A stretch of 64,000 bases of DNA, taken from contig NZ_JAUGQQ010000005.1 in the NCBI RefSeq assembly GCF_030410135.1, positions 62,001 through 126,000 on the forward strand. Reading direction: 5' to 3'. Made by a program: the position numbers and the translations under genes. Each line of letters begins with the position of its first letter. The stretch's first letter is position 1. This DNA is from Aequorivita aurantiaca. Lineage in GTDB: Bacteria; Bacteroidota; Bacteroidia; Flavobacteriales; Flavobacteriaceae. Below are positions 1 through 64,000 of the stretch, in pieces. The notes beneath the pieces were generated by a model, which saw nothing but the letters and a program-made list of their open reading frames with translations, ran no database searches and was not told the DNA's origin.

Positions 1-771
1 TGCAAGTTGAAAAACTATGCTTAAAATCAATCCGGCAACATAGTGCATAATGAAAAAACCCAATAGGATTTTCCACCAAACGATATTGAAAAAAAGAAGG
101 GGAATCACAATCCAAAGTGATAAATAAATCAATTTAGTGATTACCAAAATACTCCATTGTGCAATAGGTTTGGGTAGTTTTCCATAGGAAAGTTTACGCG
201 CCAAATATCTTTTTGTTTGAAAGAAATCAGTGGTCAGAACCCAATTGAAGGTTAAGAGCCCATAGAGAAAAACGCTATACCAATGTTGGAATTTATGGAA
301 TCTGTGCCATTTGGAATGTTGTGAAAAACGAAGAATTCTTCCCGCTTCCAAGTCTTCATCATGGCCGTGAATATTGGTATATGTGTGGTGCAGAACATTG
401 TGCTGCACTTGCCAATTATAAACATTTCCGGCAAGAATATACATACTGCCGCCCATAATTTTATTCACCCATTTTTTGGAAGAATACGAGCCGTGGTTCG
501 CATCGTGCATCACATTCATGCCCACACCGGCCATGCCAACGCCCATAACAATTGTGCAAAGCAATTGCACCCATCCGGGAAAATCAAGTGTCAATAATAA
601 AAAATAGGGAGTAAGATAGATTGAAAACATAATTACTGTTTTCAGATGAAGTTTCCAATTGCCGGTACGGGCAATATTGTTTTCCTTGAAATATTCGTTA
701 ACACGTGTGTTTAGCGTTCTAAAAAATTTGGCACTGTCAACACGGGAGAAATTTAAACTTTTGTATGTCAA
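1..771 (-). CDS. Fatty acid (acyl-lipid/acyl-CoA) desaturase, 3' end beyond window
   Basis: Membrane di-iron desaturase that introduces a double bond into acyl chains; only the first 257 residues are present because the gene runs off the left edge. Two of the three histidine boxes are visible: HDANH at residues 89-93 and HNVLHH at 124-129, followed by TNIHGHDED. Hydrophobic segments flank them (about 43-62, 68-87 and near 195-230), as expected for this family. No ATG lies in frame near the N-terminus; the frame is open from a TTG at 771, giving a family-like start (LTYKSLNF then SRVDSAKFF). A TAnnTTTG -7 box lies 39 bases upstream, which fits this start. Divergent from rsmG. Family is sure; substrate and regiospecificity cannot be read. 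Confidence 0.88.
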   Translation of the reverse strand, partial: MTYKSLNFSRVDSAKFFRTLNTRVNEYFKENNIARTGNWKLHLKTVIMFSIYLTPYFLLLTLDFPGWVQLLCTIVMGVGMAGVGMNVMHDANHGSYSSKKWVNKIMGGSMYILAGNVYNWQVQHNVLHHTYTNIHGHDEDLEAGRILRFSQHSKWHRFHKFQHWYSVFLYGLLTFNWVLTTDFFQTKRYLARKLSYGKLPKPIAQWSILVITKLIYLSLWIVIPLLFFNIVWWKILLGFFIMHYVAGLILSIVFQLA

Positions 772-810
772 AATGGATTGTTTAACTGAGGATTTGTACT
801 GTATGATTGA

Positions 811-818
811 CAAAAATA
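811..818 (-). promoter_or_regulatory. -7 promoter box for desaturase
   Basis: Minus strand reads TATTTTTG, an exact match to the Bacteroidota -7 consensus TAnnTTTG, 39 bases upstream of the proposed TTG start. Matched by eye; no transcription start data. Confidence 0.4.
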
Positions 819-873
819 AATATCTTTTATCGAAATCAGAGATTTCAAAATCATAATTTTCGCAAAGATATCA

Positions 874-881
874 TACTTTTG
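874..881 (+). promoter_or_regulatory. -7 promoter box for rsmG
   Basis: TACTTTTG matches TAnnTTTG exactly, 16 bases before the rsmG ATG at 898, implying a very short leader. It faces away from the desaturase promoter, forming a compact divergent promoter region of about 70 bases. Confidence 0.45.
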
Positions 882-897
882 CCTCCTAAATGTGATT

Positions 898-1527
898 ATG
901 GAACTGATATCCAAATATTTTACGCAACTTACTGACAATCAAAAAAATCAATTTGAAAAGTTGCAGGAACTCTACGAAGACTGGAATCTAAAAATAAATG
1001 TGGTTTCGCGAAAGGATATCGATGAACTTTATTTGCGGCACGTTTTGCATTCCCTCGGAATTTCAAAAATCCAGCCGTTTCTTGCAGGCTCAAAAATTTT
1101 GGATGTTGGAACGGGCGGGGGTTTTCCCGGAATTCCATTGGCCATTTTGTACCCAGATGTTCAATTTCATCTTGTGGACAGTATCGGAAAAAAAATTAAG
1201 GTCGTGGAGGAAGTCGTGGAGGGATTGAAGCTTCAGAACGTTAAAGCAACAAATGCCCGAGTGGAAAATGTTTCGGGCAATTATGACTTTATTGTTAGCC
1301 GCGCCGTGGCCCAAATGGAAACATTTGTACATTGGGTGGATGGCAAGATTGCCAAAAAAAGCGAGCACGAACGAAAAAATGGAATTCTATATTTGAAGGG
1401 TGGGAACCTTGCGGAAGAATTGAAAGTATATAAGAATGCAACTATTTTTCCGCTAAAGGATTATTTTGAAGAAGCATTTTTTGAAACGAAGAGTGTAGTG
1501 TATTTACCATTAAAATTCAAAGGTTGA
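898..1527 (+). CDS. rsmG: 16S rRNA (guanine-527-N7)-methyltransferase RsmG
   Basis: Cytoplasmic SAM-dependent methyltransferase that modifies G527 of 16S rRNA (also called GidB). The 209-residue length fits the family. Visible signatures are NVVSRKDIDELYLRHVLHS at residues 34-52 and the SAM-binding glycine loop LDVGTGGGFPGIPLA at about 68-82. A GTG two codons upstream (892) is possible, but the ATG at 898 gives the usual MELI start. A -7 box lies 16 bases upstream. Loss of this enzyme gives low-level streptomycin resistance in other bacteria; nothing here looks damaged. Confidence 0.95.
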   Translation: MELISKYFTQLTDNQKNQFEKLQELYEDWNLKINVVSRKDIDELYLRHVLHSLGISKIQPFLAGSKILDVGTGGGFPGIPLAILYPDVQFHLVDSIGKKIKVVEEVVEGLKLQNVKATNARVENVSGNYDFIVSRAVAQMETFVHWVDGKIAKKSEHERKNGILYLKGGNLAEELKVYKNATIFPLKDYFEEAFFETKSVVYLPLKFKG

Positions 1528-1561
1528 TTTTCCAACTTCGATTAAATTTCATTCAAGGAAA

Positions 1562-2125
1562 TCATTTTTTTTGCTGTATCAAATACCATTGAAGCGCAAC
1601 AATTGTTTTTGCGTCCTTAATTTTCAGGATTTCGGAAGGTATTTCCGAAACTGGAATTTTCAATAATCGAATATCTTCTTTTTCACCGGCGTTTCCTCCA
1701 CCTATCCCTACTTTATCCTTTTCTGAAATTTCTGAGTAAAACAGGAAAATACGCTCTGTGGATGCTCCCGGGGAACTGTAGAAGGTATTTATGAGTTTTG
1801 GCTGGTTTATTTTATACCCTAACTCTTCCATCACTTCTCGTTCGGCACAATTTTCTGGACTCTCATTCTTATCGATGGAACCCGCGGGAATTTCGCACAA
1901 CCATGGGTTGTGGGCCTTACAACCTGGATAACGAAACTGTTGGGTAAGAAGTACGCTTTGGGATTCTTTTTCTAACAGCAAAACAGCCACTGAATCCCCT
2001 CTTTCAAAGGCGAGTCTGTTGGCGGTGATCTTTTTTCCGCGGAATGTGTCATACGTTATTTTAGCTTTTACAATTTTGTAATGGTCGTCAAAAACTATTT
2101 TTTCCTCAGAAATGTTGTACTTCAT
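1562..2125 (-). CDS. Nudix hydrolase, ADP-ribose pyrophosphatase-like
   Basis: 187 residues with a complete Nudix box at about 82-104 (G-x5-E-x7-REVMEELGY), preceded by FRYPG and EIPAGS, the arrangement typical of the ADP-ribose/NDP-sugar pyrophosphatase branch. Likely hydrolyses a nucleoside diphosphate linked to another moiety in the cytoplasm. Convergent with rsmG with about 34 bases between the stops. Substrate is inferred only from the branch-like context of the Nudix box. Confidence 0.85.
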   Translation of the reverse strand: MKYNISEEKIVFDDHYKIVKAKITYDTFRGKKITANRLAFERGDSVAVLLLEKESQSVLLTQQFRYPGCKAHNPWLCEIPAGSIDKNESPENCAEREVMEELGYKINQPKLINTFYSSPGASTERIFLFYSEISEKDKVGIGGGNAGEKEDIRLLKIPVSEIPSEILKIKDAKTIVALQWYLIQQKK

Positions 2126-2160
2126 AATTGAATTTTAATGAACTGGGTAAATAAAAAATA

Positions 2161-2185
2161 AAAACCCCGAACGAGCCGGGGTTTT
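2161..2185 (-). terminator. Rho-independent terminator after Omp28 paralogue 1
   Basis: Nine-base stem AAAACCCCG / CGGGGTTTT with a 7-base loop; on the minus strand it is followed by a T-rich run. It lies 21 bases past the stop of the minus-strand gene ending at 2207. Confidence 0.85.
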
Positions 2186-2206
2186 ACAATAATGCAAAAT
2201 TATGGT

Positions 2207-3904
2207 TTATTGATTAATTACAAATCTTTTGGTTGTAACTAGATTGTCTTTTGAAATTTTCATAAAATATGTTCCAGACTGAAGTTGGGAAACATTTATT
2301 TGTGCGTCCATTGCAATATTATTCTGTGAAAGGATCAATTTGCCAAGTAAGTCATACACTTGAATACTTGCGTTTTCAGCATTTTTCACATTAATTGTTG
2401 ACGATGCTGGATTGGGATAAACGCTGATATTTTCGAGTTGATTTTGGTTTACGCCCAACTGCCCATTACTTGAGAATGGAGATCTTTCACCGTTGCCGTA
2501 GTTACCGTTGGTGTGGTAAAGCACTGTTCCCTGATTATCGGTAAGTGTTATTTCGCCACCACCATTGCTGGAAGTATCCAATACTCTGAACTCGTAACAA
2601 TCCAATGGTAAATCAAAGTTTTCGATTATAACTTGTGGATTGTTATTCGGATAGGGACCACCATTGTAAAGAGTGGTTCCGTTGGAATTATAAACATACC
2701 ATCTAGTCTGTGCACCGAAGTTATCAATATGCAGTTCCATAGTAACATTCTTTGTTCCGGCTGGCGCTCTATCAAATGTTACTGTTGCACTATTGTTGGA
2801 ATTATTGTCATCACTTGGTAAAATTATTTCCAATGTATTGTTTTCTTGTAATGCAAAAGGCGCCTCGGGAAGTTCGATTGTTTCACTGTGAAGCGATAGA
2901 ATATTACCGGTCCAATTGTAGATATTTGAATCTCCGTTGATAACATATTCAATTGCCATGGAAGTTATTGGGTTTTGACCCAAATTTTGAACATTAATTT
3001 CCGGCGCTAAATTGGTTTTGCACGTTGCTGGAACTTCAGTAATGGATCTTATATTCGCGTCGTTAGCGTGTGTAAGTCCTGTATATGATGGATACGCTCT
3101 GTTGCCACTCGGGATTTCTTGATGTGTATTGGCAATGTATGCTACTACTTCCATATCGGCAAGTTCAGTGGGCACGTTATTATAAGCTGCAGGGATTGTA
3201 TAGGTATAGGTGCGATCCACAAAAGTTCCTGCCGTGGTAGTATTGATTACCTCACCCCATTGGCCGGTAATCATTTCAACCAAACGGTGCATATGGACGT
3301 AATTATTTCCTTGACCACCGCCAGTTTGAGGACCTTTAGTATTATTCTGCAATAGGGCTACATTTAATAAATTTGTGGATTGAGGGCTATTGCCTGTGTA
3401 ATAAGCCTCCACATGAACTGTTAGTACGCTGGTATTTACATCAATAGAGGCTTCAACGCCAACATTTACTACAGAGCCTATTGCCATTGTTTCATTAGAA
3501 GAAACGCTCCAATAGCTTCTAGACATTGCGGTACCGCCGCCGCTGGCCATGGAACGACCTGGAAACACGTGTCTATTCACAGTTCCCGATGGATAACCAA
3601 AACCACTTCCGGAATAAGACTGGCCAACAATTGCGTTTCCATAAGGAGTTCTAAAATCTGGTTCATTACCGCTTGGAACGGCATAACCTCCTTGATGGAT
3701 ATTTATGAGTGATACTCTATCGGGATTGGCATCTTGGATAGCTTTTGCAATTGCATGGCCATCTGGACAATATTGACAGTGGATTCCTGTAAATTCCTCA
3801 AGGACTACATTTTGGTCTTGTGGGGAGGTTGAAACTATTGTTTGCCCATAGGTAGCAAATGCAAGTAATGCTGCAACCAAGCTGAGGGGTAGTTTTTTAA
3901 ACAT
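2207..3904 (-). CDS. Omp28-related T9SS-secreted thioredoxin-like protein (paralogue 1)
   Basis: 565 residues. A signal peptide (lysines, then hydrophobic core to about residue 20, ending TYG-Q) is followed at once by an Omp28/thioredoxin-like region with EEFTGIHC and a C43-QY-C46 pair, then PDRVSLINIHQGGY. The middle holds beta-rich, Asn/Gly-rich segments. The last about 75 residues form a T9SS type A sorting domain (VYPNPASSTINV, SGTYFMKI, KRFVINQ), so the protein is predicted to be exported through Sec and then T9SS to the cell surface or medium. Strongly similar to the neighbour at 4191-5894: the N-terminal 150 or so residues and the sorting domain are near-identical, while the centre has diverged. 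Function unknown; a surface thiol-disulfide or binding protein is only inference. Confidence 0.88.
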   Translation of the reverse strand: MFKKLPLSLVAALLAFATYGQTIVSTSPQDQNVVLEEFTGIHCQYCPDGHAIAKAIQDANPDRVSLINIHQGGYAVPSGNEPDFRTPYGNAIVGQSYSGSGFGYPSGTVNRHVFPGRSMASGGGTAMSRSYWSVSSNETMAIGSVVNVGVEASIDVNTSVLTVHVEAYYTGNSPQSTNLLNVALLQNNTKGPQTGGGQGNNYVHMHRLVEMITGQWGEVINTTTAGTFVDRTYTYTIPAAYNNVPTELADMEVVAYIANTHQEIPSGNRAYPSYTGLTHANDANIRSITEVPATCKTNLAPEINVQNLGQNPITSMAIEYVINGDSNIYNWTGNILSLHSETIELPEAPFALQENNTLEIILPSDDNNSNNSATVTFDRAPAGTKNVTMELHIDNFGAQTRWYVYNSNGTTLYNGGPYPNNNPQVIIENFDLPLDCYEFRVLDTSSNGGGEITLTDNQGTVLYHTNGNYGNGERSPFSSNGQLGVNQNQLENISVYPNPASSTINVKNAENASIQVYDLLGKLILSQNNIAMDAQINVSQLQSGTYFMKISKDNLVTTKRFVINQ

Positions 3905-3946
3905 AACTTTTGGATTAAGAGTGGTATAAATAAATAAGATTAGTTA

Positions 3947-3954
3947 CAAATGTA
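3947..3954 (-). promoter_or_regulatory. -7 promoter box for Omp28 paralogue 1
   Basis: Minus strand TACATTTG matches TAnnTTTG, 42 bases upstream of the start at 3904. A TTG about 21 bases further upstream (3976-3978, minus) could be the -33 element. Confidence 0.45.
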
Positions 3955-4142
3955 GTTTTTTATGCTAGAATATAACAACTTCATAGTCAGTTTTTAAGAT
4001 TTCGAATGTTAAATTTCGCAGGCATATTCGAAAATCATTGGTTAAGTTTCTAGGACTTTCAACGGTAAAAATTATTGAAATTGGATTTGCCAATTTAATC
4101 AATTTTGAATGAAAATTTATTTTCGACGTTTTGTGTTGAGCC

Positions 4143-4167
4143 AAAAAAACCCCGATTGGTCGGGGTT
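4143..4167 (-). terminator. Rho-independent terminator after Omp28 paralogue 2
   Basis: Stem AACCCCGA / TCGGGGTT with a TTGG loop, followed on the minus strand by seven T. It lies 24 bases past the stop at 4191. Its sequence resembles the terminator after paralogue 1, in line with a tandem duplication that included the 3' flank. Confidence 0.88.
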
Positions 4168-4190
4168 CTTTTTATATCTGATTGATAGGT

Positions 4191-5894
4191 TTAATTTGAA
4201 ATAATGAAGCGTCTTGTGGTTACAAGATTATCCTTAGAAATTTTCATGAAATATGTTCCAGATTGCAATTGAGTTACATTTATTTCGGCATTTAAACCAA
4301 TATTATTCTGGGAAAGAATCATTTTTCCAACGATGTCAAACACTTGTAAATTCGCATTTTCAGCGTTAATGACATTTAAAATTGTCCTTGCAGGATTTGG
4401 ATAAAGTACCACTTCTTCTAGCTGTGCTTGTTCCACGCCCAATACAAAACCATCAGTGGAGAATTTCACAGAATCGCCACATCCGAATGCTCCATTGGTT
4501 TGAAAAATTACAGTATTGTTTGGATCTGTATCTGTCAAGGTAACCGGTCCGCCTCCGTCACCATAGGTATCATTTATATTAAAAGTATAGCAGTTGGAAG
4601 GCAGCGTAAATGTTTCGTTGATAGTTTGATTATTTCCATAAGGCCCGCCACTATAAATTATGTTTCCATCAAAATCGGTCACGTTCCATCGGCATTCACT
4701 TCCATATTGATCGGTCTGCAATACCATGTTTACAGTTGTGGTTGCATCATATGCTTTGTCAAAAGTGGCACTGGCGGAATTGTTGGAATTGTCATCATCA
4801 TTCGCCGTTGTGACCGTAAGTGTATTATTTGCCTGAATATCAAAGCGAACCCCTGGTAAAGTAATGGTTTCGTAATTCATAGATGTAAGATTTCCATTCC
4901 AATTATAAGTTGTTGGAGAACCACCATTAATTGAATATTCAATGGCTAAGGAAGTAATTGTATTTTGCCCTAAATTTTGAATATTCACCTCAGGGCTAAG
5001 ATAGTTTGCGCAAGGGTCTTCAATTTCGACTAAATATCTAACATTGGCATCATTCGAATGTGTGAAATTGGTGAAGGTTGGATAAGTACGATTACCCGAA
5101 TAAATTTCTTGGTGGGTTTCGGTCATAAAGGCAACAACTTCAAGGTCGGCAAGTTCAACCGGAACGTTGTTATAGTTGGCAGGTATTGGATATGTATATG
5201 TCCTGTCCACAAAAGTTCCAGAGGTAGTTGTGGTTATTTCTTCTCCCCATTGGCCAGTTACCATTTCCACCAAACGGTGCATATGTACATATTGATCGCA
5301 TAAATTGCCGCCGGTTTGTGGACCTTTGGTGTTGTTTTGTAACAGAGCCACGTTCAACATATTGGTGCCTTGCGAACTGCTGCTTGTGTAATAAGCCTCA
5401 ACGTGGATGGTTAAAACATTTGTCTGAACATCAATTTCTGCTTCCACTGCCACATTTACGGGGGAAGGTTTTGCAAGGGTTTCGGTAGCGGAAATTGTCC
5501 AATAATTTCGCCCCATAGCGGTCCCTCCGCCACTAGCCATTGAGCGTCCGGGGAAAACATGACGGTTCACCGTTCCCGATGGATAACCAAATCCCGATCC
5601 TGAGTAGGATTGAGCAACTATTGCATTTCCATACGGTGTTCTGAAATCCGGCTCTCCTGGTCCGGGAGTAGAGAAGCCGCCTTGATGAATATTGATCAAG
5701 GATACTCTATCTGGATTGGCATTTTGAATGGCACTTGCAATAACGTGACCTTGCGGACAAAAAACACAATGAATGCCCGTAAATTCTTCCAGAACTACAT
5801 TTTGGTCCTGGGGGGAGGTTGATACAATTGTTTGCGCATAAGTGGCACAAGCGAAAAATGCAACAACCAAACTGAGAGGTAGTTTTCTATTCAT
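4191..5894 (-). CDS. Omp28-related T9SS-secreted thioredoxin-like protein (paralogue 2)
   Basis: 567 residues, a tandem paralogue of the gene at 2207-3904. Signal peptide ends ATYA-Q near residue 20; the CxxC is C43-VF-C46 with the same EEFTGIHC lead. RTPYGNAIV and GSGFGYPSGTVNRHVFPGR are shared. The C-terminal about 75 residues are a T9SS type A sorting domain (LYPNPARTILNV, SGTYFMKISKDNLVTT). The central region differs from the paralogue in many positions and in several cysteines (for example DQYGSECRW here against NFGAQTRW there). Each copy has its own promoter box and terminator, so they are probably transcribed separately. Exported by Sec then T9SS; biochemical role unknown. Confidence 0.88.
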   Translation of the reverse strand: MNRKLPLSLVVAFFACATYAQTIVSTSPQDQNVVLEEFTGIHCVFCPQGHVIASAIQNANPDRVSLINIHQGGFSTPGPGEPDFRTPYGNAIVAQSYSGSGFGYPSGTVNRHVFPGRSMASGGGTAMGRNYWTISATETLAKPSPVNVAVEAEIDVQTNVLTIHVEAYYTSSSSQGTNMLNVALLQNNTKGPQTGGNLCDQYVHMHRLVEMVTGQWGEEITTTTSGTFVDRTYTYPIPANYNNVPVELADLEVVAFMTETHQEIYSGNRTYPTFTNFTHSNDANVRYLVEIEDPCANYLSPEVNIQNLGQNTITSLAIEYSINGGSPTTYNWNGNLTSMNYETITLPGVRFDIQANNTLTVTTANDDDNSNNSASATFDKAYDATTTVNMVLQTDQYGSECRWNVTDFDGNIIYSGGPYGNNQTINETFTLPSNCYTFNINDTYGDGGGPVTLTDTDPNNTVIFQTNGAFGCGDSVKFSTDGFVLGVEQAQLEEVVLYPNPARTILNVINAENANLQVFDIVGKMILSQNNIGLNAEINVTQLQSGTYFMKISKDNLVTTRRFIISN

Positions 5895-5934
5895 TTTTAT
5901 AAATTTAGAGTTTGAAAAAAATTGACTATAATAA

Positions 5935-5942
5935 CAAATTTA
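5935..5942 (-). promoter_or_regulatory. -7 promoter box for Omp28 paralogue 2
   Basis: Minus strand TAAATTTG matches TAnnTTTG, 40 bases upstream of the start at 5894, nearly the same spacing as in paralogue 1 (42). Confidence 0.45.
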
Positions 5943-6129
5943 CTTTAATATGAATTAAGTTCAACCTGAATTCCGTAATAATCTGAAAGTATTAATGTTA
6001 AAATAAGCAGATATTGCCAACCAAACAAACTTAAATCCCTAATGAAGTAAAGAAAAATACATTTTTATTGCCAAATGTTAAATAACTGAAATTGAAAGTG
6101 TAAAGAAGTTATTTTTTTTATTTTATGTT

Positions 6130-6137
6130 TACTTTTG
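6130..6137 (+). promoter_or_regulatory. -7 promoter box for T9SS cargo protein
   Basis: TACTTTTG matches TAnnTTTG, 52 bases upstream of the ATG at 6190, in the 295-base A+T-rich divergent region, which otherwise shows nothing. Confidence 0.42.
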
Positions 6138-6189
6138 TTTAAATCTTATAAATAACAGACAATTACTTAACTTTAAAAATCTACAAAAA

Positions 6190-6927
6190 ATGAAACTTAA
6201 ATTACTTTTTCTAACAATTTTGGGCTCGGTGTCCATCGCTAATGCGCAGTATACCGTGAGGGATATAAATGGTGTTGAACTTAAGAATGGGGACATATTG
6301 GAATTTACAGAATTTGGATACGGAACATCTGCTAATTATGAATTTTTTGTAACAAATGACAATCCTTCAGAGGAGATTCATACACGTATCGAATACATAG
6401 GTGCCGTTAATACAGATGGTTCTATGTTGGAAATTTGTTATGCAAATCAGTGCTATATAGGTTTTACACCTGGAGCTACCATACCAACTGCTCCCGAAGT
6501 ATTTACAATTGCTGTAGGTGAAACTACGGGTGAAGGTAACCACTTCTTAAACGGTGATGGAGGTAATGGTGTAGATATTATTGAATATACCTGTGCCTTC
6601 CACCAATATGAAGCGGATGGTGTTACTGAAATAGGAACTCCATTAACCTTTACCTATCGTTACAACCCTGGATTAATTGGGGTAAATGAAAATAGTAAAG
6701 TGAACTTAACTATTCAATCCACTCTTATTTCGAATGAAATGGTTTTGAATGTAAAGGAACCTGTAAGTATGTTGGTTTATAACTTACAAGGCGGTGTTGT
6801 TAAACAGGCACGTTTTGAAGCGGGAGTGCAAACAGTTAATATGTCTGATCTAAGTGCACAAACCTATATTGTGAAATTCAACAATGAAAAGGGCGCTACG
6901 CAAACAACTAAAATTATTGTTCAGTAA
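6190..6927 (+). CDS. Small secreted protein with T9SS type A sorting domain
   Basis: 245 residues: signal peptide (MKLKLLFLTILGS, cleavage after NAQ near residue 20), a beta-rich body of about 150 residues with a few cysteines (ICYANQCYIG, YTCAFHQ), and a C-terminal sorting domain (MLVYNLQGGVVKQ, MSDLSAQTYIVKF, TKIIVQ). The body resembles the calcium-dependent-like secreted cargo seen in other flavobacteria but I do not recognise a named domain. Monocistronic: promoter box upstream and a strong terminator directly after. Predicted to be a surface or secreted protein; function unknown. Confidence 0.8.
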   Translation: MKLKLLFLTILGSVSIANAQYTVRDINGVELKNGDILEFTEFGYGTSANYEFFVTNDNPSEEIHTRIEYIGAVNTDGSMLEICYANQCYIGFTPGATIPTAPEVFTIAVGETTGEGNHFLNGDGGNGVDIIEYTCAFHQYEADGVTEIGTPLTFTYRYNPGLIGVNENSKVNLTIQSTLISNEMVLNVKEPVSMLVYNLQGGVVKQARFEAGVQTVNMSDLSAQTYIVKFNNEKGATQTTKIIVQ

Positions 6928-6950
6928 AACTATACTAATTATATTTCATA

Positions 6951-6980
6951 AAAATGCCCCGAAATTATTCGGGGCATTTT
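6951..6980. terminator. Bidirectional terminator
   Basis: Perfect 13-base stem (AAAATGCCCCGAA and its complement) with an ATTA loop. The A/T tails serve both the plus-strand gene ending at 6927 and the minus-strand gene ending at 7003. Confidence 0.92.
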
Positions 6981-7002
6981 TCATTTAATGAATATTTCTT
7001 TT

Positions 7003-8664
7003 TTAGAATGTTACCACAAGATTGGCTGTAAGACCGGTGTTTTCCGGTACAAATCGGCAAACTCCTCCCACACATATTAATCCTCCTCTTTGACGTCCAT
7101 AGTTTACGGCAAAACGAGCCGGCCCTTTGGTATAACTACCTCCAAAATTGTAGTAGTGAATTTCCCCTTCTCCCTCATAATTCCAAGCATCAGCGACGTA
7201 TAATGTAAAAGCAGGGCTAAAATTATATTCAAGTACTCCCGCCACCCAATTTTTTCTGTCTACATTCTTTCGGCTTTTATCAATCCAAAGGTGTTGCAAT
7301 TCCATACGTAAGGCTTTACCACCTTCAAATTTGCGTATGCCTTCAATTACCGCAATCTGCGCCCGAATATCGCCTTGCGTGCCCAATGGACCCCCGTCGG
7401 TAATTCCTTTGTCTATAATTACATCTTGATAAGTAGCAATGGAGCTCCATTTTGACGACCAACGGTTTTTAACTTCAATGTTTAAATCGCGAAAATATCG
7501 AGGGCCGTCGCCTATAAATTTGGGATCGTATGTTTGGTCTTCAAAATTAAAGGTAGTTTCTAAACCGGCCCAATAGGAAAGGTTACCTGCTAGTTTGGTA
7601 CCCACTTTTCCGAAAAATGATTCCCTGTCAAATGAGTAGTAAACATCAACTTGGCCACCCACCTCTCCGGCTCTTTGTTCCGTATCGCTAAAAAGCAAAC
7701 GCGGTTGGGCATTATATACATATATATTGGAAAGTAAATAGTCGTGCTGCTTGGTAAGAGCTGGAACGTAGTTTACAATTTGTTCATTATAAAGATTTCC
7801 TTCGGCGTAACGGTCGGCGTAAAAACTGAAATTTTCAAGTCGGCGAAATGTTGAGTTGATTCCCAATCCTTTTTGTGCATATCCTAAGTTTACTTGTAGT
7901 GCGGTACCGTCAAATAATTGAGGTGATTCTACTTCGCCTTCATTTATAATTACGTCCGGATCTTTGGTGATTGCCTCAACGCCTCCGTAAAAATTATTTG
8001 CTACAAAATCCAATCTACCTCCAAAGGCATTAATATTCGCGGGAATAGAATCATTTGCCCCATTTGACTGGTAACGGCCAACATAACTTGCGCCCAATTT
8101 CAAGTCAACCGCATCAATATTCAAAAGGCCGCTGAGATTGGCATTAGCATCAAGCCCCTGCATAACGCCTTCTGAAACATCAAATCCATTTCTGATTTGG
8201 CCATACACTCCTGTTAAGCCTAAATTTTCAATAGGGGTGAATTTAACACGAAGCCCTTTCATCGCGTTATTTATCCCCAATTGGCGATCTTCCCAGGATC
8301 GGAGGATTAGGCCGCTGCCGAATTGCTCATAAAAATAACCCCCTGTAATATCCAGCGATTCATTTTTAAAATTTAAATAATATGTGCCAATTCCATTTTG
8401 CCCATCCCAAGTTGGTGAATATCCTAAAAGTGCGGTCGGAAGGTACGATTCATATTGAACGCCGGCAGTGAATTTTCCCAATGAATAATTGAACTGTACA
8501 TAATTATTGGATCTGAAACGGTCCTCTGGGGCGTCAAAACCAATTTTTTCGTCGGGCATAAGCCATTGCGAGTTGGATTCGAGACCACCAAAAAAGTAGC
8601 CATTCTCTTGCGAAAAAGATATGGCGCCCACGAATAAAAAGGCTCCAAGTATAAGTTTTTTCAT
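7003..8664 (-). CDS. DUF6029 family protein, probable outer-membrane beta-barrel
   Basis: 553 residues with a signal peptide (MKKLILGAFLFVGAISFSQ). The rest alternates hydrophobic and polar residues with many aromatic strand ends (FNYSLGKFTAGVQYESY, YNFGGSYTKGPARFAVNYG) and ends in a terminal Phe (LVVTF), as in outer-membrane barrels. The N-terminal pattern GYFFGGLESNSQW matches my recollection of DUF6029, a Flavobacteriia family without known function. A CVGGVC pair near the C-terminus could form a disulfide. It lies 25 bases downstream of the TlpA-like gene on the same strand and is probably co-transcribed with it, suggesting a shared envelope role. Confidence 0.8.
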   Translation of the reverse strand: MKKLILGAFLFVGAISFSQENGYFFGGLESNSQWLMPDEKIGFDAPEDRFRSNNYVQFNYSLGKFTAGVQYESYLPTALLGYSPTWDGQNGIGTYYLNFKNESLDITGGYFYEQFGSGLILRSWEDRQLGINNAMKGLRVKFTPIENLGLTGVYGQIRNGFDVSEGVMQGLDANANLSGLLNIDAVDLKLGASYVGRYQSNGANDSIPANINAFGGRLDFVANNFYGGVEAITKDPDVIINEGEVESPQLFDGTALQVNLGYAQKGLGINSTFRRLENFSFYADRYAEGNLYNEQIVNYVPALTKQHDYLLSNIYVYNAQPRLLFSDTEQRAGEVGGQVDVYYSFDRESFFGKVGTKLAGNLSYWAGLETTFNFEDQTYDPKFIGDGPRYFRDLNIEVKNRWSSKWSSIATYQDVIIDKGITDGGPLGTQGDIRAQIAVIEGIRKFEGGKALRMELQHLWIDKSRKNVDRKNWVAGVLEYNFSPAFTLYVADAWNYEGEGEIHYYNFGGSYTKGPARFAVNYGRQRGGLICVGGVCRFVPENTGLTANLVVTF

Positions 8665-8689
8665 TATTATGATTTGGTTGGTGAATGAA

Positions 8690-9178
8690 TTAATTGGCTA
8701 CTGAAAATTCCTTTATTTTTTCATAAAGTTCCAATTCCGCGCCGGGGCTATATCCAGAATGCCTATAAACAATCTGATTGTTTTTTACCAAAAGAGTCAA
8801 AGGTACTGTGGCAGCACCCACGGCACGTTTAAAATCATTATTGGTATCCAAAAGTACCGTATAATCCCATCCTTTCCCATTAACCATTGGCTTAACGCGC
8901 TGAACTCCGCGACTGTCGTCAATTGAAATAGCGTAAAGTTTTACATTGGTTTCTGCCTGCCAATCAGGATAAATTTCACTAATGGCATCCAATTCTTTAA
9001 TACAGGGAACGCACCAAGTGGCCCAAAGTGAAATCACAATCACATTGTCATCCGTTGAAAGATCATTGGAATTGATAGGAGCGCCATCAAGGGTGGTCAT
9101 GTCCACTTTTGGTAAATCATTTTGCGCAACGGCACTGAAAGTAACCAGTGCAAGAAGAAAGGGGATAATTCTTTTCAT
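8690..9178 (-). CDS. TlpA-family periplasmic thioredoxin (disulfide reductase)
   Basis: 162 residues: signal peptide (to AVAQ, about residue 19), then a TlpA/ResA-like thioredoxin fold. The active site is WATWC56-VP-C59 and the cis-proline loop is AATVPLTLLV. Expected to act outside the cytoplasmic membrane, reducing or exchanging disulfides in envelope proteins. It precedes the DUF6029 gene by 25 bases and is divergent from an Omp28-like lipoprotein that also carries a CxxC, so the three may work on the same substrates (inference). Confidence 0.88.
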   Translation of the reverse strand: MKRIIPFLLALVTFSAVAQNDLPKVDMTTLDGAPINSNDLSTDDNVIVISLWATWCVPCIKELDAISEIYPDWQAETNVKLYAISIDDSRGVQRVKPMVNGKGWDYTVLLDTNNDFKRAVGAATVPLTLLVKNNQIVYRHSGYSPGAELELYEKIKEFSVAN

Positions 9179-9342
9179 TCAAAATTTTTTTAGAATTAAT
9201 TAAAGTATTCGCAATATTAAGTTATTTTTAATAAATACTTAGATTTGAATTGCCGAAAGTTATGGATTTAACATTCCAAAATCTGAACTTATTTTGTAAA
9301 TACGTTATATTAGCCCACTTTATTATTTAACAAACTGATATT

Positions 9343-10662
9343 ATGCAACTATCTCCCTATTTAAAAGCATTTTTACTCTTTGCCTGTATTGCCCTTATTG
9401 GTTGCAGCAAAAAAGAAGATCCCCTAGGTGCGCCCACAGAAAATTTGGCAATCACACTTTCAAGTGACGCCGGAACAAACGAATTGGAAGTTTTATCAAT
9501 AAACCAAACGGTGAATTTTACCGTTATGGGCAATGATGGGGAAAACTATACATCCTCCGCGAAATTGTATGTGAATGATGCCGAAGTTCAAGGTTCATCG
9601 TATACTTTTTCTGCAGCGGGCACTTATACCGTTAAAGCGCTTTTTGAAAGTGTGGCAAGTAATGTATTGAATTTTGAAGTGATTGCAGAAACTGAACGCG
9701 CGCTTACTATAGATGTTTTACGTGCTATGAACAATCAAACCATTACTTTCGGTTTATTGGATTCTGACGGCAACAACACAGCGACTGATGCTACTTTTTA
9801 TGTAAATGGTTCGGCAATATCAGGGTTTACTTATTCTTCCGGTACGGAAGCCAATTATGAAGTTTACGCCGAATATGTGATCAACGGGGAAACTTTTACC
9901 ACTCCCGTAAAAACCTTTTCAGTATATGTTCCAAAAAGAAACGTAGTAATTGAAGATTACACCGGCACCTGGTGCGGCTATTGTTTGAAGGCATTAGTGG
10001 CGATTGATTCGGTAAAGGCCTTAACCGAACATGTGTCCATTGTAGCCATTCATGAAAGTTCAATAGGGCCACCGGATCCCATGGATTTTGCACAGATTGA
10101 TGATCTTCAAGCAGAATTTGACGTGCCGGACAGCTTTCCGCAAACACAATTAAACAGAACCGTAAAATGGAATGCTACCCCGCCAAGTTCCCTAATTTAT
10201 GACTATGATGTCGTTACTAGCATTGCCGGGCAGGAAACTGATAATTCCGTTTCAATAAGTTCCCAAATTAGTGGTGCTACGCTTTCTGTTGATGCTAAAG
10301 TAATTTATAGAAATGGATCCGAACCCGGCGATAAACTGGTAGTATACTTATTGGAAAGCGGAATAATCGCAGATCAAGTAAATTATTTCAATTCTAATCC
10401 GGCCAGTCCCTATTTTGGAATGGGCAATCCCATTGTCGATTTTGTACACGATGATGCCTTGCGAAATTCCCTTTCCGGCCTCTTTGGCGATCCTATTCCC
10501 GAAACTGCTGCCTTTCAGGAATACAAAAAAACATATACATTCACAGTTCCGTCAGAATACAATATTAACAACTTAAGTTTTGTGGTAATGGTTGTAAAAG
10601 CTGATAACAGCGCAAAAAATTCTCAACACGCGGAGTTGGGCGAAAACAAAATATATAATTAA
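9343..10662 (+). CDS. Omp28-related lipoprotein with CxxC
   Basis: 439 residues. A lipobox (IALIG-C21) marks it as a lipoprotein; SKKED after the Cys would suit surface or outer-membrane lipoproteins of this phylum. Residues about 30-190 are two beta-sandwich-like repeats (NQTVNFTVMGNDGENYTSSAKLYVN and NQTITFGLLDSDGNNTATDATFYVN are parallel). A thioredoxin-like Omp28 region follows with EDYTGTWC211-GY-C214 and HVSIVAIHESS. Unlike the two paralogues at 2.2-5.9 kb it has no T9SS domain. Divergent from tlpA/DUF6029. Function unknown; surface thiol-disulfide activity is inferred. Confidence 0.82.
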   Translation: MQLSPYLKAFLLFACIALIGCSKKEDPLGAPTENLAITLSSDAGTNELEVLSINQTVNFTVMGNDGENYTSSAKLYVNDAEVQGSSYTFSAAGTYTVKALFESVASNVLNFEVIAETERALTIDVLRAMNNQTITFGLLDSDGNNTATDATFYVNGSAISGFTYSSGTEANYEVYAEYVINGETFTTPVKTFSVYVPKRNVVIEDYTGTWCGYCLKALVAIDSVKALTEHVSIVAIHESSIGPPDPMDFAQIDDLQAEFDVPDSFPQTQLNRTVKWNATPPSSLIYDYDVVTSIAGQETDNSVSISSQISGATLSVDAKVIYRNGSEPGDKLVVYLLESGIIADQVNYFNSNPASPYFGMGNPIVDFVHDDALRNSLSGLFGDPIPETAAFQEYKKTYTFTVPSEYNINNLSFVVMVVKADNSAKNSQHAELGENKIYN

Positions 10663-10682
10663 AATTTCATTCATAATTAATT

Positions 10683-10719
10683 AAAACCCATTTTGAAATT
10701 ATGTCAGAATGGGTTTTTT
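10683..10719 (+). terminator. Terminator after Omp28 lipoprotein gene
   Basis: Ten-base stem AAAACCCATT / AATGGGTTTT with a 15-base loop, ending in six T on the plus strand, 20 bases past the stop at 10662. Confidence 0.85.
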
Positions 10720-10751
10720 CATGGTACGATTACTTTAAGTCGAATTATTTG

Positions 10752-10759
10752 TAATTTTG
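10752..10759 (+). promoter_or_regulatory. -7 promoter box for nqrF-like/apbE
   Basis: TAATTTTG matches TAnnTTTG, 8 bases before the ATG at 10768, just after the preceding terminator. The position argues against the longer reading frame that begins at 10693. Confidence 0.45.
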
Positions 10760-10767
10760 AATTTATT

Positions 10768-11127
10768 ATGGGCGAAAAACTTACGAAACAGGAACTTCAC
10801 AACCTCGCAATGAATATTGTTGGCAAACAACTTGAAGCCGAAGGCTATGAATTTTTGGGGGTAAATTCAAAATTGAAAAGAGATCCTCAGTTCGTCGCGC
10901 TGAAAAATAAAATACTCCACTTTATAATTGTCCGCGCCGTTTCTTTTCCGCAGGATGCACACGCTTACGATCCCGTTTTGATGCAGACCATTAAGGAACA
11001 CGCCGCAAAATTTGAAGCCAAAACTTTCTATGCCGGCGTTGGCCTGGGCCACGGAAGCGATTACGGAAAACCGGTTTTGAAGGATGAAGATTACACCATG
11101 GTTTATAAAGGTTTACAGGAAATATGA
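10768..11127 (+). CDS. Short NqrF-like protein of unknown function
   Basis: 119 residues starting MGEKLTKQELHNLAMNIVGK. From memory, homologues in flavobacteria are often labelled Na+-translocating NADH-quinone reductase subunit F. This protein is far too short for NqrF and shows no ferredoxin cysteines, FAD- or NAD-binding motif; it contains a single compact alpha/beta-looking domain (HFIIVRAVSFP, AKTFYAGVGLGH). The start at 10768 is chosen because a promoter box and terminator occupy the upstream extension. It overlaps apbE by ATGA, so the two are translationally coupled; ApbE attaches FMN to NqrB/NqrC, which probably explains the label. Cytoplasmic; function unknown. Confidence 0.75.
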   Translation: MGEKLTKQELHNLAMNIVGKQLEAEGYEFLGVNSKLKRDPQFVALKNKILHFIIVRAVSFPQDAHAYDPVLMQTIKEHAAKFEAKTFYAGVGLGHGSDYGKPVLKDEDYTMVYKGLQEI

Positions 11128-12131
11128 AAAAACTTATTTTAATACCCGTGCTGCTACTCTTCATTTTCTGTGAAGAAAAACAGGAAAAACCCATCTTTTT
11201 AAAGGGGGAAGCTTTTGGAACCACCTATAACATCCAGCTTTATTCGGAAAATAATATCGATTTTAAAAGAGGCTTGGACTCTGTTATTGATGCAGTCAAC
11301 CATTCCGTGAGCACCTATATTCCCGAGAGCGATATCTCAAAGATAAACCGCGGCGATTCCACCGTTGTTGTTGATTCCATATTTCGGGAAGTGTTTGAAA
11401 TTTCTTCCGTAGTAAACAAAAAAACCGCCGGCTATTTTGATCCGACAATCGGGGTACTGCGAAATGCCTATGGTTTTGGCGACGTAAAACCGTTAAAGAA
11501 TATTGACAGCACAACCTTGGATTCTTTAATGAAATTTGTGGGTTTCCAAAAAGTGAAAATTAATGCCGATGGCACTGTTTCAAAAGATTTTCCGCAGATA
11601 TATTTCGATTTTAATGCGGTGGCAAAAGGCTTCGGAATAGATTGTCTCGGCCGCTATTTGGAATCAAAGGGTGTTGAAAATTATTTGATTGAGTTGGGCG
11701 GCGAAATTCTCACAAGGGGTGAAAATCTTGATAAAAAGCAAAAATGGGTAGTGGGCATTGAAGCCGTAGATTCAGAACTTGAAGACAGAAGTTATGAAAC
11801 GACCGTTGCCTTAAAAAATGAAGGGATGGCCTCTTCGGGCAATTATAGAAAATTTCGGATTGATTCCCTTACGGGGAAAAAATTCGTGCACACATTGAAT
11901 CCATTAACCGGATCGGCACAAATGAGCGACGTGACAAGTTCAACAGTAATCGCCCCTACTTGCGCCGTAGCTGACGCATACGCAACTTCATTTATGGCAT
12001 TGGGTTTGGAAAAGTCGAAGGAATTACTGAAAAATCTTCCAAAGGTTGATGCCTATTTAACCTTCAATGATTCTTTAAATAACCACCAAGTTTTTATGAC
12101 CGAAGGATTTAGAAACCGTTTAGGAAACTAG
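11124..12131 (+). CDS. apbE: FAD:protein FMN transferase (ApbE family), lipoprotein
   Basis: 335 residues. Lipobox LLFIF-C16 indicates membrane anchoring outside the cytoplasm. Family features: GEAFGTTYNI near residue 28, STYIPESDISKIN, the FDFNAVAKGFGID motif near 160-175, LIELGGEI, HTLNPLTG, and the metal/FAD-site segment PTCAVADAYATSFMALG. ApbE transfers FMN from FAD to a Thr in target flavoproteins such as NqrB, NqrC or RnfG. The overlap with the preceding small gene suggests coupled expression. No NQR structural genes are in the window, so its substrate here is inferred from family knowledge. Confidence 0.92.
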   Translation: MKKLILIPVLLLFIFCEEKQEKPIFLKGEAFGTTYNIQLYSENNIDFKRGLDSVIDAVNHSVSTYIPESDISKINRGDSTVVVDSIFREVFEISSVVNKKTAGYFDPTIGVLRNAYGFGDVKPLKNIDSTTLDSLMKFVGFQKVKINADGTVSKDFPQIYFDFNAVAKGFGIDCLGRYLESKGVENYLIELGGEILTRGENLDKKQKWVVGIEAVDSELEDRSYETTVALKNEGMASSGNYRKFRIDSLTGKKFVHTLNPLTGSAQMSDVTSSTVIAPTCAVADAYATSFMALGLEKSKELLKNLPKVDAYLTFNDSLNNHQVFMTEGFRNRLGN

Positions 12132-12884
12132 TTTTTTACAAACGGGAATCAATTCACCTTTTGGCAATCTGTATTTTTCAACTTCTTCCGAAGAAAGGCT
12201 TTTTGTGTAATCTACGGCATCAACCCTAAAACCAACACTTTCAAGTTTGGTAAAATAATCCATTCCGTAAACCCGAACGTGATCGTATTGCCCAAATATT
12301 TTGGCGCGCTCCTTCGGGTCGGTTATGGTGTTATCCTCAAAAGTATTTGCGAGATCGGCTTTATACGGCACTTGAAGAATTGCCGTGCCGCCGGGCGCCA
12401 GCACGCGATAAATTTCCTGCATCGCTTTGGTATCGTCGGGAATATGCTCCAAAACGTGATTGCCGATTATAAAATCGAATTCATTATTTTGAAATGGCAG
12501 CTTGCAGATATCGGCTTTCACATCGGCAATGGGCGAATTCAAATCGGTTGTAGTATAATCCAGATTATTCATTTTTCTGAATTTTGTATAAAACGCCTGC
12601 TCGGGGGCGAAATGCAATACCTTCAACTTTTTGGTAAAGAAATCTGTTTCGTTTTTCAAATAAAGCCAAAATAACCGGTGCCTTTCCAGCGACAGCGTTC
12701 CCGGGGAAAGTACGTTTTCGCGAACATTTTCATAGCCGTAGGGCAGAAATTTTCTATAGGATTTCCCGTCAATGGGATCGGTATATTTATTTCCCTTCAG
12801 AAAGAATGCGAGGATAGGTCTACCAATGATGCTCAATCTAATAAGCAACGGCCGCGGAATAGTATTTAGAAGTTTTTTGAACAA
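12120..12884 (-). CDS. Class I SAM-dependent methyltransferase
   Basis: 254 residues. The Rossmann core is partly atypical: LHFAPEQAFY replaces the usual glycine-rich motif I, but DLNSPIADVKADICKLPF, FDFIIGNHVLEHIPDD and IYRVLAPGGTAILQVP (motifs II-IV of the Methyltransf_11 type) are clear. Last gene of a minus-strand set with the HAD protein and map; starts 12 bases after the map stop. Its 3' end overlaps the apbE stop by 12 bases in convergent orientation. Substrate unknown; neighbours give no hint. Confidence 0.82.
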   Translation of the reverse strand: MFKKLLNTIPRPLLIRLSIIGRPILAFFLKGNKYTDPIDGKSYRKFLPYGYENVRENVLSPGTLSLERHRLFWLYLKNETDFFTKKLKVLHFAPEQAFYTKFRKMNNLDYTTTDLNSPIADVKADICKLPFQNNEFDFIIGNHVLEHIPDDTKAMQEIYRVLAPGGTAILQVPYKADLANTFEDNTITDPKERAKIFGQYDHVRVYGMDYFTKLESVGFRVDAVDYTKSLSSEEVEKYRLPKGELIPVCKKLVS

Positions 12885-12896
12885 AATTTTGAATTC

Positions 12897-13715
12897 TTAC
12901 AGCACGAATTCCTTCTCGCGAAACTCGTTTTCTTCGTCACTAACAATTCCCAATGCGTCATAAATATATGCGAAGGTCGAAAGCAGCTCGGGTTTTCCGT
13001 TTAGCAGCGCAATGTTGTGCTCAAAGTGGGCGCTAGGCTGCCCATCTTGGGTAACAATAGTCCAACCATCCTTCAACTGTTTTACTTTGTGCGTGCCCAT
13101 ATTTATCATCGGTTCCAGGGCAATAGTCATTCCTTCGATGAATTTTTTGCCTCTTCCGCGACGGCCGTAATTTGGCATTTCGGGATCCTCGTGCATTTTC
13201 CGTCCTAAGCCGTGGCCCACCAATTCCCGAACAACACCATAACCCTGCGCTTCACAATAATCTTGAATCGCAAAACCCACATCGCCCACACGGTTGCCGG
13301 CTTTAAACTCGCGGATACCGATGTAAAGCGATTCTTTGGTAATTTTCAATAGTTTTTTTATTTCGGAAGATACTTCGCCAACTTCAAAAGTATAGGCGTG
13401 GTCGCCGTAAAATCCGTTTTTAATGGCGCCACAATCGATAGCTACAATATCGCCCTCCTTTAAAGGAACATCTGTTGGCAAGCCGTGAACCACCGCATCA
13501 TTTATACTTGTAAGCAATGTTGAAGGGCAATCATACAAACCCAAAAACCCCGGAATTGCATCTTGGCTGCGAATATATTCCTCAGCCATTTTATTGAGTT
13601 TATTGGTCGTAACCCCAGGTTTCACCTCTTTTGCCAGCATTCCTAAGGTTCGCGAAACTACCAAAGCGCTTTGGCGCATCAGTTCAATTTCATCTCTTGT
13701 TTTTTGAATTATCAT
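12897..13715 (-). CDS. map: Methionine aminopeptidase, type I
   Basis: 272 residues; removes the initiator methionine from nascent proteins in the cytoplasm. All five metal ligands are present: D94 (VAIDCG), D105 (FYGDHA), H168 (GHGLG), E201 (ALEPM) and E232 (HFEHN). The substrate-site H77 (VVHG) is also present. An insertion-like segment HEDPEMPNYGRRGRGK follows GLGR, as in other type I enzymes. It lies 4 bases downstream of the HAD gene, so it is likely in one operon. Here it is not linked to secY/infA ribosomal genes as in many other bacteria. Confidence 0.95.
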   Translation of the reverse strand: MIIQKTRDEIELMRQSALVVSRTLGMLAKEVKPGVTTNKLNKMAEEYIRSQDAIPGFLGLYDCPSTLLTSINDAVVHGLPTDVPLKEGDIVAIDCGAIKNGFYGDHAYTFEVGEVSSEIKKLLKITKESLYIGIREFKAGNRVGDVGFAIQDYCEAQGYGVVRELVGHGLGRKMHEDPEMPNYGRRGRGKKFIEGMTIALEPMINMGTHKVKQLKDGWTIVTQDGQPSAHFEHNIALLNGKPELLSTFAYIYDALGIVSDEENEFREKEFVL

Positions 13716-13719
13716 ACTA

Positions 13720-14133
13720 TTATTTCAGAAAGGAAAACAATCCCTTTTTTTGAATTTTAGGTCTTGCGGGAGCATCCCCGCCAATGAGCTGTTGGTAAAT
13801 CTCGCCCCAACTTTTAAGACCGCCAATGTTGCGATCGTCAATAAAAACATCGGCGTGAATTTTTCGGCTGTGGGAACTGTCAAATTCTTCCTCGGGGAAA
13901 CTGCAATTTACGGCGTAAAAAATGATTCCATTTTCCTCACAAAATTTTACCGCTTCCTGTAAGGCGCTACCTTTTCGATATGTCCATAAAATCAATCGAT
14001 GGCCATTTTCCTGCAATTTTTTTAGCGTGTCAAAAGCAAAAATAATGGGTCGGCCAATGCGCGGATATTCATCTTCCACAATGGTTCCGTCAAAATCTAC
14101 GGCTATGGTGAGGGTTTCTCTGATCATCGTCAT
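13720..14133 (-). CDS. HAD-superfamily hydrolase, BT0820 type
   Basis: 137 residues. HAD motif I DFDGT at about 13-17, motif II LILWTYR, and a late acidic motif DVFIDDRNIGG. No cap domain is visible; the size and the VDFDGTIVEDEYP opening recall the BT_0820 family of Bacteroidota. It should be a cytoplasmic phosphatase acting on a small molecule. First gene of the set HAD-map-methyltransferase, with a -7 box 11 bases upstream. Substrate unknown. Confidence 0.82.
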   Translation of the reverse strand: MTMIRETLTIAVDFDGTIVEDEYPRIGRPIIFAFDTLKKLQENGHRLILWTYRKGSALQEAVKFCEENGIIFYAVNCSFPEEEFDSSHSRKIHADVFIDDRNIGGLKSWGEIYQQLIGGDAPARPKIQKKGLFSFLK

Positions 14134-14144
14134 TTTACGAGTCG

Positions 14145-14152
14145 CAAATTTA
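14145..14152 (-). promoter_or_regulatory. -7 promoter box for HAD-map-methyltransferase operon
   Basis: Minus strand TAAATTTG matches TAnnTTTG, 11 bases upstream of the ATG at 14133. Confidence 0.42.
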
Positions 14153-14178
14153 CAAAGAATTATAGCGTTGCTAAAGTT

Positions 14179-14769
14179 TTATTCTGCGTAAGCGTGCTTG
14201 TATTCCTGTCCGCTTAAAATGGCGAGCATATCCTTTTCAAGGCTTACAATTGGGTATTCCACGATTCGACCCAATTCCTTTTCGTTTTTATAGAAAATAA
14301 AGGTGGGAACATTGGTAATATTTTTCTCGTCCTCAAAACCTTGTGGCGTGGTTTTTTCTTCCGACACTGTTATCAACGTCAGTTTTGATTCATCAAAATT
14401 TGCTTCGTCCAAAATTTTATAAAAATGGGGCGTTTCGCGTTGGCTGTCTTCGCACCATGTGCCCATAAAAATGGTGATGGCTACATCTTTCAAAAGAGGT
14501 TTTAATTGTTCGAGCGTTTCGGAATCCATTTTATAATCTGAATAACCCGGGTTGAACCAATCTTTAAATGCATCCATTTCCAAACCTTTTCGGTTGGCTT
14601 TTCCCAAAAGCATTACCGAATTTTCATAGGGCACAGTATCGTTCATTTTTTCTTTCGTGTTTTCTGAAATCATTTCTTTTGAGGGATTTTTGTCCACTTT
14701 GTTTTTTTCTTTTGAGGAATTGCAGGCCACTAACAGGGTTGCGGAAAGTATTACTAATATCTTTTTCAT
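14179..14769 (-). CDS. Thioredoxin-like lipoprotein with C-x-x-S site
   Basis: 196 residues. Lipobox LLVA-C16, then a Lys/Glu/Asn-rich linker (residues 17-45), then a thioredoxin fold with FMGTWC106-ED-S109-QRETPHF and cis-Pro loop ITNVPTFIFYK. The second active-site cysteine is replaced by serine, so only a mixed-disulfide or non-redox role is possible through this site. It matches the branch of short flavobacterial thioredoxin-family lipoproteins with WCxxS. Expected in the periplasmic or outer-membrane compartment. The next gene upstream is 15 bases away on the same strand. Confidence 0.82.
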   Translation of the reverse strand: MKKILVILSATLLVACNSSKEKNKVDKNPSKEMISENTKEKMNDTVPYENSVMLLGKANRKGLEMDAFKDWFNPGYSDYKMDSETLEQLKPLLKDVAITIFMGTWCEDSQRETPHFYKILDEANFDESKLTLITVSEEKTTPQGFEDEKNITNVPTFIFYKNEKELGRIVEYPIVSLEKDMLAILSGQEYKHAYAE

Positions 14770-14784
14770 GGTTTCTTAGGAAAT

Positions 14785-15288
14785 TTAATTTTCTATAATT
14801 CCGTGGAATTGTTGATGCTGTTTGTAAATGGTAAAATTAAAAAGTTTCCAAAATAACACACCATTTACCCTGTAGCTTGTATTATTGTCGCGATTTAATT
14901 CTAGTTCGGTTGAGGTATGTTCCCACTCAAAACCACTTACAAATCCTGTGAGGGAACTATTGCTTTTATAGATAATATATTTGCCTTGGTGTCTATAATA
15001 TTTCACGTATAATCTAGTGTCAAAAATTAAATTTTCTTCCAGAGTTAACATTTTAGCCTCATAATTTATATGTGGAACTTGATCATTTACAAGATAATTA
15101 ATTCCTTTATTTTCTTCTGAATTGGTACTGAACAACAATTGGATTATTCCAATCCCAAAAATTGCGATAGACAAAAATTTATATTTCGTGTTTAAGAATC
15201 CCATTCCTTTTGCGATAATTCCTAGGAGCAGATACAAAAAATATAATGCGAGTGCTATATTCAAAATTGCCCAGAGTAAGTGTAGCAT
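14785..15288 (-). CDS. Hypothetical membrane protein
   Basis: 167 residues. Two strong hydrophobic segments at the N-terminus (about 4-27, LLWAILNIALALYFLYLLLG, and 38-53), then about 110 mostly polar, beta-rich residues (TRLYVKYYRHQGKYIIYKSN; NTSYRVNGVLFWKLFNF). Probably inner-membrane anchored with one soluble domain. I recognise no family. It sits between gpmI (26 bases upstream) and the thioredoxin-like lipoprotein (15 bases downstream), all on the same strand, so co-transcription is plausible. Confidence 0.65.
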   Translation of the reverse strand: MLHLLWAILNIALALYFLYLLLGIIAKGMGFLNTKYKFLSIAIFGIGIIQLLFSTNSEENKGINYLVNDQVPHINYEAKMLTLEENLIFDTRLYVKYYRHQGKYIIYKSNSSLTGFVSGFEWEHTSTELELNRDNNTSYRVNGVLFWKLFNFTIYKQHQQFHGIIEN

Positions 15289-15314
15289 AATATATTAGAT
15301 TAATCGGGAATTAG

Positions 15315-16832
15315 TCAAATCAATGATTGTTGCGTCATTATCTCAGGTTTTTTAATGCCCATCAAATCCAAAATGGTTGGCGCTATATCTGCCAAGATAC
15401 CATTTTTAACGGTTTTTATTTCCTCGTCAACAATAATTATTGGGACGGGATTGGTTGTATGTGCCGTATTCGGTGAGCCGTCGGCGTTGCGCATTGTTTC
15501 ACTATTCCCGTGATCGGCGATAATTATTGTGGTGTAATGGCTTTCGAGCGCCTTTTCAACAATGGCTTTTGCGCACTTGTCCACCGTTTCGCAGGCTTTT
15601 ACAGCTGCTTCAAAAACGCCGGTGTGGCCAACCATATCTGGGTTTGCAAAATTTAAACAGATAAATTCGGCAGTTTCGTTTTCAATCTCGGGAAGAATCA
15701 TATCCCGCAAATCATACGCGCTCATTTCGGGTTTTAAATCGTATGTGGCCACGGTGGGCGAGGGGCACAAAATTCGTTTCTCGCCCTCAAATTGAAGTTC
15801 CCTTCCGCCCGAAAAAAAGAAGGTTACGTGCGGATATTTCTCGGTTTCCGCAATACGTATTTGTTTCTTTTTATTACTCTCCAAAACTTCGCCCAAAGTG
15901 CTGTGCAGATTTTCCTTATTGTAAACCACATGAATGTTTCCGAAGGAATCGTCATAATTGGTAAGTGTTACAAAATACAGAGGAAGGGTGTGCATGCCAA
16001 AAATTCCGTACTCTTTCTGTGTCAGAACCTCTGTAAGTTGCCGCCCTCGGTCCGTTCTAAAATTGAAGAAAATAACGACATCGTCCTTTTCAATCGTTGC
16101 AACGGGCATTCCTTCTGCAGTGGTCATAACAATAGGTTCAATGAATTCATCTGAAATTCCTTCGGCATAACTTTCTTCAATACTTTTTAAAGCATCCATC
16201 GATGGTTTCCCAATTCCGAAACGTAACAAATCATAGGCTTTTTTCACGCGTTCCCAGCGTTTGTCGCGGTCCATGGCAAAGTAGCGGCCAATAATTGACG
16301 CCAACTTGCCCCCGGTTTTTGCCAAATGATTTTCCAGTTCGGCAATAAAACCTTTGCCGGAATGCGGGTCAACGTCCCGACCGTCGGTGAATGCATGCAC
16401 GAACATTTCCTGTATGCCAAATTGCTGTGCCGCGGAAAGCAATCCCTTTAAATGATCAATATGCGAATGCACGCCTCCGTTGGAAACGAGACCGATAAAA
16501 TGTAGTTTTTTATTGTGGAAAATAGCGTGGTTAAAAGCCTTTTCAAGTTCGGGCTCACTTTTCATCGTTCCACTTTTAACCGCCATATTTATTTTTGCGA
16601 GGTCTTGGTAAATAATTCTTCCGGCGCCAAGATTCATGTGGCCCACCTCGCTGTTGCCCATTTGTCCTTCCGGAAGCCCAACGTTCATACCGTGAGTGAG
16701 CAATTGTGCGTGCGGATATTTATCATAAAGCGAATCAATAAACGGGGTGTCGGCCTGGGCAATGGCAGAAACGGCGGGGTCTTGCGTTATTCCCCACCCG
16801 TCGAGAATCATTAAGATTACTTTTTTATTCAT
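15315..16832 (-). CDS. gpmI: 2,3-bisphosphoglycerate-independent phosphoglycerate mutase
   Basis: 505 residues, the normal length. Interconverts 3- and 2-phosphoglycerate in glycolysis and gluconeogenesis using two Mn2+ ions and a phosphoserine. Metal-binding D11 (LILDGWG), catalytic S61 in GNSEVGHMNLGAGR, FTDGRDVDP, NFRTDRGRQLT and late metal motifs (NFANPDMVGHT, IADHGNSE, AHTTNPVP) are all present. Complete and apparently functional. Cytoplasmic. Confidence 0.96.
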   Translation of the reverse strand: MNKKVILMILDGWGITQDPAVSAIAQADTPFIDSLYDKYPHAQLLTHGMNVGLPEGQMGNSEVGHMNLGAGRIIYQDLAKINMAVKSGTMKSEPELEKAFNHAIFHNKKLHFIGLVSNGGVHSHIDHLKGLLSAAQQFGIQEMFVHAFTDGRDVDPHSGKGFIAELENHLAKTGGKLASIIGRYFAMDRDKRWERVKKAYDLLRFGIGKPSMDALKSIEESYAEGISDEFIEPIVMTTAEGMPVATIEKDDVVIFFNFRTDRGRQLTEVLTQKEYGIFGMHTLPLYFVTLTNYDDSFGNIHVVYNKENLHSTLGEVLESNKKKQIRIAETEKYPHVTFFFSGGRELQFEGEKRILCPSPTVATYDLKPEMSAYDLRDMILPEIENETAEFICLNFANPDMVGHTGVFEAAVKACETVDKCAKAIVEKALESHYTTIIIADHGNSETMRNADGSPNTAHTTNPVPIIIVDEEIKTVKNGILADIAPTILDLMGIKKPEIMTQQSLI

Positions 16833-16912
16833 TTGAAAAGTTTCTGGTTTTCAGCTATTTTATTCACATTAAATTAAAACTGGACATTATTAATTGTATT
16901 TCAGTTTTGTTT

Positions 16913-17656
16913 TCATTTTAAAAGAGGATTGATGTCAAAGATATTTTCGCTTACATATTTTGAAACAAAAGCTTCGGAAAAATGTTCATTCCCTAAAATC
17001 TTTTCTTCAGAAAGCATTTTTTTCATGTCAATTTGTTCTTTGTATGCCGTGAGCATCGGAACGGAAACAGGCGCATAACTGAAATGCCAAGGTTCATATT
17101 TAAAACCTTTCCGGTTGCCATTATCGGTATAAACTTCGAAGAAATCAAATTTTTCGGCATTATCGTTCAACCACATTTTTAATTTGCAAAATGGTCCGCT
17201 TCCGTGGAAATGCTCGGGCATTAACACGTTGGCCGGGCGCGGGGCATTGGCGTCAATAATGTCAATATCGGTTCCCCAATGGTGGCGGGAAGTGCCGGGA
17301 ATGGTAGAATATTCAATTATTTTTGCAAGTGATTTTTCGGGGGAAAGTCCTTCGGCAGTGAACTTTTTATATTTGCCTTCAAAAATTTCCTTTTGCCGCT
17401 GAAAGCTTCGGTAAGCGGAAACCACTTCAATATTTATATTTTCCTTTGCCGCAGCAGCTTTCATTTTTTGAAAAGCTTCCTTGGCGGATTTGTGCAATTT
17501 TGAGGTGTAGCTGTCACCAATAATATCGGGGTTGCCTTTTCCAATCAGTTGGTTTCGCGTAAATGTTTCTGAAAAATAATTAAAGGAAAATTGCGGAAAA
17601 ATAGCCAAACCAAGACTTGCAATGCTTGAAATTTTAATAAATTCGTTGCGCTTCAT
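16913..17656 (-). CDS. M15-family D-Ala-D-Ala carboxypeptidase (VanY-like)
   Basis: 247 residues from the ATG at 17656 (MKRNEFIKISSIASLGLAIF, a signal sequence). The open frame extends upstream to 17764 but would cross the divergent acetyltransferase gene. Zn-site motifs of the VanY/DacB type: SRHHWGTDIDI (H and D ligands), and EPWHFSY (E base, H ligand), plus VSAYRSFQRQ. Predicted to trim peptidoglycan stem peptides in the periplasm. A residual MKRNEFIK N-terminus resembles twin-arginine-like leaders of flavobacteria but lacks RR. Confidence 0.87.
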   Translation of the reverse strand: MKRNEFIKISSIASLGLAIFPQFSFNYFSETFTRNQLIGKGNPDIIGDSYTSKLHKSAKEAFQKMKAAAAKENINIEVVSAYRSFQRQKEIFEGKYKKFTAEGLSPEKSLAKIIEYSTIPGTSRHHWGTDIDIIDANAPRPANVLMPEHFHGSGPFCKLKMWLNDNAEKFDFFEVYTDNGNRKGFKYEPWHFSYAPVSVPMLTAYKEQIDMKKMLSEEKILGNEHFSEAFVSKYVSENIFDINPLLK

Positions 17657-17692
17657 TTTATGATTTAGTGAAGTTTTAAAAGTACTTATAAT

Positions 17693-18130
17693 TTGAAAAA
17701 TAACGCCATTTCTATTCGCATTATTGACCCTGCGGAAATTTTCAAGATTGTTCCATTCTTGCAAAAGCTTGGAAATAATACAGTTTCAGAGACCCTAATT
17801 AAAGAGCGATTGCGGGAAATGGTAGAACAGAATTATGAATGCTTAGGCATTTTCGACGAAGAAAAATTAATCGGTACTTGCGGTTTATGGTTCCAAACCC
17901 GACATTATGCCGGGAGAAGCCTGGAAATGGACCACGTGATAATTGACGATGCCTACCGCGGCCACGGAGTTGGGAAAAAACTTGTTGAATTTGTAAGCGA
18001 TTACGCTAAGAAAAAATCCTGCAATTGGGTGGAATTAAACAGTTATGTGCATAATTTTCCTTCACATAAATTCTTTTACAATCAAGGTTTTGTGGCAAAG
18101 GGATATCATTTTGTGAAAGAGTTGAATTAA
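17693..18130 (+). CDS. GNAT-family N-acetyltransferase
   Basis: 145 residues. The acetyl-CoA loop is DDAYRGHGVGKKLVEF near 81-96 with preceding strand MDHVIID, and a C-terminal FFYNQGFVAKGYHFVK. The start must be the TTG at 17693: an in-frame stop (TGA, 17669-17671) precedes it and the next Met is at residue 44. Divergent from the M15 peptidase by 36 bases and convergent with pepE (1 base between stops). Acceptor substrate unknown. Confidence 0.85.
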   Translation: MKNNAISIRIIDPAEIFKIVPFLQKLGNNTVSETLIKERLREMVEQNYECLGIFDEEKLIGTCGLWFQTRHYAGRSLEMDHVIIDDAYRGHGVGKKLVEFVSDYAKKKSCNWVELNSYVHNFPSHKFFYNQGFVAKGYHFVKELN

Positions 18131-18131
18131 T

Positions 18132-18845
18132 TCAGAATTCAGAATTTAAATTTAAAATTGTTCCACTTTCAATCTCAAACGGCTCCTTTGCTTGTTCAAA
18201 AATGCGGGCGTTCAATTCTCCTTTCAGCATAATTTCATCACCTTTTACGCGCAACCAACTTCCCTCATGCAAACCAATAACGGGAATATTATTTTGCGAG
18301 TGGAATTCCGCGATGCGGGTTTCGCGGGTTTCGCCCATGTGTTTGCTGCTAGGGTCGGGATCCAAATAATGCGGATTAAGGTTGAACGAAATTGCGCCCA
18401 AGGTTTTAAATGAAGGCGGATAAACTATCGGCATATCGTTAGTGGTTTGCATTGAAACCCCACAAATATTGCTGCCCGCGCTCGTGCCCATATATGCCAA
18501 ACCGTTAAAAATAGCTTCGCGAAGTGGTTGCATCAGTTCTAAACGATAGAGTGTGCTTACCAAGACGAAAGTGTTCCCGCCACCAGTAAATGCACCTTTT
18601 GCGTTTTTTAATACTTCCGCGGGATTTTCAAACGTGTGAAGCCCGATTAGTTTTTTTCCGATTTTTTGAAATGGTTTTGCAGCTTTTTCGGTGTACCCAT
18701 CGTGGCTGATACCACCGGGTCGGGCAAAGGGAATGAAGATAACTTCTTCGGTGTCCTTAAAAAGTTCTGCCATTTCAGTGTTTAAGTAATCTAAATATTC
18801 CTCGCCGTACACGGTGCTGGTGCTTGCTATTAGTAGGTTTTTCAT
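18132..18845 (-). CDS. pepE: Dipeptidase E (alpha-aspartyl dipeptidase, S51)
   Basis: 237 residues. Peptidase S51 features: FTGGGNTFVLVSTLYR, the nucleophile serine in YMGTSAGSNI near residue 120, and NLNPHYLDPDP supplying the catalytic His. Hydrolyses N-terminal Asp-X dipeptides in the cytoplasm. Length and motifs match the Salmonella enzyme. Stands alone on the minus strand. Confidence 0.92.
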   Translation of the reverse strand: MKNLLIASTSTVYGEEYLDYLNTEMAELFKDTEEVIFIPFARPGGISHDGYTEKAAKPFQKIGKKLIGLHTFENPAEVLKNAKGAFTGGGNTFVLVSTLYRLELMQPLREAIFNGLAYMGTSAGSNICGVSMQTTNDMPIVYPPSFKTLGAISFNLNPHYLDPDPSSKHMGETRETRIAEFHSQNNIPVIGLHEGSWLRVKGDEIMLKGELNARIFEQAKEPFEIESGTILNLNSEF

Positions 18846-18932
18846 TATAAATATTTTTCCGAGATGTAAATTTAACTATTGAAATCGTAAACTTTAAGTT
18901 TTAACTAACAAAACAAAGCCCTATTTTTAAGG

Positions 18933-19751
18933 ATGATTAAACAACTACTTCTACTTTTATTGATTCTCATTTCTCCAGCGCTCTTTGCGCAGGATGTTGA
19001 CCGCACCAAAGTTACCGGCAAAATCCATGTTCCCCAAGGCGAGGATGCCGAGGGCATTTCGGTTTACAATATTTCCTCACAACAGGGAACCATCACCAAT
19101 CCCGATGGCACTTTTGAAATTGAAATCGCGGAAAATGAGCGTGTGCAAATAACCGCCCTGCAATATCAATCCTTTACTGTTATTGTGGATAAAGGTATTG
19201 TGGAGCGCAAAGTGATGAACATTTTTCTGAATCCCGCAATTAACCAACTGGAAGAAGTGGTGGTGAGACCATACGATCTGTCCGGCAACATTAATGTGGA
19301 CGTAAAAAAGATCCCGACCTATAGCATTTCAAAAGATTTAGGCTTGCCTTATTATAACTTAAAATATGGTGACGACCTTTCGCCAGATGCGCAAACGGAA
19401 ATAGCTGTAAACGCGGCGGAGGAAGCCCTTCATGGAAATACATTACAAAATGGCGCAAATATTCTGGCAATTATGGGCGGTGTGGCACAATTACTTTTTC
19501 CGGAAGGAAAGAAAATTGTTATAGTTGAAAATCAAGAAAGGCAAAGCTTGTTAAGCAACAATATCCAACAGCGGTTTAGTAAGGATTTTATTGCGGCAAA
19601 TTTTAATATTCCAGAGGATAAAGCTGTGGATTTTCTTTTTTATGCGCAGGAGAATGGGCTTGATGAAAACTTGTTGAAGCCTGAAAATGAAATGCAGTTG
19701 ATGGAATTTCTATTCGAAAAAAGTAAGGAATATAATAACCGAAGGAAATAG
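18933..19751 (+). CDS. Exported CarboxypepD_reg-like domain protein
   Basis: 272 residues. Signal peptide (LLLLLLILISPALFAQ, about residue 20), then a carboxypeptidase-D regulatory-like beta-sandwich (KVTGKIHV, GISVYNISSQQGTITNPDGTF, ALQYQSFTV, LEEVVVRP), the module also found at the front of TonB-dependent receptors. Here no barrel follows; the last about 170 residues are soluble and partly helical (FSKDFIAANFNI, NEMQLMEFLFEKSK). First of three plus-strand genes with DUF6702 and an M1 peptidase, an association I recall from other Flavobacteriaceae. Periplasmic; role unknown. Confidence 0.82.
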   Translation: MIKQLLLLLLILISPALFAQDVDRTKVTGKIHVPQGEDAEGISVYNISSQQGTITNPDGTFEIEIAENERVQITALQYQSFTVIVDKGIVERKVMNIFLNPAINQLEEVVVRPYDLSGNINVDVKKIPTYSISKDLGLPYYNLKYGDDLSPDAQTEIAVNAAEEALHGNTLQNGANILAIMGGVAQLLFPEGKKIVIVENQERQSLLSNNIQQRFSKDFIAANFNIPEDKAVDFLFYAQENGLDENLLKPENEMQLMEFLFEKSKEYNNRRK

Positions 19752-19828
19752 GATTTTTGTATGTTTCGCAAGTTTGTAACATACCCTTTCAAAAACCGTC
19801 TAATGTTGCAATAGCTACCTTTTTCATT

Positions 19829-20332
19829 ATGCCTTTCTTTCGTAATATTCTTATACTGCTTGTATTTCCTCTTATTTCCGCCGCACCGGTCCATAAATTT
19901 TATGTCAGCATTACCAAAATTGAATATGTTAAGGAAGAAAACTCGTTGCAGATAATTACAAAAATATTTACGGATGACGTGGAAGATGCCCTGCAACTGA
20001 TGTACGACCCATCAATTGTGTTGGATTCAAAAAATGAATCGAAGAAAGTTGATGAAAATATAAAACGATACATACTTAAAAATTTGGTTATTAAGGTCAA
20101 CGGAAAACCGTTGACACTTAATTATATCGGAAAAGAATTTGATACCGATATGCTAGTTGCCTATTTTGAGGTGAAAGACTTAAAGGAGTTGAAATCAATT
20201 GATATAGAGAATAAAGTTTTAATGGAAATATTCCCCGAACAGCAGAATATTATTCATTTGAAAACTCCCAAAACCCGCCGAAGTTTGATTCTTGACAAGG
20301 ATGAGCCAAGCGGAAAACTAAAATTTACCTAA
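19829..20332 (+). CDS. DUF6702 family exported protein
   Basis: 167 residues from the ATG at 19829, which gives a proper signal peptide (MPFFRNILILLVFPLISA). Upstream in-frame codons from 19757 would put a polar stretch before it. Mature part: APVHKFYVSITKIEY, LQIITKIFTDDVEDAL, a beta-rich fold typical of DUF6702 as I recall it. Lies between the CarboxypepD_reg protein and the M1 peptidase on the same strand (about 40 bases to the latter). Function unknown. Confidence 0.82.
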   Translation: MPFFRNILILLVFPLISAAPVHKFYVSITKIEYVKEENSLQIITKIFTDDVEDALQLMYDPSIVLDSKNESKKVDENIKRYILKNLVIKVNGKPLTLNYIGKEFDTDMLVAYFEVKDLKELKSIDIENKVLMEIFPEQQNIIHLKTPKTRRSLILDKDEPSGKLKFT

Positions 20333-20372
20333 TTTGAACACGGTCAATACTTTTTAAAAATCAAGACTAGAT

Positions 20373-22679
20373 ATGAAAAATTTTAAATCCCTCTTTCTTT
20401 TTGCGCTGTTTCTATTTTCAGCGGCTATGGCAGCACAAGAAGAATCCGAATCCACAAAACGTGAGCCGGGCCATTACAATACCAACCGGTTTAAACAGAT
20501 GTATGAGGAATTTTCGACACCAAATATGTTTCGAACAGCGAGCGGTGCGCCGGGTCCAAATTATTATCAACAGCAAGCTGATTATAAAATGGATATTGAG
20601 TTGGATGATCAGAACAAAAAAATAACTGGTTTTGAAACTATAACCTATTCCAACAATTCACCAGACCCCCTTGAATTTCTTTGGGTGCAATTGGATCAAA
20701 ACAAAAGAGCAAAGGACTCCAAATCTCCATTGATAGAACCTTCCGATGCAGCCCCGGCAGATATGGCCGGCAATTTTGTTCAGAATTATATGGAAGGTGG
20801 TTTTGAAGGTGGTTTCAATATTTTGGAAGTAAAAGATGCAAAGGGAGCGCCCTTGAAATACATCATAAACCAAACCATGATGCGTGTGGACATGCCGAAG
20901 AATTTATTGCCTGGAGAAAAATTTGTTTTCTCCATAAAATGGTGGTACAACATTAACGACCACGTGGTGGATCGTGCACGTAGTGGTTACGAAACCTTTG
21001 AGGATGGCAACAGGGGTTATGTTATCGCCCAGTTTTACCCGCGAATGGCAGTCTATAACGATGTGGAAGGATGGCAAAACAGCCAGTTTTGGGGCAGGGA
21101 TGAATTTGCACTTCCGTTCGGAAATTTTGAGGTGAACATAACCGTGCCCGCAGACCATATTTTGGACGCCACGGGTGATCTTCAAAATAGAAAGGAAATT
21201 TTTACCAAAGAAATGATGAACCGTTATGAAGCTGCCCAAAAATCTTTTGACAAACCTGTAATTATCGTAACCCAATCCGAAGCGGAAGCGGCCGCAAAGG
21301 GTTTTTCTACCGCCAAAAGAACTTGGAAATTCAAGGCTCAAAATGTCCGGGACTATGCCTTTGCCACTTCCCGAAAATATATTTGGGATATGATGGCCGT
21401 TAAAATGGGCAGTGGATCAGTGATGGCAGTTTCCCTCTATCCCCCAGAAAGCAACCCACTGTGGGAGGATTGGTCCACGCGCGCTGTTGCCAGCACCCTA
21501 AAAACTTTTTCCCGGATGACGTTTGACTACCCATATCCTAAGGCAATTTCAGTGAGTGCCAAGAATCAAGGTATGGAATACCCAATGATTTGCTGGAACC
21601 ATGGCCGCCCCAACAAAGACGGCAGCATAAGCGACCGCACCAAATTTGGAATGATAAGCGTGATTATTCACGAAGTGGGCCATAACTATTTCCCCATGAT
21701 CGTAAATAGTGATGAACGCCAATGGACTTGGATGGACGAGGGCTTGAACACCTTTACCCAATATGTGGCCGAGCAAGATTTCGGAGAAGAATATCCGGAT
21801 GCCATTGCACCGAACAAAGAATATCCGTCGCGCCGAGGTCCCGCAAAAAACATTGTGGATTATATGGCTGGCGATCAAAGCCAACTTGCCCCAATTATGA
21901 CAAAGGGAATAAACACCTATAATTTTGGCGCAAACGCTTATGCAAAACCCGCTACGGCGCTAAATATTCTTCGCGAAACGATTATGGGCCGAGAGCTTTT
22001 TGATTTCGCATTTAAAACATATGCGAATCGCTGGATGTTCAAACACCCGACCCCCGAGGATTTTTTCCGAACAATGGAAGATGCCTCTGCAGTTGATTTG
22101 GATTGGTATTGGAGATCTTGGTTTTATACCACGGATTATGTAGATATTGGGGTGGAGGATGTAAAAAAATTCTTCGTCACCTCAAAAATGAACAAAGAGG
22201 TGAAAGCTATGATGGTTGAACGCGGAATTTCAGAAAGTGATTTGCCGCCATTGGTTTATATGGTTGAAGAAGGCAGTGAGGATTTTGACGAGAGCATGCG
22301 CGTTTCAAATCTTGACGAAATTCAAACATTAAAAGAATACATTTTAGAAAATATTCCCATTGAGGAACGGGCAAAGCTAAAGCAGCCAAAATACTTTTAT
22401 AAAGTAACTTTCACTAAGCCAGGAGGAATTCCAATGCCTATTCTTGCCCAATTCACTTATAGCGATGGCTCTACTGAAAGAATTACATATCCGGCAGAAA
22501 TTTGGAGAAAAAATGACCAATCAGTTGGAAAGGTAATCGCCTCGGAAAAGGAAATAACAAAAATTGAAGTAGATCCGGATGAGGAAACTGCAGATATTGA
22601 TACCTCAAACAACAGCTGGCCAAGAAGTAAAGAACTCGGGGCTTTCGATCGGTTTAAGAATAAAACAGATCCCGATTAA
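20373..22679 (+). CDS. M1-family zinc metallopeptidase (aminopeptidase-like), exported
   Basis: 768 residues. Signal peptide (to AMAAQ, about residue 22). N-terminal M1 beta-saddle, then the catalytic region with H433-EVG-H437 and, 18 residues later, E456 (WMDEGLN): a full gluzincin HExxHx18E site. The aminopeptidase exopeptidase motif GxMEN is represented by QGMEYP near residue 393. C-terminal domain of about 200 residues is acidic. Predicted periplasmic peptide degradation. A strong terminator follows. Probably co-expressed with the two upstream genes. Confidence 0.93.
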   Translation: MKNFKSLFLFALFLFSAAMAAQEESESTKREPGHYNTNRFKQMYEEFSTPNMFRTASGAPGPNYYQQQADYKMDIELDDQNKKITGFETITYSNNSPDPLEFLWVQLDQNKRAKDSKSPLIEPSDAAPADMAGNFVQNYMEGGFEGGFNILEVKDAKGAPLKYIINQTMMRVDMPKNLLPGEKFVFSIKWWYNINDHVVDRARSGYETFEDGNRGYVIAQFYPRMAVYNDVEGWQNSQFWGRDEFALPFGNFEVNITVPADHILDATGDLQNRKEIFTKEMMNRYEAAQKSFDKPVIIVTQSEAEAAAKGFSTAKRTWKFKAQNVRDYAFATSRKYIWDMMAVKMGSGSVMAVSLYPPESNPLWEDWSTRAVASTLKTFSRMTFDYPYPKAISVSAKNQGMEYPMICWNHGRPNKDGSISDRTKFGMISVIIHEVGHNYFPMIVNSDERQWTWMDEGLNTFTQYVAEQDFGEEYPDAIAPNKEYPSRRGPAKNIVDYMAGDQSQLAPIMTKGINTYNFGANAYAKPATALNILRETIMGRELFDFAFKTYANRWMFKHPTPEDFFRTMEDASAVDLDWYWRSWFYTTDYVDIGVEDVKKFFVTSKMNKEVKAMMVERGISESDLPPLVYMVEEGSEDFDESMRVSNLDEIQTLKEYILENIPIEERAKLKQPKYFYKVTFTKPGGIPMPILAQFTYSDGSTERITYPAEIWRKNDQSVGKVIASEKEITKIEVDPDEETADIDTSNNSWPRSKELGAFDRFKNKTDPD

Positions 22680-22698
22680 TACCATTAACAATTTTGCG

Positions 22699-22735
22699 AA
22701 ACCTTCCTCAAGAATTTTATTGAGGAGGGTTTTTT
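22699..22735 (+). terminator. Terminator after M1 peptidase
   Basis: Stem AAACCTTCCTCAA / TTGAGGAGGGTTT (one G-T pair) with an 8-base loop, followed by T on the plus strand, 20 bases past the stop. Confidence 0.88.
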
Positions 22736-22793
22736 GTTGTTCCATAACAGATAAAAACTAATCGTACACTGCGTGTAACTCATAACTCATTAG

Positions 22794-22801
22794 TATATTT
22801 G
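22794..22801 (+). promoter_or_regulatory. -7 promoter box for tatA
   Basis: TATATTTG matches TAnnTTTG and ends only 4 bases before the tatA ATG at 22806, so transcription would start at or next to the start codon (leaderless or nearly so). Confidence 0.45.
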
Positions 22802-22805
22802 CAGG

Positions 22806-23093
22806 ATGATTTTACAGGCAATATTTCTTTTTATCAGTGGTGCCGAAATAGGCTTTATTCTTTTTATCGTACTCCTGGTTTTTGGTGCTGACAAGATTCC
22901 GGACATTGCCCGCGGACTGGGAAAGGCTATGCGCCAAGTGAAGGATGCTACCAATGATATAAAATCTGAAATCAGCAAAGGCGCTCAAAAACAAGGTCTC
23001 GATTTGGACATTACAAAAGACGTTCAAAAGCAAATTGACCAAGTAAGGGATGATGTTGATGAGGTAACCGGCCCTGTAAAAAGAAAATTCTAA
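22806..23093 (+). CDS. tatA: Twin-arginine translocase subunit TatA/E
   Basis: 95 residues: N-terminal membrane helix (about 3-22, AIFLFISGAEIGFILFIVLL), the hinge VFGADKIPDIARGLGKAMR with the F-G and P typical of TatA, then an amphipathic helix and a charged tail. Forms the pore-like component of the Tat pathway for folded proteins. Alone here; tatC is not in the window. Convergent with the O-methyltransferase, 6 bases between stops. Confidence 0.93.
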   Translation: MILQAIFLFISGAEIGFILFIVLLVFGADKIPDIARGLGKAMRQVKDATNDIKSEISKGAQKQGLDLDITKDVQKQIDQVRDDVDEVTGPVKRKF

Positions 23094-23099
23094 ATTTTG

Positions 23100-23747
23100 C
23101 TAAATCAGCCTTGAAATTGTTAGGCCATCGCGAATGGGCAATAGCACCGTTTCTAGTTGTGGATGCTCGTTTAGGAGTTTGTTATATTGCAAAAGTGCTT
23201 TCGTATCTTCATCATCTTCTTTCAAATTTTCAACTACTTTTCCGCTCCAAAGCACATTGTCGCTTAAAATAACAGCCCCTTTTTCTAGCTTCGGAAGAAT
23301 GATTTCGAGATAGTTTGGATAGTTGTTTTTATCGGCATCAATAAAAACCAAATCAAAAGATTTTTCCAGTTTTGGAATTATTTCCAAAGCATTTCCTAAA
23401 TGTTGGAAAATCTGTTTCCCGAAAGCTGATTCATCAAAATATTTTCGTTGGAAGTCGAACAATTCCTCGTTAATATCAATCGTGTGAAGTTCCCCGTTTT
23501 CACGCATTCCTTCCGCCAAACACAATGCTGAATAGCCGGTATACGTTCCAATTTCGAGAATATTTTTCGGCTGAATTAATTTTGAAAGCATGCTCAAAAC
23601 CCGTCCCTGCAAATGCCCACTCAACATGCGCGGTGCAATCATTTTTTGCCACGTTTCGCGGTTTAACTTTTGAAGCAATTCCGGCTCCGGCTGCGAATGT
23701 TTTTCTACGTAATCGTTTATTTTTTCGGGAAGAAAATCCATTTTCAA
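23100..23747 (-). CDS. O-methyltransferase (class I, catechol/caffeoyl-CoA OMT-like)
   Basis: 215 residues. Motifs ILEIGTYTGYSALCLAEGM (SAM loop near residue 60-78), LHTIDINEE, FDLVFIDADKNNYPNY (metal-binding Asp region) and ILSDNVLWSGKV mark the Mg2+-dependent OMT family. The start may equally be the second Met at 23741. It follows the POT transporter gene by 5 bases on the same strand. Substrate unknown. Confidence 0.9.
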   Translation of the reverse strand: MKMDFLPEKINDYVEKHSQPEPELLQKLNRETWQKMIAPRMLSGHLQGRVLSMLSKLIQPKNILEIGTYTGYSALCLAEGMRENGELHTIDINEELFDFQRKYFDESAFGKQIFQHLGNALEIIPKLEKSFDLVFIDADKNNYPNYLEIILPKLEKGAVILSDNVLWSGKVVENLKEDDEDTKALLQYNKLLNEHPQLETVLLPIRDGLTISRLI

Positions 23748-23752
23748 TTTTT

Positions 23753-25309
23753 TTAATGAATGCCAGCCATCATCTTTTTAATGATTGGCGAAATGAGTAT
23801 TGCAAATATACCCACAATCACGCTAATTACCCCAAAACTGGCATACACCGAAACGTACGAAAATAATTGTTGGAGGGCATCGCTTTGCTGCGAAACTATT
23901 TGAGGTGTTAACCCAGTAATGAATTCAGTAAATCTGCCGAATAGACCTTCGGAAAAAACGTTGGTATTTCCGTTAGAAACCGTAGTAAGTTTGGCAATTT
24001 TTCCCGCAAAAAAATGACCATAAAAATTCGCGGAAAACCAAACGCCCATAATAAACGCCACATATTTTAGTGGCGAAAGTTCCGTCATTTTTGAAAGGCC
24101 GATGGGCGAGAGAAACAATTCACCCACAGTTAAAACCATATAACCAATAACTAAATAACTCATTCCGGTTTTCGCGTAGTCATCAACGCTGTGTGCCGAA
24201 AGTGCAAAAACAATAAACCCGAGGCCAAGAAATATCAGTCCAAGTCCAAATTTTACTGCGGAATTGGGATTCACTTTTCTTCGGCTCAAATAAGTCCAAA
24301 GCATCGAAAATGGGATGGCGAAAATGATAATGAAACTGGCATTTATGCTGTTGGTTCCCGCGGCATTCATTCCCACCAAATTCACATTTCTATCTGCAAA
24401 AAGCGTAAGGGAACTTCCGGCCTGTTCAAAAATTGCAGCGAATAAAGTGTAAAGAATGGTAAAGTAAACCGCCACCAGCAATCGTTTCCGCTCTGTGGAA
24501 GTAACTTTTGAAAGAATAAATCCAATGTAGAAAACCAAAAACGCCGAAACAATCCAAACCAAATATCCTTCAAATTCATGAAAGCGAATAAGCGTACCAA
24601 AAACAGGCACTGATAAAATGGAACCCAAAACAATACATTTTCCACGGGTCAAACCAAACCATTTTTGCGCATAAATTTCTTGGTTCGGAACAAACCCCTT
24701 GTTTCCGAAAACATTATTTTTGAGTCCACCGCGGAAAACCAAAAGCCCCGTCACCATTCCGATTCCGGCTAAAATAAAACCATAATGCCAGCCATAGGTT
24801 ACCGCAAACCATGCGCACAAAAGTGGGGCAATGGCCGCTCCCAAGTTTATTCCGAGGTAGAAAATTGTAAATCCCGAATCGCGCCGCGCATCGCCCTGTG
24901 CATACAGCTCACCTACAAATGAAGAAATGTTTGGCTTAAAAAAACCGTTGCCAACGATTATTAAACCCAGCGAACCATAAAAGAAAATGGGCATTTCAAT
25001 TGTAAGAAAAAAGTGTCCGAAGATCATTAAAATTCCGCCGAGTATAATGGCTTTTCGGTAACCCAGAATTTTATCGGCTAAAATTCCACCTATCATTGGA
25101 GTTACATAAACTAACGACATGTAAGCCGCGTAAACGCCAAAAGCCATATCGTCATCAAACAATAAATGTTTGGTCATATAAAGCACGAGCAAAGCGCGCA
25201 TTCCGTAAAAGGAAAAACGTTCCCACAGTTCTGCAAAAAATAGATAAAGAAGTCCTTTGGGATGGCCAAAAAGCTGAGGCTGTTCCGCCTCGTAAATTTC
25301 ATTGCTCAT
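23753..25309 (-). CDS. POT-family proton-dependent di/tripeptide transporter
   Basis: 518 residues with about 12-14 membrane segments. POT/PTR2 signatures: ELWERFSFYGMRALLVLYM near residue 30 (the ExxERFxYY motif, here as ERFSFY), GGILADKILGYRKAI, FFKPNISSFVGELY and FTIFYLGINLGAAIAP. Imports small peptides with protons across the inner membrane. Same strand as the O-methyltransferase 5 bases downstream. Fits a peptide-using marine bacterium together with the exported peptidases nearby. Confidence 0.93.
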   Translation of the reverse strand: MSNEIYEAEQPQLFGHPKGLLYLFFAELWERFSFYGMRALLVLYMTKHLLFDDDMAFGVYAAYMSLVYVTPMIGGILADKILGYRKAIILGGILMIFGHFFLTIEMPIFFYGSLGLIIVGNGFFKPNISSFVGELYAQGDARRDSGFTIFYLGINLGAAIAPLLCAWFAVTYGWHYGFILAGIGMVTGLLVFRGGLKNNVFGNKGFVPNQEIYAQKWFGLTRGKCIVLGSILSVPVFGTLIRFHEFEGYLVWIVSAFLVFYIGFILSKVTSTERKRLLVAVYFTILYTLFAAIFEQAGSSLTLFADRNVNLVGMNAAGTNSINASFIIIFAIPFSMLWTYLSRRKVNPNSAVKFGLGLIFLGLGFIVFALSAHSVDDYAKTGMSYLVIGYMVLTVGELFLSPIGLSKMTELSPLKYVAFIMGVWFSANFYGHFFAGKIAKLTTVSNGNTNVFSEGLFGRFTEFITGLTPQIVSQQSDALQQLFSYVSVYASFGVISVIVGIFAILISPIIKKMMAGIH

Positions 25310-25425
25310 AATTTAATTTTATTTTGAGAGCAATGTAAAGCACATTGAAAACGCACGGGTATGCAGTTTTAAATAATACTAAAAAATAGCGAACTGTGCG
25401 AAATTGTGATGGCGATAACAATGAG

Positions 25426-26562
25426 TTACAAAAAGCCTTTATATTCTCTGTTTTCAGCAGTTTCGGAGAATTCTTCAAGCAATCTTTTGTCTATCGAAAT
25501 GTTATTCGGAATAATTCGCAAACGATATTTGCTTTCACCAATAAAGGTGAAAAGGTCGCGGCGATCGAGTTTTTGGGAATCATCCAATTGAAGAATATCG
25601 TTAATATTTTCAATGATTCGCGTGAGGTAGGTCTGGTTTTTTATTTCGCCACCGAGGTTCACCGGAATGGTTTGCGAATCGCCTTCGGCGTATTTTCTTC
25701 GGATGGCAAATTTCAAGAGGTTTTTATATTGCGTCGTTTTTGAACCGAAATCGATGGTTTGGTCGTAAATATTTTTGGTGGGAATGTTAAGCTTTACCAA
25801 GCTCCAATCTAAAAAGTGAATGGTAATTTCATTTGGTTTTGGCGTGCTGGCTAGCCGAATAACCCACGTTGTTGCCAAAACCAGAAATACCGAAATTAAC
25901 GAAGTTTTCGCGATAATCTTTATGAAATTGTTGCTGAAATCATTTCCGAAGGTCAAGAAAACTTCCGAAATCTGTGAAAGAAAAATTAATACAATAACTA
26001 AAATAGAAATGGCGCCAATAATTTTCAAACCTCTATAAACAAAGGTTCTATAAAAAGAAATTCCCAATAAATAGCATAGAAAAGCAGATAGCAGCAAATC
26101 TGGAATTCCGCTGATCCGTATGTTATTCACAACATTATTCTCTCCCAAAACAAATGGTAAAATGAAGGTGAGAATGGAGGTTAAAACAATAACGGCAATT
26201 ATAGTTTTGATGTTTTTTTTGTTGTGATAAATAAATCCCGGCGCATAATAGAAGTAAAATAGCGCCAGCAATAAAAACATGTTGTTTACAATGGAAAAAA
26301 GATTCACGGCAATACTATAACCCTGAGTCTGTGTGTAATTAAAAACCGTTCCGCCATAAATCCACACTCCCGAAAGCACCCAAACAAACATCGCACAACT
26401 CAGGTAGAGCAAACCTTTGTCAACTCTTTTCTGAGAATCATCCTCTTCCAAAAGTTGGCTAAACCGGTTTCGAATATTATACCAAAGGGCAAGCAAAAAA
26501 ACCCCGCCCAAAAAGGCGATGCAGATATGGCTAAGAATATAGAATTTAGCTACTTCCGTCAT
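25426..26562 (-). CDS. Polytopic membrane protein of unknown function at end of kynurenine operon
   Basis: 378 residues. About seven hydrophobic segments between residues 8 and 270 (for example HICIAFLGGVFLLALWY, FLLLALFYFYYAPGF, VFLVLATTWVIRLA), then a soluble C-terminal domain of about 110 residues rich in charged residues (FGSKTTQYKNLLKFAIRRKYAEGD; RIIENINDILQLDDSQ). The layout (7 TM plus cytosolic tail) resembles membrane sensors or signalling proteins but no kinase, GGDEF or HTH motif is visible. It overlaps the ACMSD gene by 17 bases, so it is probably translated from the same mRNA. I do not recognise a family. Confidence 0.7.
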   Translation of the reverse strand: MTEVAKFYILSHICIAFLGGVFLLALWYNIRNRFSQLLEEDDSQKRVDKGLLYLSCAMFVWVLSGVWIYGGTVFNYTQTQGYSIAVNLFSIVNNMFLLLALFYFYYAPGFIYHNKKNIKTIIAVIVLTSILTFILPFVLGENNVVNNIRISGIPDLLLSAFLCYLLGISFYRTFVYRGLKIIGAISILVIVLIFLSQISEVFLTFGNDFSNNFIKIIAKTSLISVFLVLATTWVIRLASTPKPNEITIHFLDWSLVKLNIPTKNIYDQTIDFGSKTTQYKNLLKFAIRRKYAEGDSQTIPVNLGGEIKNQTYLTRIIENINDILQLDDSQKLDRRDLFTFIGESKYRLRIIPNNISIDKRLLEEFSETAENREYKGFL

Positions 26563-27646
26563 TTTCGCCGAGAATTCTGTTTACCAAATTCTGCTTTATT
26601 TTTTCGTTATCGCCGCACAGCCATTGTATCACATTTTCTTCCCACATTGCATCGGCCTGTTCCGTGTTGACAATTTTTCGTTCCAGTGCCAAATCCAATA
26701 TTTTCCCGGGATAGGAAGATTGCGGCGCGCTTTCCATTTCGCCCAACGGATACGGATCATCCAAACCAACTAGCACTTGTTTGTAGCCCTGATTTCTTAC
26801 TAAAAGTTCGAGGGAACCTGTGTCATGGACCAAGGTATCAAAGAAAATATTTTTGTGGCCAACAGCTTTTCGTGGATGCACTTTTCCTTCAAAAAGGTCC
26901 GGCCGCCCGTCAAAACCTTGGATTCTTCGTCCCAAATTAATCTGTGCCAATTGTCCGCCATGAGCGAAGCAAGTCCTCATTCCCGGATATTTATCTGCGT
27001 AGCCATTCAGAGTTAAGAAATGATAGGCGTCGGCACATTGTGCGAGCATCCAAATAAGATGAAAGCGCCAGGCTGTATTTTGAAGTTTTATAAATTTTTC
27101 CCCATCATAGGGATGTATTTCAACGGCGAGATTATATTTTGACGCCAACTCGAAAATGGGTTCGTTTTCTTCATCAAAAATACATCGCCACGTACCAATC
27201 GTGTCCATATAGTGCGTTGGCAAACACAATAGCTGAAGTCCCAATTCTTCCACGCAGCGTTCCATTTCCCAAAGTGCACCCCGAACAAATCCGGGATGAA
27301 CCACAAATCCACAAGTAAATTTTGAAGGATGGTCGTGCTGGATTTTTGCGTTGAAATCATTTTGAAATCGAAGTGCCTGTTTCATTTCTTCCACACGCAA
27401 ACCATTTCCGTAAAGTTGGGAAAGATTCAAAACTACGGCGTGGTCAATCTTGAAGCGCTCCATCCATTCCAACTTTTCATTTAAAAAGAAACTGGAATCG
27501 GTTACGGGGCGGCTCCAATCTTTTTGAAGCATAAATTTTCGGTCTTTATCAACCCAAAAAATCCCCTTATCTTTCATAAACTGCGGAATTTCCTCTGGAT
27601 AGGGAAGTAGGTGTGAATGGCCATTAATGCGGAGTTTTCGTTTCAT
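26546..27646 (-). CDS. Amidohydrolase, probable 2-amino-3-carboxymuconate-6-semialdehyde decarboxylase (ACMSD)
   Basis: 366 residues. Metal-site motifs of the ACMSD/amidohydrolase_2 group: NGH10-S-H12-LLP at the N-terminus, VEIHPYDG, CFAHGGQLAQ and VGLDDPYPLGE, where the Asp is the usual late ligand. Decarboxylates the ring-cleavage product of 3-hydroxyanthranilate to aminomuconic semialdehyde. The assignment rests on the motifs plus position in a cluster with kynU, kmo, an ALDH and RidA. Separated from the SDR gene by 56 bases that hold a palindromic repeat. Confidence 0.85.
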   Translation of the reverse strand: MKRKLRINGHSHLLPYPEEIPQFMKDKGIFWVDKDRKFMLQKDWSRPVTDSSFFLNEKLEWMERFKIDHAVVLNLSQLYGNGLRVEEMKQALRFQNDFNAKIQHDHPSKFTCGFVVHPGFVRGALWEMERCVEELGLQLLCLPTHYMDTIGTWRCIFDEENEPIFELASKYNLAVEIHPYDGEKFIKLQNTAWRFHLIWMLAQCADAYHFLTLNGYADKYPGMRTCFAHGGQLAQINLGRRIQGFDGRPDLFEGKVHPRKAVGHKNIFFDTLVHDTGSLELLVRNQGYKQVLVGLDDPYPLGEMESAPQSSYPGKILDLALERKIVNTEQADAMWEENVIQWLCGDNEKIKQNLVNRILGENDGSS

Positions 27647-27652
27647 AACTTG

Positions 27653-27677
27653 TTCCCGCGAAGGCGGGAATCTTTTT
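27653..27677. repeat. Palindromic dispersed repeat, copy 1
   Basis: TTCCCGCGAAGGCGGGAA forms a 7-base stem with a GAAG loop, followed by TCTTTTT. The same 25 bases occur exactly at 31115-31139. It lies 6 bases upstream of the ACMSD start codon, in the SDR-ACMSD gap. Similar short elements are known from many bacterial genomes. Confidence 0.85.
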
Positions 27678-27702
27678 AATTAAAACTAAATTTCGTTTAA
27701 AG

Positions 27703-28488
27703 TTACAAACTTTTGGTGCGCCCGCCATCCACCGGAAGATTAATTCCGTTAATGTAGCTTGCGGCTTCGGTAGCCAAAAATGCCACTGCATTTGCAATCT
27801 CACCCGGCTGTGCAAAACGTCGCGCGGGAACGATGCTTTTCATAAAATCGCTTGCCTCTTTTTCGGTTTTGTTCATTTTTTTTGCGGCGTTGCCAACGAT
27901 GTCTTCCAACCTGTCAGTAGCTGTAAAACCTGGTAAAACGTTGTTTACGGTTATTCCGAATTGACCTAGTTCATTCGCCAAGGTTTTGCTCCAACTTGCA
28001 ACTGCACCACGTATAGTATTGCTCACGCCAAGGCCGTCAATTGGCTGTTTTACCGAAGTTGAAATGATATTTATAATCCTGCCAAAATCGGCTTCTTTCA
28101 TACCCGGCACAACGGCTTGTACTAAAATTTGATTGCAAATTAAATGCATCGAGAATGCTTTTTCAAATTCATCAGTTTCTGCGGAAAAAATTGGTCCGCC
28201 TTTTGGGCCGCCAGTATTATTCACCAAAATGTGAAATGTTTTATTTGAAGCGGCCAACTCGGATTTCTTTTTTACTTCATCGGGTTTGGTGAAATCGGCT
28301 ACAAAATAGTTGTGTTTTTGTCCTTTATCGTGTGAAAGTTCTATTAAAGTTTCCTTCAATTTCTCTTCATCGCGGGCAACCAAAGTTACAGTTGCACCAA
28401 GTTTTGCCAATTGGATTGCGGTTGCTTTCCCAATGCCGGCGGTGCTTCCGCAGACCATTGCGTTTTTATCTGTTAAGTCTAAATTCAT
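27703..28488 (-). CDS. SDR-family oxidoreductase with degenerate catalytic site
   Basis: 261 residues. Nucleotide loop GSTAGIGKATA (residues about 13-23), NNTGGPKGG in place of the usual NNAG, and the C-terminal PVDGG. The catalytic serine (IISTS) is present, but the YxxxK expected 12-14 residues later reads S-N-T-I-R, so both catalytic Tyr and Lys are missing. This resembles the atypical BKR-like SDR subgroup described as lacking the perfect tetrad. Classical dehydrogenase activity is therefore doubtful. It lies in the kynurenine operon between the ALDH and ACMSD; a role in the pathway is not established by sequence. Confidence 0.85.
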   Translation of the reverse strand: MNLDLTDKNAMVCGSTAGIGKATAIQLAKLGATVTLVARDEEKLKETLIELSHDKGQKHNYFVADFTKPDEVKKKSELAASNKTFHILVNNTGGPKGGPIFSAETDEFEKAFSMHLICNQILVQAVVPGMKEADFGRIINIISTSVKQPIDGLGVSNTIRGAVASWSKTLANELGQFGITVNNVLPGFTATDRLEDIVGNAAKKMNKTEKEASDFMKSIVPARRFAQPGEIANAVAFLATEAASYINGINLPVDGGRTKSL

Positions 28489-28501
28489 TTATTTTAGAAT
28501 T

Positions 28502-28590
28502 GAGTATTAAGTATTGAGTATTGAGTTCGATTTCGATTTCGATTTCATTTTCAGTTTCGTTTTCAAATTCCCCCTTTGGGGGTTAGGGGG
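28502..28590. repeat. Simple-sequence tracts between ALDH and SDR genes
   Basis: Degenerate 7-base tandem GAGTATT/AAGTATT (28502-28525), then TTCGAT repeated three times and variants (to about 28560), then CCCCCTTTGGGGG and TAGGGGG (28570-28590) reaching the ALDH stop codon. No gene or terminator-like T run is associated. Confidence 0.7.
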
Positions 28591-30034
28591 CTTCATATTT
28601 TATACAAACATTCTTCGCCTCCGTAAAAAACCGAAGTGCTTCAAATCCGCCTTCGCGGCCTACACCGCTATCTTTCATTCCGCCGAAAGGGGTTCTTAAA
28701 TCGCGGTTCAGCCACGTATTTACCCAAACGATTCCGGCTTCAATTTCTTTTGAAATGCGCATCGTGCGGTTTAAATCGGAAGTCCAAAGTGTTGATGATA
28801 ATCCGTATTTCACTGAATTTGCCATTTTTAAAACTTCTTCTTCGGTTTCAAAAGACATAATTGTAACTACTGGACCGAAAATTTCTTCTTGGTTTACGCG
28901 GCATTGATCGTCAAAAACTTCAATGATTGTTGGCTCTAGATAGTAACCGTTTTCAAAGTTTTTCACAGTAACCCGATTTCCGCCGTAAAGAATTTTTCCC
29001 CCTTCATTTTCGGCGATTTTTATGTACGATTCTACTTTTTTCAAATGCGGTTTTGAAACCAAAGCGCCAATATTTGTTTCGGCATCAAATGGATTTCCAA
29101 TTTTGAGTTGCTTTACTTTTTCAACAAAATCTTTTTTGAATTTTTCGTAAATCGGTTTTTCAACAAAAATCCTACTTCCGCAAAGGCAGATTTGGCCTTG
29201 GTTTGAGAACGAAGAGCGAACGGTTACGTCCAGCATTTTTTCATAATCGCAATCGGCGAAGATGAGGTTTGGGTTTTTTCCGCCCAATTCCAAAGACAAT
29301 TTTTTAAACATTGGTGCGGCGGTGCGGGCAATGTGTTCGCCCGTTTTGGTTCCACCGGTGAAAGAAATCGCTTTAATATTTTTATGTTCCACAATGGCTT
29401 GCCCCGCGGAAGGTCCTGCGCCGTGAACAATGTTCAAAACTCCTTTCGGCAAACCAGCTTCCGTACAGATTTCTCCTAAAAGAAAGGCGGTTAACGGCGT
29501 AATTTCACTGGGCTTTGCAACCACCGTATTTCCCGCGGCGATTGCGGGTGCGATTTTCCACGAGAACAAATACAGCGGAAGATTCCACGGCGAAATACAG
29601 CCCACGACGCCTAGCGGCTGTCGTAGGGTGAAATTCATCGTATTCAAACCCACACTTTCGTGAGCTTCGCTGGCAAATTGTGTGATTGCATTTCCGAAAA
29701 AACGAAAGTTCGCGGACGCTCTCGGAATGTCAACCGCCAAGGCCAAACTTAAAGGTTTGCCGTTATCTTTTGCTTCGGCCTCGGCCAGCTCAACTAATTT
29801 TTCGTCAATTAAATCTGCAATTTTTAGAAGAATTCTGCTGCGTTCGTCAATGGTTGTATTGCTCCATTTCGGAAAAGCATCCTTTGCGGCTTGATATGCA
29901 TTTTCAATATCCTCGTTATTTGAATTTGCAATTTGCGAATAAATTTCGCCATTGGATGGATTGTAATTATCCAACCATTTTTTGGAAAGTGGTTCCACGT
30001 ATTCACCATTTATGTAGTTTAGGATTTTTTGCAT
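28583..30034 (-). CDS. Aldehyde dehydrogenase, probable 2-aminomuconic semialdehyde dehydrogenase
   Basis: 483 residues, full length. NAD-binding and catalytic landmarks: SPWNLPLYLFSWKIAPA, KPSEITPL, FTGGTKTGEHIA, general base in LELGGKNPN, the nucleophile Cys in NQGQICLCGSR, and EEIFGPVVTI. Belongs to the 2-(hydroxy/amino)muconic semialdehyde dehydrogenase branch by context: it would oxidise the ACMSD product to 2-aminomuconate. Its ATG overlaps the stop of the upstream DUF4393 gene by one base (TAATG). Confidence 0.9.
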   Translation of the reverse strand: MQKILNYINGEYVEPLSKKWLDNYNPSNGEIYSQIANSNNEDIENAYQAAKDAFPKWSNTTIDERSRILLKIADLIDEKLVELAEAEAKDNGKPLSLALAVDIPRASANFRFFGNAITQFASEAHESVGLNTMNFTLRQPLGVVGCISPWNLPLYLFSWKIAPAIAAGNTVVAKPSEITPLTAFLLGEICTEAGLPKGVLNIVHGAGPSAGQAIVEHKNIKAISFTGGTKTGEHIARTAAPMFKKLSLELGGKNPNLIFADCDYEKMLDVTVRSSFSNQGQICLCGSRIFVEKPIYEKFKKDFVEKVKQLKIGNPFDAETNIGALVSKPHLKKVESYIKIAENEGGKILYGGNRVTVKNFENGYYLEPTIIEVFDDQCRVNQEEIFGPVVTIMSFETEEEVLKMANSVKYGLSSTLWTSDLNRTMRISKEIEAGIVWVNTWLNRDLRTPFGGMKDSGVGREGGFEALRFFTEAKNVCIKYEAP

Positions 30035-30690
30035 TATTTTATTGAACAGGCTTGTATGAATTCTTCTCCTAATTTTGTTAAGTATATATACTTTTCTTTA
30101 TTAGAAACAGAAGGGCGGTTAAATTCACAACGAGTTAAAATATCTATTCCAGAAATCCATCCAATAATTCCCAATCTTACCATATTAGAAATCTCTGCAT
30201 CAGGAATATTTAAAGATTGAACACCTCTAAAATCATTTTCATAAAGCTTTAATTTTTCTCCAGATAAATCATATTCTTTTACCAAAATTATAAGATGTTT
30301 TAAGAATGTGGCTTCTCTCGTTGAAAGCTGAGATAAAAACATTGGGAATATTGAAATAGTAAAAAGCTTATTTGAATCTATATAATTAATTAATAGATTT
30401 TCCCACATTTTATTAAGAATAGGATCTTCTTCTAAAGAAGCATTTTCAAGTAACGGAAGAAGGATTTTTAAAGGAACCTTTTTAGTAGAAATATTTTTCT
30501 CATTCACATATTTTTCAACATTATTTAAAAGACGAATTTGATTCTTAAAACGCCACACTTTAATATTGTCGCCCATTAATAATCCAACTTCTTCAACTGC
30601 AGGGAATATAAGTTTACCTAAGAAGTCTTTTGCTAAATCAAGACCTTTTTCAATAGTTGAAGATTTAATATTTAGTTCTTTATCACTCAT
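30034..30690 (-). CDS. DUF4393/Abi-alpha family protein inside the kynurenine operon
   Basis: 218 residues, no membrane segment. The sequence opens MSDKELNIKSS and has IFPAVEEVGLLMGDNIKVWRF, LPLLENASLEEDPILNKMWENLL and SNMVRLGIIGWI, the pattern I recall for DUF4393, the family renamed Abi-alpha after lactococcal abortive-infection proteins. The gene is A+T-rich even for this genome and uses Ile/Asn/Lys/Leu heavily, unlike the enzymes around it. It starts 12 bases after ridA in a tandem-repeat tract, and its TAA overlaps the ATG of the ALDH gene. Membership is fairly firm; antiphage function here is unproven and it could be a neutral passenger. Confidence 0.75.
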   Translation of the reverse strand: MSDKELNIKSSTIEKGLDLAKDFLGKLIFPAVEEVGLLMGDNIKVWRFKNQIRLLNNVEKYVNEKNISTKKVPLKILLPLLENASLEEDPILNKMWENLLINYIDSNKLFTISIFPMFLSQLSTREATFLKHLIILVKEYDLSGEKLKLYENDFRGVQSLNIPDAEISNMVRLGIIGWISGIDILTRCEFNRPSVSNKEKYIYLTKLGEEFIQACSIK

Positions 30691-30714
30691 AACTCTGCAC
30701 TCTTAACTCTTAAC
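30691..30714. repeat. AGTTAAG tandem tract at ridA/DUF4393 junction
   Basis: On the minus strand AGTTAAGAGTTAAGAG followed by TGCAGAGTT leads straight into the DUF4393 ATG. The tract supplies the last codons (VKS) and the stop of ridA. Similar short tracts are common beside accessory genes in flavobacteria. Confidence 0.65.
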
Positions 30715-31152
30715 TGGCGAATAGGCCATCGCCTTAATCTCCACCACCAAATACGGATGCGGCAATTGATGCACCGCAACAGTGGTACGCGTTGGTCCCG
30801 TTTCCTTATTGAAATATTCAGCGTACACTTGATTGTAGCCAGCAAAGTCGTTCATATTTACCAAAAAGCTGGTAATGTCCACCACATCTGCCATTGTTGC
30901 GCCTTCGGTGGCTAGGTAATCTTTTATGTTTTCAAGTACGGCGCGGGTCTGTTCTTTTATATCGAAATGCATCGTGCCCATTTCATCAATTTTATTTACG
31001 CCGGCAAAAGTATTGTCGGGCAAACGTGAACTCGTTCCGCTAATAAATATAAAATCGCCAACACGCTTTACGTGCGGATATGCGCCGCGCGGCGTTGCTT
31101 TTCCTTCCACTACATTCCCGCGAAGGCGGGAATCTTTTTCATTATTTTCCAT
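30703..31152 (-). CDS. RidA-family protein, probable 2-aminomuconate deaminase
   Basis: 149 residues from the ATG at 31152; a longer frame to 31185 would overlap kmo by 23 bases. RidA/YjgF core: [28 protein letters not shown], and [22 protein letters not shown] with the conserved Arg and Glu. In kynurenine clusters this family member (NbaF-like) deaminates 2-aminomuconate; assignment here is by context. Odd: residues 5-13 (EKDSRLRGN) are encoded by the same 25-base palindromic repeat found at 27653, so the repeat lengthens the N-terminus. Its last codons come from another repeat. Confidence 0.86.
31115..31139. repeat. Palindromic dispersed repeat, copy 2, inside ridA
   Basis: Identical over 25 bases to 27653-27677 (TTCCCGCGAAGGCGGGAA then TCTTTTT), in the same orientation. 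It lies within the ridA coding region and encodes DSRLRGN in frame. Confidence 0.88.
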
Positions 31153-31162
31153 AGTTTTATTT

Positions 31163-32587
31163 TTACCCAAACGCAACTTCATCATCGTGAAGAATGCCTT
31201 CGGTTTCTTTTTTTACAAGTTCAAGTTTTTCTTTTAGCGACATTTCATCGGTGATTTTTCCGTCGTCCAAAAGATTTAAAATCGCTTTATCCTGTGCGCG
31301 TCCGCGTTTCATTGCTTCAGAATAACTGATAGATTCCTTAAAGGTAACCAAAGCATATTTACTGTAATATTCCTCGGGAAATTCTGCTTCAAAAGCTGTT
31401 TCCAGTTTTCTTTTTCTTTGGAAAATTTCCATTGCGGTGTGCTCTTTCATTTCGTGGAAATTATCCACCGCCAAATCTGCAATTGCGTCCGTATCCTTTT
31501 TCCGAAGCGCTTCGTATTCCTTAAAAAGGTTGTTCCAATTAATGGTTTTTTCGGAACTGTATTTCTCAAGAATTTCATCAAAAACTGCAACGTCTTCAAA
31601 AGAGGCGTTCATTCCCTGCCCGTAAAATGGAACGATTGCATGCGCGGCATCGCCCAATAAAAGTACTTTTCCGAAGGCATTCCAGGGCGAACATTTTACC
31701 GTACCCAAAGGACCAATGGGATTGGTGAAAAATTCTTCAGAAAGGTTTGGGATCATTTCCACCACATCGGGAAATTCTTTGTTAAAATATTCGTGCACCA
31801 TTTCCGGCGAAGTCAAATTCTCGAAGCAATATTCACTGTTTTCATACGGAAGAAATAAAGTAACTGTAAAACTTCCGTCCAAATTGGGCAGCGCAATCAA
31901 CATATCTTCGCCGCGTGGCCAAATATGCAGAGCGTTTTTATAAGTTCGGTAACCGGTTTCGGCATTGGTTTCATTTTCGGGAAACGCGGGAATTTCAAGC
32001 TCTTTATAACCGTGACTCAGCCATTGTTGCGAAAAACTGAAGAGGAATTTATGACTTTCATACATACTTTTTCGAACCGCAGAACCCGCGCCGTCGGTTC
32101 CGAAAATTACATCTGCAGAAATCGTCGTTTCATTTTTTGAGTTGAAGTCCTTAAAAGTTGCCGAAGCATTTTCCAAATCAACTTCTTCACAGGCGTGGTT
32201 GAAAATGATTTTTACGTTTGGCATTTTTTCTGCTTCGTCCAATAACAACATATTCAAACCAGGACGTGAAATAGAATTTATGTATTCGTCCTTTCGACCG
32301 CTGTACGGACTCAAAAAAGTGTTTCCGACCTTGTCGTGAATCATCCGTCCATTCATGGGAATACACAGTTTTTTTGCGGCATCCTCTACGCCCGCCAAAC
32401 GCAAACCGCGCAATCCGCGGTTGCTCAACGCTAAGTTTATGGAACGGCCAGCGTCTTGGGTTACTTTTCGTAAATCGGGACGTTTTTCAACTAAGGTTAC
32501 TTGAAAGCCGCGTTGTGCCATTCTCAATGCAAGCAAACTTCCGCAGAGTCCGGCGCCTATTATTAGTATATTTTGAGTTTTATTCAT
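31163..32587 (-). CDS. kmo: Kynurenine 3-monooxygenase (FAD-dependent)
   Basis: 474 residues. FAD fold at the N-terminus ([19 protein letters not shown] then VEKRPDLRK), then the second FAD motif [21 protein letters not shown], which is characteristic of [14 protein letters not shown] near residue 50 contacts substrate in this family. Hydroxylates L-kynurenine to 3-hydroxykynurenine with NADPH and O2. The C-terminal part, less hydrophobic than the mitochondrial enzyme, probably leaves it soluble or peripheral. Ten bases precede ridA; 88 bases with an inverted repeat separate it from kynU. Confidence 0.95.
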
Positions 32588-32601
32588 TCTTTATTGTCTG
32601 T

Positions 32602-32663
32602 TCGAGCGCAGTCGAGGCCTATTTTGCAATTCTTCCGAAGCAGAATCCCTCAACTGCGCTCGG
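32602..32663. repeat. Inverted-repeat element between kynU and kmo
   Basis: Arms TCGAGCGCAGTCGAGG (32602-32617) and CCTCAACTGCGCTCGG (32648-32663) match as an inverted pair at 14 of 16 positions, with a 30-base spacer. A degenerate relative lies at 60010-60066. The distance and lack of a T run make it a dispersed element rather than a simple terminator. Confidence 0.75.
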
Positions 32664-32675
32664 GGAGACTTTCAT

Positions 32676-33938
32676 TTATTTTAAAATTTCCTTTAATTTA
32701 CCCGCAAAGTGAAATACATCCTCAAAACTATTGTACAGTGGGGCGGGAGCAACCCGAATTACATCGGGCTCGCGCCAATCGCTGATTACATCAGCTTCGG
32801 TTAGTTTTGTGTGTAAACTTTTATTCGCATTTTTCACTTGAATTGAGAGTTGGCAGCCACGTTCTTCGGGGCTTCTCGGCGTTATAATTTTTATTGCATC
32901 GTTTTTCATTTCATCTAAAAGGAATTCTAAAAATCCCGTCAGTTTTTCAGATTTTTTCCGAAGGTTTTCAAAGCCCGCATCCGCGAAAGTATCCAAAGAC
33001 GCCCGAATTGCGGCCATTGAAAGAATTGGTGGGTTGCTCAATTGCCAACCTTCGGCGCCCGAAAGGGCATCAAACTCATGCCGCATATTAAAACGCGTTT
33101 TTTTATTGTGGCCCCACCAACCGGAAAACCTTTTTAATTTTTCGTTATGGGCATGGCGTTCATGTACAAAGCAACCGCCCAAACTTCCCGGACCGCTGTT
33201 CAAATATTTATAGGTACACCAAACGGCAAAATCGGCGCCCGTATCGTGCAAATTTGGTTGAATGTTTCCCGCACCGTGTGCTAAATCGAAGCCGACCAGA
33301 CAATTGTATTTATGGCCCAATTCAGTAATTTTTTTCAAAGGAAAAGATTGGCCTGTGTAATAATTGGTACTGCCAATCATCAACAAAGCGATTTCGTTGC
33401 CGTGGGTTTTCATTATTTCCTCTAAATCCTCAAAACGGCAAAGTTCCTCGCCAGTTCTGGGTTTCCATAAAATTAGTCCATCTTTTGGATCAATTCCGTG
33501 AAAATTAAGCTGGCTTTCAACCGCATATTTATCACTTGGAAATGCGTCGCTTTCCACCACAATTTTGTATTTGGTTTTTGTGGGTTGATAAAACGAAACC
33601 ATCATTAAATGAAGATTGGCCGTCAATGTATTCATCACAACCACTTCCGAAGGTTTTGCGCCTACAATTTTAGCCATGTTTTCAGTAAGAAATTCGTGGT
33701 ACGGAAGCCACGGAAATTCAGCAACCGTATGGCCTTCCACGCCCAAGTTTGCCCAATCCTCGAGCACCATTTTTATGTATTCTGAAGTAATTTTTGGTTG
33801 TAATCCGAGGGAATTTCCACAAAGGTAAATTAATGGTTCGCCGACGGAATTTGTAGGCAAGTGAAATTTGTTTCGAAAAGGAGCTAAAGAGTCATTGGCA
33901 TCTTGCTTTTTGGCGTATTCTAAGGAATTTTGAAACAT
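32676..33938 (-). CDS. kynU: Kynureninase
   Basis: 420 residues from the ATG at 33938. A GTG at 33968 is in frame, but it lies inside the -7 promoter box, so the shorter start is preferred. PLP enzyme of fold type I: GNSLGLQPK, GSTNYYTGQSFPL, FDLAHGAGN (PLP-binding Asp) and the Schiff-base lysine in CTYKYLNSGPGSLGG. Cleaves 3-hydroxykynurenine to 3-hydroxyanthranilate and alanine. First gene of the operon that continues through kmo to the membrane protein ending at 25426. Confidence 0.94.
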   Translation of the reverse strand: MFQNSLEYAKKQDANDSLAPFRNKFHLPTNSVGEPLIYLCGNSLGLQPKITSEYIKMVLEDWANLGVEGHTVAEFPWLPYHEFLTENMAKIVGAKPSEVVVMNTLTANLHLMMVSFYQPTKTKYKIVVESDAFPSDKYAVESQLNFHGIDPKDGLILWKPRTGEELCRFEDLEEIMKTHGNEIALLMIGSTNYYTGQSFPLKKITELGHKYNCLVGFDLAHGAGNIQPNLHDTGADFAVWCTYKYLNSGPGSLGGCFVHERHAHNEKLKRFSGWWGHNKKTRFNMRHEFDALSGAEGWQLSNPPILSMAAIRASLDTFADAGFENLRKKSEKLTGFLEFLLDEMKNDAIKIITPRSPEERGCQLSIQVKNANKSLHTKLTEADVISDWREPDVIRVAPAPLYNSFEDVFHFAGKLKEILK

Positions 33939-33967
33939 TGAATGTGGTTGAATTATATGGCTTTTCA

Positions 33968-33975
33968 CAAAAATA
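33968..33975 (-). promoter_or_regulatory. -7 promoter box for the kynurenine operon
   Basis: Minus strand TATTTTTG matches TAnnTTTG, 29 bases upstream of the kynU ATG. It sits in the short gap after the lipoprotein gene ending at 33991. Confidence 0.45.
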
Positions 33976-33990
33976 GGAATTAAAATTTGT

Positions 33991-34704
33991 TTAATTCTCT
34001 GTTTCCGTCTTCACGGAAATATTGGTGAAATAAAGTTGAAAATTATTGGTGCTATCTTTATGGGTTTTAGCAATCTCAATTCCCTTAAAATTTTCGTAGT
34101 CTTCCCACGTTGTGGTCATAGATGGCTTTTCAATATTTCCTTTTCTGAAATTCCATTCCTTGATTTTGAAATTTTGATCGTAAAAAAAATCGTAAGCATC
34201 GCCGGGTGTATATCCGCCTTCATTTCCATAGACGATGGTAAGTTGATTTAAGACATTCTTTGAAATGGGAGCAATAACTTTTTCTTTTTCAGTAATAGTG
34301 ATATTTTCATCCCAAATAAGTTGAAACGGCGCCAGTAGCCAATATTTGTCGTTTATAAATGCTGCATCTGCTTTTTCTATTAAACTGTCCATTTTTGCCC
34401 GATTATATTGAAGAGTGTCATTGCCAGTAATCATAGTGATATCAGCTGTTTTAGGCTTCCAAATCCAGGAACGCTGAAAATGATTTTGATCTCTGTCTAC
34501 ATTAAATGTGAATGCTAATTCCGAAACATTTTTCCAGTTTTCGAAACCGTTTGCGTTTGCAATTTTATATCGAATATCTAAATTTTGTAGCGAATCTTTT
34601 GTTATTAGAACCTCATTTAAATTTTCGTCAGCTATTTTTTTCGAACTGTTGTTGCAGCCTAATAACAGTAGTAGGACAAATAGGTTTGCATAAATAAATT
34701 TCAT
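33991..34704 (-). CDS. Lipoprotein of unknown function
   Basis: 237 residues. Lipobox LLLLG-C17-NNSS. The mature part is beta-rich with many aromatic residues (LAFTFNVDRDQNHFQRSWIWK, YWLLAPFQLIWDENI, YDFFYDQNFKIKEWNFRKG), a pattern seen in LolA-like or DUF6503-like flavobacterial lipoproteins; I cannot assign it firmly. Same strand as kynU, 52 bases before its ATG, but a promoter box lies between, so it is probably not part of the operon. Confidence 0.7.
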   Translation of the reverse strand: MKFIYANLFVLLLLLGCNNSSKKIADENLNEVLITKDSLQNLDIRYKIANANGFENWKNVSELAFTFNVDRDQNHFQRSWIWKPKTADITMITGNDTLQYNRAKMDSLIEKADAAFINDKYWLLAPFQLIWDENITITEKEKVIAPISKNVLNQLTIVYGNEGGYTPGDAYDFFYDQNFKIKEWNFRKGNIEKPSMTTTWEDYENFKGIEIAKTHKDSTNNFQLYFTNISVKTETEN

Positions 34705-34796
34705 ATAATAAATAGTTTTTTGTAAAAATAGGGAATAGTTTTGGCTTTCATATTTTTTGTATTTTTATAATGTTGAACCGGATAACCCCAATTGGA

Positions 34797-35078
34797 ATGC
34801 GAGTGATTGATAACAAAGAAAAGAACCGATTTGAGGCCGAGGTTGAAGGCCACAAAGCAATTATTGAATACTCCGTAATGCCCGGAATTTTGTCCTTGAA
34901 CCACACGGAGGTGCCCAAGGAACTTTCGGGAAGGGGAGTGGCAAGTGAGTTGACGGAAAAGGTTTTGCTGCAAATAGAACTGAGGGGATTGAAAGTAATC
35001 CCAGTTTGCCCTTTCGTAAAAAAATACATTGGCAAACATCCGGAGTGGAATTCTATTGTTGCGGATAAAACCCAATAA
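34797..35078 (+). CDS. Small GNAT-like N-acetyltransferase (YjdJ/Acetyltransf_CG type)
   Basis: 93 residues from the ATG at 34797 (MRVIDNKEKNRFEAEVEG); an in-frame ATG at 34770 would add nine residues. The signature HTEVPKELSGRGVASELTEKVL followed by GLKVIPVCPFVKKYIGKHPEW matches the short GNAT-like family of PF14542 (yeast/bacterial YjdJ-like), which keeps the acetyl-CoA loop and a conserved Cys-Pro. Substrate unknown. Followed by a strong terminator. Confidence 0.85.
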   Translation: MRVIDNKEKNRFEAEVEGHKAIIEYSVMPGILSLNHTEVPKELSGRGVASELTEKVLLQIELRGLKVIPVCPFVKKYIGKHPEWNSIVADKTQ

Positions 35079-35079
35079 A

Positions 35080-35114
35080 AAAAGCCCTTTCAAGTAATTA
35101 TTGAAAGGGCTTTT
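35080..35114. terminator. Bidirectional terminator
   Basis: Perfect 14-base stem AAAAGCCCTTTCAA with a 7-base loop and A/T tails on both sides. Serves the plus-strand gene ending at 35078 and the minus-strand small gene ending at 35133. Confidence 0.92.
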
Positions 35115-35132
35115 AATTTTTATTTTGAAGGA

Positions 35133-35264
35133 CTAATTTACTGCATCCTCAACATCGTCCGCAACATCTTCAACATCGTCCGCAATAGTTTTGTTTTCGC
35201 GACAGCTGCTAAAGCTTGTGGCCATTAAACCTGCGGCAAATAGAATTAAAAATACTTTTTTCAT
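35133..35264 (-). CDS. Tiny lipoprotein with acidic tandem repeat
   Basis: 43 residues, too short for most gene callers. MKKVFLILFAAGLMA, then lipobox SFSS-C21, then RENKTIADDVEDVADDVEDAV: an acidic ADDVEDV unit repeated twice, with the DNA also repeated (GCGGACGATGTTGA unit). Similar tiny lipoproteins are frequent in Flavobacteriaceae, often near small membrane proteins as here. The terminator 20 bases downstream supports a real gene. Function unknown. Confidence 0.75.
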   Translation of the reverse strand: MKKVFLILFAAGLMATSFSSCRENKTIADDVEDVADDVEDAVN

Positions 35265-35300
35265 CTTTCGTTTTTTTTAAGTGTTAATAATGTTTTTTGA

Positions 35301-35459
35301 TTAAGGTCTTCTACCCGTTGCCAATCGGTAAAGAATACCAATGATGGCCAAGACCAATAAAATGTGAATGAGGCTTCCGACGGCTTCTCCGAAACCGAAA
35401 TAACCTACTAGCCATCCTATAATGAGGAGTACTATAATTAGCCAAATGATGTCACCCAT
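35301..35459 (-). CDS. Lmo0937-type small membrane protein
   Basis: 52 residues from the ATG at 35459 (MGDIIWLIIVLLIIGWLVGYF). Two hydrophobic helices (about 3-21 and 27-45) joined by GEAVGSLIH, ending RLATGRRP; this is the pattern of the lmo0937 family of two-helix inner-membrane proteins, often stress-induced. Same strand as the tiny lipoprotein 36 bases downstream; the two may be co-transcribed. Confidence 0.8.
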   Translation of the reverse strand: MGDIIWLIIVLLIIGWLVGYFGFGEAVGSLIHILLVLAIIGILYRLATGRRP

Positions 35460-35613
35460 AATAATAGTTTTTAAAGTTAGTGTTTCTAAAACTACAATAA
35501 AACCCGTCAAAACTCAATTATTTTAACCGTTGTTTAACGAAAAACTTAAATAAAAATAAAATATATTGCGGTTTAAATTTTTGCCATACGATTTATTTAC
35601 TGATAAATTATTA

Positions 35614-36414
35614 ATGAAAGATTCCGAAAAATTTGAATTGAACCGAGAAACTTGGAATAAAAAAGTGAGCGTTCATTTGGAAAGTGAATTTTATGAGATG
35701 TCTAAGTTTACAAGTGGCGAAAGTTCGCTACACCAATATGAAATTGAGGCATTGGGAAACATTTCAAATAAAGACATACTGCATCTTCAATGTCATTTTG
35801 GCCAAGACACTTTGAGCCTTGCCAGATTGGGCGCCAGATGTACCGGGGTGGATTTCTCCGAAGAAGGTATCAAGGTTGCACGACAATTGAATGAAACTTT
35901 AAGTTTGAAGGCACAATTTGTTTGTTGTAATGTTTTGGATACTGCAAAGTTTGTTTCAGAAAAATTTGATGTGGTTTTTACAAGTTATGGAATTATAGGT
36001 TGGTTGCCAGATTTGCAACCATGGGCGGCAATGATTTCGGAAAAACTGAAACCCGGAGGTTTCTTTTATATTGTAGAGTTTCATCCCATTGCCTGGATGT
36101 TCGATTATACTGTTTCACCCCCACTTATGAAATATGGCTATCATCAAAAAGAGGCCATTTATGAGGAATATCAAGGCACCTATGCTGATAAAAACTCTAA
36201 AATGATAAGCCGGGAATATGGATGGAACCACAGTTTGGGCGAAGTGGTGACGGCCCTTTCCGAAGCGGGATTAATTATTTCTTATGTTAAGGAACACGAT
36301 GCTTCTCCCTATGACATTTTTCCAGGATTGGTAAAAAATAATAACGGGATGTATGAACTTGACAATAAAATGTACCCTCTAATATTTGAGATAAAGGCAA
36401 TGAAAAATAATTAA
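35614..36414 (+). CDS. Class I SAM-dependent methyltransferase
   Basis: 266 residues from the ATG at 35614 (MKDSEKFELNRETWNKKV); the frame is open to a TTG at 35566 but the ATG gives the usual start. Motifs: DILHLQCHFGQDTLSLARLGA (SAM loop near residue 50-70), VDFSEEGIKVAR, FDVVFTSYGIIGWLPD, LKPGGFFYIVEFHP. The C-terminal half resembles methyltransferases with a YxE-substrate cap (YEEYQGTYAD). Single gene; substrate unknown. Confidence 0.88.
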   Translation: MKDSEKFELNRETWNKKVSVHLESEFYEMSKFTSGESSLHQYEIEALGNISNKDILHLQCHFGQDTLSLARLGARCTGVDFSEEGIKVARQLNETLSLKAQFVCCNVLDTAKFVSEKFDVVFTSYGIIGWLPDLQPWAAMISEKLKPGGFFYIVEFHPIAWMFDYTVSPPLMKYGYHQKEAIYEEYQGTYADKNSKMISREYGWNHSLGEVVTALSEAGLIISYVKEHDASPYDIFPGLVKNNNGMYELDNKMYPLIFEIKAMKNN

Positions 36415-36450
36415 CCTAATTTTCAAATATTTTTTTGAATTACCTTTTAT

Positions 36451-37119
36451 TTAATGGTTTTCTTTTTTCAACAACTGTGGAAATTTTTGCTTGAATCTGT
36501 TTAGACGTGGAATAGAGACGTTTTGAATATATGGGTTATCAGGATTGTTGCGCTCATAGTTTTGGTGGTAGTTTTCGGCGTCCCAAAACTTTTGGAACGG
36601 TAAAACTTGTGCTGCAACTTTTTCACCTACCAATTGCCGGTTTATTTCTTCTATTTTAGTTTCTATTATTTTCTTTTCTTTATCATTCTGATAAAAAATA
36701 ATGGAACGATAGGATTTTCCATGATCCGGACCCTGACCATTTACTTGTGTTACATTTTGCGAACCAAAATAGACATCAACCAAATGGCTGAAATTAATAA
36801 TCTCAGGGTCATAAATAACTTCGACCGCTTCTGCGTGATCTGCATGGTTTTTATAGGTTGGGTTCTGTGCATTACCTCCGCTGTAGCCTGAAATTACCTC
36901 ATTTACACCAATTACACTTTCATAAATGGCTTCAACGCACCAAAAACAGCCACTGGCAAAATATGCTTTTTTCAAACCGTTAACGGTATCTGTTTGAACG
37001 GGTATTTGTTCTTTCTGGGCGAGGACCTCGGCTTTTTTATTTTGTTCGTTTGAAGGTTTACAAGCACCATGGAGCGAAAAAAGAAATATGCTAAATAGTA
37101 AAATGGTGAATCTTTTCAT
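36451..37119 (-). CDS. msrA: Peptide-methionine (S)-S-oxide reductase, exported lipoprotein
   Basis: 222 residues. Lipobox LHGA-C20 followed by a 30-residue linker, then MsrA: AYFASGCFWCVEAIYESV (catalytic Cys in GCFWC), GYSGG, HAEAVEVIYDP, DHGKSYRSIIFY and FWDAENYHQNY. Repairs oxidised methionine, here in envelope proteins because of the lipoprotein signal. No MsrB domain is fused. Resolving cysteines near the C-terminus are not obvious (none after the active site), so it may depend on an external reductant. Confidence 0.94.
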   Translation of the reverse strand: MKRFTILLFSIFLFSLHGACKPSNEQNKKAEVLAQKEQIPVQTDTVNGLKKAYFASGCFWCVEAIYESVIGVNEVISGYSGGNAQNPTYKNHADHAEAVEVIYDPEIINFSHLVDVYFGSQNVTQVNGQGPDHGKSYRSIIFYQNDKEKKIIETKIEEINRQLVGEKVAAQVLPFQKFWDAENYHQNYERNNPDNPYIQNVSIPRLNRFKQKFPQLLKKENH

Positions 37120-37177
37120 TTAAATTATTTTATGGAATTGGTCTGTACTGCGCGCTGAACCTTTCAGTATAGTATAA

Positions 37178-37210
37178 AAAAAAAGGCCTTCACGAATGGT
37201 AAAGGCCTTT
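37178..37210 (-). terminator. Terminator after zinc-ribbon-like gene
   Basis: Stem AAAGGCCTT / AAGGCCTTT with an 11-base loop; on the minus strand it runs into eight T, 18 bases past the stop at 37228. Confidence 0.85.
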
Positions 37211-37227
37211 ATACAATAATTTTCTTT

Positions 37228-38010
37228 CTATTTCAATTTGGCGAACATCGCTTCCATTTTTTCGCGTTCCTCGTTTGCCAAATCTGGATCTATGAGAATA
37301 CGGCCGCTATGTTCATCTGTAATAATTTTCTTTCTTCCTGCGATTTCAACCTGAACCTGAGGCGGAATGATAAAGAAGGAACCTCCAGAAGCGCCACGTT
37401 CAACGGCTACAATAGCGAGACCGTTTTTAACATTATTGCGAATTCTTTTGTAGGCTTTAATTAGGCGTGGTTCAATTTGCGACTCATAACTATTGCTTTC
37501 CTTTATGAGGGTTTGCTCTTCTTTTTCAGTTTCCTTAAGAATTTCATCAAGCTCATTTTGTTTGTGCTTTAAATGCTCAGAACGCTCTTCAAAACGCGCT
37601 TTTGTTTCTTCAATTACCGAGGTTTTTTGTTCAATCTGCGCGCGATATTCTTTAATGTTTTTCTCAGCCAGTTGTATTTCTAGTTCCTGAAATTCAACTT
37701 CCTTGCTCAAGGAGTTATATTCACGGTTATTGCGAACGTTATCCTGCTGTGAAGAATATTTTTTGATGAGTGCTTTGGACTCTTCAATGCTATTCTTTTT
37801 CTCTTTAATTTGGTCTTCAATTACTTCAAGATCGGCCTTTAGCTTTTCCAAGCGTGTGTTCATTCCAGCCACTTCGTCCTCAAGATCTTCAACTTCAAGT
37901 GGAAGTTCGCCGCGAACGCTTCTTATTTCATCAATTCTGGAGTCAATAAGCTGCAAGTCATATAAGGCTCTTAACTTCTCTTCAACAGTAACTTCGGTTT
38001 TTGTTGCCAT
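37228..38010 (-). CDS. Coiled-coil protein of the C4-type zinc-ribbon family, zinc cysteines lost
   Basis: 260 residues. Residues about 8-190 form a long charged coiled coil (EVEDLEDEVAGMNTRLEKLKA and similar). The C-terminal module keeps the family frame (GGSFFIIPPQ, IAGRKKII, SGRILIDP) but every expected zinc Cys is replaced: the CGGC knuckle reads ASGGS and the CxxCGR knuckle reads TDEHSGR. It therefore cannot bind zinc in the usual way. Follows nif3 by 3 bases, a pairing conserved in several phyla, so the two products probably act together. Cytoplasmic; exact role unknown. Confidence 0.87.
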   Translation of the reverse strand: MATKTEVTVEEKLRALYDLQLIDSRIDEIRSVRGELPLEVEDLEDEVAGMNTRLEKLKADLEVIEDQIKEKKNSIEESKALIKKYSSQQDNVRNNREYNSLSKEVEFQELEIQLAEKNIKEYRAQIEQKTSVIEETKARFEERSEHLKHKQNELDEILKETEKEEQTLIKESNSYESQIEPRLIKAYKRIRNNVKNGLAIVAVERGASGGSFFIIPPQVQVEIAGRKKIITDEHSGRILIDPDLANEEREKMEAMFAKLK

Positions 38011-38013
38011 AAA

Positions 38014-39108
38014 TTATAAATAGCTAATAGGATTGGTATTTGTTTGTGATAAAAGGACTGCAAAATTAGTAATTTTTTTCTTAAGGAAAGAATGTAAAAG
38101 GGCTTTTGTGTATTGCTCACTTTCATAATGGCCAATATCCGCCAAAAGTATTGTGTTTTCAGCTTTAAAGAAATCATGATATTTTAAATCTGATGAAATA
38201 AATGCGTCCGCGCCAACACTTTTTGCCGCGTCTATGGCAAAACTTCCACTTCCGCCGAGTACGGCAACTTTTTTAATATGTTTTTTGAGTAATGCAGAAT
38301 GCCGAACGCAATCCGTGTTCATGGTTTTTTTAATGAATTCTAAAAAATCTTGCTCCTTCATTGGCTTTTCAAATTCTCCAATCATTCCCATGCCCAAATG
38401 TTGGTTTTGATTTTCAAGTGTTGAAATTTCATAAGCTACTTCTTCATAGGGATGTGTTTCAAAGAGTGCTTTTAAAATATTGCTTTGAAGATGTTTTGCA
38501 AAGGTAATTCCTATTTGGGTTTCGGCTTCAAAATGGATTTTTCCTTTTTCTCCTATTACGGGATTTGAGGCGTCGTTGCCTTTAAAGCTGCCGCTTCCCG
38601 GAATATTAAAACTGCAATTTTCATAGTTACCAATATTCCCCGCACCTGCTGTAAATAAAGCATTCCGAACTTTTTCCGCATCCTTTGTCGGTACGAAAGT
38701 GACGAGTTTTTGAATAGCATCCTTTTGCGGAATCAATATTTTCCGATTCTTTAAACCGAGCTTTTCACAAATCATTGCATTCACGCCATTCCAGGAATTG
38801 TCGAGCGCGGTGTGGTTTGAAAATATGGCAATGTCGTGCTTAATTGCTTTCATAACTACACGTTCCACATAGGTTTTGCCTGTAATTTTTTTCAACCCTG
38901 AAAATATTATGGGGTGGAAGCTTACAATCAAATTGCATTTTTTCTGAATTGCTTCATCAACAACTTCTTCCAAGGTATCGAGCGTTACCAAAATGCCGGA
39001 TACGTCTGCATTGGCATCACCGACCAGCAAGCCGGTATTGTCAAATCCTTCGGAATAGGCCAATGGCGAAAGTTCTTCGAGAATTGCAATAATTTCTTTT
39101 ACCTTCAT
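38014..39108 (-). CDS. Nif3-like dinuclear metal-centre protein
   Basis: 364 residues, the long form with a YqfO/CutA-like insertion. N-terminal EELSPLAYSEGFDNTGLLVGD and NLIVSFHPIIFSGLKKI (metal-binding His), FSNHTALDNSWNGVN, and C-terminal ADIGHYESEQYTKALL hold the ligands of the di-metal site; the middle (KLVTFVPTKDAEKVRNALFTAG, HPYEEVAYEI) is the inserted domain. Family often called GTP cyclohydrolase 1 type 2 but its activity is uncertain. Paired with the degenerate zinc-ribbon protein downstream. Confidence 0.9.
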   Translation of the reverse strand: MKVKEIIAILEELSPLAYSEGFDNTGLLVGDANADVSGILVTLDTLEEVVDEAIQKKCNLIVSFHPIIFSGLKKITGKTYVERVVMKAIKHDIAIFSNHTALDNSWNGVNAMICEKLGLKNRKILIPQKDAIQKLVTFVPTKDAEKVRNALFTAGAGNIGNYENCSFNIPGSGSFKGNDASNPVIGEKGKIHFEAETQIGITFAKHLQSNILKALFETHPYEEVAYEISTLENQNQHLGMGMIGEFEKPMKEQDFLEFIKKTMNTDCVRHSALLKKHIKKVAVLGGSGSFAIDAAKSVGADAFISSDLKYHDFFKAENTILLADIGHYESEQYTKALLHSFLKKKITNFAVLLSQTNTNPISYL

Positions 39109-39211
39109 TTTTTCACTTTTTCAGTAAAGATAATGGTTTGCGTAATTTTTAGCCATTTCTATTTTATTTTTAAACCGACTTCATTTTCCGCGGATTTATT
39201 ACTTTCGTTGA

Positions 39212-40219
39212 ATGGATTTTCTACGAAAGTTGTTGTTTCCTTTTTCACTTTTGTACGGTGGTGTTACGGCGCTGCGCAATTTGCTTTATAACATTGGGAT
39301 TTTACAGAGCAAAGGTTATGATGTGCCTATTATCTGCGTCGGAAATCTCTCCACCGGTGGCACGGGGAAATCGCCTATGATTGAGCTTTTGGTTTCTTTT
39401 TTGGAATCAGACTATCATTTGGCCATATTGAGCCGTGGATATAAACGTAAGACCACCGGTTACCGCGAGGTTTCTGAAAACAGTTCCGTGGCTGAAGTTG
39501 GTGACGAACCACTTCAATTTAAAAAAAAATTTCCCCGGGTTAAGGTTGCTGTTTGTGAGGATCGGCAAACGGGAATTGAGCAGCTTCGGCAATCTGCAGA
39601 TGTAATTTTGCTGGATGATGCTTTTCAACATAGAAAAGTGAAGGCATCGCTCAATATTTTGCTCACCGCTTTTGACAGTTTGTTTAGTGACGATTATATG
39701 CTTCCTTCTGGAAATCTTCGTGAACCAAAGTGCGGCATGAAACGGGCCCACATTATTGTGGTAACAAAATGTCCGGAAAATTTGAGCAGATCTGAAATGG
39801 AAATTATTAAAGGAAAGCTGAAACCGAAGGCAGGGCAAGAAATTTACTTTTCAAAAATCGGATATAGTTCCGAGATAAAAAATGAATCGGGGTCAAAACC
39901 GTTGTCCTATTTAAGAAACCAGAAATTTACTTTAGTCACGGGAATTGCCAATCCAAAACCGCTGGTTGGCTTTTTGAAAAATGAAGAAATGGATTTTGAA
40001 CTACATTCATTTCCCGACCATCATAATTTCAGCGATTCTGAAATTGAAGCGCTTAAAAAACATCCTTTGATTTTAACCACCGAAAAGGATTTTATGCGAC
40101 TGCAACCACTAACGGCCGTGACGGAAATTCATTATTTGCCCATCCGGACGGTAATATTGTATGGAGCGGAAAATAGTTTTAAGACAAGAATTTTTCTGGA
40201 GCTCCCGAAGAAGAAATAA
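39212..40219 (+). CDS. lpxK: Tetraacyldisaccharide 4'-kinase
   Basis: 335 residues. Phosphorylates the lipid A precursor at the inner membrane. Walker A variant GNLSTGGTGKSP at 44-55, the N-terminal hydrophobic/aromatic membrane helix (LLFPFSLLYGGVTALRN), AILSRGYKRKT, DEPLQF and LDDAFQHRKV with the catalytic Asp-His region are all typical. An imperfect -7 box (TACTTTCG, 39200-39207) ends 4 bases before the ATG. Other lpx genes are not in the window. Convergent with the histidine kinase with 1 base between stops. Confidence 0.94.
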   Translation: MDFLRKLLFPFSLLYGGVTALRNLLYNIGILQSKGYDVPIICVGNLSTGGTGKSPMIELLVSFLESDYHLAILSRGYKRKTTGYREVSENSSVAEVGDEPLQFKKKFPRVKVAVCEDRQTGIEQLRQSADVILLDDAFQHRKVKASLNILLTAFDSLFSDDYMLPSGNLREPKCGMKRAHIIVVTKCPENLSRSEMEIIKGKLKPKAGQEIYFSKIGYSSEIKNESGSKPLSYLRNQKFTLVTGIANPKPLVGFLKNEEMDFELHSFPDHHNFSDSEIEALKKHPLILTTEKDFMRLQPLTAVTEIHYLPIRTVILYGAENSFKTRIFLELPKKK

Positions 40220-40220
40220 A

Positions 40221-42467
40221 TTATTTTATCAAAAAGTCATTGCTGCGCAGCACTCTGTTTATTTTTTCAAAGAAATCTTCAGCCTTGAAGGGTTTTGGGA
40301 TAAATTCATTGAAACCGGCCTTATAGAAATCTTCCAAATTTTCTTCAATGGTAATTGCGGTCAAGGCAATGATGGGTACTGTTTTGTTGAATTCTCGTAT
40401 TTTCTTGGTTGCTTCAATGCCGCTAATTCCGGGCATATGGATATCCATTAAAATAATGTCGAAATCTTCCTCTTTTGCAAATTTTATGGCGTCCATTCCA
40501 TTGTCAACCACCGTACAAACCATATTTTTCTTTTCCAGAATTTTTTTGGTGATCATTTGGTTGATTTTGTTATCCTCCACAATCATTACGGTTTTGTTTT
40601 CGAAAAGGGTATTTTCAAAAACAACTTCAATTTCATTCAAATTCGGTTCTACCGTGATGTTTTCTGCAATTTCGTAACCGATATTGAACCAAAATTTGGA
40701 CCCTTCGCCCAATTTACTTTCAAGAAATATTTTGCTGCCCATAAGCTCCAGCAAGTTTTTTACAATAGAAAGGCCTAGCCCCGTGCCGCCATATTTTCTA
40801 TTGATTTGAAGCGAGCCCTGTGAGAACGATTCAAAAATGGTATTTTGTTTCTTTTTGGAAATACCATCTCCCGTATCCTCAACTTCAAAATGAACTACTA
40901 CCTTTTTCGCTGTTTTCTCAGCATTTTTTATACGCACCCAAATGTCCCCGTTTTCGGTAAATTTTATTGAATTGCTTATTAAATTAATAAGTATCTGTGA
41001 AATTTTTAGGGAATCGCCAATAACTTCAGTGGGCAGGGTGCTGTCAAATTCGTAATGCAAGGTATTATTTTTTGCTTCGGCCGATTTTTTTAGAGCCGTT
41101 AGCACGCCATCAATCCGTTTTTTCAAATGGAAAGGTACTTTTTCAATTTCTACCTTATTGGCCTCCAACTTGTTGAGGTCTAAAATATTGTTGATGAGCG
41201 AAAGCAGATATTCCCCCGAAAATTTTAGCGAATTTAGATGCTCCTTTTGTTCTGGTTTCGGATCTTCTTCCAAAAGTAGGTGCGTAAGACCAGTTACGGT
41301 GTACATTGGCGTCCGCAGTTCGTGTGTTATTGTTGAAAGGAATAAAGCCTTGGCCTGTGATGCTTTTTCGGCGTTTTCCTTTGCCTCTTGCAGTTCTGTG
41401 TTTTTGTCCTGCAATAGTTCATTTGCTTTCGCCCTTAAATTATTGTTTTTATAGAGTGAAAGGGTTAATAATGATAGAATAAGGATTAAAGCAATGCTTA
41501 GCCAGCCGGTAAGTTTGCCGAGAAAAAGTGATTTATCTTTCTTGGTCAAATCATTCTTTTGGCTGGCAATGGTCTGCTTCAAATCGCCAATTGCGGATTC
41601 GGCCTGAATACCGCGCTCAATGGCTCTTAAATGAATTTGCTTTAAAGAATCCTTTTGGTGCAGATAATATTTTAATTCTTCCTCTGCCTGGCCACTTTTT
41701 TTTTCGGCTATAAAAATTTGTGAATTGATGCGATGGTTTTCCACCAATAATCTTGTATATCCTTGTGAATAGGCAATTTCGGAAACCAACTTTTGAAGTT
41801 TTTTCGCCTCCACGAGAGGATGCGGATATTTGTCGGGATTTACAAGTGAAAGAGCATCTGCTAGATGGCTATAAACGGATGCTTCTTGATATAAAAGGCC
41901 CTGTTTTTTAAAGCCTTGGGCGGCCGTTTTGAAGGATTCAATGGCACTGTTATAATCGCCCTTTTGAAAAGCCAATAATCCTTTGCCATAAATAGTGTTT
42001 ACTTGGCCTTTTGTGTCTTCAAGTTTCGTATAGAGGGAATCTGCTTTAGCCAGATACAATTGCGATTCGGAGTATTTTCGAGTGGAAATGAGAATTATTG
42101 CATAAAGGTTATAAACTTTGGCCAGCTTGTAATCATTTTTAAACTTTTCGGCATTTTTGATTGCCATTTGTGCCATTTCCGAGGCTTTTTCATAATATTC
42201 CAAGTTGTAGTAAAGCTCAGCAATGCTCAATTCAACCTCAGGTTTATAGCTTTTATATTTTGGCAACATTGCCAGCTTATTGGCATCATTCAGATTTTTT
42301 ACGGCTTCAAGAAAATCTTCCCGTTCCAGAGCTTTTGTTGCATTGTATTGGAGTTGTTTTATGGCTACAATGGTATCCTTTATTTGTGTGGAAAAGGATT
42401 TAACTGAAAGCAGTAAACACAAAAAAAGGGGCAAGAAAATCTTGTATTTTAAAATCAGTTGGCGCAT
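40221..42467 (-). CDS. TPR-containing hybrid histidine kinase with receiver domain
   Basis: 748 residues. Signal/hydrophobic start (residues 8-25), a periplasmic-looking TPR array (about 36-280), one membrane helix at 317-340, a coiled linker, HisKA with H382 (LSTITHELRTP), HATPase with N-box LINLISNSIKF (493-503), DTGDGIS and GGTGLGLSIVK, then a C-terminal receiver (about 625-740) with phospho-acceptor D675 in LMDIHMPG. It is a complete hybrid kinase but has no DNA-binding output; a separate Hpt or regulator must act downstream. Neighbouring genes (lpxK, gap) give no clue to the signal. Confidence 0.93.
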   Translation of the reverse strand: MRQLILKYKIFLPLFLCLLLSVKSFSTQIKDTIVAIKQLQYNATKALEREDFLEAVKNLNDANKLAMLPKYKSYKPEVELSIAELYYNLEYYEKASEMAQMAIKNAEKFKNDYKLAKVYNLYAIILISTRKYSESQLYLAKADSLYTKLEDTKGQVNTIYGKGLLAFQKGDYNSAIESFKTAAQGFKKQGLLYQEASVYSHLADALSLVNPDKYPHPLVEAKKLQKLVSEIAYSQGYTRLLVENHRINSQIFIAEKKSGQAEEELKYYLHQKDSLKQIHLRAIERGIQAESAIGDLKQTIASQKNDLTKKDKSLFLGKLTGWLSIALILILSLLTLSLYKNNNLRAKANELLQDKNTELQEAKENAEKASQAKALFLSTITHELRTPMYTVTGLTHLLLEEDPKPEQKEHLNSLKFSGEYLLSLINNILDLNKLEANKVEIEKVPFHLKKRIDGVLTALKKSAEAKNNTLHYEFDSTLPTEVIGDSLKISQILINLISNSIKFTENGDIWVRIKNAEKTAKKVVVHFEVEDTGDGISKKKQNTIFESFSQGSLQINRKYGGTGLGLSIVKNLLELMGSKIFLESKLGEGSKFWFNIGYEIAENITVEPNLNEIEVVFENTLFENKTVMIVEDNKINQMITKKILEKKNMVCTVVDNGMDAIKFAKEEDFDIILMDIHMPGISGIEATKKIREFNKTVPIIALTAITIEENLEDFYKAGFNEFIPKPFKAEDFFEKINRVLRSNDFLIK

Positions 42468-42496
42468 TGGTTGGTTTAAAGGGGCATTAAATATAG

Positions 42497-43495
42497 TTAT
42501 TTCACTGAAATTCTTTCAATTAAATTTATAATTCTGGATGAGTAGCCAATCTCATTATCATACCAGCCAATTATTTTTACTAAGTTACCTACAACCGAGG
42601 TCATTCCCGCATCAAAAATACATGAGTGTGTATTCCCTATAATATCAACGGAAACAATAGGATCTTCGGTATATTGAAGAATTCCTTGCAGTGAATTTTC
42701 CGAGGCTTTTTTGAAAGTTGCATTAATTTGGTCAATTGTCACTTTCTTCTCAACATTCACGGTCATATCAGTCAACGAGCCATTCGGAACGGGAACGCGT
42801 ATTCCGCATCCTCCAATAACGTGGGCAAGTTCCGGAAATATTTTAGTCAATGCCTTGGCGGCCCCTGTGGTCGTTGGAACAATGGATTGGCCCGCTGCCC
42901 GGGCACGTCGTAAATCGCGATGGGGTTGATCGTGCAAACTTTGGTCGGTTGTATAGCTGTGGACCGTGGTTATGTACGCCTGCTTAACCCCGCAAAGCTC
43001 ATGGATGATCTTCAGCATTGGGGCGGCATTATTTGTGGTGCAGGAAGCGTTGGAAATAATACGGTCCTCCGAATTTATGATGTCTTCGTTTACGCCAAAA
43101 ACGATGGTTTTTATATCATCTTCCAAAGGTGGCACTGATAATATAACTTTTTTACCTCCATTGTTTAAGTGATTTTCAAGCTGGGTTCTGCTTTTAAATT
43201 TGCCCGTGCATTCCACAACAACATCAATATTTCCCCAGCGGATATCCTCTATATTTTTTTCGGAAGAAAATCTTACCTTTTTTCCAGCAATGGCGATTTG
43301 GTTTTCAGAAAATATGATTTCATTTTTTAAAACCCCGTGAATACTGTCATATTTCAATAAATGTCCCAAGGTTCTGAAATCTGCCAAGTCATTCACCGCA
43401 ACAACCTCAATAGAAGGATGGTCCAACAATAATCTGAAGAGATTGCGGCCAATGCGCCCAAAACCGTTAATGGCAACAGTTGTTTTTTTTTCCAT
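42497..43495 (-). CDS. gap: Type I glyceraldehyde-3-phosphate dehydrogenase
   Basis: 332 residues. NAD fold GFGRIGRNLFRLLL (11-24) with an acidic NDLAD next to the cofactor ribose, the nucleophile C152 in SNASCTTN, the catalytic His in TTVHSYT, and WYDNEIGYSSR near the end. Catalyses the oxidative step of glycolysis (or its reverse). The residues after the nucleophile read NAAP rather than the common CLAP, so it may be a second isozyme rather than the main glycolytic copy (inference). Lies 15 bases downstream of lipA on the same strand. Confidence 0.94.
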   Translation of the reverse strand: MEKKTTVAINGFGRIGRNLFRLLLDHPSIEVVAVNDLADFRTLGHLLKYDSIHGVLKNEIIFSENQIAIAGKKVRFSSEKNIEDIRWGNIDVVVECTGKFKSRTQLENHLNNGGKKVILSVPPLEDDIKTIVFGVNEDIINSEDRIISNASCTTNNAAPMLKIIHELCGVKQAYITTVHSYTTDQSLHDQPHRDLRRARAAGQSIVPTTTGAAKALTKIFPELAHVIGGCGIRVPVPNGSLTDMTVNVEKKVTIDQINATFKKASENSLQGILQYTEDPIVSVDIIGNTHSCIFDAGMTSVVGNLVKIIGWYDNEIGYSSRIINLIERISVK

Positions 43496-43510
43496 TTTTA
43501 GAAAAGCGTT

Positions 43511-44383
43511 TTAGGTAAGATGTTTTTGGGCCTTATAGGAGCTGCGCACCAATGCGCCACTTTCCACATGGCGGAATCCCATTTCTAAGCCAATGGTTTC
43601 ATATTTTTTAAATTGCTCCGGCGTGATAAATTCCTTTACCGGAAGGTGCTTTTTAGAAGGTTGCAGATATTGCCCAAGGGTTAGAATATCTAATCCAATG
43701 TTTTTTAAATCATGCATTGTTTGTAATACTTCTTCTTCCTTTTCGCCTAAGCCAAGCATAAGGCCACTCTTGGTTCGCGGCATCCCGGATTTTTTCAGAT
43801 AATTCAAAACCTCCAAACTTCGCTCATATTTTGCCTGTATCCTCACTTCACGGGTCAATCTTTTTACCGTTTCCATATTGTGGCTCACAACTTCAGGCTT
43901 CACAGCAATGATTCGATCAATGTTTCGGGTATTTCCCTGAAAGTCCGGAATTAGCGTTTCCAATGTGGTTTGGGGATTCATCCGTCGTATTGCCTTAATG
44001 GTTTCGGTCCAAATAATGGAACCCATGTCCTTCAAATCGTCGCGATCCACAGAGGTAATTACGGCGTGTTTTATGTTCATCAATTTTATGGAGCGCGCTA
44101 CTTTTTCGGGTTCCTCCCAATCTATAGTTTCCGGGCGGCCAGTTTTTACGCCGCAAAAACCGCAGGAACGGGTACAGATGTTTCCCAAAATCATAAAAGT
44201 TGCGGTACCTTCGCCCCAACATTCGCCCATATTGGGGCAACTGCCAGAGGTGCAGATTGTGTGAAGCTTATATTTTTCAACCACCCCACGAAGTTCAGTA
44301 TATTTTTTTCCGGTAGGAAGTTTAACGCGAATCCATTTTGGTTTCGGTTCGGGTTTTTGGAGTTCCAATGTTTCTGTGCTCAT
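43511..44383 (-). CDS. lipA: Lipoyl synthase
   Basis: 290 residues from the ATG at 44383 ([17 protein letters not shown]); the open frame upstream to 44443 passes through the -7 box and is discounted. Radical-SAM enzyme inserting two sulfurs into octanoyl-domains. Auxiliary cluster cysteines C44-x4-C49-x5-C55 and radical-SAM C70-x3-C74-x2-C77 (CTRSCGFC), plus the C-terminal RSSY motif that completes the auxiliary cluster. lipB is not in the window. Confidence 0.96.
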
Positions 44384-44391
44384 AAGGGAAA

Positions 44392-44399
44392 CAAAAGTA
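44392..44399 (-). promoter_or_regulatory. -7 promoter box for lipA-gap
   Basis: Minus strand TACTTTTG matches TAnnTTTG, 8 bases upstream of the lipA ATG. Confidence 0.45.
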
Positions 44400-44517
44400 C
44401 GAAAATCAAATTCGAAAAGAATAAAAGAACCGAGAACAAACATTGAAAATTCATACCCAGAAAAAGATAAGGGATAAGCAGTAAAATGATAAGATTTTTG
44501 GAAAAACCGAAACTCGA

Positions 44518-45084
44518 TTAACTTTTCTGTGTAATAATTTCCGCCAATAGTTTTCTGGCGCGCAACAATCGTACTTTTACGTTATTTAAGGGCTCTTCAA
44601 GATTCTCAGAAATTTCGTTATAGCTCATTTCCTGAAAATACCGAAGATTTATTACCTCTTGGTAATGGGGTTTCAATTGTTTTATATACTGCAAAAGTTC
44701 CGCTAAGTTTTGCTCGGTTATCAATTTGTCCTCCGGCGTGGGTGAGTGGTCGGGAATTCTATGGACCTGTTCCTTGGAAGCATCGGTGGTATTGGAATAG
44801 ATAGATGCGTTTTTTTTGCGCGTCCTGTCTATTTGAATGTTTTTTGAAATAGTCACCAGCCAGGTAGAAAAAGTGTATTTTTCGTCAAAAGTTACGATTT
44901 TATCGAATGCTTTTGCAAATGTTTCAATAGTAATATCCTCGGCTTCGTGCTCGTTCCGAACTCTTTTTAGTTGAAATCCGAACACCTCGTTCCAATAATA
45001 ATCCAACAAAAACTTGAAAGCGCCCTGTTTTCCTTTTTTCGCCTTTTGAATTTGATGCGCTATTTCTTCCGAAGTTATTTCCAT
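44518..45084 (-). CDS. ECF-type RNA polymerase sigma factor
   Basis: 188 residues. Region 2: [37 protein letters not shown] and [17 protein letters not shown]; region 4: [19 protein letters not shown] then [14 protein letters not shown] (helix-turn-helix). Directs RNA polymerase to a small regulon. Its ATG overlaps the upstream glycosyltransferase gene by 10 bases, so it is translationally coupled to it. No anti-sigma gene is adjacent, so regulation may be transcriptional only. Confidence 0.92.
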
Positions 45085-46169
45085 CGCGAGTTTTTTTCGC
45101 TGCTGTTGGAAATAAAGATACTTAATTGCGTGAAGATTAAAAATATTTCATACAATGGAATATAGGCAATCAAATCCTGCTCCCGCAGGTTTTTGGCGGC
45201 GTTGCCTAAAATGAGATATTGAGTACTAATTCGTAATAAAAAAATTGCGAGCCCAAAACTCCAATAATCAGTGCATAAACTAATCGGGGCCAACACCCAA
45301 AACAGGAGATTGGTCAAAAAAAATAGTCCTAAAACAAGACGATGTTTAGGCTTATAAAGTTTTGCCGTGCTATAATGCCGCTTTTTTTGAAGGTGCCATT
45401 TTTGCTTCTTTTTCTTCGGATAGGAATAGGTAAAGGCTTCCGGTTCTATGGCAATTGCTACGTTTTTGGCAGTGGCGGCCTCGTTCACAAAAAGATCGTC
45501 ATCGCCGGAAGGTACTTTTATGTGACTCATAAAACCTTTATTTTCGTAATAAAGATTAGAGGTATAAGCTAAATTTCGGCCCACGCCCATATATGGATTT
45601 CCTGCCTTGGCGTATGAAAAATATTGCACAGCCGTCAAAAAAGTTTCGAAACGGATTAGTTTATTCAAAAATCCGGCTTGTTTTTCATATGCGCCATAAC
45701 CCAGCACCAATTGTTTTTCATCAGAGAATTTTGACGTCATTAATCCTAACCAATCTGCCGAGGCGGGATAACAATCTGCATCGGTGAAAATTAGTCGCGT
45801 GTTTTTTGCGCGTTTAATTCCCAGGGTCAGGGCATATTTTTTATTGGCCCAAAAAGCCTCGTTGTTTTTTACGTTAACAATTTGAATACGCGGATCCTTT
45901 TCAGCAAATGCTTCCATAACTTCCAAAGTTTCATCAACGGAAGCATCATTTATGAGAATTATTTCAAAACTAAAATACCGTTGTTGCTGCCACTGCGGGA
46001 TATGTTTCTTTAAATTTTCAGCTTCGTTTTTGGCACATACAATTAATGATACCGGAAATTTCTCAACAATCTTTTTTTCCGAAGGTTTTAAAAAAGCAAT
46101 TTTCGAGAAGAAGAAATAATAAGCACAGTTTATCAGCGCTACAGCGCCGAAAACGTATAGTAACACCAT
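45075..46169 (-). CDS. Family 2 glycosyltransferase, membrane-associated
   Basis: 364 residues. One N-terminal helix (about 2-17), then a GT-A domain: SLIVCAKNEAENL, LINDASVDET, FTDADCYP (DxD), GDDDLFVN and the late KKRHYSTA, followed by three hydrophobic segments (about 285-345). Likely adds sugars to a lipid-linked acceptor at the inner membrane. Overlaps the sigma factor gene by 10 bases. Substrate unknown. Confidence 0.9.
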   Translation of the reverse strand: MVLLYVFGAVALINCAYYFFFSKIAFLKPSEKKIVEKFPVSLIVCAKNEAENLKKHIPQWQQQRYFSFEIILINDASVDETLEVMEAFAEKDPRIQIVNVKNNEAFWANKKYALTLGIKRAKNTRLIFTDADCYPASADWLGLMTSKFSDEKQLVLGYGAYEKQAGFLNKLIRFETFLTAVQYFSYAKAGNPYMGVGRNLAYTSNLYYENKGFMSHIKVPSGDDDLFVNEAATAKNVAIAIEPEAFTYSYPKKKKQKWHLQKKRHYSTAKLYKPKHRLVLGLFFLTNLLFWVLAPISLCTDYWSFGLAIFLLRISTQYLILGNAAKNLREQDLIAYIPLYEIFLIFTQLSIFISNSSEKNSRWK

Positions 46170-46241
46170 AAAAATTTACGATTGTAGATGGACAATTGTA
46201 GGTTGGATTTGTTCGTGGTATGGGATTTTATTTTCTGGCAC

Positions 46242-46454
46242 TTATTGCTTCAGTTGGTGGCTATCCTCAGCACAATTTTCAAACTGGTCCGGAGTTTTTC
46301 CGCAAAAACCACAGGCTTCGCCTTCCTGATTTAAGAATGGACTTTGGCTGGCGCAGGTTCCGGCAAATTTTCCATCCTTTTTTGCCCATAATTTTATAGC
46401 TATTCCGGCAACGGCAATTAATAATAAAGCCAATGTAATTAATAGAAGTTTCAT
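46242..46454 (-). CDS. Small cysteine-rich membrane protein, NqrM-like
   Basis: 70 residues. One N-terminal helix (LLLITLALLLIAVAGIAIKLW), then GKFAGTC33-AS and ACGFC (two Cys) and a final ENC. The layout, one helix plus a G-[ST]-C and a Cys cluster, resembles NqrM (DUF539), the iron-delivery factor of Na+-NQR, but the cysteine spacing differs from the Vibrio protein; the match is suggestive only. In flavobacteria such genes are usually labelled membrane or secreted protein. A -7 box lies 17 bases upstream. Confidence 0.72.
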   Translation of the reverse strand: MKLLLITLALLLIAVAGIAIKLWAKKDGKFAGTCASQSPFLNQEGEACGFCGKTPDQFENCAEDSHQLKQ

Positions 46455-46471
46455 GTCTTTTATTTAGAGTG

Positions 46472-46479
46472 CAAAAATA
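46472..46479 (-). promoter_or_regulatory. -7 promoter box for NqrM-like gene
   Basis: Minus strand TATTTTTG matches TAnnTTTG, 17 bases upstream of the ATG at 46454. Confidence 0.42.
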
Positions 46480-46544
46480 CAATCTTTATCATTGTTTTGC
46501 TTGGAATTTAAGTATTTTTAGCCCCACTTTTAAATAATTTAACC

Positions 46545-47168
46545 ATGCCAAAAACAATATCTTTTTTAATCCTTTTATTCCTAATTCTCACAACATTTTC
46601 GTGCAAAAATGATACACTTGAAAGCGCAGAAAGTAAAATTGAAACAACTGCAGAACCAGAAAGTAAAGCGCCCGTAAAAAGGGCTCCCAAAAAGGATTTG
46701 ACCGCCGAGGATATTGCCATAATAAAGAGTGTTATGTCCCGGATAATGACAGAGCCGCAGCTAAAAAAATATGCAAGTTATCTGGTAACCGCAGAAATGG
46801 GAACCATGCTTTCAGAGGAAAAAGGGCCATTTACCATTTTTGCTCCCACAAACCTAGCCTTGGGTACTCTTTCAGGTGATAGAGCGCGATTTTTTGCTTC
46901 CCCGGAAAATAAACCAAAATTGGAGGAAATGTTAAAAAGTTATATAGTTCCCGAAAAAATTGATACCGAAGCGCTCCTAAAAACCATTGCTAAAAACGGG
47001 AGGGCAAAGCTAAAAACCATTGACGGCCAAACACTAATAGCCACAAAATCTGGCGAAGAAATTATTATTTCCAACGGTATGGGCACTTCAGTCAAAGTAA
47101 TAAAAGGTGGTATTGAAGCCTCCAATGGGGTGGTTTATGTTGTGGATGGGTTATTGCCGACAAATTAA
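46545..47168 (+). CDS. Fasciclin-domain lipoprotein
   Basis: 207 residues. Lipobox LTTFS-C20, an Ala/Glu/Lys-rich linker, then one fasciclin (FAS1) domain: GPFTIFAPTNLAL near residue 97, LEEMLKSYIVPEK, KTIDGQTL, and VYVVDGLLPTN at the end. FAS1 domains mediate cell-surface adhesion. Convergent with murB, overlapping by 4 bases. Predicted envelope location. Confidence 0.88.
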   Translation: MPKTISFLILLFLILTTFSCKNDTLESAESKIETTAEPESKAPVKRAPKKDLTAEDIAIIKSVMSRIMTEPQLKKYASYLVTAEMGTMLSEEKGPFTIFAPTNLALGTLSGDRARFFASPENKPKLEEMLKSYIVPEKIDTEALLKTIAKNGRAKLKTIDGQTLIATKSGEEIIISNGMGTSVKVIKGGIEASNGVVYVVDGLLPTN

Positions 47169-48178
47169 AAAACATTCACTTCCGGGTCAATAAAAATTCC
47201 GGTTAATTCCTTTACTTTTTTTTGGATTTCCATCGCCAGTTTCCAAATTTCCTGGCCGGTGGCGTTCCCATAATTTACCAAAACCAGGGCCTGGTTTTTG
47301 TGCACGCCCGCATCACCGAAACGTGTGCCTTTAAATCCGGCGTTTTCAATTAGCCAGCCAGCGGGAATTTTAAATTCATTTGGGGAAACTTCATAAAATG
47401 GAGCTCCCGGAAAATTTCTTCTAAATTCCTGAAATGTTTCTGCGTCAATCACTGGATTTTTGAAAAAACTGCCACTGTTTCCCAGCACTTTTGGGTCGGG
47501 AAGTTTTGATTGTCGAATGGCAATCACCGCTTCTGAAATATCTTTGATTGTGGGTTTTTCAATATCTTTTTCAGCTAATATCTTTTGAATATCGCCGTAG
47601 AAAACACTTATTCTATGATTATTTTTTGTTAGCCGAAAGGTTACACTGGTGATAATATATTTTCCCTTTGCCTCATTTTTGAAAATGGAATTTCTATATT
47701 CAAAAGCGCATTCTTCCTTGGTGAATTCTCTTTCTTTAAAGGTTTCAATTTCAGCTGTGCGGCAGCTTTCAAAAGTGTCTTTCAGTTCAACACCGTAAGC
47801 TCCAATGTTTTGGATGGGGGCCGTGCCAACGTTTCCGGGAATCAACGACAGGTTTTCCAAACCGCCAAAGTTGTTTTCGATGCAATATTGAACAAACTCG
47901 TGCCAGTTTTCACCGGCCATTGCCTTTACTAAAACTTCGGTTTCGGTTTCTTCAATTATTTCAATTCCCTTTAAATTTATGTGAAGCACAAAAGCGTCCA
48001 AATTCCCGGTGAGCAACATATTGCTGCCGCCGCCCAGAAGGAAAAGTTCTTCGGAAGGTTTTTGTGATAGTACTTGTTTCAGTTCATCAACAGTTTCAAC
48101 TGAAACAAAATAGCGGGCGATGCAATCTATTCCAAAGGTATTGTATTTTTTGAGCGATTTGTGTTCCTCAATTTGCAT
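47165..48178 (-). CDS. murB: UDP-N-acetylenolpyruvoylglucosamine reductase
   Basis: 337 residues from the ATG at 48178, which overlaps the upstream aminotransferase stop (TGATG); a TTG one codon earlier is also in frame. FAD-binding LLGGGSNMLL, IPGNVGTAPIQNIGAYG, YRNSIFK, the catalytic Ser in NSGSFFKNP, AGWLIENAGFKG and the terminal IDPEV Glu are all present. Reduces enolpyruvyl-UDP-GlcNAc in peptidoglycan synthesis. The long YGDIQKILAE insertion marks it as the type I form. Confidence 0.95.
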   Translation of the reverse strand: MQIEEHKSLKKYNTFGIDCIARYFVSVETVDELKQVLSQKPSEELFLLGGGSNMLLTGNLDAFVLHINLKGIEIIEETETEVLVKAMAGENWHEFVQYCIENNFGGLENLSLIPGNVGTAPIQNIGAYGVELKDTFESCRTAEIETFKEREFTKEECAFEYRNSIFKNEAKGKYIITSVTFRLTKNNHRISVFYGDIQKILAEKDIEKPTIKDISEAVIAIRQSKLPDPKVLGNSGSFFKNPVIDAETFQEFRRNFPGAPFYEVSPNEFKIPAGWLIENAGFKGTRFGDAGVHKNQALVLVNYGNATGQEIWKLAMEIQKKVKELTGIFIDPEVNVF

Positions 48179-49368
48179 CAATCCTTATATTTTTGAAGCG
48201 CTATTTTTAGGATTTCCACCGCTCGAATAAGGCTCTCCTTTTTCAAAACATATGCAATGCGAACTTGGTTCAAACCCACTCCCGGACTGGAATAAAAGCC
48301 TGCTGCCGGAGCGACCATAATAGTCTCGCCATTATCGTCAAATTCTTCCAAAAGCCATTGCGCAAAGGCGTCACTGTTTTTCACGGGAAGTTGCACGATA
48401 CAGTAAAATGCTCCTTTTGGTTCGCCAACCTGCACGCCGGGAATGGCCTTTAAAGCAGCGACCAACGTGTTTCTGCGGTCTTGATATTCTGTAATTACTT
48501 CATCAAAATAACTCTGCGGCGTTTGTAAAGCAGCTTCGCTTGCAATCTGGGCGAAAGTTGGCGGACTCAATCGCGCTTGGGCGAATTTTAGAGCGGTAGC
48601 TATAACCTGCTTATTTTTTGAGACCAAACAGCCTATTCGCGCGCCGCACATACTATATCTTTTCGAAACCGAATCAATTATAATTCCGTTTTCTGCCAAA
48701 CTTTCCTCTTCAAGAATGGAGTAATGTTTTGAGCCGTCGTATGTGAATTCTCTATAAACTTCATCGGCCACCAAAAAGAGATCGTGTTTCTTTACAATTT
48801 GTGCCAACGACTGTATTTCTTCTTTTGAATAAAGGTATCCCGTGGGATTTCCCGGATTGCAAATAAGAATTGCCTTGGTTTTTGGGGTAATCAGTTTTTC
48901 AAATTCCGAAATGGGAGGTAGGGCGAAATTGTCTTCAATTTTAGAAATAACGGGTACAATCTTAACGTCAGAAGCAGTTGCGAAACCGTTGTAGTTTGCA
49001 TAGAATGGCTCGGGAATAATTATTTCATCATCCGCATCGGCAATACTTCCCATTGCAAAAAGCAAGGCTTCGCTTCCGCCAGTGGTAACGATAATATCAT
49101 TTGCTTCCACCGGAATATTATTTTTATGATAATATTTCGCAATTTTTTCGCGGTACTCCTGAGAGCCTTCGGAACGGGTATAGGCAAGAATTTCCAAATG
49201 GTGATTTGCCACTGCCTCCATCGCGATTTCAGGCGATTTTATATCCGGCTGCCCTATGTTGAGGTGGTAAACGGTTTTGTTTGCTTTATAAGCTTTTTCG
49301 GCGTACGGAACCAATTTTCGGATGGGTGATTCCGGCATGTTTTTTCCTTTGTGAGAAACTGAAGGCAT
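48178..49368 (-). CDS. PLP-dependent class I/II aminotransferase
   Basis: 396 residues. Fold type I signatures: LNIGQPDIKSP, TTGGSEALLFA, CNPGNPTGYLY, LVADEVYREF and the Schiff-base lysine in DSVSKRYSMCGARIG. Likely an aspartate- or aromatic-aminotransferase-type enzyme; the exact amino-acid specificity cannot be read. Translationally coupled to murB by the TGATG overlap. Confidence 0.91.
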   Translation of the reverse strand: MPSVSHKGKNMPESPIRKLVPYAEKAYKANKTVYHLNIGQPDIKSPEIAMEAVANHHLEILAYTRSEGSQEYREKIAKYYHKNNIPVEANDIIVTTGGSEALLFAMGSIADADDEIIIPEPFYANYNGFATASDVKIVPVISKIEDNFALPPISEFEKLITPKTKAILICNPGNPTGYLYSKEEIQSLAQIVKKHDLFLVADEVYREFTYDGSKHYSILEEESLAENGIIIDSVSKRYSMCGARIGCLVSKNKQVIATALKFAQARLSPPTFAQIASEAALQTPQSYFDEVITEYQDRRNTLVAALKAIPGVQVGEPKGAFYCIVQLPVKNSDAFAQWLLEEFDDNGETIMVAPAAGFYSSPGVGLNQVRIAYVLKKESLIRAVEILKIALQKYKD

Positions 49369-49483
49369 AATAAAAATATTTGCCGCAAAGTTGCAAAATA
49401 TATTTATAATTCCACTGCCCCGTTATAACATTCACCTTTTTTTTATATCTTCAAAAGTTTTTCAATTTAATCCTCAATAATAA

Positions 49484-50812
49484 TTGCGCAAGTCTTTGAT
49501 TTTGCTTATTCTAGTTAGCTTTTGTGCCGGTGTTTCGGCACAATCTGGCTTCTTTTTGCAAGGCGGTAAAAAAAAGGATCGAATCCCGTTTCGATTGGTA
49601 AACAATCTGCCAATAATTGAGGTTGAAATAAATGGCACCCCTCTATCCTTCATTCTTGATACCGGCGTTAAATCTACAATTTTATTTAGTTTGGAGGCGG
49701 CCGACAGTGTTCAACTACGTAATACCTCGCCGGTGCAGTTACAGGGCTTGGGCTCTGGCGGCGCAGTTGAGGCACTAAAAAGTTTAAACAATAAAGTAAA
49801 GGTTGGCAATGTTCTGGATTGGGATCACGAACTGTATATAATTTTTGATAGCTCCCTCAATTTTTCACCCCGAATGGGAATTCCAATTCACGGTATTCTG
49901 GGAAATGAATTTTTTCAGAATTTCATTGTGAAGATCAGCTATTCTTCAGAATCCATAACCGTTTTTGATCCGAAAAAATATCCATTGAAATCATGCAGAA
50001 AATGTGAGGATCTTCAATTGAATTTTGTTGGGAGCAAACCATATATTTCCTTAGAAGTAGTTTCGGGAGAAGAGATTGAGGAAGTAAAATTGCTGGTTGA
50101 TTCGGGTTCCAGTGATGTTATTTGGCTATTTGATGATTATGATTTTATAAAGGAAACCCCGAAAAATTATTTTAAGGATTTTTTGGGGCTGGGGCTTAGC
50201 GGAAATATATATGGCAAGCGCGCCCAAATTCCGGAACTTCGAGTTGGCCGATATACTTTAAATGAAGTAAATACCTCCTTTCCGGAAGAAGACGCCATTT
50301 TAAAAGCTAGATATTATCAGGATCGTGATGGTAGTGTTGGCGGTGGATTTTTAAATAGGTTTACGGTTACTTTTGATTATGGAAATAAGGTTGTTCGCTT
50401 TAAGAAGAATCATAAATTCAATGACTCATTCAATTATAATATGAGTGGATTAACCATTGAACATCAGGGTATGGAACTGGTAAAAGAGGAAAGACAAGCG
50501 GCGGTAAATTCTAACAAAGCAAATGAAAACGATAATTTTACACGAAACAGCGTGTCCATTACCACTGAAGTTCATTTTACCTTGGTCCCAAAATATGTTG
50601 TGGCCGATGTTCGTGAAGGTTCTCCTGCTGCCTTGGCGGGAATTGAGAAGAACGATGAAATAATAAGCATTAATGGCAAACCTAGCCATCAATATGAGCT
50701 TTACCAGCTAATAGAAATGTTCTCTACCGATGAAGGAAAACGAATTTATATTGAATATAGAAGAGGGTCGTTAACAAATAGAGTAAAAATTTTTCTTAAA
50801 AGTGTATTCTAA
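49484..50812 (+). CDS. Exported retropepsin-like aspartic protease with PDZ domain
   Basis: 442 residues. The start is a TTG at 49484: a TAA stop lies immediately upstream in frame, and the signal peptide (RKSLILLILVSFCAGVSAQ) follows directly. Two retropepsin-like halves carry FILDTGVKSTI (D-T-G near residue 59) and LLVDSGSSDVIWLF (near 205), so both catalytic aspartates lie in one chain. A PDZ domain occupies about 355-440 (VADVREGSPAALAGIEKNDEIISINGK). Predicted periplasmic or surface protease; target unknown. Confidence 0.87.
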   Translation: MRKSLILLILVSFCAGVSAQSGFFLQGGKKKDRIPFRLVNNLPIIEVEINGTPLSFILDTGVKSTILFSLEAADSVQLRNTSPVQLQGLGSGGAVEALKSLNNKVKVGNVLDWDHELYIIFDSSLNFSPRMGIPIHGILGNEFFQNFIVKISYSSESITVFDPKKYPLKSCRKCEDLQLNFVGSKPYISLEVVSGEEIEEVKLLVDSGSSDVIWLFDDYDFIKETPKNYFKDFLGLGLSGNIYGKRAQIPELRVGRYTLNEVNTSFPEEDAILKARYYQDRDGSVGGGFLNRFTVTFDYGNKVVRFKKNHKFNDSFNYNMSGLTIEHQGMELVKEERQAAVNSNKANENDNFTRNSVSITTEVHFTLVPKYVVADVREGSPAALAGIEKNDEIISINGKPSHQYELYQLIEMFSTDEGKRIYIEYRRGSLTNRVKIFLKSVF

Positions 50813-50818
50813 AAAAAA

Positions 50819-50844
50819 CCGGTCCAAACATTCGTTTGGACCGG
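50819..50844 (-). terminator. Terminator after DUF1573 gene
   Basis: Stem CCGGTCCAAA / TTTGGACCGG with loop CATTCG; the minus strand continues into eight T, 23 bases past the stop at 50867. It may also stop the plus-strand protease gene, ending 7 bases away. Confidence 0.9.
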
Positions 50845-50866
50845 AGTATCTTTAATGGAAATTTAT

Positions 50867-51262
50867 TTAACTTTTTTCCAACACACTGCTGGATTCACCC
50901 ATTACTTCACCTTTAATTTTTAAGGCTACCATAGGTTCACTGGCGTTGGAATATACAGTAACGGTCTTTCTAATTGGACCCACTCGATTGGTGTCATATT
51001 TCACCTCAATAGAGCTACTGGCTCCTGGAGCAATAGGGCCATTCGGTTTTTTCGGGACAGTGCAGCCACAGCTTGACTTAACGTCACTAATAATAAGTGG
51101 GGCGTCACCAGTATTTGTAAATTCGAAAACACGAACACCATCACTTCCTTTTGCGATACTGCCGTAATCCACGGTGTCTTCCTTAAAACTAATTTTGGCT
51201 TGTTGCGCCTGCGCGGTAAATCCGATAAAGGCAACTAGAGCCATAAGAGCTAATTTTTTCAT
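50867..51262 (-). CDS. DUF1573 exported protein
   Basis: 131 residues. Signal peptide (LALMALVAFIGFTAQAQ), then an immunoglobulin-like DUF1573 domain: DTVDYGSIAKGSDGVRVFEFTN, the conserved SSCGCTVP, APGASSSIEVKYDT, and VYSNASEP. Family is widespread in Bacteroidota; role unknown, possibly an envelope binding module. Convergent with the protease gene. Confidence 0.88.
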   Translation of the reverse strand: MKKLALMALVAFIGFTAQAQQAKISFKEDTVDYGSIAKGSDGVRVFEFTNTGDAPLIISDVKSSCGCTVPKKPNGPIAPGASSSIEVKYDTNRVGPIRKTVTVYSNASEPMVALKIKGEVMGESSSVLEKS

Positions 51263-51352
51263 GATTTTGTGGTTTTAATGATTGCTAAAGTAGATAACTT
51301 TTGAACAACAAGCAAAATATCTTATTCACTTTTATTATCCTTTAGATATATT

Positions 51353-51360
51353 TACTTTTG
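51353..51360 (+). promoter_or_regulatory. -7 promoter box for valS
   Basis: TACTTTTG matches TAnnTTTG, 30 bases upstream of the ATG at 51391. It overlaps an alternative TTG start (51358-51360), which is therefore unlikely to be used. Confidence 0.48.
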
Positions 51361-51390
51361 CAACACATTTCTCAAATACCAGACCAAAGT

Positions 51391-54021
51391 ATGGCTTTAG
51401 CTACAAAATATAATGCAAAAGAGATTGAAAATAAATGGTATAGCTACTGGATGGAAAACAAATATTTCCATTCAGAAGTTGACGATAGAACGCCATATAC
51501 CATCGTCATTCCACCGCCAAATGTTACCGGAGTTTTGCACATGGGCCATATGCTTAACAATACGTTGCAGGATGTTTTGATCCGTCGTGCACGGTTGCAA
51601 GGGTTTAACGCCTGTTGGGTGCCGGGTACGGACCATGCTTCCATTGCAACCGAGGCTAAAGTAGTAGCAAAATTAAAGGCGGAAGGTATTGATAAATCCA
51701 CACTTTCCCGCGAACAGTTTTTAGAGCACGCCTGGGAGTGGACCCACAAACACGGCGGAATTATACTGGAGCAGCTTAAAAAATTAGGTGCCTCATGCGA
51801 TTGGGATCGAACAAAATTTACGATGGACGAAGAAATGTCAGCCTCCGTAATCAAAGTTTTCGTTGATTTATACCGAAAAGGAAACATCTACCGCGGTTAC
51901 CGAATGGTTAACTGGGATCCGCAAGCTAAGACTACTCTTTCCGACGAAGAGGTTATTTATGAAGAAAAACAGGGTAATCTCTATTACCTAAACTATAAAA
52001 TTGACGGCAGTAGCGATACTTTAACAATAGCAACCACACGCCCCGAAACTATTTTGGGAGATACTGCAATCTGCATCAACCCCAGTGACGAGCGATTTGC
52101 ACATCTCCGTGGCAAAAAAGCAATCGTTCCCGTTTGCAACCGTGTTATTCCCATTATTGAAGATGAATACGTAGATGTGGAATTTGGTACCGGATGTCTA
52201 AAAGTTACTCCGGCCCACGATGAAAATGACAAAATGCTGGGCGATAGGCACAACCTAGAAATTGTAGATATTCTAAATGACGACGGTTCCCTAAACAGTT
52301 TCGGTCTTCATTATGAAGGAAAGGATCGTTTTGTGGTGAGAAAAGAAATCATAAAAGAGCTCGAGGAAATGGGTGCAGTTTTAAAAATTGAAACCCATAT
52401 GCACAAGGTTGGCACAAGTGAAAGAACAGGCGCGGTGATTGAACCGAAACTAAGCGACCAATGGTTTCTAAAAATGAAGGAACTTGCGCAGCCGGCTTTA
52501 GATGCCGTGCTGGAAAAGGATGTAAATCTTGTTCCGGAAAAATTCCTAAACACCTATCGCCATTGGATGGAAAACGTTCGCGATTGGAACATCTCCCGAC
52601 AACTTTGGTGGGGCCAGCAAATTCCAGCCTATTTTTATGGCGATGGAAAGGAAGACTTTGTAGTTGCCGAAACGATTGAAGAAGCGCTTCAATTAGCAAA
52701 AGAAAGGACCAACAACCAACAACTAACCACCAGCAACCTAAAGCAAGATCCCGATGCCCTCGACACTTGGTTTTCATCCTGGCTGTGGCCCATCAGCGTT
52801 TTCAATGGAATTTTGGAGCCAAACAATAAAGAAATAAATTATTACTACCCAACTAATGATTTGGTTACTGCTCCCGAAATTCTATTTTTTTGGGTTGCGC
52901 GAATGATTATCGCGGGCTATGAATATAGAAACGAAAAGCCTTTCACCAATGTGTATTTAACTGGAATCGTGCGCGACAAGCAGCGCCGCAAAATGAGCAA
53001 ATCCTTAGGCAATTCCCCCGATCCCTTGGAGCTAATTGAAAAATATGGCGCCGATGGTGTGCGGGTGGGAATGCTTTTAAGCTCGCCCGCCGGAAACGAT
53101 TTAATGTTCGATGAGGATTTGTGCAAACAGGGGAGTGCTTTCGTAAATAAAATATGGAATGCATATAGATTAATCAATGGTTGGGAGGTTGATATCGAAA
53201 AAGAGCAATCGGAAAGCGATGTTATCGCCATAAAATGGTACCGAAGCAAATTTAAAAAAACACTTGCCGAAATTGAGGACCATTACAGCAAATACCGTAT
53301 TAGTGACGCGTTGATGGCCACCTATAGGTTGGTGTGGGACGATTTCTGTTCATGGCTGTTGGAAATGGTAAAACCACCTTTCGGAGAAAAAATATCTGAA
53401 AAAACCTATTTGGAAGTCATTTCACTTTTGGAAGATAATCTTAAAATTCTGCATCCATTTGTGCCATTTGTTTCAGAAGAAATCTGGCAGCACATTGCCC
53501 AGCGCGATATTTCTGAAGCGTTGATTATTTCGGAATGGCCGAAAACTGAGCGTTTTGATGATAAAATCATTAAAGATTTCGAATTTGCTTCCGAAGTAAT
53601 TTCAGGAATCCGCACAATTCGTAAAGAAAAGAACATTTCATTTAAAGAAACCATGGCACTGTCAGTGCTTAACAATGAAAATTTTTCAAAAGCTTTTGAT
53701 GCCGTAATTTCCAAATTGGGAAATATTTCAGAATTGAACAATATTTCTGAAAAACTGGATGGGGCTCTTACTTTCCGCGTTAAAAGCAACGAATATTTCA
53801 TTCCTATTGCGGGCGCTATAAACGTGGAAGAAGAACGCGCAAAACTTTCCGAAGAATTAAAATACACTGAGGGTTTTCTAAAAAGTGTGCAAGGCAAGCT
53901 GAAAAACGAACGTTTTGTGAGTGGCGCGCCCGAGCAAGTAGTGGCTTTGGAAAAGCAAAAAGAGGCAGATGCACTCGCCAAAATTGAAACGCTGAAGGCG
54001 AGTTTGGTGAACCTTCGGTAA
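51391..54021 (+). CDS. valS: Valine--tRNA ligase
   Basis: 876 residues from the ATG at 51391 (MALATKYNAKEIENKW). Class I synthetase: HIGH-type HMGH at 50-53 (PPPNVTGVLHMGH), the tRNA-editing CP1 domain (TTRPETILGDTAI), DTWFSSWLWP, KMSKS at 534-538, and the C-terminal coiled-coil arm (LSEELKYTEGFLKSVQGKL) typical of ValRS. A short Asn/Gln/Thr-rich stretch (TNNQQLTTSNLKQ) lies before DPDALDTWFSS. Charges tRNA-Val. Confidence 0.97.
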   Translation: MALATKYNAKEIENKWYSYWMENKYFHSEVDDRTPYTIVIPPPNVTGVLHMGHMLNNTLQDVLIRRARLQGFNACWVPGTDHASIATEAKVVAKLKAEGIDKSTLSREQFLEHAWEWTHKHGGIILEQLKKLGASCDWDRTKFTMDEEMSASVIKVFVDLYRKGNIYRGYRMVNWDPQAKTTLSDEEVIYEEKQGNLYYLNYKIDGSSDTLTIATTRPETILGDTAICINPSDERFAHLRGKKAIVPVCNRVIPIIEDEYVDVEFGTGCLKVTPAHDENDKMLGDRHNLEIVDILNDDGSLNSFGLHYEGKDRFVVRKEIIKELEEMGAVLKIETHMHKVGTSERTGAVIEPKLSDQWFLKMKELAQPALDAVLEKDVNLVPEKFLNTYRHWMENVRDWNISRQLWWGQQIPAYFYGDGKEDFVVAETIEEALQLAKERTNNQQLTTSNLKQDPDALDTWFSSWLWPISVFNGILEPNNKEINYYYPTNDLVTAPEILFFWVARMIIAGYEYRNEKPFTNVYLTGIVRDKQRRKMSKSLGNSPDPLELIEKYGADGVRVGMLLSSPAGNDLMFDEDLCKQGSAFVNKIWNAYRLINGWEVDIEKEQSESDVIAIKWYRSKFKKTLAEIEDHYSKYRISDALMATYRLVWDDFCSWLLEMVKPPFGEKISEKTYLEVISLLEDNLKILHPFVPFVSEEIWQHIAQRDISEALIISEWPKTERFDDKIIKDFEFASEVISGIRTIRKEKNISFKETMALSVLNNENFSKAFDAVISKLGNISELNNISEKLDGALTFRVKSNEYFIPIAGAINVEEERAKLSEELKYTEGFLKSVQGKLKNERFVSGAPEQVVALEKQKEADALAKIETLKASLVNLR

Positions 54022-54084
54022 ATTATACTGCCGTTAAAAATTCTTAATTTGTTGTAAATCAAGGTTAATTGTTATCTATTAAAA

Positions 54085-54092
54085 TATTTTTG
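54085..54092 (+). promoter_or_regulatory. -7 promoter box for coiled-coil small gene
   Basis: TATTTTTG matches TAnnTTTG, 30 bases upstream of the ATG at 54123. Confidence 0.42.
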
Positions 54093-54122
54093 CCCTTAAC
54101 TTGTTCGGAAATTTGAACAATT

Positions 54123-54365
54123 ATGGATCAAGCAAAGTATAATGAAATGGAAAAGATGCTCCATAAACTGGAGGACATTAAAAACAGTCAGAAAAGTATT
54201 ATCGACAAAATAAACCACGTAATTACTGACCTCTTCCAACATCCGGATAAGGATTTGGAAACAGCAATGGAAGAGGCGCATGAGCGGGCATCAGAAAATG
54301 TGGAGCGAATTCGGGAGGCGATCGAGGATTATGAAATAAAGTTTAATAAAGCGCAGCAGTCCTAA
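54123..54365 (+). CDS. Small coiled-coil protein of unknown function
   Basis: 80 residues, almost wholly helical and charged (NEMEKMLHKLEDIKNSQKS; METAMEEAHERASE-type spacing), with a Pro-Asp break near residue 41 (FQHPDKDLE) that suggests two helices forming a hairpin. No cysteines, no membrane segment. It has its own promoter box. Convergent with the ACBP gene, 1 base between stops. I do not recognise a family. Confidence 0.68.
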   Translation: MDQAKYNEMEKMLHKLEDIKNSQKSIIDKINHVITDLFQHPDKDLETAMEEAHERASENVERIREAIEDYEIKFNKAQQS

Positions 54366-54366
54366 T

Positions 54367-54633
54367 TTATTTTCTATAAAGAAAATATTGGTTTACCGCC
54401 TCAATGTAGAGTTGTTTAGCTTCATCTTCAGAAAGTCCCCGGGTTTGGAAAAGCGCGTTCGTTTTAAAAGCAGATATGTGGGGTTTGCCGCCACTGGGAA
54501 TATCGGCATCATTTGTGGCTCGCTTATAATAAGCGTAAAGCCGCAACAAAATGTCAGCGGGAAACGGCTCGGTGTGCTCATTTATGCTTTGCACGGCTTT
54601 TCTAAATGCAATTTCGAGCTCTTCTGATGTCAT
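54367..54633 (-). CDS. Acyl-CoA-binding protein
   Basis: 88 residues, the usual ACBP size. Four-helix features: LEIAFRKAVQSIN, the ligand-site motif LLRLYAYYKRATNDAD near residues 30-45, and LSEDEAKQLYIEAVNQ. Binds long-chain acyl-CoA esters in the cytoplasm. Its ATG overlaps the psd stop (TAATG), coupling it to phospholipid synthesis genes. The usual KWDAW segment reads HISAFKT, a drift common in bacterial members. Confidence 0.88.
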   Translation of the reverse strand: MTSEELEIAFRKAVQSINEHTEPFPADILLRLYAYYKRATNDADIPSGGKPHISAFKTNALFQTRGLSEDEAKQLYIEAVNQYFLYRK

Positions 54634-55283
54634 TACTTTTCGGCAATTATGGAAATTCCACCTTTCACTTTTTGATTTAGTGCGACTTTAATATTAGCGT
54701 CGAGTGGAAGAAAAATATCCACTCGGGATCCAAATTTTATAAAGCCACTGTCCGAAGCCTGTTCCACTTGTTGGTTTACTTCGGCATAGTTTACAATTCG
54801 CTTTGCCATTGCCCCAGCAATCTGGCGAAAGAGAACGTCTCCAAAAGATTTATTATTTACTACTACTGTTGTTCGTTCGTTCTCCTCTGAGGATTTTGGA
54901 TGCCACGCCACTAAAAATTTACCCGGATGGTATTTGCTAAAAACTACTTTTCCGCCCACGGGATATCGGGTTACGTGCACATTTATGGGACTCATAAAGA
55001 CTGAGACCTGCAATCTTTTATCATTAAAATACTCTGGTTCAAAAACCTCTTCAATCACCACGACTTTTCCGTCAACCGATGAAAGTATAGTGTCCGGTTG
55101 GACCAAAAAGTTGCGCTTTGGATTTCTGAAAAATTGAAGTATTAATAAAAGCAGTATTATTAATGAAATTATAATGCCGCCGCGAAGGGTTGTATTATCT
55201 ATGAACACATTCGCCAATAGGCTTAGCCCAATAACAATTACCAGCGCTATAAAAATAATTTTAAAACCTTCTTTATGAAACAT
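54633..55283 (-). CDS. psd: Phosphatidylserine decarboxylase proenzyme
   Basis: 216 residues from the ATG at 55283 (a TTG at 55292 is also in frame). Short archaeal/Bacteroidota-type PSD: two N-terminal membrane helices (about 7-25 and 33-50), IVSSVDGKV-type segment (TILSSVDGKV), FMSPINVHVTRYPVGG, HPKSSEENER and the self-cleavage motif FGSRVD near residue 188, whose Ser would become the pyruvoyl group. Makes phosphatidylethanolamine. Overlaps cdsA by 11 bases and ACBP by one. Confidence 0.92.
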   Translation of the reverse strand: MFHKEGFKIIFIALVIVIGLSLLANVFIDNTTLRGGIIISLIILLLLILQFFRNPKRNFLVQPDTILSSVDGKVVVIEEVFEPEYFNDKRLQVSVFMSPINVHVTRYPVGGKVVFSKYHPGKFLVAWHPKSSEENERTTVVVNNKSFGDVLFRQIAGAMAKRIVNYAEVNQQVEQASDSGFIKFGSRVDIFLPLDANIKVALNQKVKGGISIIAEK

Positions 55284-56106
55284 TGTCAACAATTAATAAA
55301 AATGCATAAATAAACGGACTTGCATAAATAATGCTATCCAATCGGTCATACAGGCCACCATGTCCTGGCATAATAATGCCACTGTCTTTCACCCCAGCTT
55401 GTCTTTTGAATTTTGACTGGATCAAATCCCCAATGGTTCCAAAAATCGATATCAATATGGCGAGCGACACCCAAATCCAAAGTGGGTAACGTTCGGCGTC
55501 CATGGGAATAAAATTCTCCAGCACCTTAAAGATAACAAATCCCGCCATAACAGCACCGATCATGCCACCCACAAAACCTTCAATGGTTTTTTTTGGTGAA
55601 ATGCGTTCCAAAAGTTTATGCCTTCCCAGATTTTTACCAACCAAAAAGGCAAATGTGTCATTACTCCAAACCAGTATAAAAACTGCAACAATCAATTCTG
55701 GTTTGAAGGGACCGTCAATATCCATGATTGGTATAAGCGTAAGAAAAACGAACCCGCTGATAATGTAGAATACGACAGTGATATATTTTTTCTTCTCGAA
55801 CATTGGGATTTTGCTGGTCCAAAGCACATCCTTTAAAAGAAAGAGATTCACGAAGCCACTTAAAATCAATAGAAGATACACGGCATTGTCGGCAAAAACG
55901 TCATAGCTCAAAAAATAAAATGCCGCAGCAAGAAGGAAGTAGGCTAGATAACTGGTTAAATGTACGAGCTTTAAATATTCACTTAAAGTAATGACGGCAA
56001 GTACGAAAAAAAGACCCATAAACCACTCGCGCGAAGTGAACATTGCAAAAATGATGATCGAAATGTATAATACGCCCGATATGGTGCGCACAAGAATTTC
56101 CTTCAT
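55273..56106 (-). CDS. cdsA: Phosphatidate cytidylyltransferase
   Basis: 277 residues from the ATG at 56106. About seven to eight membrane helices; the CDP signature is complete (ISPKKTIEGFVGGM, then GDLIQSKFKRQAGVKDSG and PGHGGLYDRLDS). Forms CDP-diacylglycerol, the branch point for PE and acidic phospholipids. Upstream LUD gene ends 1 base before, psd overlaps downstream by 11 bases: a tight operon. Confidence 0.95.
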   Translation of the reverse strand: MKEILVRTISGVLYISIIIFAMFTSREWFMGLFFVLAVITLSEYLKLVHLTSYLAYFLLAAAFYFLSYDVFADNAVYLLLILSGFVNLFLLKDVLWTSKIPMFEKKKYITVVFYIISGFVFLTLIPIMDIDGPFKPELIVAVFILVWSNDTFAFLVGKNLGRHKLLERISPKKTIEGFVGGMIGAVMAGFVIFKVLENFIPMDAERYPLWIWVSLAILISIFGTIGDLIQSKFKRQAGVKDSGIIMPGHGGLYDRLDSIIYASPFIYAFLLIVDNVS

Positions 56107-56107
56107 A

Positions 56108-56719
56108 TTATAAGTCTTCCAGTAGCAACAAATATAGGTTTTTTGTGCTACTTCCATAACTCATAAAATCCTTTTCTTTTTCGGTTTCAAAGTCTTGAAT
56201 GGTAGTAATGTTACTCGGAATGTAACCGGAACTTTGGTTTTTAATTATCCGTAAGCCTTCACTAATGGAATCAACAATTTGGCTTGTTGTTGCGAAAATA
56301 ATAATGTTTGCAGGAAGCTCATTCAGTTTCTTTTCCTTTATTTGGTTTGAAGAAAGCAGGATTGAACCGTTGTTCGAAACTAAGGATTCACAAGATGAAA
56401 GAAAAAATTTGGAATCCGATTTTTTGGTAAAGTTGAGGTTGAAGCCATCAAATTTTTGGGAAAGCAAATCGTTCACGCAAAAAACATCCTGCTCGTACCA
56501 ATCATTTTCCAACATAATATTGTCAAATGCTTCGCTTACTTCCTCCCAATTCTCGCAATAAATAAATTTGCCACCGTTATTTTTGAAATTATAGGTGAAT
56601 TTTTCGTCAATGGGAAGTTTCTGTTCGGGATAATAAGTGCTGTGATCGGCTTTCTCGGCACGTTTGGCCTTCTCTTCCGACTTATAATTAGGGTTTAAAA
56701 GTCTTTTAAATAGACTCAT
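56108..56719 (-). CDS. LUD-domain protein (LutC-like)
   Basis: 203 residues. N-terminal basic segment (MSLFKRLLNPNYKSEEKAKR), then a LUD fold with VFCVNDLLSQKF, ESLVSNNGSILLSSNQIKE, IIIFATTSQIVDSISEGL and the C-terminal SSTKNLYLLLLEDL. The LUD domain of LutB/LutC acts in lactate oxidation, but here it stands alone between ftsH and cdsA, with 1 base to cdsA. No lut cluster is nearby, so a lactate role is uncertain. Confidence 0.82.
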   Translation of the reverse strand: MSLFKRLLNPNYKSEEKAKRAEKADHSTYYPEQKLPIDEKFTYNFKNNGGKFIYCENWEEVSEAFDNIMLENDWYEQDVFCVNDLLSQKFDGFNLNFTKKSDSKFFLSSCESLVSNNGSILLSSNQIKEKKLNELPANIIIFATTSQIVDSISEGLRIIKNQSSGYIPSNITTIQDFETEKEKDFMSYGSSTKNLYLLLLEDL

Positions 56720-56827
56720 TTATAAAGAATTGAGGAGTTCAAAATCTGTTATACCTCAAATATATAAAATCTATACTGAAGTTGTTACCAAAAAAGTTTT
56801 ATTATGAATTCAAAAAAGTGGCAACAA

Positions 56828-58783
56828 TTATGTTGTTGCCACTCTGGTTGCTGCCTCTGGTGTCTCGAACGGACGATCACCAAAAATACTTTGAAGGTTG
56901 TCCTTAAATATCACTTCTTTTTCTAGCAATACGTTCGCTAATTCTGTCAATTTATCCTTGTTTTCTTCCAGAATTCTTACAGCACGTTCGTATTGTTCCT
57001 CGATCAATTTTGAAATTTCCTTATCTATTAGTTCGGCGGTTTTTTCGCTATATGGTTTGCTGAAGTTATATTCCGATTGACCGCTGCTATCATAATAGGT
57101 TAAATTCCCTATCTTTTCATTTAAGCCATAAATGGTGACCATGGCTCTCGCTTGTTTTGTAACTTTTTCAAGGTCACTCAAAGCTCCCGTTGAAATTCGG
57201 TTGAATATTACTTTCTCCGCTGCTCGACCTCCCAGTGCTGAGCACATTTCGTCTAACATTTGTTCTGGGTGGATAATTAATCTTTCTTCGGGTAAATACC
57301 AGGCAGCGCCCAATGATTGTCCACGAGGCACAATGGTTACTTTTACCAAAGGGGCAGCGTGCTCGAGCATCCAACTAACCGTTGCATGACCGGCTTCGTG
57401 AAAGGCGATGGCACGTTTTTCGTCCATTGTCATTATTTTGTTTTTCTTCTCAAGCCCGCCCACAATTCTATCAACGGCATCTAAAAAGTCTTGTCTTCCA
57501 ACAGATTTTTTACCGTTTCGGGCTGCTATCAGCGCTGCTTCGTTACAGACATTTGCGATGTCTGCTCCAGAAAAACCTGGCGTTTGCTTTGAAAGAAAAT
57601 CGGTGTCAAGTTCTTCGTCTTTTTTGATTGGGCGCAAATGCACTTCAAAAATTTCCTTGCGCTCGCGAACATCCGGAAGGTCCACATAAATCTGTCGGTC
57701 AAAACGGCCGGCGCGCATCAAAGCTTTGTCCAAAACGTCTGCACGGTTGGTTGCCGCAAGTACGATTACATTGGTATTGGTTCCAAAACCGTCCATTTCT
57801 GTCAGAAGCTGGTTTAAGGTATTTTCTCGTTCATCATTGCTTCCCGAGAAATTATTTTTACCGCGGGCGCGGCCAATGGCGTCAATTTCATCAATAAAAA
57901 TAATGGCGGGCGATTTGTCTTTCGCTTGTTTAAAAAGATCACGCACACGTGAAGCTCCCACACCCACAAACATTTCCACAAAATCAGAACCCGAGAGTGA
58001 GAAGAATGGAACTTGTGCTTCGCCTGCTACTGCTCTAGCCAACAAGGTCTTACCTGTTCCGGGAGGTCCTACCAATAAGGCGCCTTTCGGAATTTTACCT
58101 CCAAGAGATGTATATTTATCTGGCTGTTTAAGAAAATCCACAATTTCTTGGACCTCTTCCTTAGCACCTTCTAATCCTGCAACATCTTTAAAAGTGGTTT
58201 TTACGTCAATTTTTTCATCAAAAAGCTTTGCTTTGGATTTACCAATATTAAAGAGTTGGCCACCTGCACCGCCGCCGGCACCGGATGACATTCTACGCAT
58301 AATGAAAATCCAGATTGCAATAATGATAACGAACGGTAAAACGCCCATTAGTATATCGCCCCACACGTTATTGTCGGTTTCAAAATTCAAGGGAGTAGTA
58401 AGGCCATTTTCAGCCTTTATTTCCTGAAAATCTTTTTGAAAAAGCTGAAGGTCCCCAAATTCAAATTCATAATCTGGGTCATTCTGGCCTGGAGATAAAA
58501 ATGAAGGAGTGTTCTCTTTTTTAGAATGGACTTCCTTCTGTTTCGCAGCATCCGTCAAATAAACTTTTGCAATTTTTTTATTGATGATGTCTACTTTTTC
58601 AACATCACCATTTTTCAAAAATTCCTCAAATTTTGCCTGGTTCGTTTTTTGAGGTTGCGACCAACTGCCACCACCAAATATCTGAATGGCAAAAAACAAC
58701 ATTATTATTGCCGCATAAATCCAGTAATAATTAGGTCTGGGCTTTTTGGAATCGTTCTTTTTATTTTTATTTTCTTCGGCCAT
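56828..58783 (-). CDS. ftsH: ATP-dependent zinc metalloprotease FtsH
   Basis: 651 residues. Membrane helices at about 20-36 and 143-163 bracket a periplasmic domain; AAA+ core with Walker A GPPGTGKT at 239-246, Walker B IIFIDEID (294-301), pore loop MFVGVG and SRH AGRFDRQ; protease site HEAGH at 462-466. Degrades membrane and short-lived cytoplasmic proteins. Follows rsfS by 15 bases. Confidence 0.97.
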
Positions 58784-58798
58784 ATGGCATTTTCCTTT

Positions 58799-59170
58799 TT
58801 AGTGTGTTGTTTCTATTTTAACCGATTTTGCATCGCCCCAAAGTCCCTCAATATCATAAAACTCGCGAATGTGCTTTTGAAAAACGTGCACAACCACGTG
58901 CACATAATCCATTAGTATCCACTCCGCGTTATCGCTGCCCTCAACGTGCCACGGTTTTTCCTTTAAAGCCTTGCTTACTGATTTTTGAACGGAATTCACA
59001 ATGGCATTTACCTGTGTGTTGGAAGTTCCATTGCATATTATAAAATAGTCACAAACGGTATTTTCTATATCTCTTAGGTCAAGAATTTCAATATCATTGC
59101 CCTTTACATCTTCAATCCCTCTTATTATTTGAGCAATAAGTTGATCTGGTTCTGCTTGTTTTTTCTGCAT
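58799..59170 (-). CDS. rsfS: Ribosomal silencing factor RsfS
   Basis: 123 residues. RsfS/Iojap features: NTVCDYFIICNGTSNTQVNAI, HVEGSDNAEWILMDYVHVVVHVF and REFYDIEGLW. Binds L14 of the 50S subunit and blocks joining with 30S under starvation. First gene of the rsfS-ftsH pair; divergent from birA. A -7 box lies 24 bases upstream. Confidence 0.94.
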   Translation of the reverse strand: MQKKQAEPDQLIAQIIRGIEDVKGNDIEILDLRDIENTVCDYFIICNGTSNTQVNAIVNSVQKSVSKALKEKPWHVEGSDNAEWILMDYVHVVVHVFQKHIREFYDIEGLWGDAKSVKIETTH

Positions 59171-59194
59171 TAATTATTTTTCTTTTCTTTTTCG

Positions 59195-59202
59195 CAAAGT
59201 TA
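59195..59202 (-). promoter_or_regulatory. -7 promoter box for rsfS-ftsH
   Basis: Minus strand TAACTTTG matches TAnnTTTG, 24 bases upstream of the rsfS ATG at 59170. Confidence 0.45.
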
Positions 59203-59259
59203 TTACTTTTTTGTTTCTTGAAACGCCTTAAAAGCGTAATACTAAACATATTTATCGAT

Positions 59260-59991
59260 TTGAACTTAATCAAACTTAGTGCCATCGATTCCACCAATTC
59301 CTACCTTAAAATATTGGCAAAGGAAACACGCGTGGATGACCGAACTGTAGTGATTGCGGAAAAACAAATTTCCGGTCGCGGACAAATGGGAAATGGGTGG
59401 GTTTCAAAAGAAGGTGAAAGCCTAACTTTCAGCATTTTTAAAGAGTTTGACGAATTGTTTGCTGATAACCAATTTATAATTTCAATGGCGGTTTCGCTTG
59501 GTATTTTGGAAGGATTCAAGCCATTAAATATTCCTAAAATTTCAATAAAATGGCCGAACGACATATTGTCAGCCAATAAAAAAATCGGTGGTATTTTAAT
59601 TGAAAATGTTTTGGAGGGTAGTAGGGTGAAACATTCAATAATTGGGATTGGTATTAATGTAAATGAAACCGTTTTCACCAATCTGCCTCAGGCAAGTTCC
59701 TTAAAATTGCAGACTGGAATTGATTTTAATTTGGATGAAGTATTTCAAATTATTTTAAAAAGCGTGTTCAACTATCTGAATAATCTTTCTGAAATAGATT
59801 TTTCTGAAATGAAACAGCTTTACCAAAAACATTTATTTAAAGGAAATAAAATTTCCGTATTTGAAAACCCCAACGGTTTTCGCTATAACGGAATTATAAG
59901 AGGGGTTTCCGATATGGGCGAACTTTTGATTGAAACGGAAAACACTGCAATTAAAAAATTTCAACTAAAAGAAGTCAAACTTATTTATTGA
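59260..59991 (+). CDS. birA: Biotin--[acetyl-CoA-carboxylase] ligase
   Basis: 243 residues from the TTG at 59260, which gives the family-like start LNLIKLSAIDSTNSY; the frame continues to another TTG at 59218 and neither start is certain. No helix-turn-helix domain, so it is a monofunctional ligase. Catalytic loop GRGQMGNGW, IKWPNDIL with the key Lys, KIGGILIE and a C-terminal SH3-like part (NGFRYNGIIRGV). Attaches biotin to the carboxyl carrier protein. Confidence 0.92.
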   Translation: MNLIKLSAIDSTNSYLKILAKETRVDDRTVVIAEKQISGRGQMGNGWVSKEGESLTFSIFKEFDELFADNQFIISMAVSLGILEGFKPLNIPKISIKWPNDILSANKKIGGILIENVLEGSRVKHSIIGIGINVNETVFTNLPQASSLKLQTGIDFNLDEVFQIILKSVFNYLNNLSEIDFSEMKQLYQKHLFKGNKISVFENPNGFRYNGIIRGVSDMGELLIETENTAIKKFQLKEVKLIY

Positions 59992-60009
59992 ATTACTTGT
60001 TTTGTCCGG

Positions 60010-60066
60010 TCGAGCGCAATCGATACTTTCTTTCAAAATAATAGATTACAGTTCCCGATTGCTCTC
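60010..60066. repeat. Degenerate inverted-repeat element
   Basis: TCGAGCGCAATCGATA at 60010-60025 and CCCGATTGCTCTCAAA on the right form an imperfect inverted pair, related to the element at 32602-32663. It fills the convergent gap between birA and the SRPBCC gene; a terminator role is possible but no T run follows. Confidence 0.55.
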
Positions 60067-60081
60067 AAACAGCCATAAAAC

Positions 60082-60474
60082 TTATATTTGCTCTAAATTC
60101 GATGCAAGTGTGTCAATAAATTTTGAAATTGGACCTTTTACCATCATCGCCATCATCATGTTGAATTCGCCTTCAAAATGCAATTCTACTGTTGAGGTAT
60201 TTTCAGAAACCTCCTGAATATTTGCAGTCAAAGAAAAGGGAATTTTATCACTGATTGCGCCCAAAACTACTTTGTTCGGTCTTTCAACCTCTTTTACTTC
60301 CAGCGCAATTTCGGGCATTCCCTTCAATGCAAAAACAAAAGATTTTTGGCCTAGTACTTCAAATTTACTGATGCTTTCTGGCATTAAAGTTTCAAAATTC
60401 TTTACATCGGTCAAAAAATCGCAAAGTTCGGCTGCGGATTTTTGTACGGTAACTTTTTTGCTATTCAATTTCAT
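60082..60474 (-). CDS. SRPBCC (START-like) family protein
   Basis: 130 residues, a helix-grip fold: VQKSAAELCDFLTDVKNFETLMPE at the N-terminus, alternating strands (KFEVLGQKSFVFALKG; IALEVKEVERPNKVVLGAI), and a C-terminal helix (GPISKFIDTLASNLEQI). Such proteins bind hydrophobic ligands; ligand unknown. Same strand as pyrE, 72 bases downstream, an order I recall from other flavobacteria. Confidence 0.82.
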   Translation of the reverse strand: MKLNSKKVTVQKSAAELCDFLTDVKNFETLMPESISKFEVLGQKSFVFALKGMPEIALEVKEVERPNKVVLGAISDKIPFSLTANIQEVSENTSTVELHFEGEFNMMMAMMVKGPISKFIDTLASNLEQI

Positions 60475-60546
60475 TGCTATATTTTTTATTCTTTATTGAT
60501 AAATTTTTTTGTGATTACGGGCAACTGCCATCGCCAATTGAACCCT

Positions 60547-61188
60547 TTATTGACCCCAAATTTGAGGATTTTTTCTCCACTGAGAAAGTAGCACCGCTTC
60601 TTCAGCATTGATATATTGGGATCTTTCGGCCTCTTGCAGCAACATTTCATAATTGCTCAATGTGTTCAAGGTAACATTCGCAGTTTTAAAATTTTCATCC
60701 GCAGTTTGAAAACCGTAACTGAAAATTGCAAGCATGCCCTTCACTTTTGCATTTGCTTCCTTCAATGCTTCTACGGCCATCAGACTGCTTTTTCCCGTAC
60801 TTATCAAATCTTCAACCACCACCACACTTGTGTTCGGTTCAAAATGGCCCTCAATTTTATTTTGGCGGCCGTGGCCTTTTGCCTCGGGCCGAACGTAGCA
60901 AAATGGAACGTTTAAATAATCGGCTACCAATGCGCCCATCCCGATGGCTCCGGTTGCAACGCCGGCAATCATTTCGGGCTTTCCGTAAAGTTTCTCAATT
61001 TGTTTTGCAAGGTTTTCGCGTATGTAATTTCGAATTATTGGATACGAAAGCGTGATGCGGTTGTCACAATAAATAGGGGATTTCCATCCCGATGCCCACG
61101 TAAATGGGTTTTGTGGTTGCAATTTAATTGCATTAATTTGCAGAAGTAAGGCAGCGGTTTTTTGCGCCGTTTCTTTGTTTAATATCAT
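60547..61188 (-). CDS. pyrE: Orotate phosphoribosyltransferase
   Basis: 213 residues from the ATG at 61188. Pyrimidine synthesis: orotate plus PRPP gives OMP. FTWASGWKSPIYCDNR (orotate/phosphate site), the catalytic loop YVRPEAKGHGRQN, and the PRPP motif VVVVEDLISTGKS near 115-130. Its -7 promoter box overlaps the start codon of the divergent Nudix gene, leaving 4 bases before the ATG. Confidence 0.95.
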   Translation of the reverse strand: MILNKETAQKTAALLLQINAIKLQPQNPFTWASGWKSPIYCDNRITLSYPIIRNYIRENLAKQIEKLYGKPEMIAGVATGAIGMGALVADYLNVPFCYVRPEAKGHGRQNKIEGHFEPNTSVVVVEDLISTGKSSLMAVEALKEANAKVKGMLAIFSYGFQTADENFKTANVTLNTLSNYEMLLQEAERSQYINAEEAVLLSQWRKNPQIWGQ

Positions 61189-61192
61189 TGTA

Positions 61193-61200
61193 CAAATGTA
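61193..61200 (-). promoter_or_regulatory. -7 promoter box for pyrE, overlapping Nudix start codon
   Basis: Minus strand TACATTTG matches TAnnTTTG and ends 4 bases before the pyrE ATG (leaderless or nearly so). The same bases include the ATG (61196-61198) of the divergent gene. Confidence 0.45.
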
Positions 61201-61825
61201 TAAAGTTTTTGTAAAAGATATTCCCATTATTCTGTCCACCGAGGAAAATATTGGGAAGCATTACACTACCATCCCTTTGAAACAGGCGCGTTTTAAAAAG
61301 TTGGTAAAAAAAATAAACAATGGCGAACTGCTTTACGTCAATCTCTACCACAAAAATGCGGAAAAACTTGAACGCTTTCTTCGGAAGAAAATAAAAGTGG
61401 TCGAGGCCGCCGGCGGGTTGGTCATTAACAGCAAAAAGGAAATTCTTTTTATACGAAGAAACAAAAAATGGGACCTTCCGAAAGGAAAAATCGAAAAAGG
61501 CGAAACCCACCAAGAAGCCGCCATTCGCGAAGTAATTGAAGAAACTGGGGTAATGGATTTGGAAATCCGCGATTTTCTAATGACAACCTACCACGTGTTT
61601 ACGCGCAATGGAAAATTTCGTTTGAAAATAACCTATTGGTATGAAATGTTCAGCGATTACGATGGCCCGCTCATTCCAGAGGCCACCGAGGGAATTAAAA
61701 AAGTGAAATGGAAAAACTTCGAAAAATCGCAAGAGGCCCTGCAAGATTCCTATGAAAACATTAAACTTCTATTCCCAAAGGAATATTTAACCACCCACCC
61801 GAACGATAGGATAACGGAGGTGTGA
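61196..61825 (+). CDS. Nudix hydrolase
   Basis: 209 residues from the ATG at 61196 (MYKVFVKDIPIIL); a TTG at 61175 lies in frame but would overlap pyrE. Residues 1-75 form an N-terminal extension typical of a flavobacterial subgroup; the Nudix domain follows with AAGGLVINSK, WDLPKGKIEKGE and the box G-x5-E-x7-REVIEETGV. Function unknown beyond nucleotide or phosphoanhydride hydrolysis. Divergent from pyrE by 7 bases; its 3' end overlaps the M14 gene by 39 bases. Confidence 0.88.
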   Translation: MYKVFVKDIPIILSTEENIGKHYTTIPLKQARFKKLVKKINNGELLYVNLYHKNAEKLERFLRKKIKVVEAAGGLVINSKKEILFIRRNKKWDLPKGKIEKGETHQEAAIREVIEETGVMDLEIRDFLMTTYHVFTRNGKFRLKITYWYEMFSDYDGPLIPEATEGIKKVKWKNFEKSQEALQDSYENIKLLFPKEYLTTHPNDRITEV

Positions 61826-63523
61826 TTTTTCATAAAAGGTCGATTTTTTGTGAATCCAATCCAATTGCATATACCAGTTTTTTGAGAATTCGGGATCGTT
61901 TCGTTTTTTGGCTTCAAATTCTTTTTTGGTTTCTGGATTTTCGTTTAAAAAATTTTCAGCCATATCTTCCCAAACGTAAGGCGAAAAACCTTCCTTTTGC
62001 TGAAGGATTGCATCGAAAAAATTCCAATTAAAAAACGAGTCCGTAGCCGATGGTTCCAATGTTTCCAATAGATAACGAATGCCCGGCTGTTGCGTTTTTA
62101 TTATAATGTCGCCAGGCTTTAGTGAAACTTGTTCAATGCCTTTTGAAACTTCGGTTCTATAATGCAAATAATGACCTTCAAATGGATTTTTGACCGTTTC
62201 AAAACTTTTTATGTGATACACTTCTGCGGAAATAGTTGAATCGTTTTTGATTTCGGAGAATTCAATATTGTTCAATTTTAAAAGGTCAATAACATTCCAG
62301 TACCCGTTCGGAACAATGTATGCCGAAGGAATTTTCACGGAATCCATCGGTTTGAAATAGTTGTAGTAAACAACATCTTTTACAAAAGGTTTGTCCAGAA
62401 AATATTTTAAGCGGTCTGAACCTGTTATTTTGCTCGGCACCATTTTTCCCTCAAAACCCTTGAAATTTAAAGTGGAAGTTTTGGTGGAATCCACCTCCCA
62501 TGAAAGCGGATAATAGCTGCCAACTTTATATTTTTCTACAGCATTTGTCCGTAGGCGTTTAATTTTTGAAGCGTCCTTTTCAGCTATTGAAATAAAACTT
62601 TTCATCAATGCGTAAGTGCCTTCAACTCTTTGTTTATACGGTTTTAGCATATGAGTTTCAACCGTAAGTCCGAATGTGTTGAATAGGGTAGTATAGCCCG
62701 AGGCATACCGGGGAGAATCTAAAAACTGTGTAAACCCGAGTTCAGGCACTTGGTTGAAAACATTCACATAGGGAGTAATGTCCCATTTTTTTTGCTGAAG
62801 CGAATCTTCCAATTGCGGCATTAATGAAGTGTGTAAATAATGCCCCATTTCTCCACCAAGTTTATTATGCTGCGTAAAAAGATGGGTGAGCACATATTGG
62901 TAGTCGGCACCATTGCTCACGTGGTTGTCAATAAACAAATCTGGGTTTAACCAATGAAAAATTTCGGCAAAGGCGCGGGCATTTTTGGTGTCATTTTTTA
63001 TAAAATCCCGGTTTAAATCATAGTTTCGCGCATTGCCGCGAAAGCCGTATTCGTCGGGGCCATTTTGGTTGGTTCGGCTTGTGCTGTTTCTGTTTAAAGC
63101 GCCGCCAATATTGTAAATTGGGATGGTAGCGATAATTGTGTTCTTCGGAAAAGGGATTTTATTTTCAGCAAAGTCCCGTAAAAGCAACATTGTGGCATCA
63201 ATTCCGTCGGGCTCCCCGGGATGGATTCCGTTGTTTATTAGCAGAAGGTTTTTGCCGTTTTTTGAAAAGCTTTCCTTTGAATTTTTTTGGGGTGTATTTT
63301 CAGGATCAAATATCACAACGTGCAGCTGGAAGCCGCTATCGGTTTGACCCATTTCATAAACCTTTATTGGTGGAAATTTCTTTTCCAAAGCCAAATAGAA
63401 AGCAATTGTTTCTTGATAGGTGGCGGTTTGGTTTCCTCCAGAGTTCTCAAAAATTGTTTTTATGGGCTGGGCTATAGAATAGTTGAAAACTATAAAAATA
63501 ACGAAGAATATTGTTTTTTGCAT
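61787..63523 (-). CDS. Exported M14-family zinc carboxypeptidase-like protein
   Basis: 578 residues from the ATG at 63523, giving a signal peptide (MQKTIFFVIFIVFNYSIAQ). M14 zinc site: H101-PGE-104 (NNGIHPGEPDG), then the later His in LFIDNHVSNG near residue 200, and the NRDF/ARNYDLNRD substrate region. The C-terminal about 200 residues lack a recognised domain. Predicted periplasmic exopeptidase. Its last 39 bases overlap the convergent Nudix gene. Confidence 0.9.
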   Translation of the reverse strand: MQKTIFFVIFIVFNYSIAQPIKTIFENSGGNQTATYQETIAFYLALEKKFPPIKVYEMGQTDSGFQLHVVIFDPENTPQKNSKESFSKNGKNLLLINNGIHPGEPDGIDATMLLLRDFAENKIPFPKNTIIATIPIYNIGGALNRNSTSRTNQNGPDEYGFRGNARNYDLNRDFIKNDTKNARAFAEIFHWLNPDLFIDNHVSNGADYQYVLTHLFTQHNKLGGEMGHYLHTSLMPQLEDSLQQKKWDITPYVNVFNQVPELGFTQFLDSPRYASGYTTLFNTFGLTVETHMLKPYKQRVEGTYALMKSFISIAEKDASKIKRLRTNAVEKYKVGSYYPLSWEVDSTKTSTLNFKGFEGKMVPSKITGSDRLKYFLDKPFVKDVVYYNYFKPMDSVKIPSAYIVPNGYWNVIDLLKLNNIEFSEIKNDSTISAEVYHIKSFETVKNPFEGHYLHYRTEVSKGIEQVSLKPGDIIIKTQQPGIRYLLETLEPSATDSFFNWNFFDAILQQKEGFSPYVWEDMAENFLNENPETKKEFEAKKRNDPEFSKNWYMQLDWIHKKSTFYEKSHLRYPIVRVGG

Positions 63524-63527
63524 ACCA

Positions 63528-63535
63528 CAAAAATA
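63528..63535 (-). promoter_or_regulatory. -7 promoter box for M14 peptidase
   Basis: Minus strand TATTTTTG matches TAnnTTTG, ending 4 bases before the ATG at 63523; a TTG lies 21 bases further upstream (63557-63559, minus), a good -33 position. Confidence 0.48.
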
Positions 63536-63655
63536 AAAGCTTATTACTTTCTTTATCAAGAAACTTCTCAAAAGTTGTAACCACGTCAGGTACGATTATC
63601 CAAAAAATAGTAAAACAATATATTAATTATAGAAAACCTGAAAGCGGTAAATGAA

Positions 63656-63687
63656 AACGCCCCACAATTTCTTGCAGGGCGATTTTT
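63656..63687 (-). terminator. Probable terminator after rho
   Basis: CGCCC / GGGCG outer stem with an inner CAA / TTG pairing and a small loop; the minus strand continues into TTTT. It lies 14 bases past the rho stop at 63701. Weaker than the other terminators here. Confidence 0.6.
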
Positions 63688-63700
63688 CAATATTTATATT

Positions 63701-64000
63701 TTATCCATTCATCGAAATCAAAAACTCTTCGTTGTTCTTGGTCTGTTTGATTCGATCATTAATGAATTCCATTGCTTCCACGGGGTTCATGTCTGCAAGA
63801 TATTTGCGCAATACCCACATACGTTGAATCACGTTTTCATCCAGCAACAAATCATCACGACGCGTGCTGGAAGAAGTTAAATCTATTGCAGGGAAAATTC
63901 TTCGGTTGGAAATTTTTCTGTCCAATTGCAGCTCCATATTTCCGGTTCCTTTGAATTCCTCAAAAATAACCTCGTCCATTTTTGAACCGGTTTCGGTTAA
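63701..64000 (-). CDS. rho: Transcription termination factor Rho, 3' end
   Basis: The last 99 residues of Rho; the gene continues past the right edge. [26 protein letters not shown] and [21 protein letters not shown] are the conserved C-terminal part of the RecA-like domain (R-loop and Q-loop region), ending with the helical tail ([14 protein letters not shown]). Hexameric RNA helicase that ends untranslated transcripts. The ATG at 63979 is an internal Met. Confidence 0.95.

Follow-up and report, generated by a model that had tools for sequence, protein, structure and literature searches.

The window analysed here, a 64,000-nucleotide stretch of an Aequorivita aurantiaca contig, carries an Abi_alpha gene (PF14337, formerly DUF4393) at 30034..30690 of the minus strand, within a kynurenine operon. 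The open reading frame occupies exactly these coordinates, starts with ATG and is open and intact over 218 codons. Upstream on the same strand lie the genes for kynureninase (KynU, 32676..33968; TIGR01814, 442.7 bits against a cut-off of 246.4), for a kynurenine 3-monooxygenase named by its best PDB matches (KMO, 31163..32587, overlapping the listed ridA ORF by 23 bases) and for a RidA family protein (ridA, 30703..31185), whose best PDB match is 2-aminomuconate deaminase (6izh, E 1.1e-51). Downstream, also on the minus strand, follow an aldehyde dehydrogenase (ALDH, 28583..30034; best PDB match 2-aminomuconate 6-semialdehyde dehydrogenase, 7bzv, E 1.8e-138), a short-chain dehydrogenase (SDR, 27703..28488, by Pfam) and an amidohydrolase (ACMSD, 26546..27646), for which the best PDB matches are 2-amino-3-carboxymuconate-6-semialdehyde decarboxylase (E 1.2e-25). 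The tight spacing described in a sequence-only reading of this locus is exact at both ends: 12 bases separate the end of ridA (30703) from the Abi_alpha start, and position 30034 is at once the last base of the Abi_alpha TAA and the first base of the ALDH ATG.

ACMS decarboxylase diverts material from quinolinate and NAD, and 2-aminomuconate belongs to the disposal branch, so that Abi_alpha lies between two disposal-branch enzymes rather than on the NAD-making route. The earlier placement of the gene in a kynurenine, NAD-precursor-related pathway is thus right about the kynurenine operon but not about NAD, as the flanking RidA and ALDH, going by their best matches, represent the 2-aminomuconate branch, which leads away from it. 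The genes adjoining Abi_alpha are kynurenine-pathway enzymes, and the prophage location that is usual, though not strictly defining, for published Abi-alpha was not encountered. Pfam revealed no defence gene in the eight neighbouring ORFs, two of which have no match of any kind, while PADLOC was run on the Abi_alpha gene alone. In the operon tree, support near A. aurantiaca (G000) is low; this tree omits one genome that was too short (G013) and 23 gene rows (17 KynU, 5 KMO and 1 ACMSD) in which the extended start gave in-frame stops.

The family assignment, proposed earlier from the translation, is well supported by the Pfam search: PF14337 matches residues 49-215 with 77.1 bits (cut-off 29; E 2.3e-21), and this gene is the sole PF14337 match found in the A. 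aurantiaca genome with the Pfam model. An alignment of nine sequences, the protein itself included, contains 49 invariant columns; it represents the nearer relatives rather than the whole PF14337 family. Other resources yielded little. NCBIfam gave no match to the gene and solved structures gave no sequence match to the protein, PHROG 2232 (of unknown function) matches weakly, and three models of the PADLOC candidate family PDC-S47 match weakly as well (best 31.7 bits, with no cut-off shown). In viral contigs, 110 stretches fit the peptide patterns, none of them coding for a relative. Compositionally, the gene is A+T-richer than its enzyme neighbours, as had been noticed before, with a G+C of 0.271 and a GC3 of 0.164 versus 0.412-0.443 and 0.389-0.460 for KynU, KMO, RidA, ALDH, SDR and ACMSD. 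For the ORF that follows downstream (25426-26562), these values are 0.369 and 0.414. Sigma-70-like sites number 20 against 18.1 expected, a count that is uninformative as to promoters.

The AlphaFold model of the protein, built from nine sequences, has a mean pLDDT of 65 and a pTM of 0.62, with residues 1-43 poorly predicted. A conserved helical N-terminal part (approximately residues 1-125) is followed by a C-terminal part (approximately 120-218) that appears winged-helix-like in this middling model. Residues 122-217 resemble MarR-type winged helices, MarR chains heading the list of structural matches (best Z 7.0, 68 residues, 1.8 A), but as this Z is below 8, the likeness may reflect merely a common arrangement. 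Several MarR proteins bind aromatic compounds. The C-terminal part also aligns with 3h35 (Z 6.5, 76 residues, 4.8 A), an entry that the authors of the Abi-alpha study name as well (PMC6356687). Foldseek on the model gave no match below E 0.42, hence nothing at E <= 0.001.

Is Abi_alpha a regular member of this operon? Of 28 sampled genomes of the genus, all but G017 gave a dehydrogenase match, and operon stretches were taken from these 27. RidA and ALDH lie in one stretch in 25 genomes, A. aurantiaca included, and these form the basis of the junction counts; G013 and G021 lacked this arrangement, and the G021 junction, on a chimeric-looking contig, was left out. On that contig (L188, G021:C2) the dehydrogenase frame passes after 84 residues into a protein that is MiaB-like by eye, so that the contig is probably chimeric. 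Abi_alpha occupies the RidA-ALDH junction in 1/25 genomes, unrelated genes are present in five, and in the other 19 the junction is shorter than 300 bases. Hence the gene is not fixed at this place in relatives, and the recent insertion that the sequence-only reading had entertained as an alternative gains from this cluster comparison and from matching empty sites in congeners. Neither of the two results that the sequence-only reading had named as refuting arose. Over the genus as a whole, the protein search found Abi_alpha relatives in 3/28 genomes (G000, G003 and, weakly, G018) and the PF14337 model in 3/28 (G000, G003 and G021), with no kynurenine-operon gene in the stretches checked around the G003, G018 and G021 copies.

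The unrelated cargo is diverse. G008 carries an esterase (PF00756, 94.2 bits), G010 and G001 a secreted protein that is SHOCT-like by eye (the G010 copy has no Pfam match), and G005 a 219-aa secreted protein without a Pfam match. In G015 (L049, minus strand 10000-8430), an antitoxin-like ORF comes after RidA, then a toxin of the ParE type (PF05016, 25.8 bits, cut-off 23), a stray, divergent second tail of RidA and, before the dehydrogenase, a membrane protein of 252 aa that has no Pfam match. The stray tail agrees at 52 of 63 bases with the intact RidA of the same genome, at 57 with that of G023 and at 55 with that of A. aurantiaca, a hint that cargo can travel with flank pieces of another lineage, or that an older RidA tail was kept. 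At the other five operon junctions, inserts occur in 5/116 cases versus 6/25 at RidA-ALDH (Fisher p 0.0044), although this comparison tallies genomes rather than independent events and, as related genomes share some inserts, the p value overstates independence. These other inserts comprise a membrane protein between KynU and KMO (L048 and L051; the G020 copy is barely above the DUF2306 cut-off), a 197-aa protein between SDR and ACMSD (L035 and L052; the G011 copy has no Pfam match) and a large repeat protein between ALDH and SDR (L039).

At the ridA end of the gene stands a heptamer-repeat linker, AGTTAAGAGTTAAGAGTGCAGAGTTATGAG (30686..30715, minus strand), in which ridA has its stop codon and Abi_alpha its ATG; the flanking AGTTAAG tract remarked on earlier is real and is built of 7-base units. 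The 30 bases are identical in A. aurantiaca, G007, G011 and G026, the latter three of which have no Abi_alpha there. Compared with the empty sites of G006, G011, G026 and one G021 contig, which read ...GAGTTATGAGTGA(A/T)-ATGCA..., the inserted stretch runs approximately over 30035..30682 of the minus strand, with ends uncertain by 1-2 bases. At the empty sites the ATG of the linker shares the reading frame of the dehydrogenase, which it would lengthen by three residues; in A. aurantiaca this same ATG is the Abi_alpha start codon, so that ridA ends and Abi_alpha begins on codons supplied by the linker. Beside the insert, the RidA and ALDH DNA shows 82-94% identity in a comparison with 12 congeners (of 26 fetched), as much as it does farther out, which indicates that no long foreign flank accompanied the gene. 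Flank replacement by recombination in A. aurantiaca was rejected, as no divergent tract was found at the insert borders against these 12 congeners.

Could the linker be what remains of a deleted Abi_alpha? The empty allele reads ATG AGT GAA, resembling the Abi_alpha start (Met-Ser-Glu/Asp). We disfavour a deletion scar, however, since a start consisting of heptamers plus ATG-AGY-GAT also opens a 23S_rRNA_IVP gene and matching frames; with the same heptamer start at that gene in A. aurantiaca and at frames in G019 and G005, the linker might be a member of this family of repeats. On this comparison of alleles, we prefer an insertion of Abi_alpha into an ancestor that already bore the linker.

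Beyond the genus, the kynurenine junction is seldom home to this family. Among 397 genomes of the family Flavobacteriaceae, the protein search found nine with a relative and the PF14337 model 12 (13 matches, 11 over the cut-off), and only the matches of A. aurantiaca and G099 lie at the kynurenine junction, judged from flanks of approximately 1.5 kb or 5 kb. The contig of G340 (L071/L088) also bears an Abi_alpha gene. A pattern-based scan of one genome per species, over 84,980 species, gave nine relatives, of which only the Marinirhabdus one (G099) is in a kynurenine operon, and 395 genomes of the order gave five matches at E <= 1e-20, A. aurantiaca included, with no kynurenine-operon gene in the stretches of the other four. 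For the junction itself, we surveyed the 47 most similar of 171 matching family genomes outside the genus: RidA is upstream in 46 of these best 47 (G111 has no RidA in its stretch), and the gap exceeds 250 bases in 18/46. Esterases recur here: 11 genomes have one with 52-71% identity to the G008 esterase, and G102 has a more remote one. The older occupant of the junction is probably an esterase. PhyH-like proteins occur in G109 and G345 (PF05721 was scanned for G109). The other cargo consists of an IclR-like protein (G122), a TPR-like protein (G131) and secreted proteins (G205 and G345), names without a Pfam scan being given by eye, and of the Abi_alpha of G099.

This last gene, from Marinirhabdus gelatinilytica DSM 101478 (G099; L070/L080), encodes the closest relative found, a protein of 226 aa with about 55% identity. 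It lies between the same two genes, a RidA family gene and a dehydrogenase gene, and is likewise AT-rich (GC3 0.198 versus 0.444 and 0.447 for its RidA and ALDH), but the overlap of its stop with the following start is 4 bases instead of one, and the junction has no heptamer linker of the same sequence as 30686..30715. The two proteins are 75% identical over residues 1-125 and 30% over the remainder, and both have one additional residue at the N-terminus and a shorter C-terminal half than other near relatives, the nearest non-operon ones being 248-301 aa long. In an unrooted tree of 21 sequences, which includes the L158 frame matched only at E 0.049, the two operon copies split from the other 19 with a branch support of 100. 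L158 (G099:C12:1357-1953, 189.4 bits) is a second, remote PF14337 gene of the same Marinirhabdus genome, with no kynurenine-operon gene in its stretch. Across the Marinirhabdus genus, RidA is beside the dehydrogenase in 5/5 genomes and Abi_alpha is present in 1/5; the junction holds an esterase in G309 and G422, whereas in G423 and G424 it measures less than about 50 bases.

How did two genera come to carry the gene at the same place? At four-fold sites the two Abi_alpha copies agree in 0.62 of cases versus 0.41 expected (34 sites; excess 0.35), compared with an excess of 0.04-0.23 in four flanking genes, also from few sites; on these few sites, the evidence leans towards a split of the operon copies later than that of the genera. 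Their GC3 of 0.164 and 0.198 argues against very long residence. The N-terminal half of Abi_alpha plus ridA has 76.5% DNA identity between the two operons, and the flanking stretches 71-74%. Lateral movement between related bacteria by way of the RidA-ALDH junction fits these sequences best; independent capture from a common pool, or ancestral presence followed by many losses, is possible. Two independent chance insertions at one junction are disfavoured by the grouping of the operon copies, yet the slot is favoured by cargo generally. As for a gene that was already in the operon of the ancestor of both genera and survives in just two species, the shared position, the single group in the tree and a DNA identity close to that of the flanks all speak for it, but it requires loss in 24/25 genomes of one genus and 4/5 of the other, GC3 has stayed below 0.2 in both copies rather than shifting to host values, four-fold agreement is somewhat higher in Abi_alpha than in the four flanking genes, few sites as these are, and in many other genera the junction contains an esterase or is empty. 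We regard it as very improbable.

A link to defence comes from the protein that gave the family its name, EF2833/Abi-alpha of prophage 6 in Enterococcus faecalis V583. For this gene, PMC6356687 reports that phage Idefix has its efficiency of centre of infection reduced to approximately 40% with EF2833 in the prophage and 10% with the gene on a plasmid, that plaquing falls below 1e-8, and that infected cells lyse about 10 minutes early. Like the gene studied here, EF2833 is a single gene of the PF14337/DUF4393 family; however, it encodes 272 aa, lies in a prophage and has a tested phenotype (PMC6356687), whereas the Aequorivita protein is 218 aa long, is encoded within a metabolic operon and is known from sequence. 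Phage defence by the latter would be a reading by analogy with this one tested member (PMC6356687). The surroundings of other relatives support such a role: of eight other named relatives, three have defence-type neighbours, the Salinimicrobium one near a reverse transcriptase (RT_UG19/DRT, 594.9 bits), the Aquimarina one near an HsdR_N protein and the Flavobacterium gelidilacus one near a C5 DNA methyltransferase. For the remaining five, no clear defence neighbour was found among the ORFs listed; that of Daejeonella is near ORFs that look PIN-toxin-like by eye. The RidA-ALDH slot resembles the defence hotspots described for phages and for core genomes (PMC10250203, PMC9122126) in being a fixed site with changing cargo including defence genes, but differs in holding mostly one gene at a time and in lying within an operon. 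Its defence-like cargo consists of Abi_alpha in two genomes and one toxin-antitoxin pair, most of the cargo being of other kinds. We found no literature that joins kynurenine, abortive infection and operon, and none on insertion hotspots in Bacteroidetes operons.

The gene thus combines a PF14337 match and sporadic presence with matching empty sites, native flanks up to the junction and other cargo at that junction in relatives. Belonging to the family of a virus-triggered lysis gene and standing at a boundary with varied single genes in relatives, it looks like passenger defence cargo and not like a part of the pathway. We consider it rather probable that this is an Abi-alpha abortive-infection gene, horizontally acquired and settled, as cargo of one gene, where the kynurenine/2-aminomuconate operon has a permissive boundary, and probably a recent arrival there. 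The operon promoter would drive its transcription and the ATG supplied by the linker would start its translation, so that the host could make the protein without a promoter of the gene's own while the downstream dehydrogenase would keep its start. Upon infection by a susceptible phage, the cell might lyse or die early, before many virions form, as with EF2833 in E. faecalis. Our guess would be that the variable winged-helix-like C-terminal part recognises the trigger and that the conserved helical N-terminal part executes the response. Several observations count against this reading of the gene as defence cargo: the one characterised member found in print is remote and from a Gram-positive prophage, whereas here enzymes adjoin and no prophage or defence gene is among them; five of the eight other named relatives show no clear defence neighbour in the ORFs inspected; the shared junction and the grouping of the two operon copies would be rare under pure chance insertion; the PADLOC and PHROG matches are weak; and the operon copies, at 218 and 226 aa, are shorter than the nearest non-operon relatives (248-301 aa), so that the protein could have lost the activity.

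Two other roles deserve consideration. A mobile gene may simply have landed in a tolerant gap as a harmless or decaying passenger without a useful role, in keeping with its sporadic, AT-rich occurrence in one species per genus and with slot cargo that includes genes without a known family. Yet the frame is open and intact, and residues 1-125 are 75% identical across genera although four-fold sites there keep only approximately one third of identity beyond composition (26 sites), which suggests purifying selection on the N-terminal part and leaves a useless passenger fairly unlikely. Alternatively, the protein could be tied to the pathway, either as a winged-helix sensor of a kynurenine-pathway compound or as a defence protein gated by pathway flux. 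Such a tie would account for the closest relative at the same junction in Marinirhabdus and for the tight spacing at both gene ends, and the MarR-like C-terminal part would suit a ligand of this kind. It fits poorly with a junction that has no Abi_alpha in 24/25 genomes of the genus and in 4/5 of the Marinirhabdus genus despite an adjacent RidA-ALDH pair in all five, with the unrelated genes in the slot of other genomes, and with a would-be sensing part that is 30% identical between the operon copies and whose Z under 8 may be just a common arrangement. We consider it quite improbable; the earlier idea of sensing or exploiting pathway flux finds no support, since the junction holds unrelated genes in relatives, the other Abi_alpha genes with checked flanks lie elsewhere and the enzymes lead away from NAD, and solely the Marinirhabdus relative at the same junction keeps a metabolic link weakly alive.

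More speculatively, and to our minds distinctly unlikely, a sub-lineage of Abi_alpha might have specialised to the kynurenine-operon boundary and moved between genera by recombination through the conserved flanking enzyme genes, with tryptophan breakdown setting the dosage of defence, the boundary serving as a natural site for exchanging single genes, among them genes of defence and of toxin-antitoxin systems, and the heptamer repeat giving the start codon. Searches for defence genes usually target islands and prophages, and those based on islands would miss single cargo of a defence family in a metabolic operon. Occupied and matching empty slots offer a clean natural comparison for the function and control of operon-embedded defence genes, and operon membership should not be equated with pathway function.

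Finally, the heptamer repeat is not confined to this junction. GAGTTATGAGTGA, with at most two mismatches, occurs six times in the 64-kb window versus 0.71 expected, and arrays of 7-base units are also found elsewhere in the A. aurantiaca genome. The 11-base word GAGTTATGAGT has 27 genomic copies, many of them spaced by 7 bases, but with 17 copies of the backwards control this count says little by itself; GAGTTATGAGYGA occurs 19 times in the 28 genomes of the genus (backwards control nine). The 23S_rRNA_IVP gene of A. aurantiaca (PF05635, 78.7 bits; L173:2037-2375, plus strand, G000:C11) lies, by eye, between atpA and atpG; its ATG is inside the GAGTTATGAG heptamer repeat and inverted heptamers stand at its 3' end, so that it looks like a small mobile gene bounded by repeats. 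A search of the literature on IVP elements returned nothing relevant. Matching frames at the same motif have 112 codons in G019 and 70 in G005. In several congeners the empty junctions (L017, L018, L023 and L028) contain a hairpin of the form ACCTAACAGGTTTT-AAAACCTGTTAGGT.
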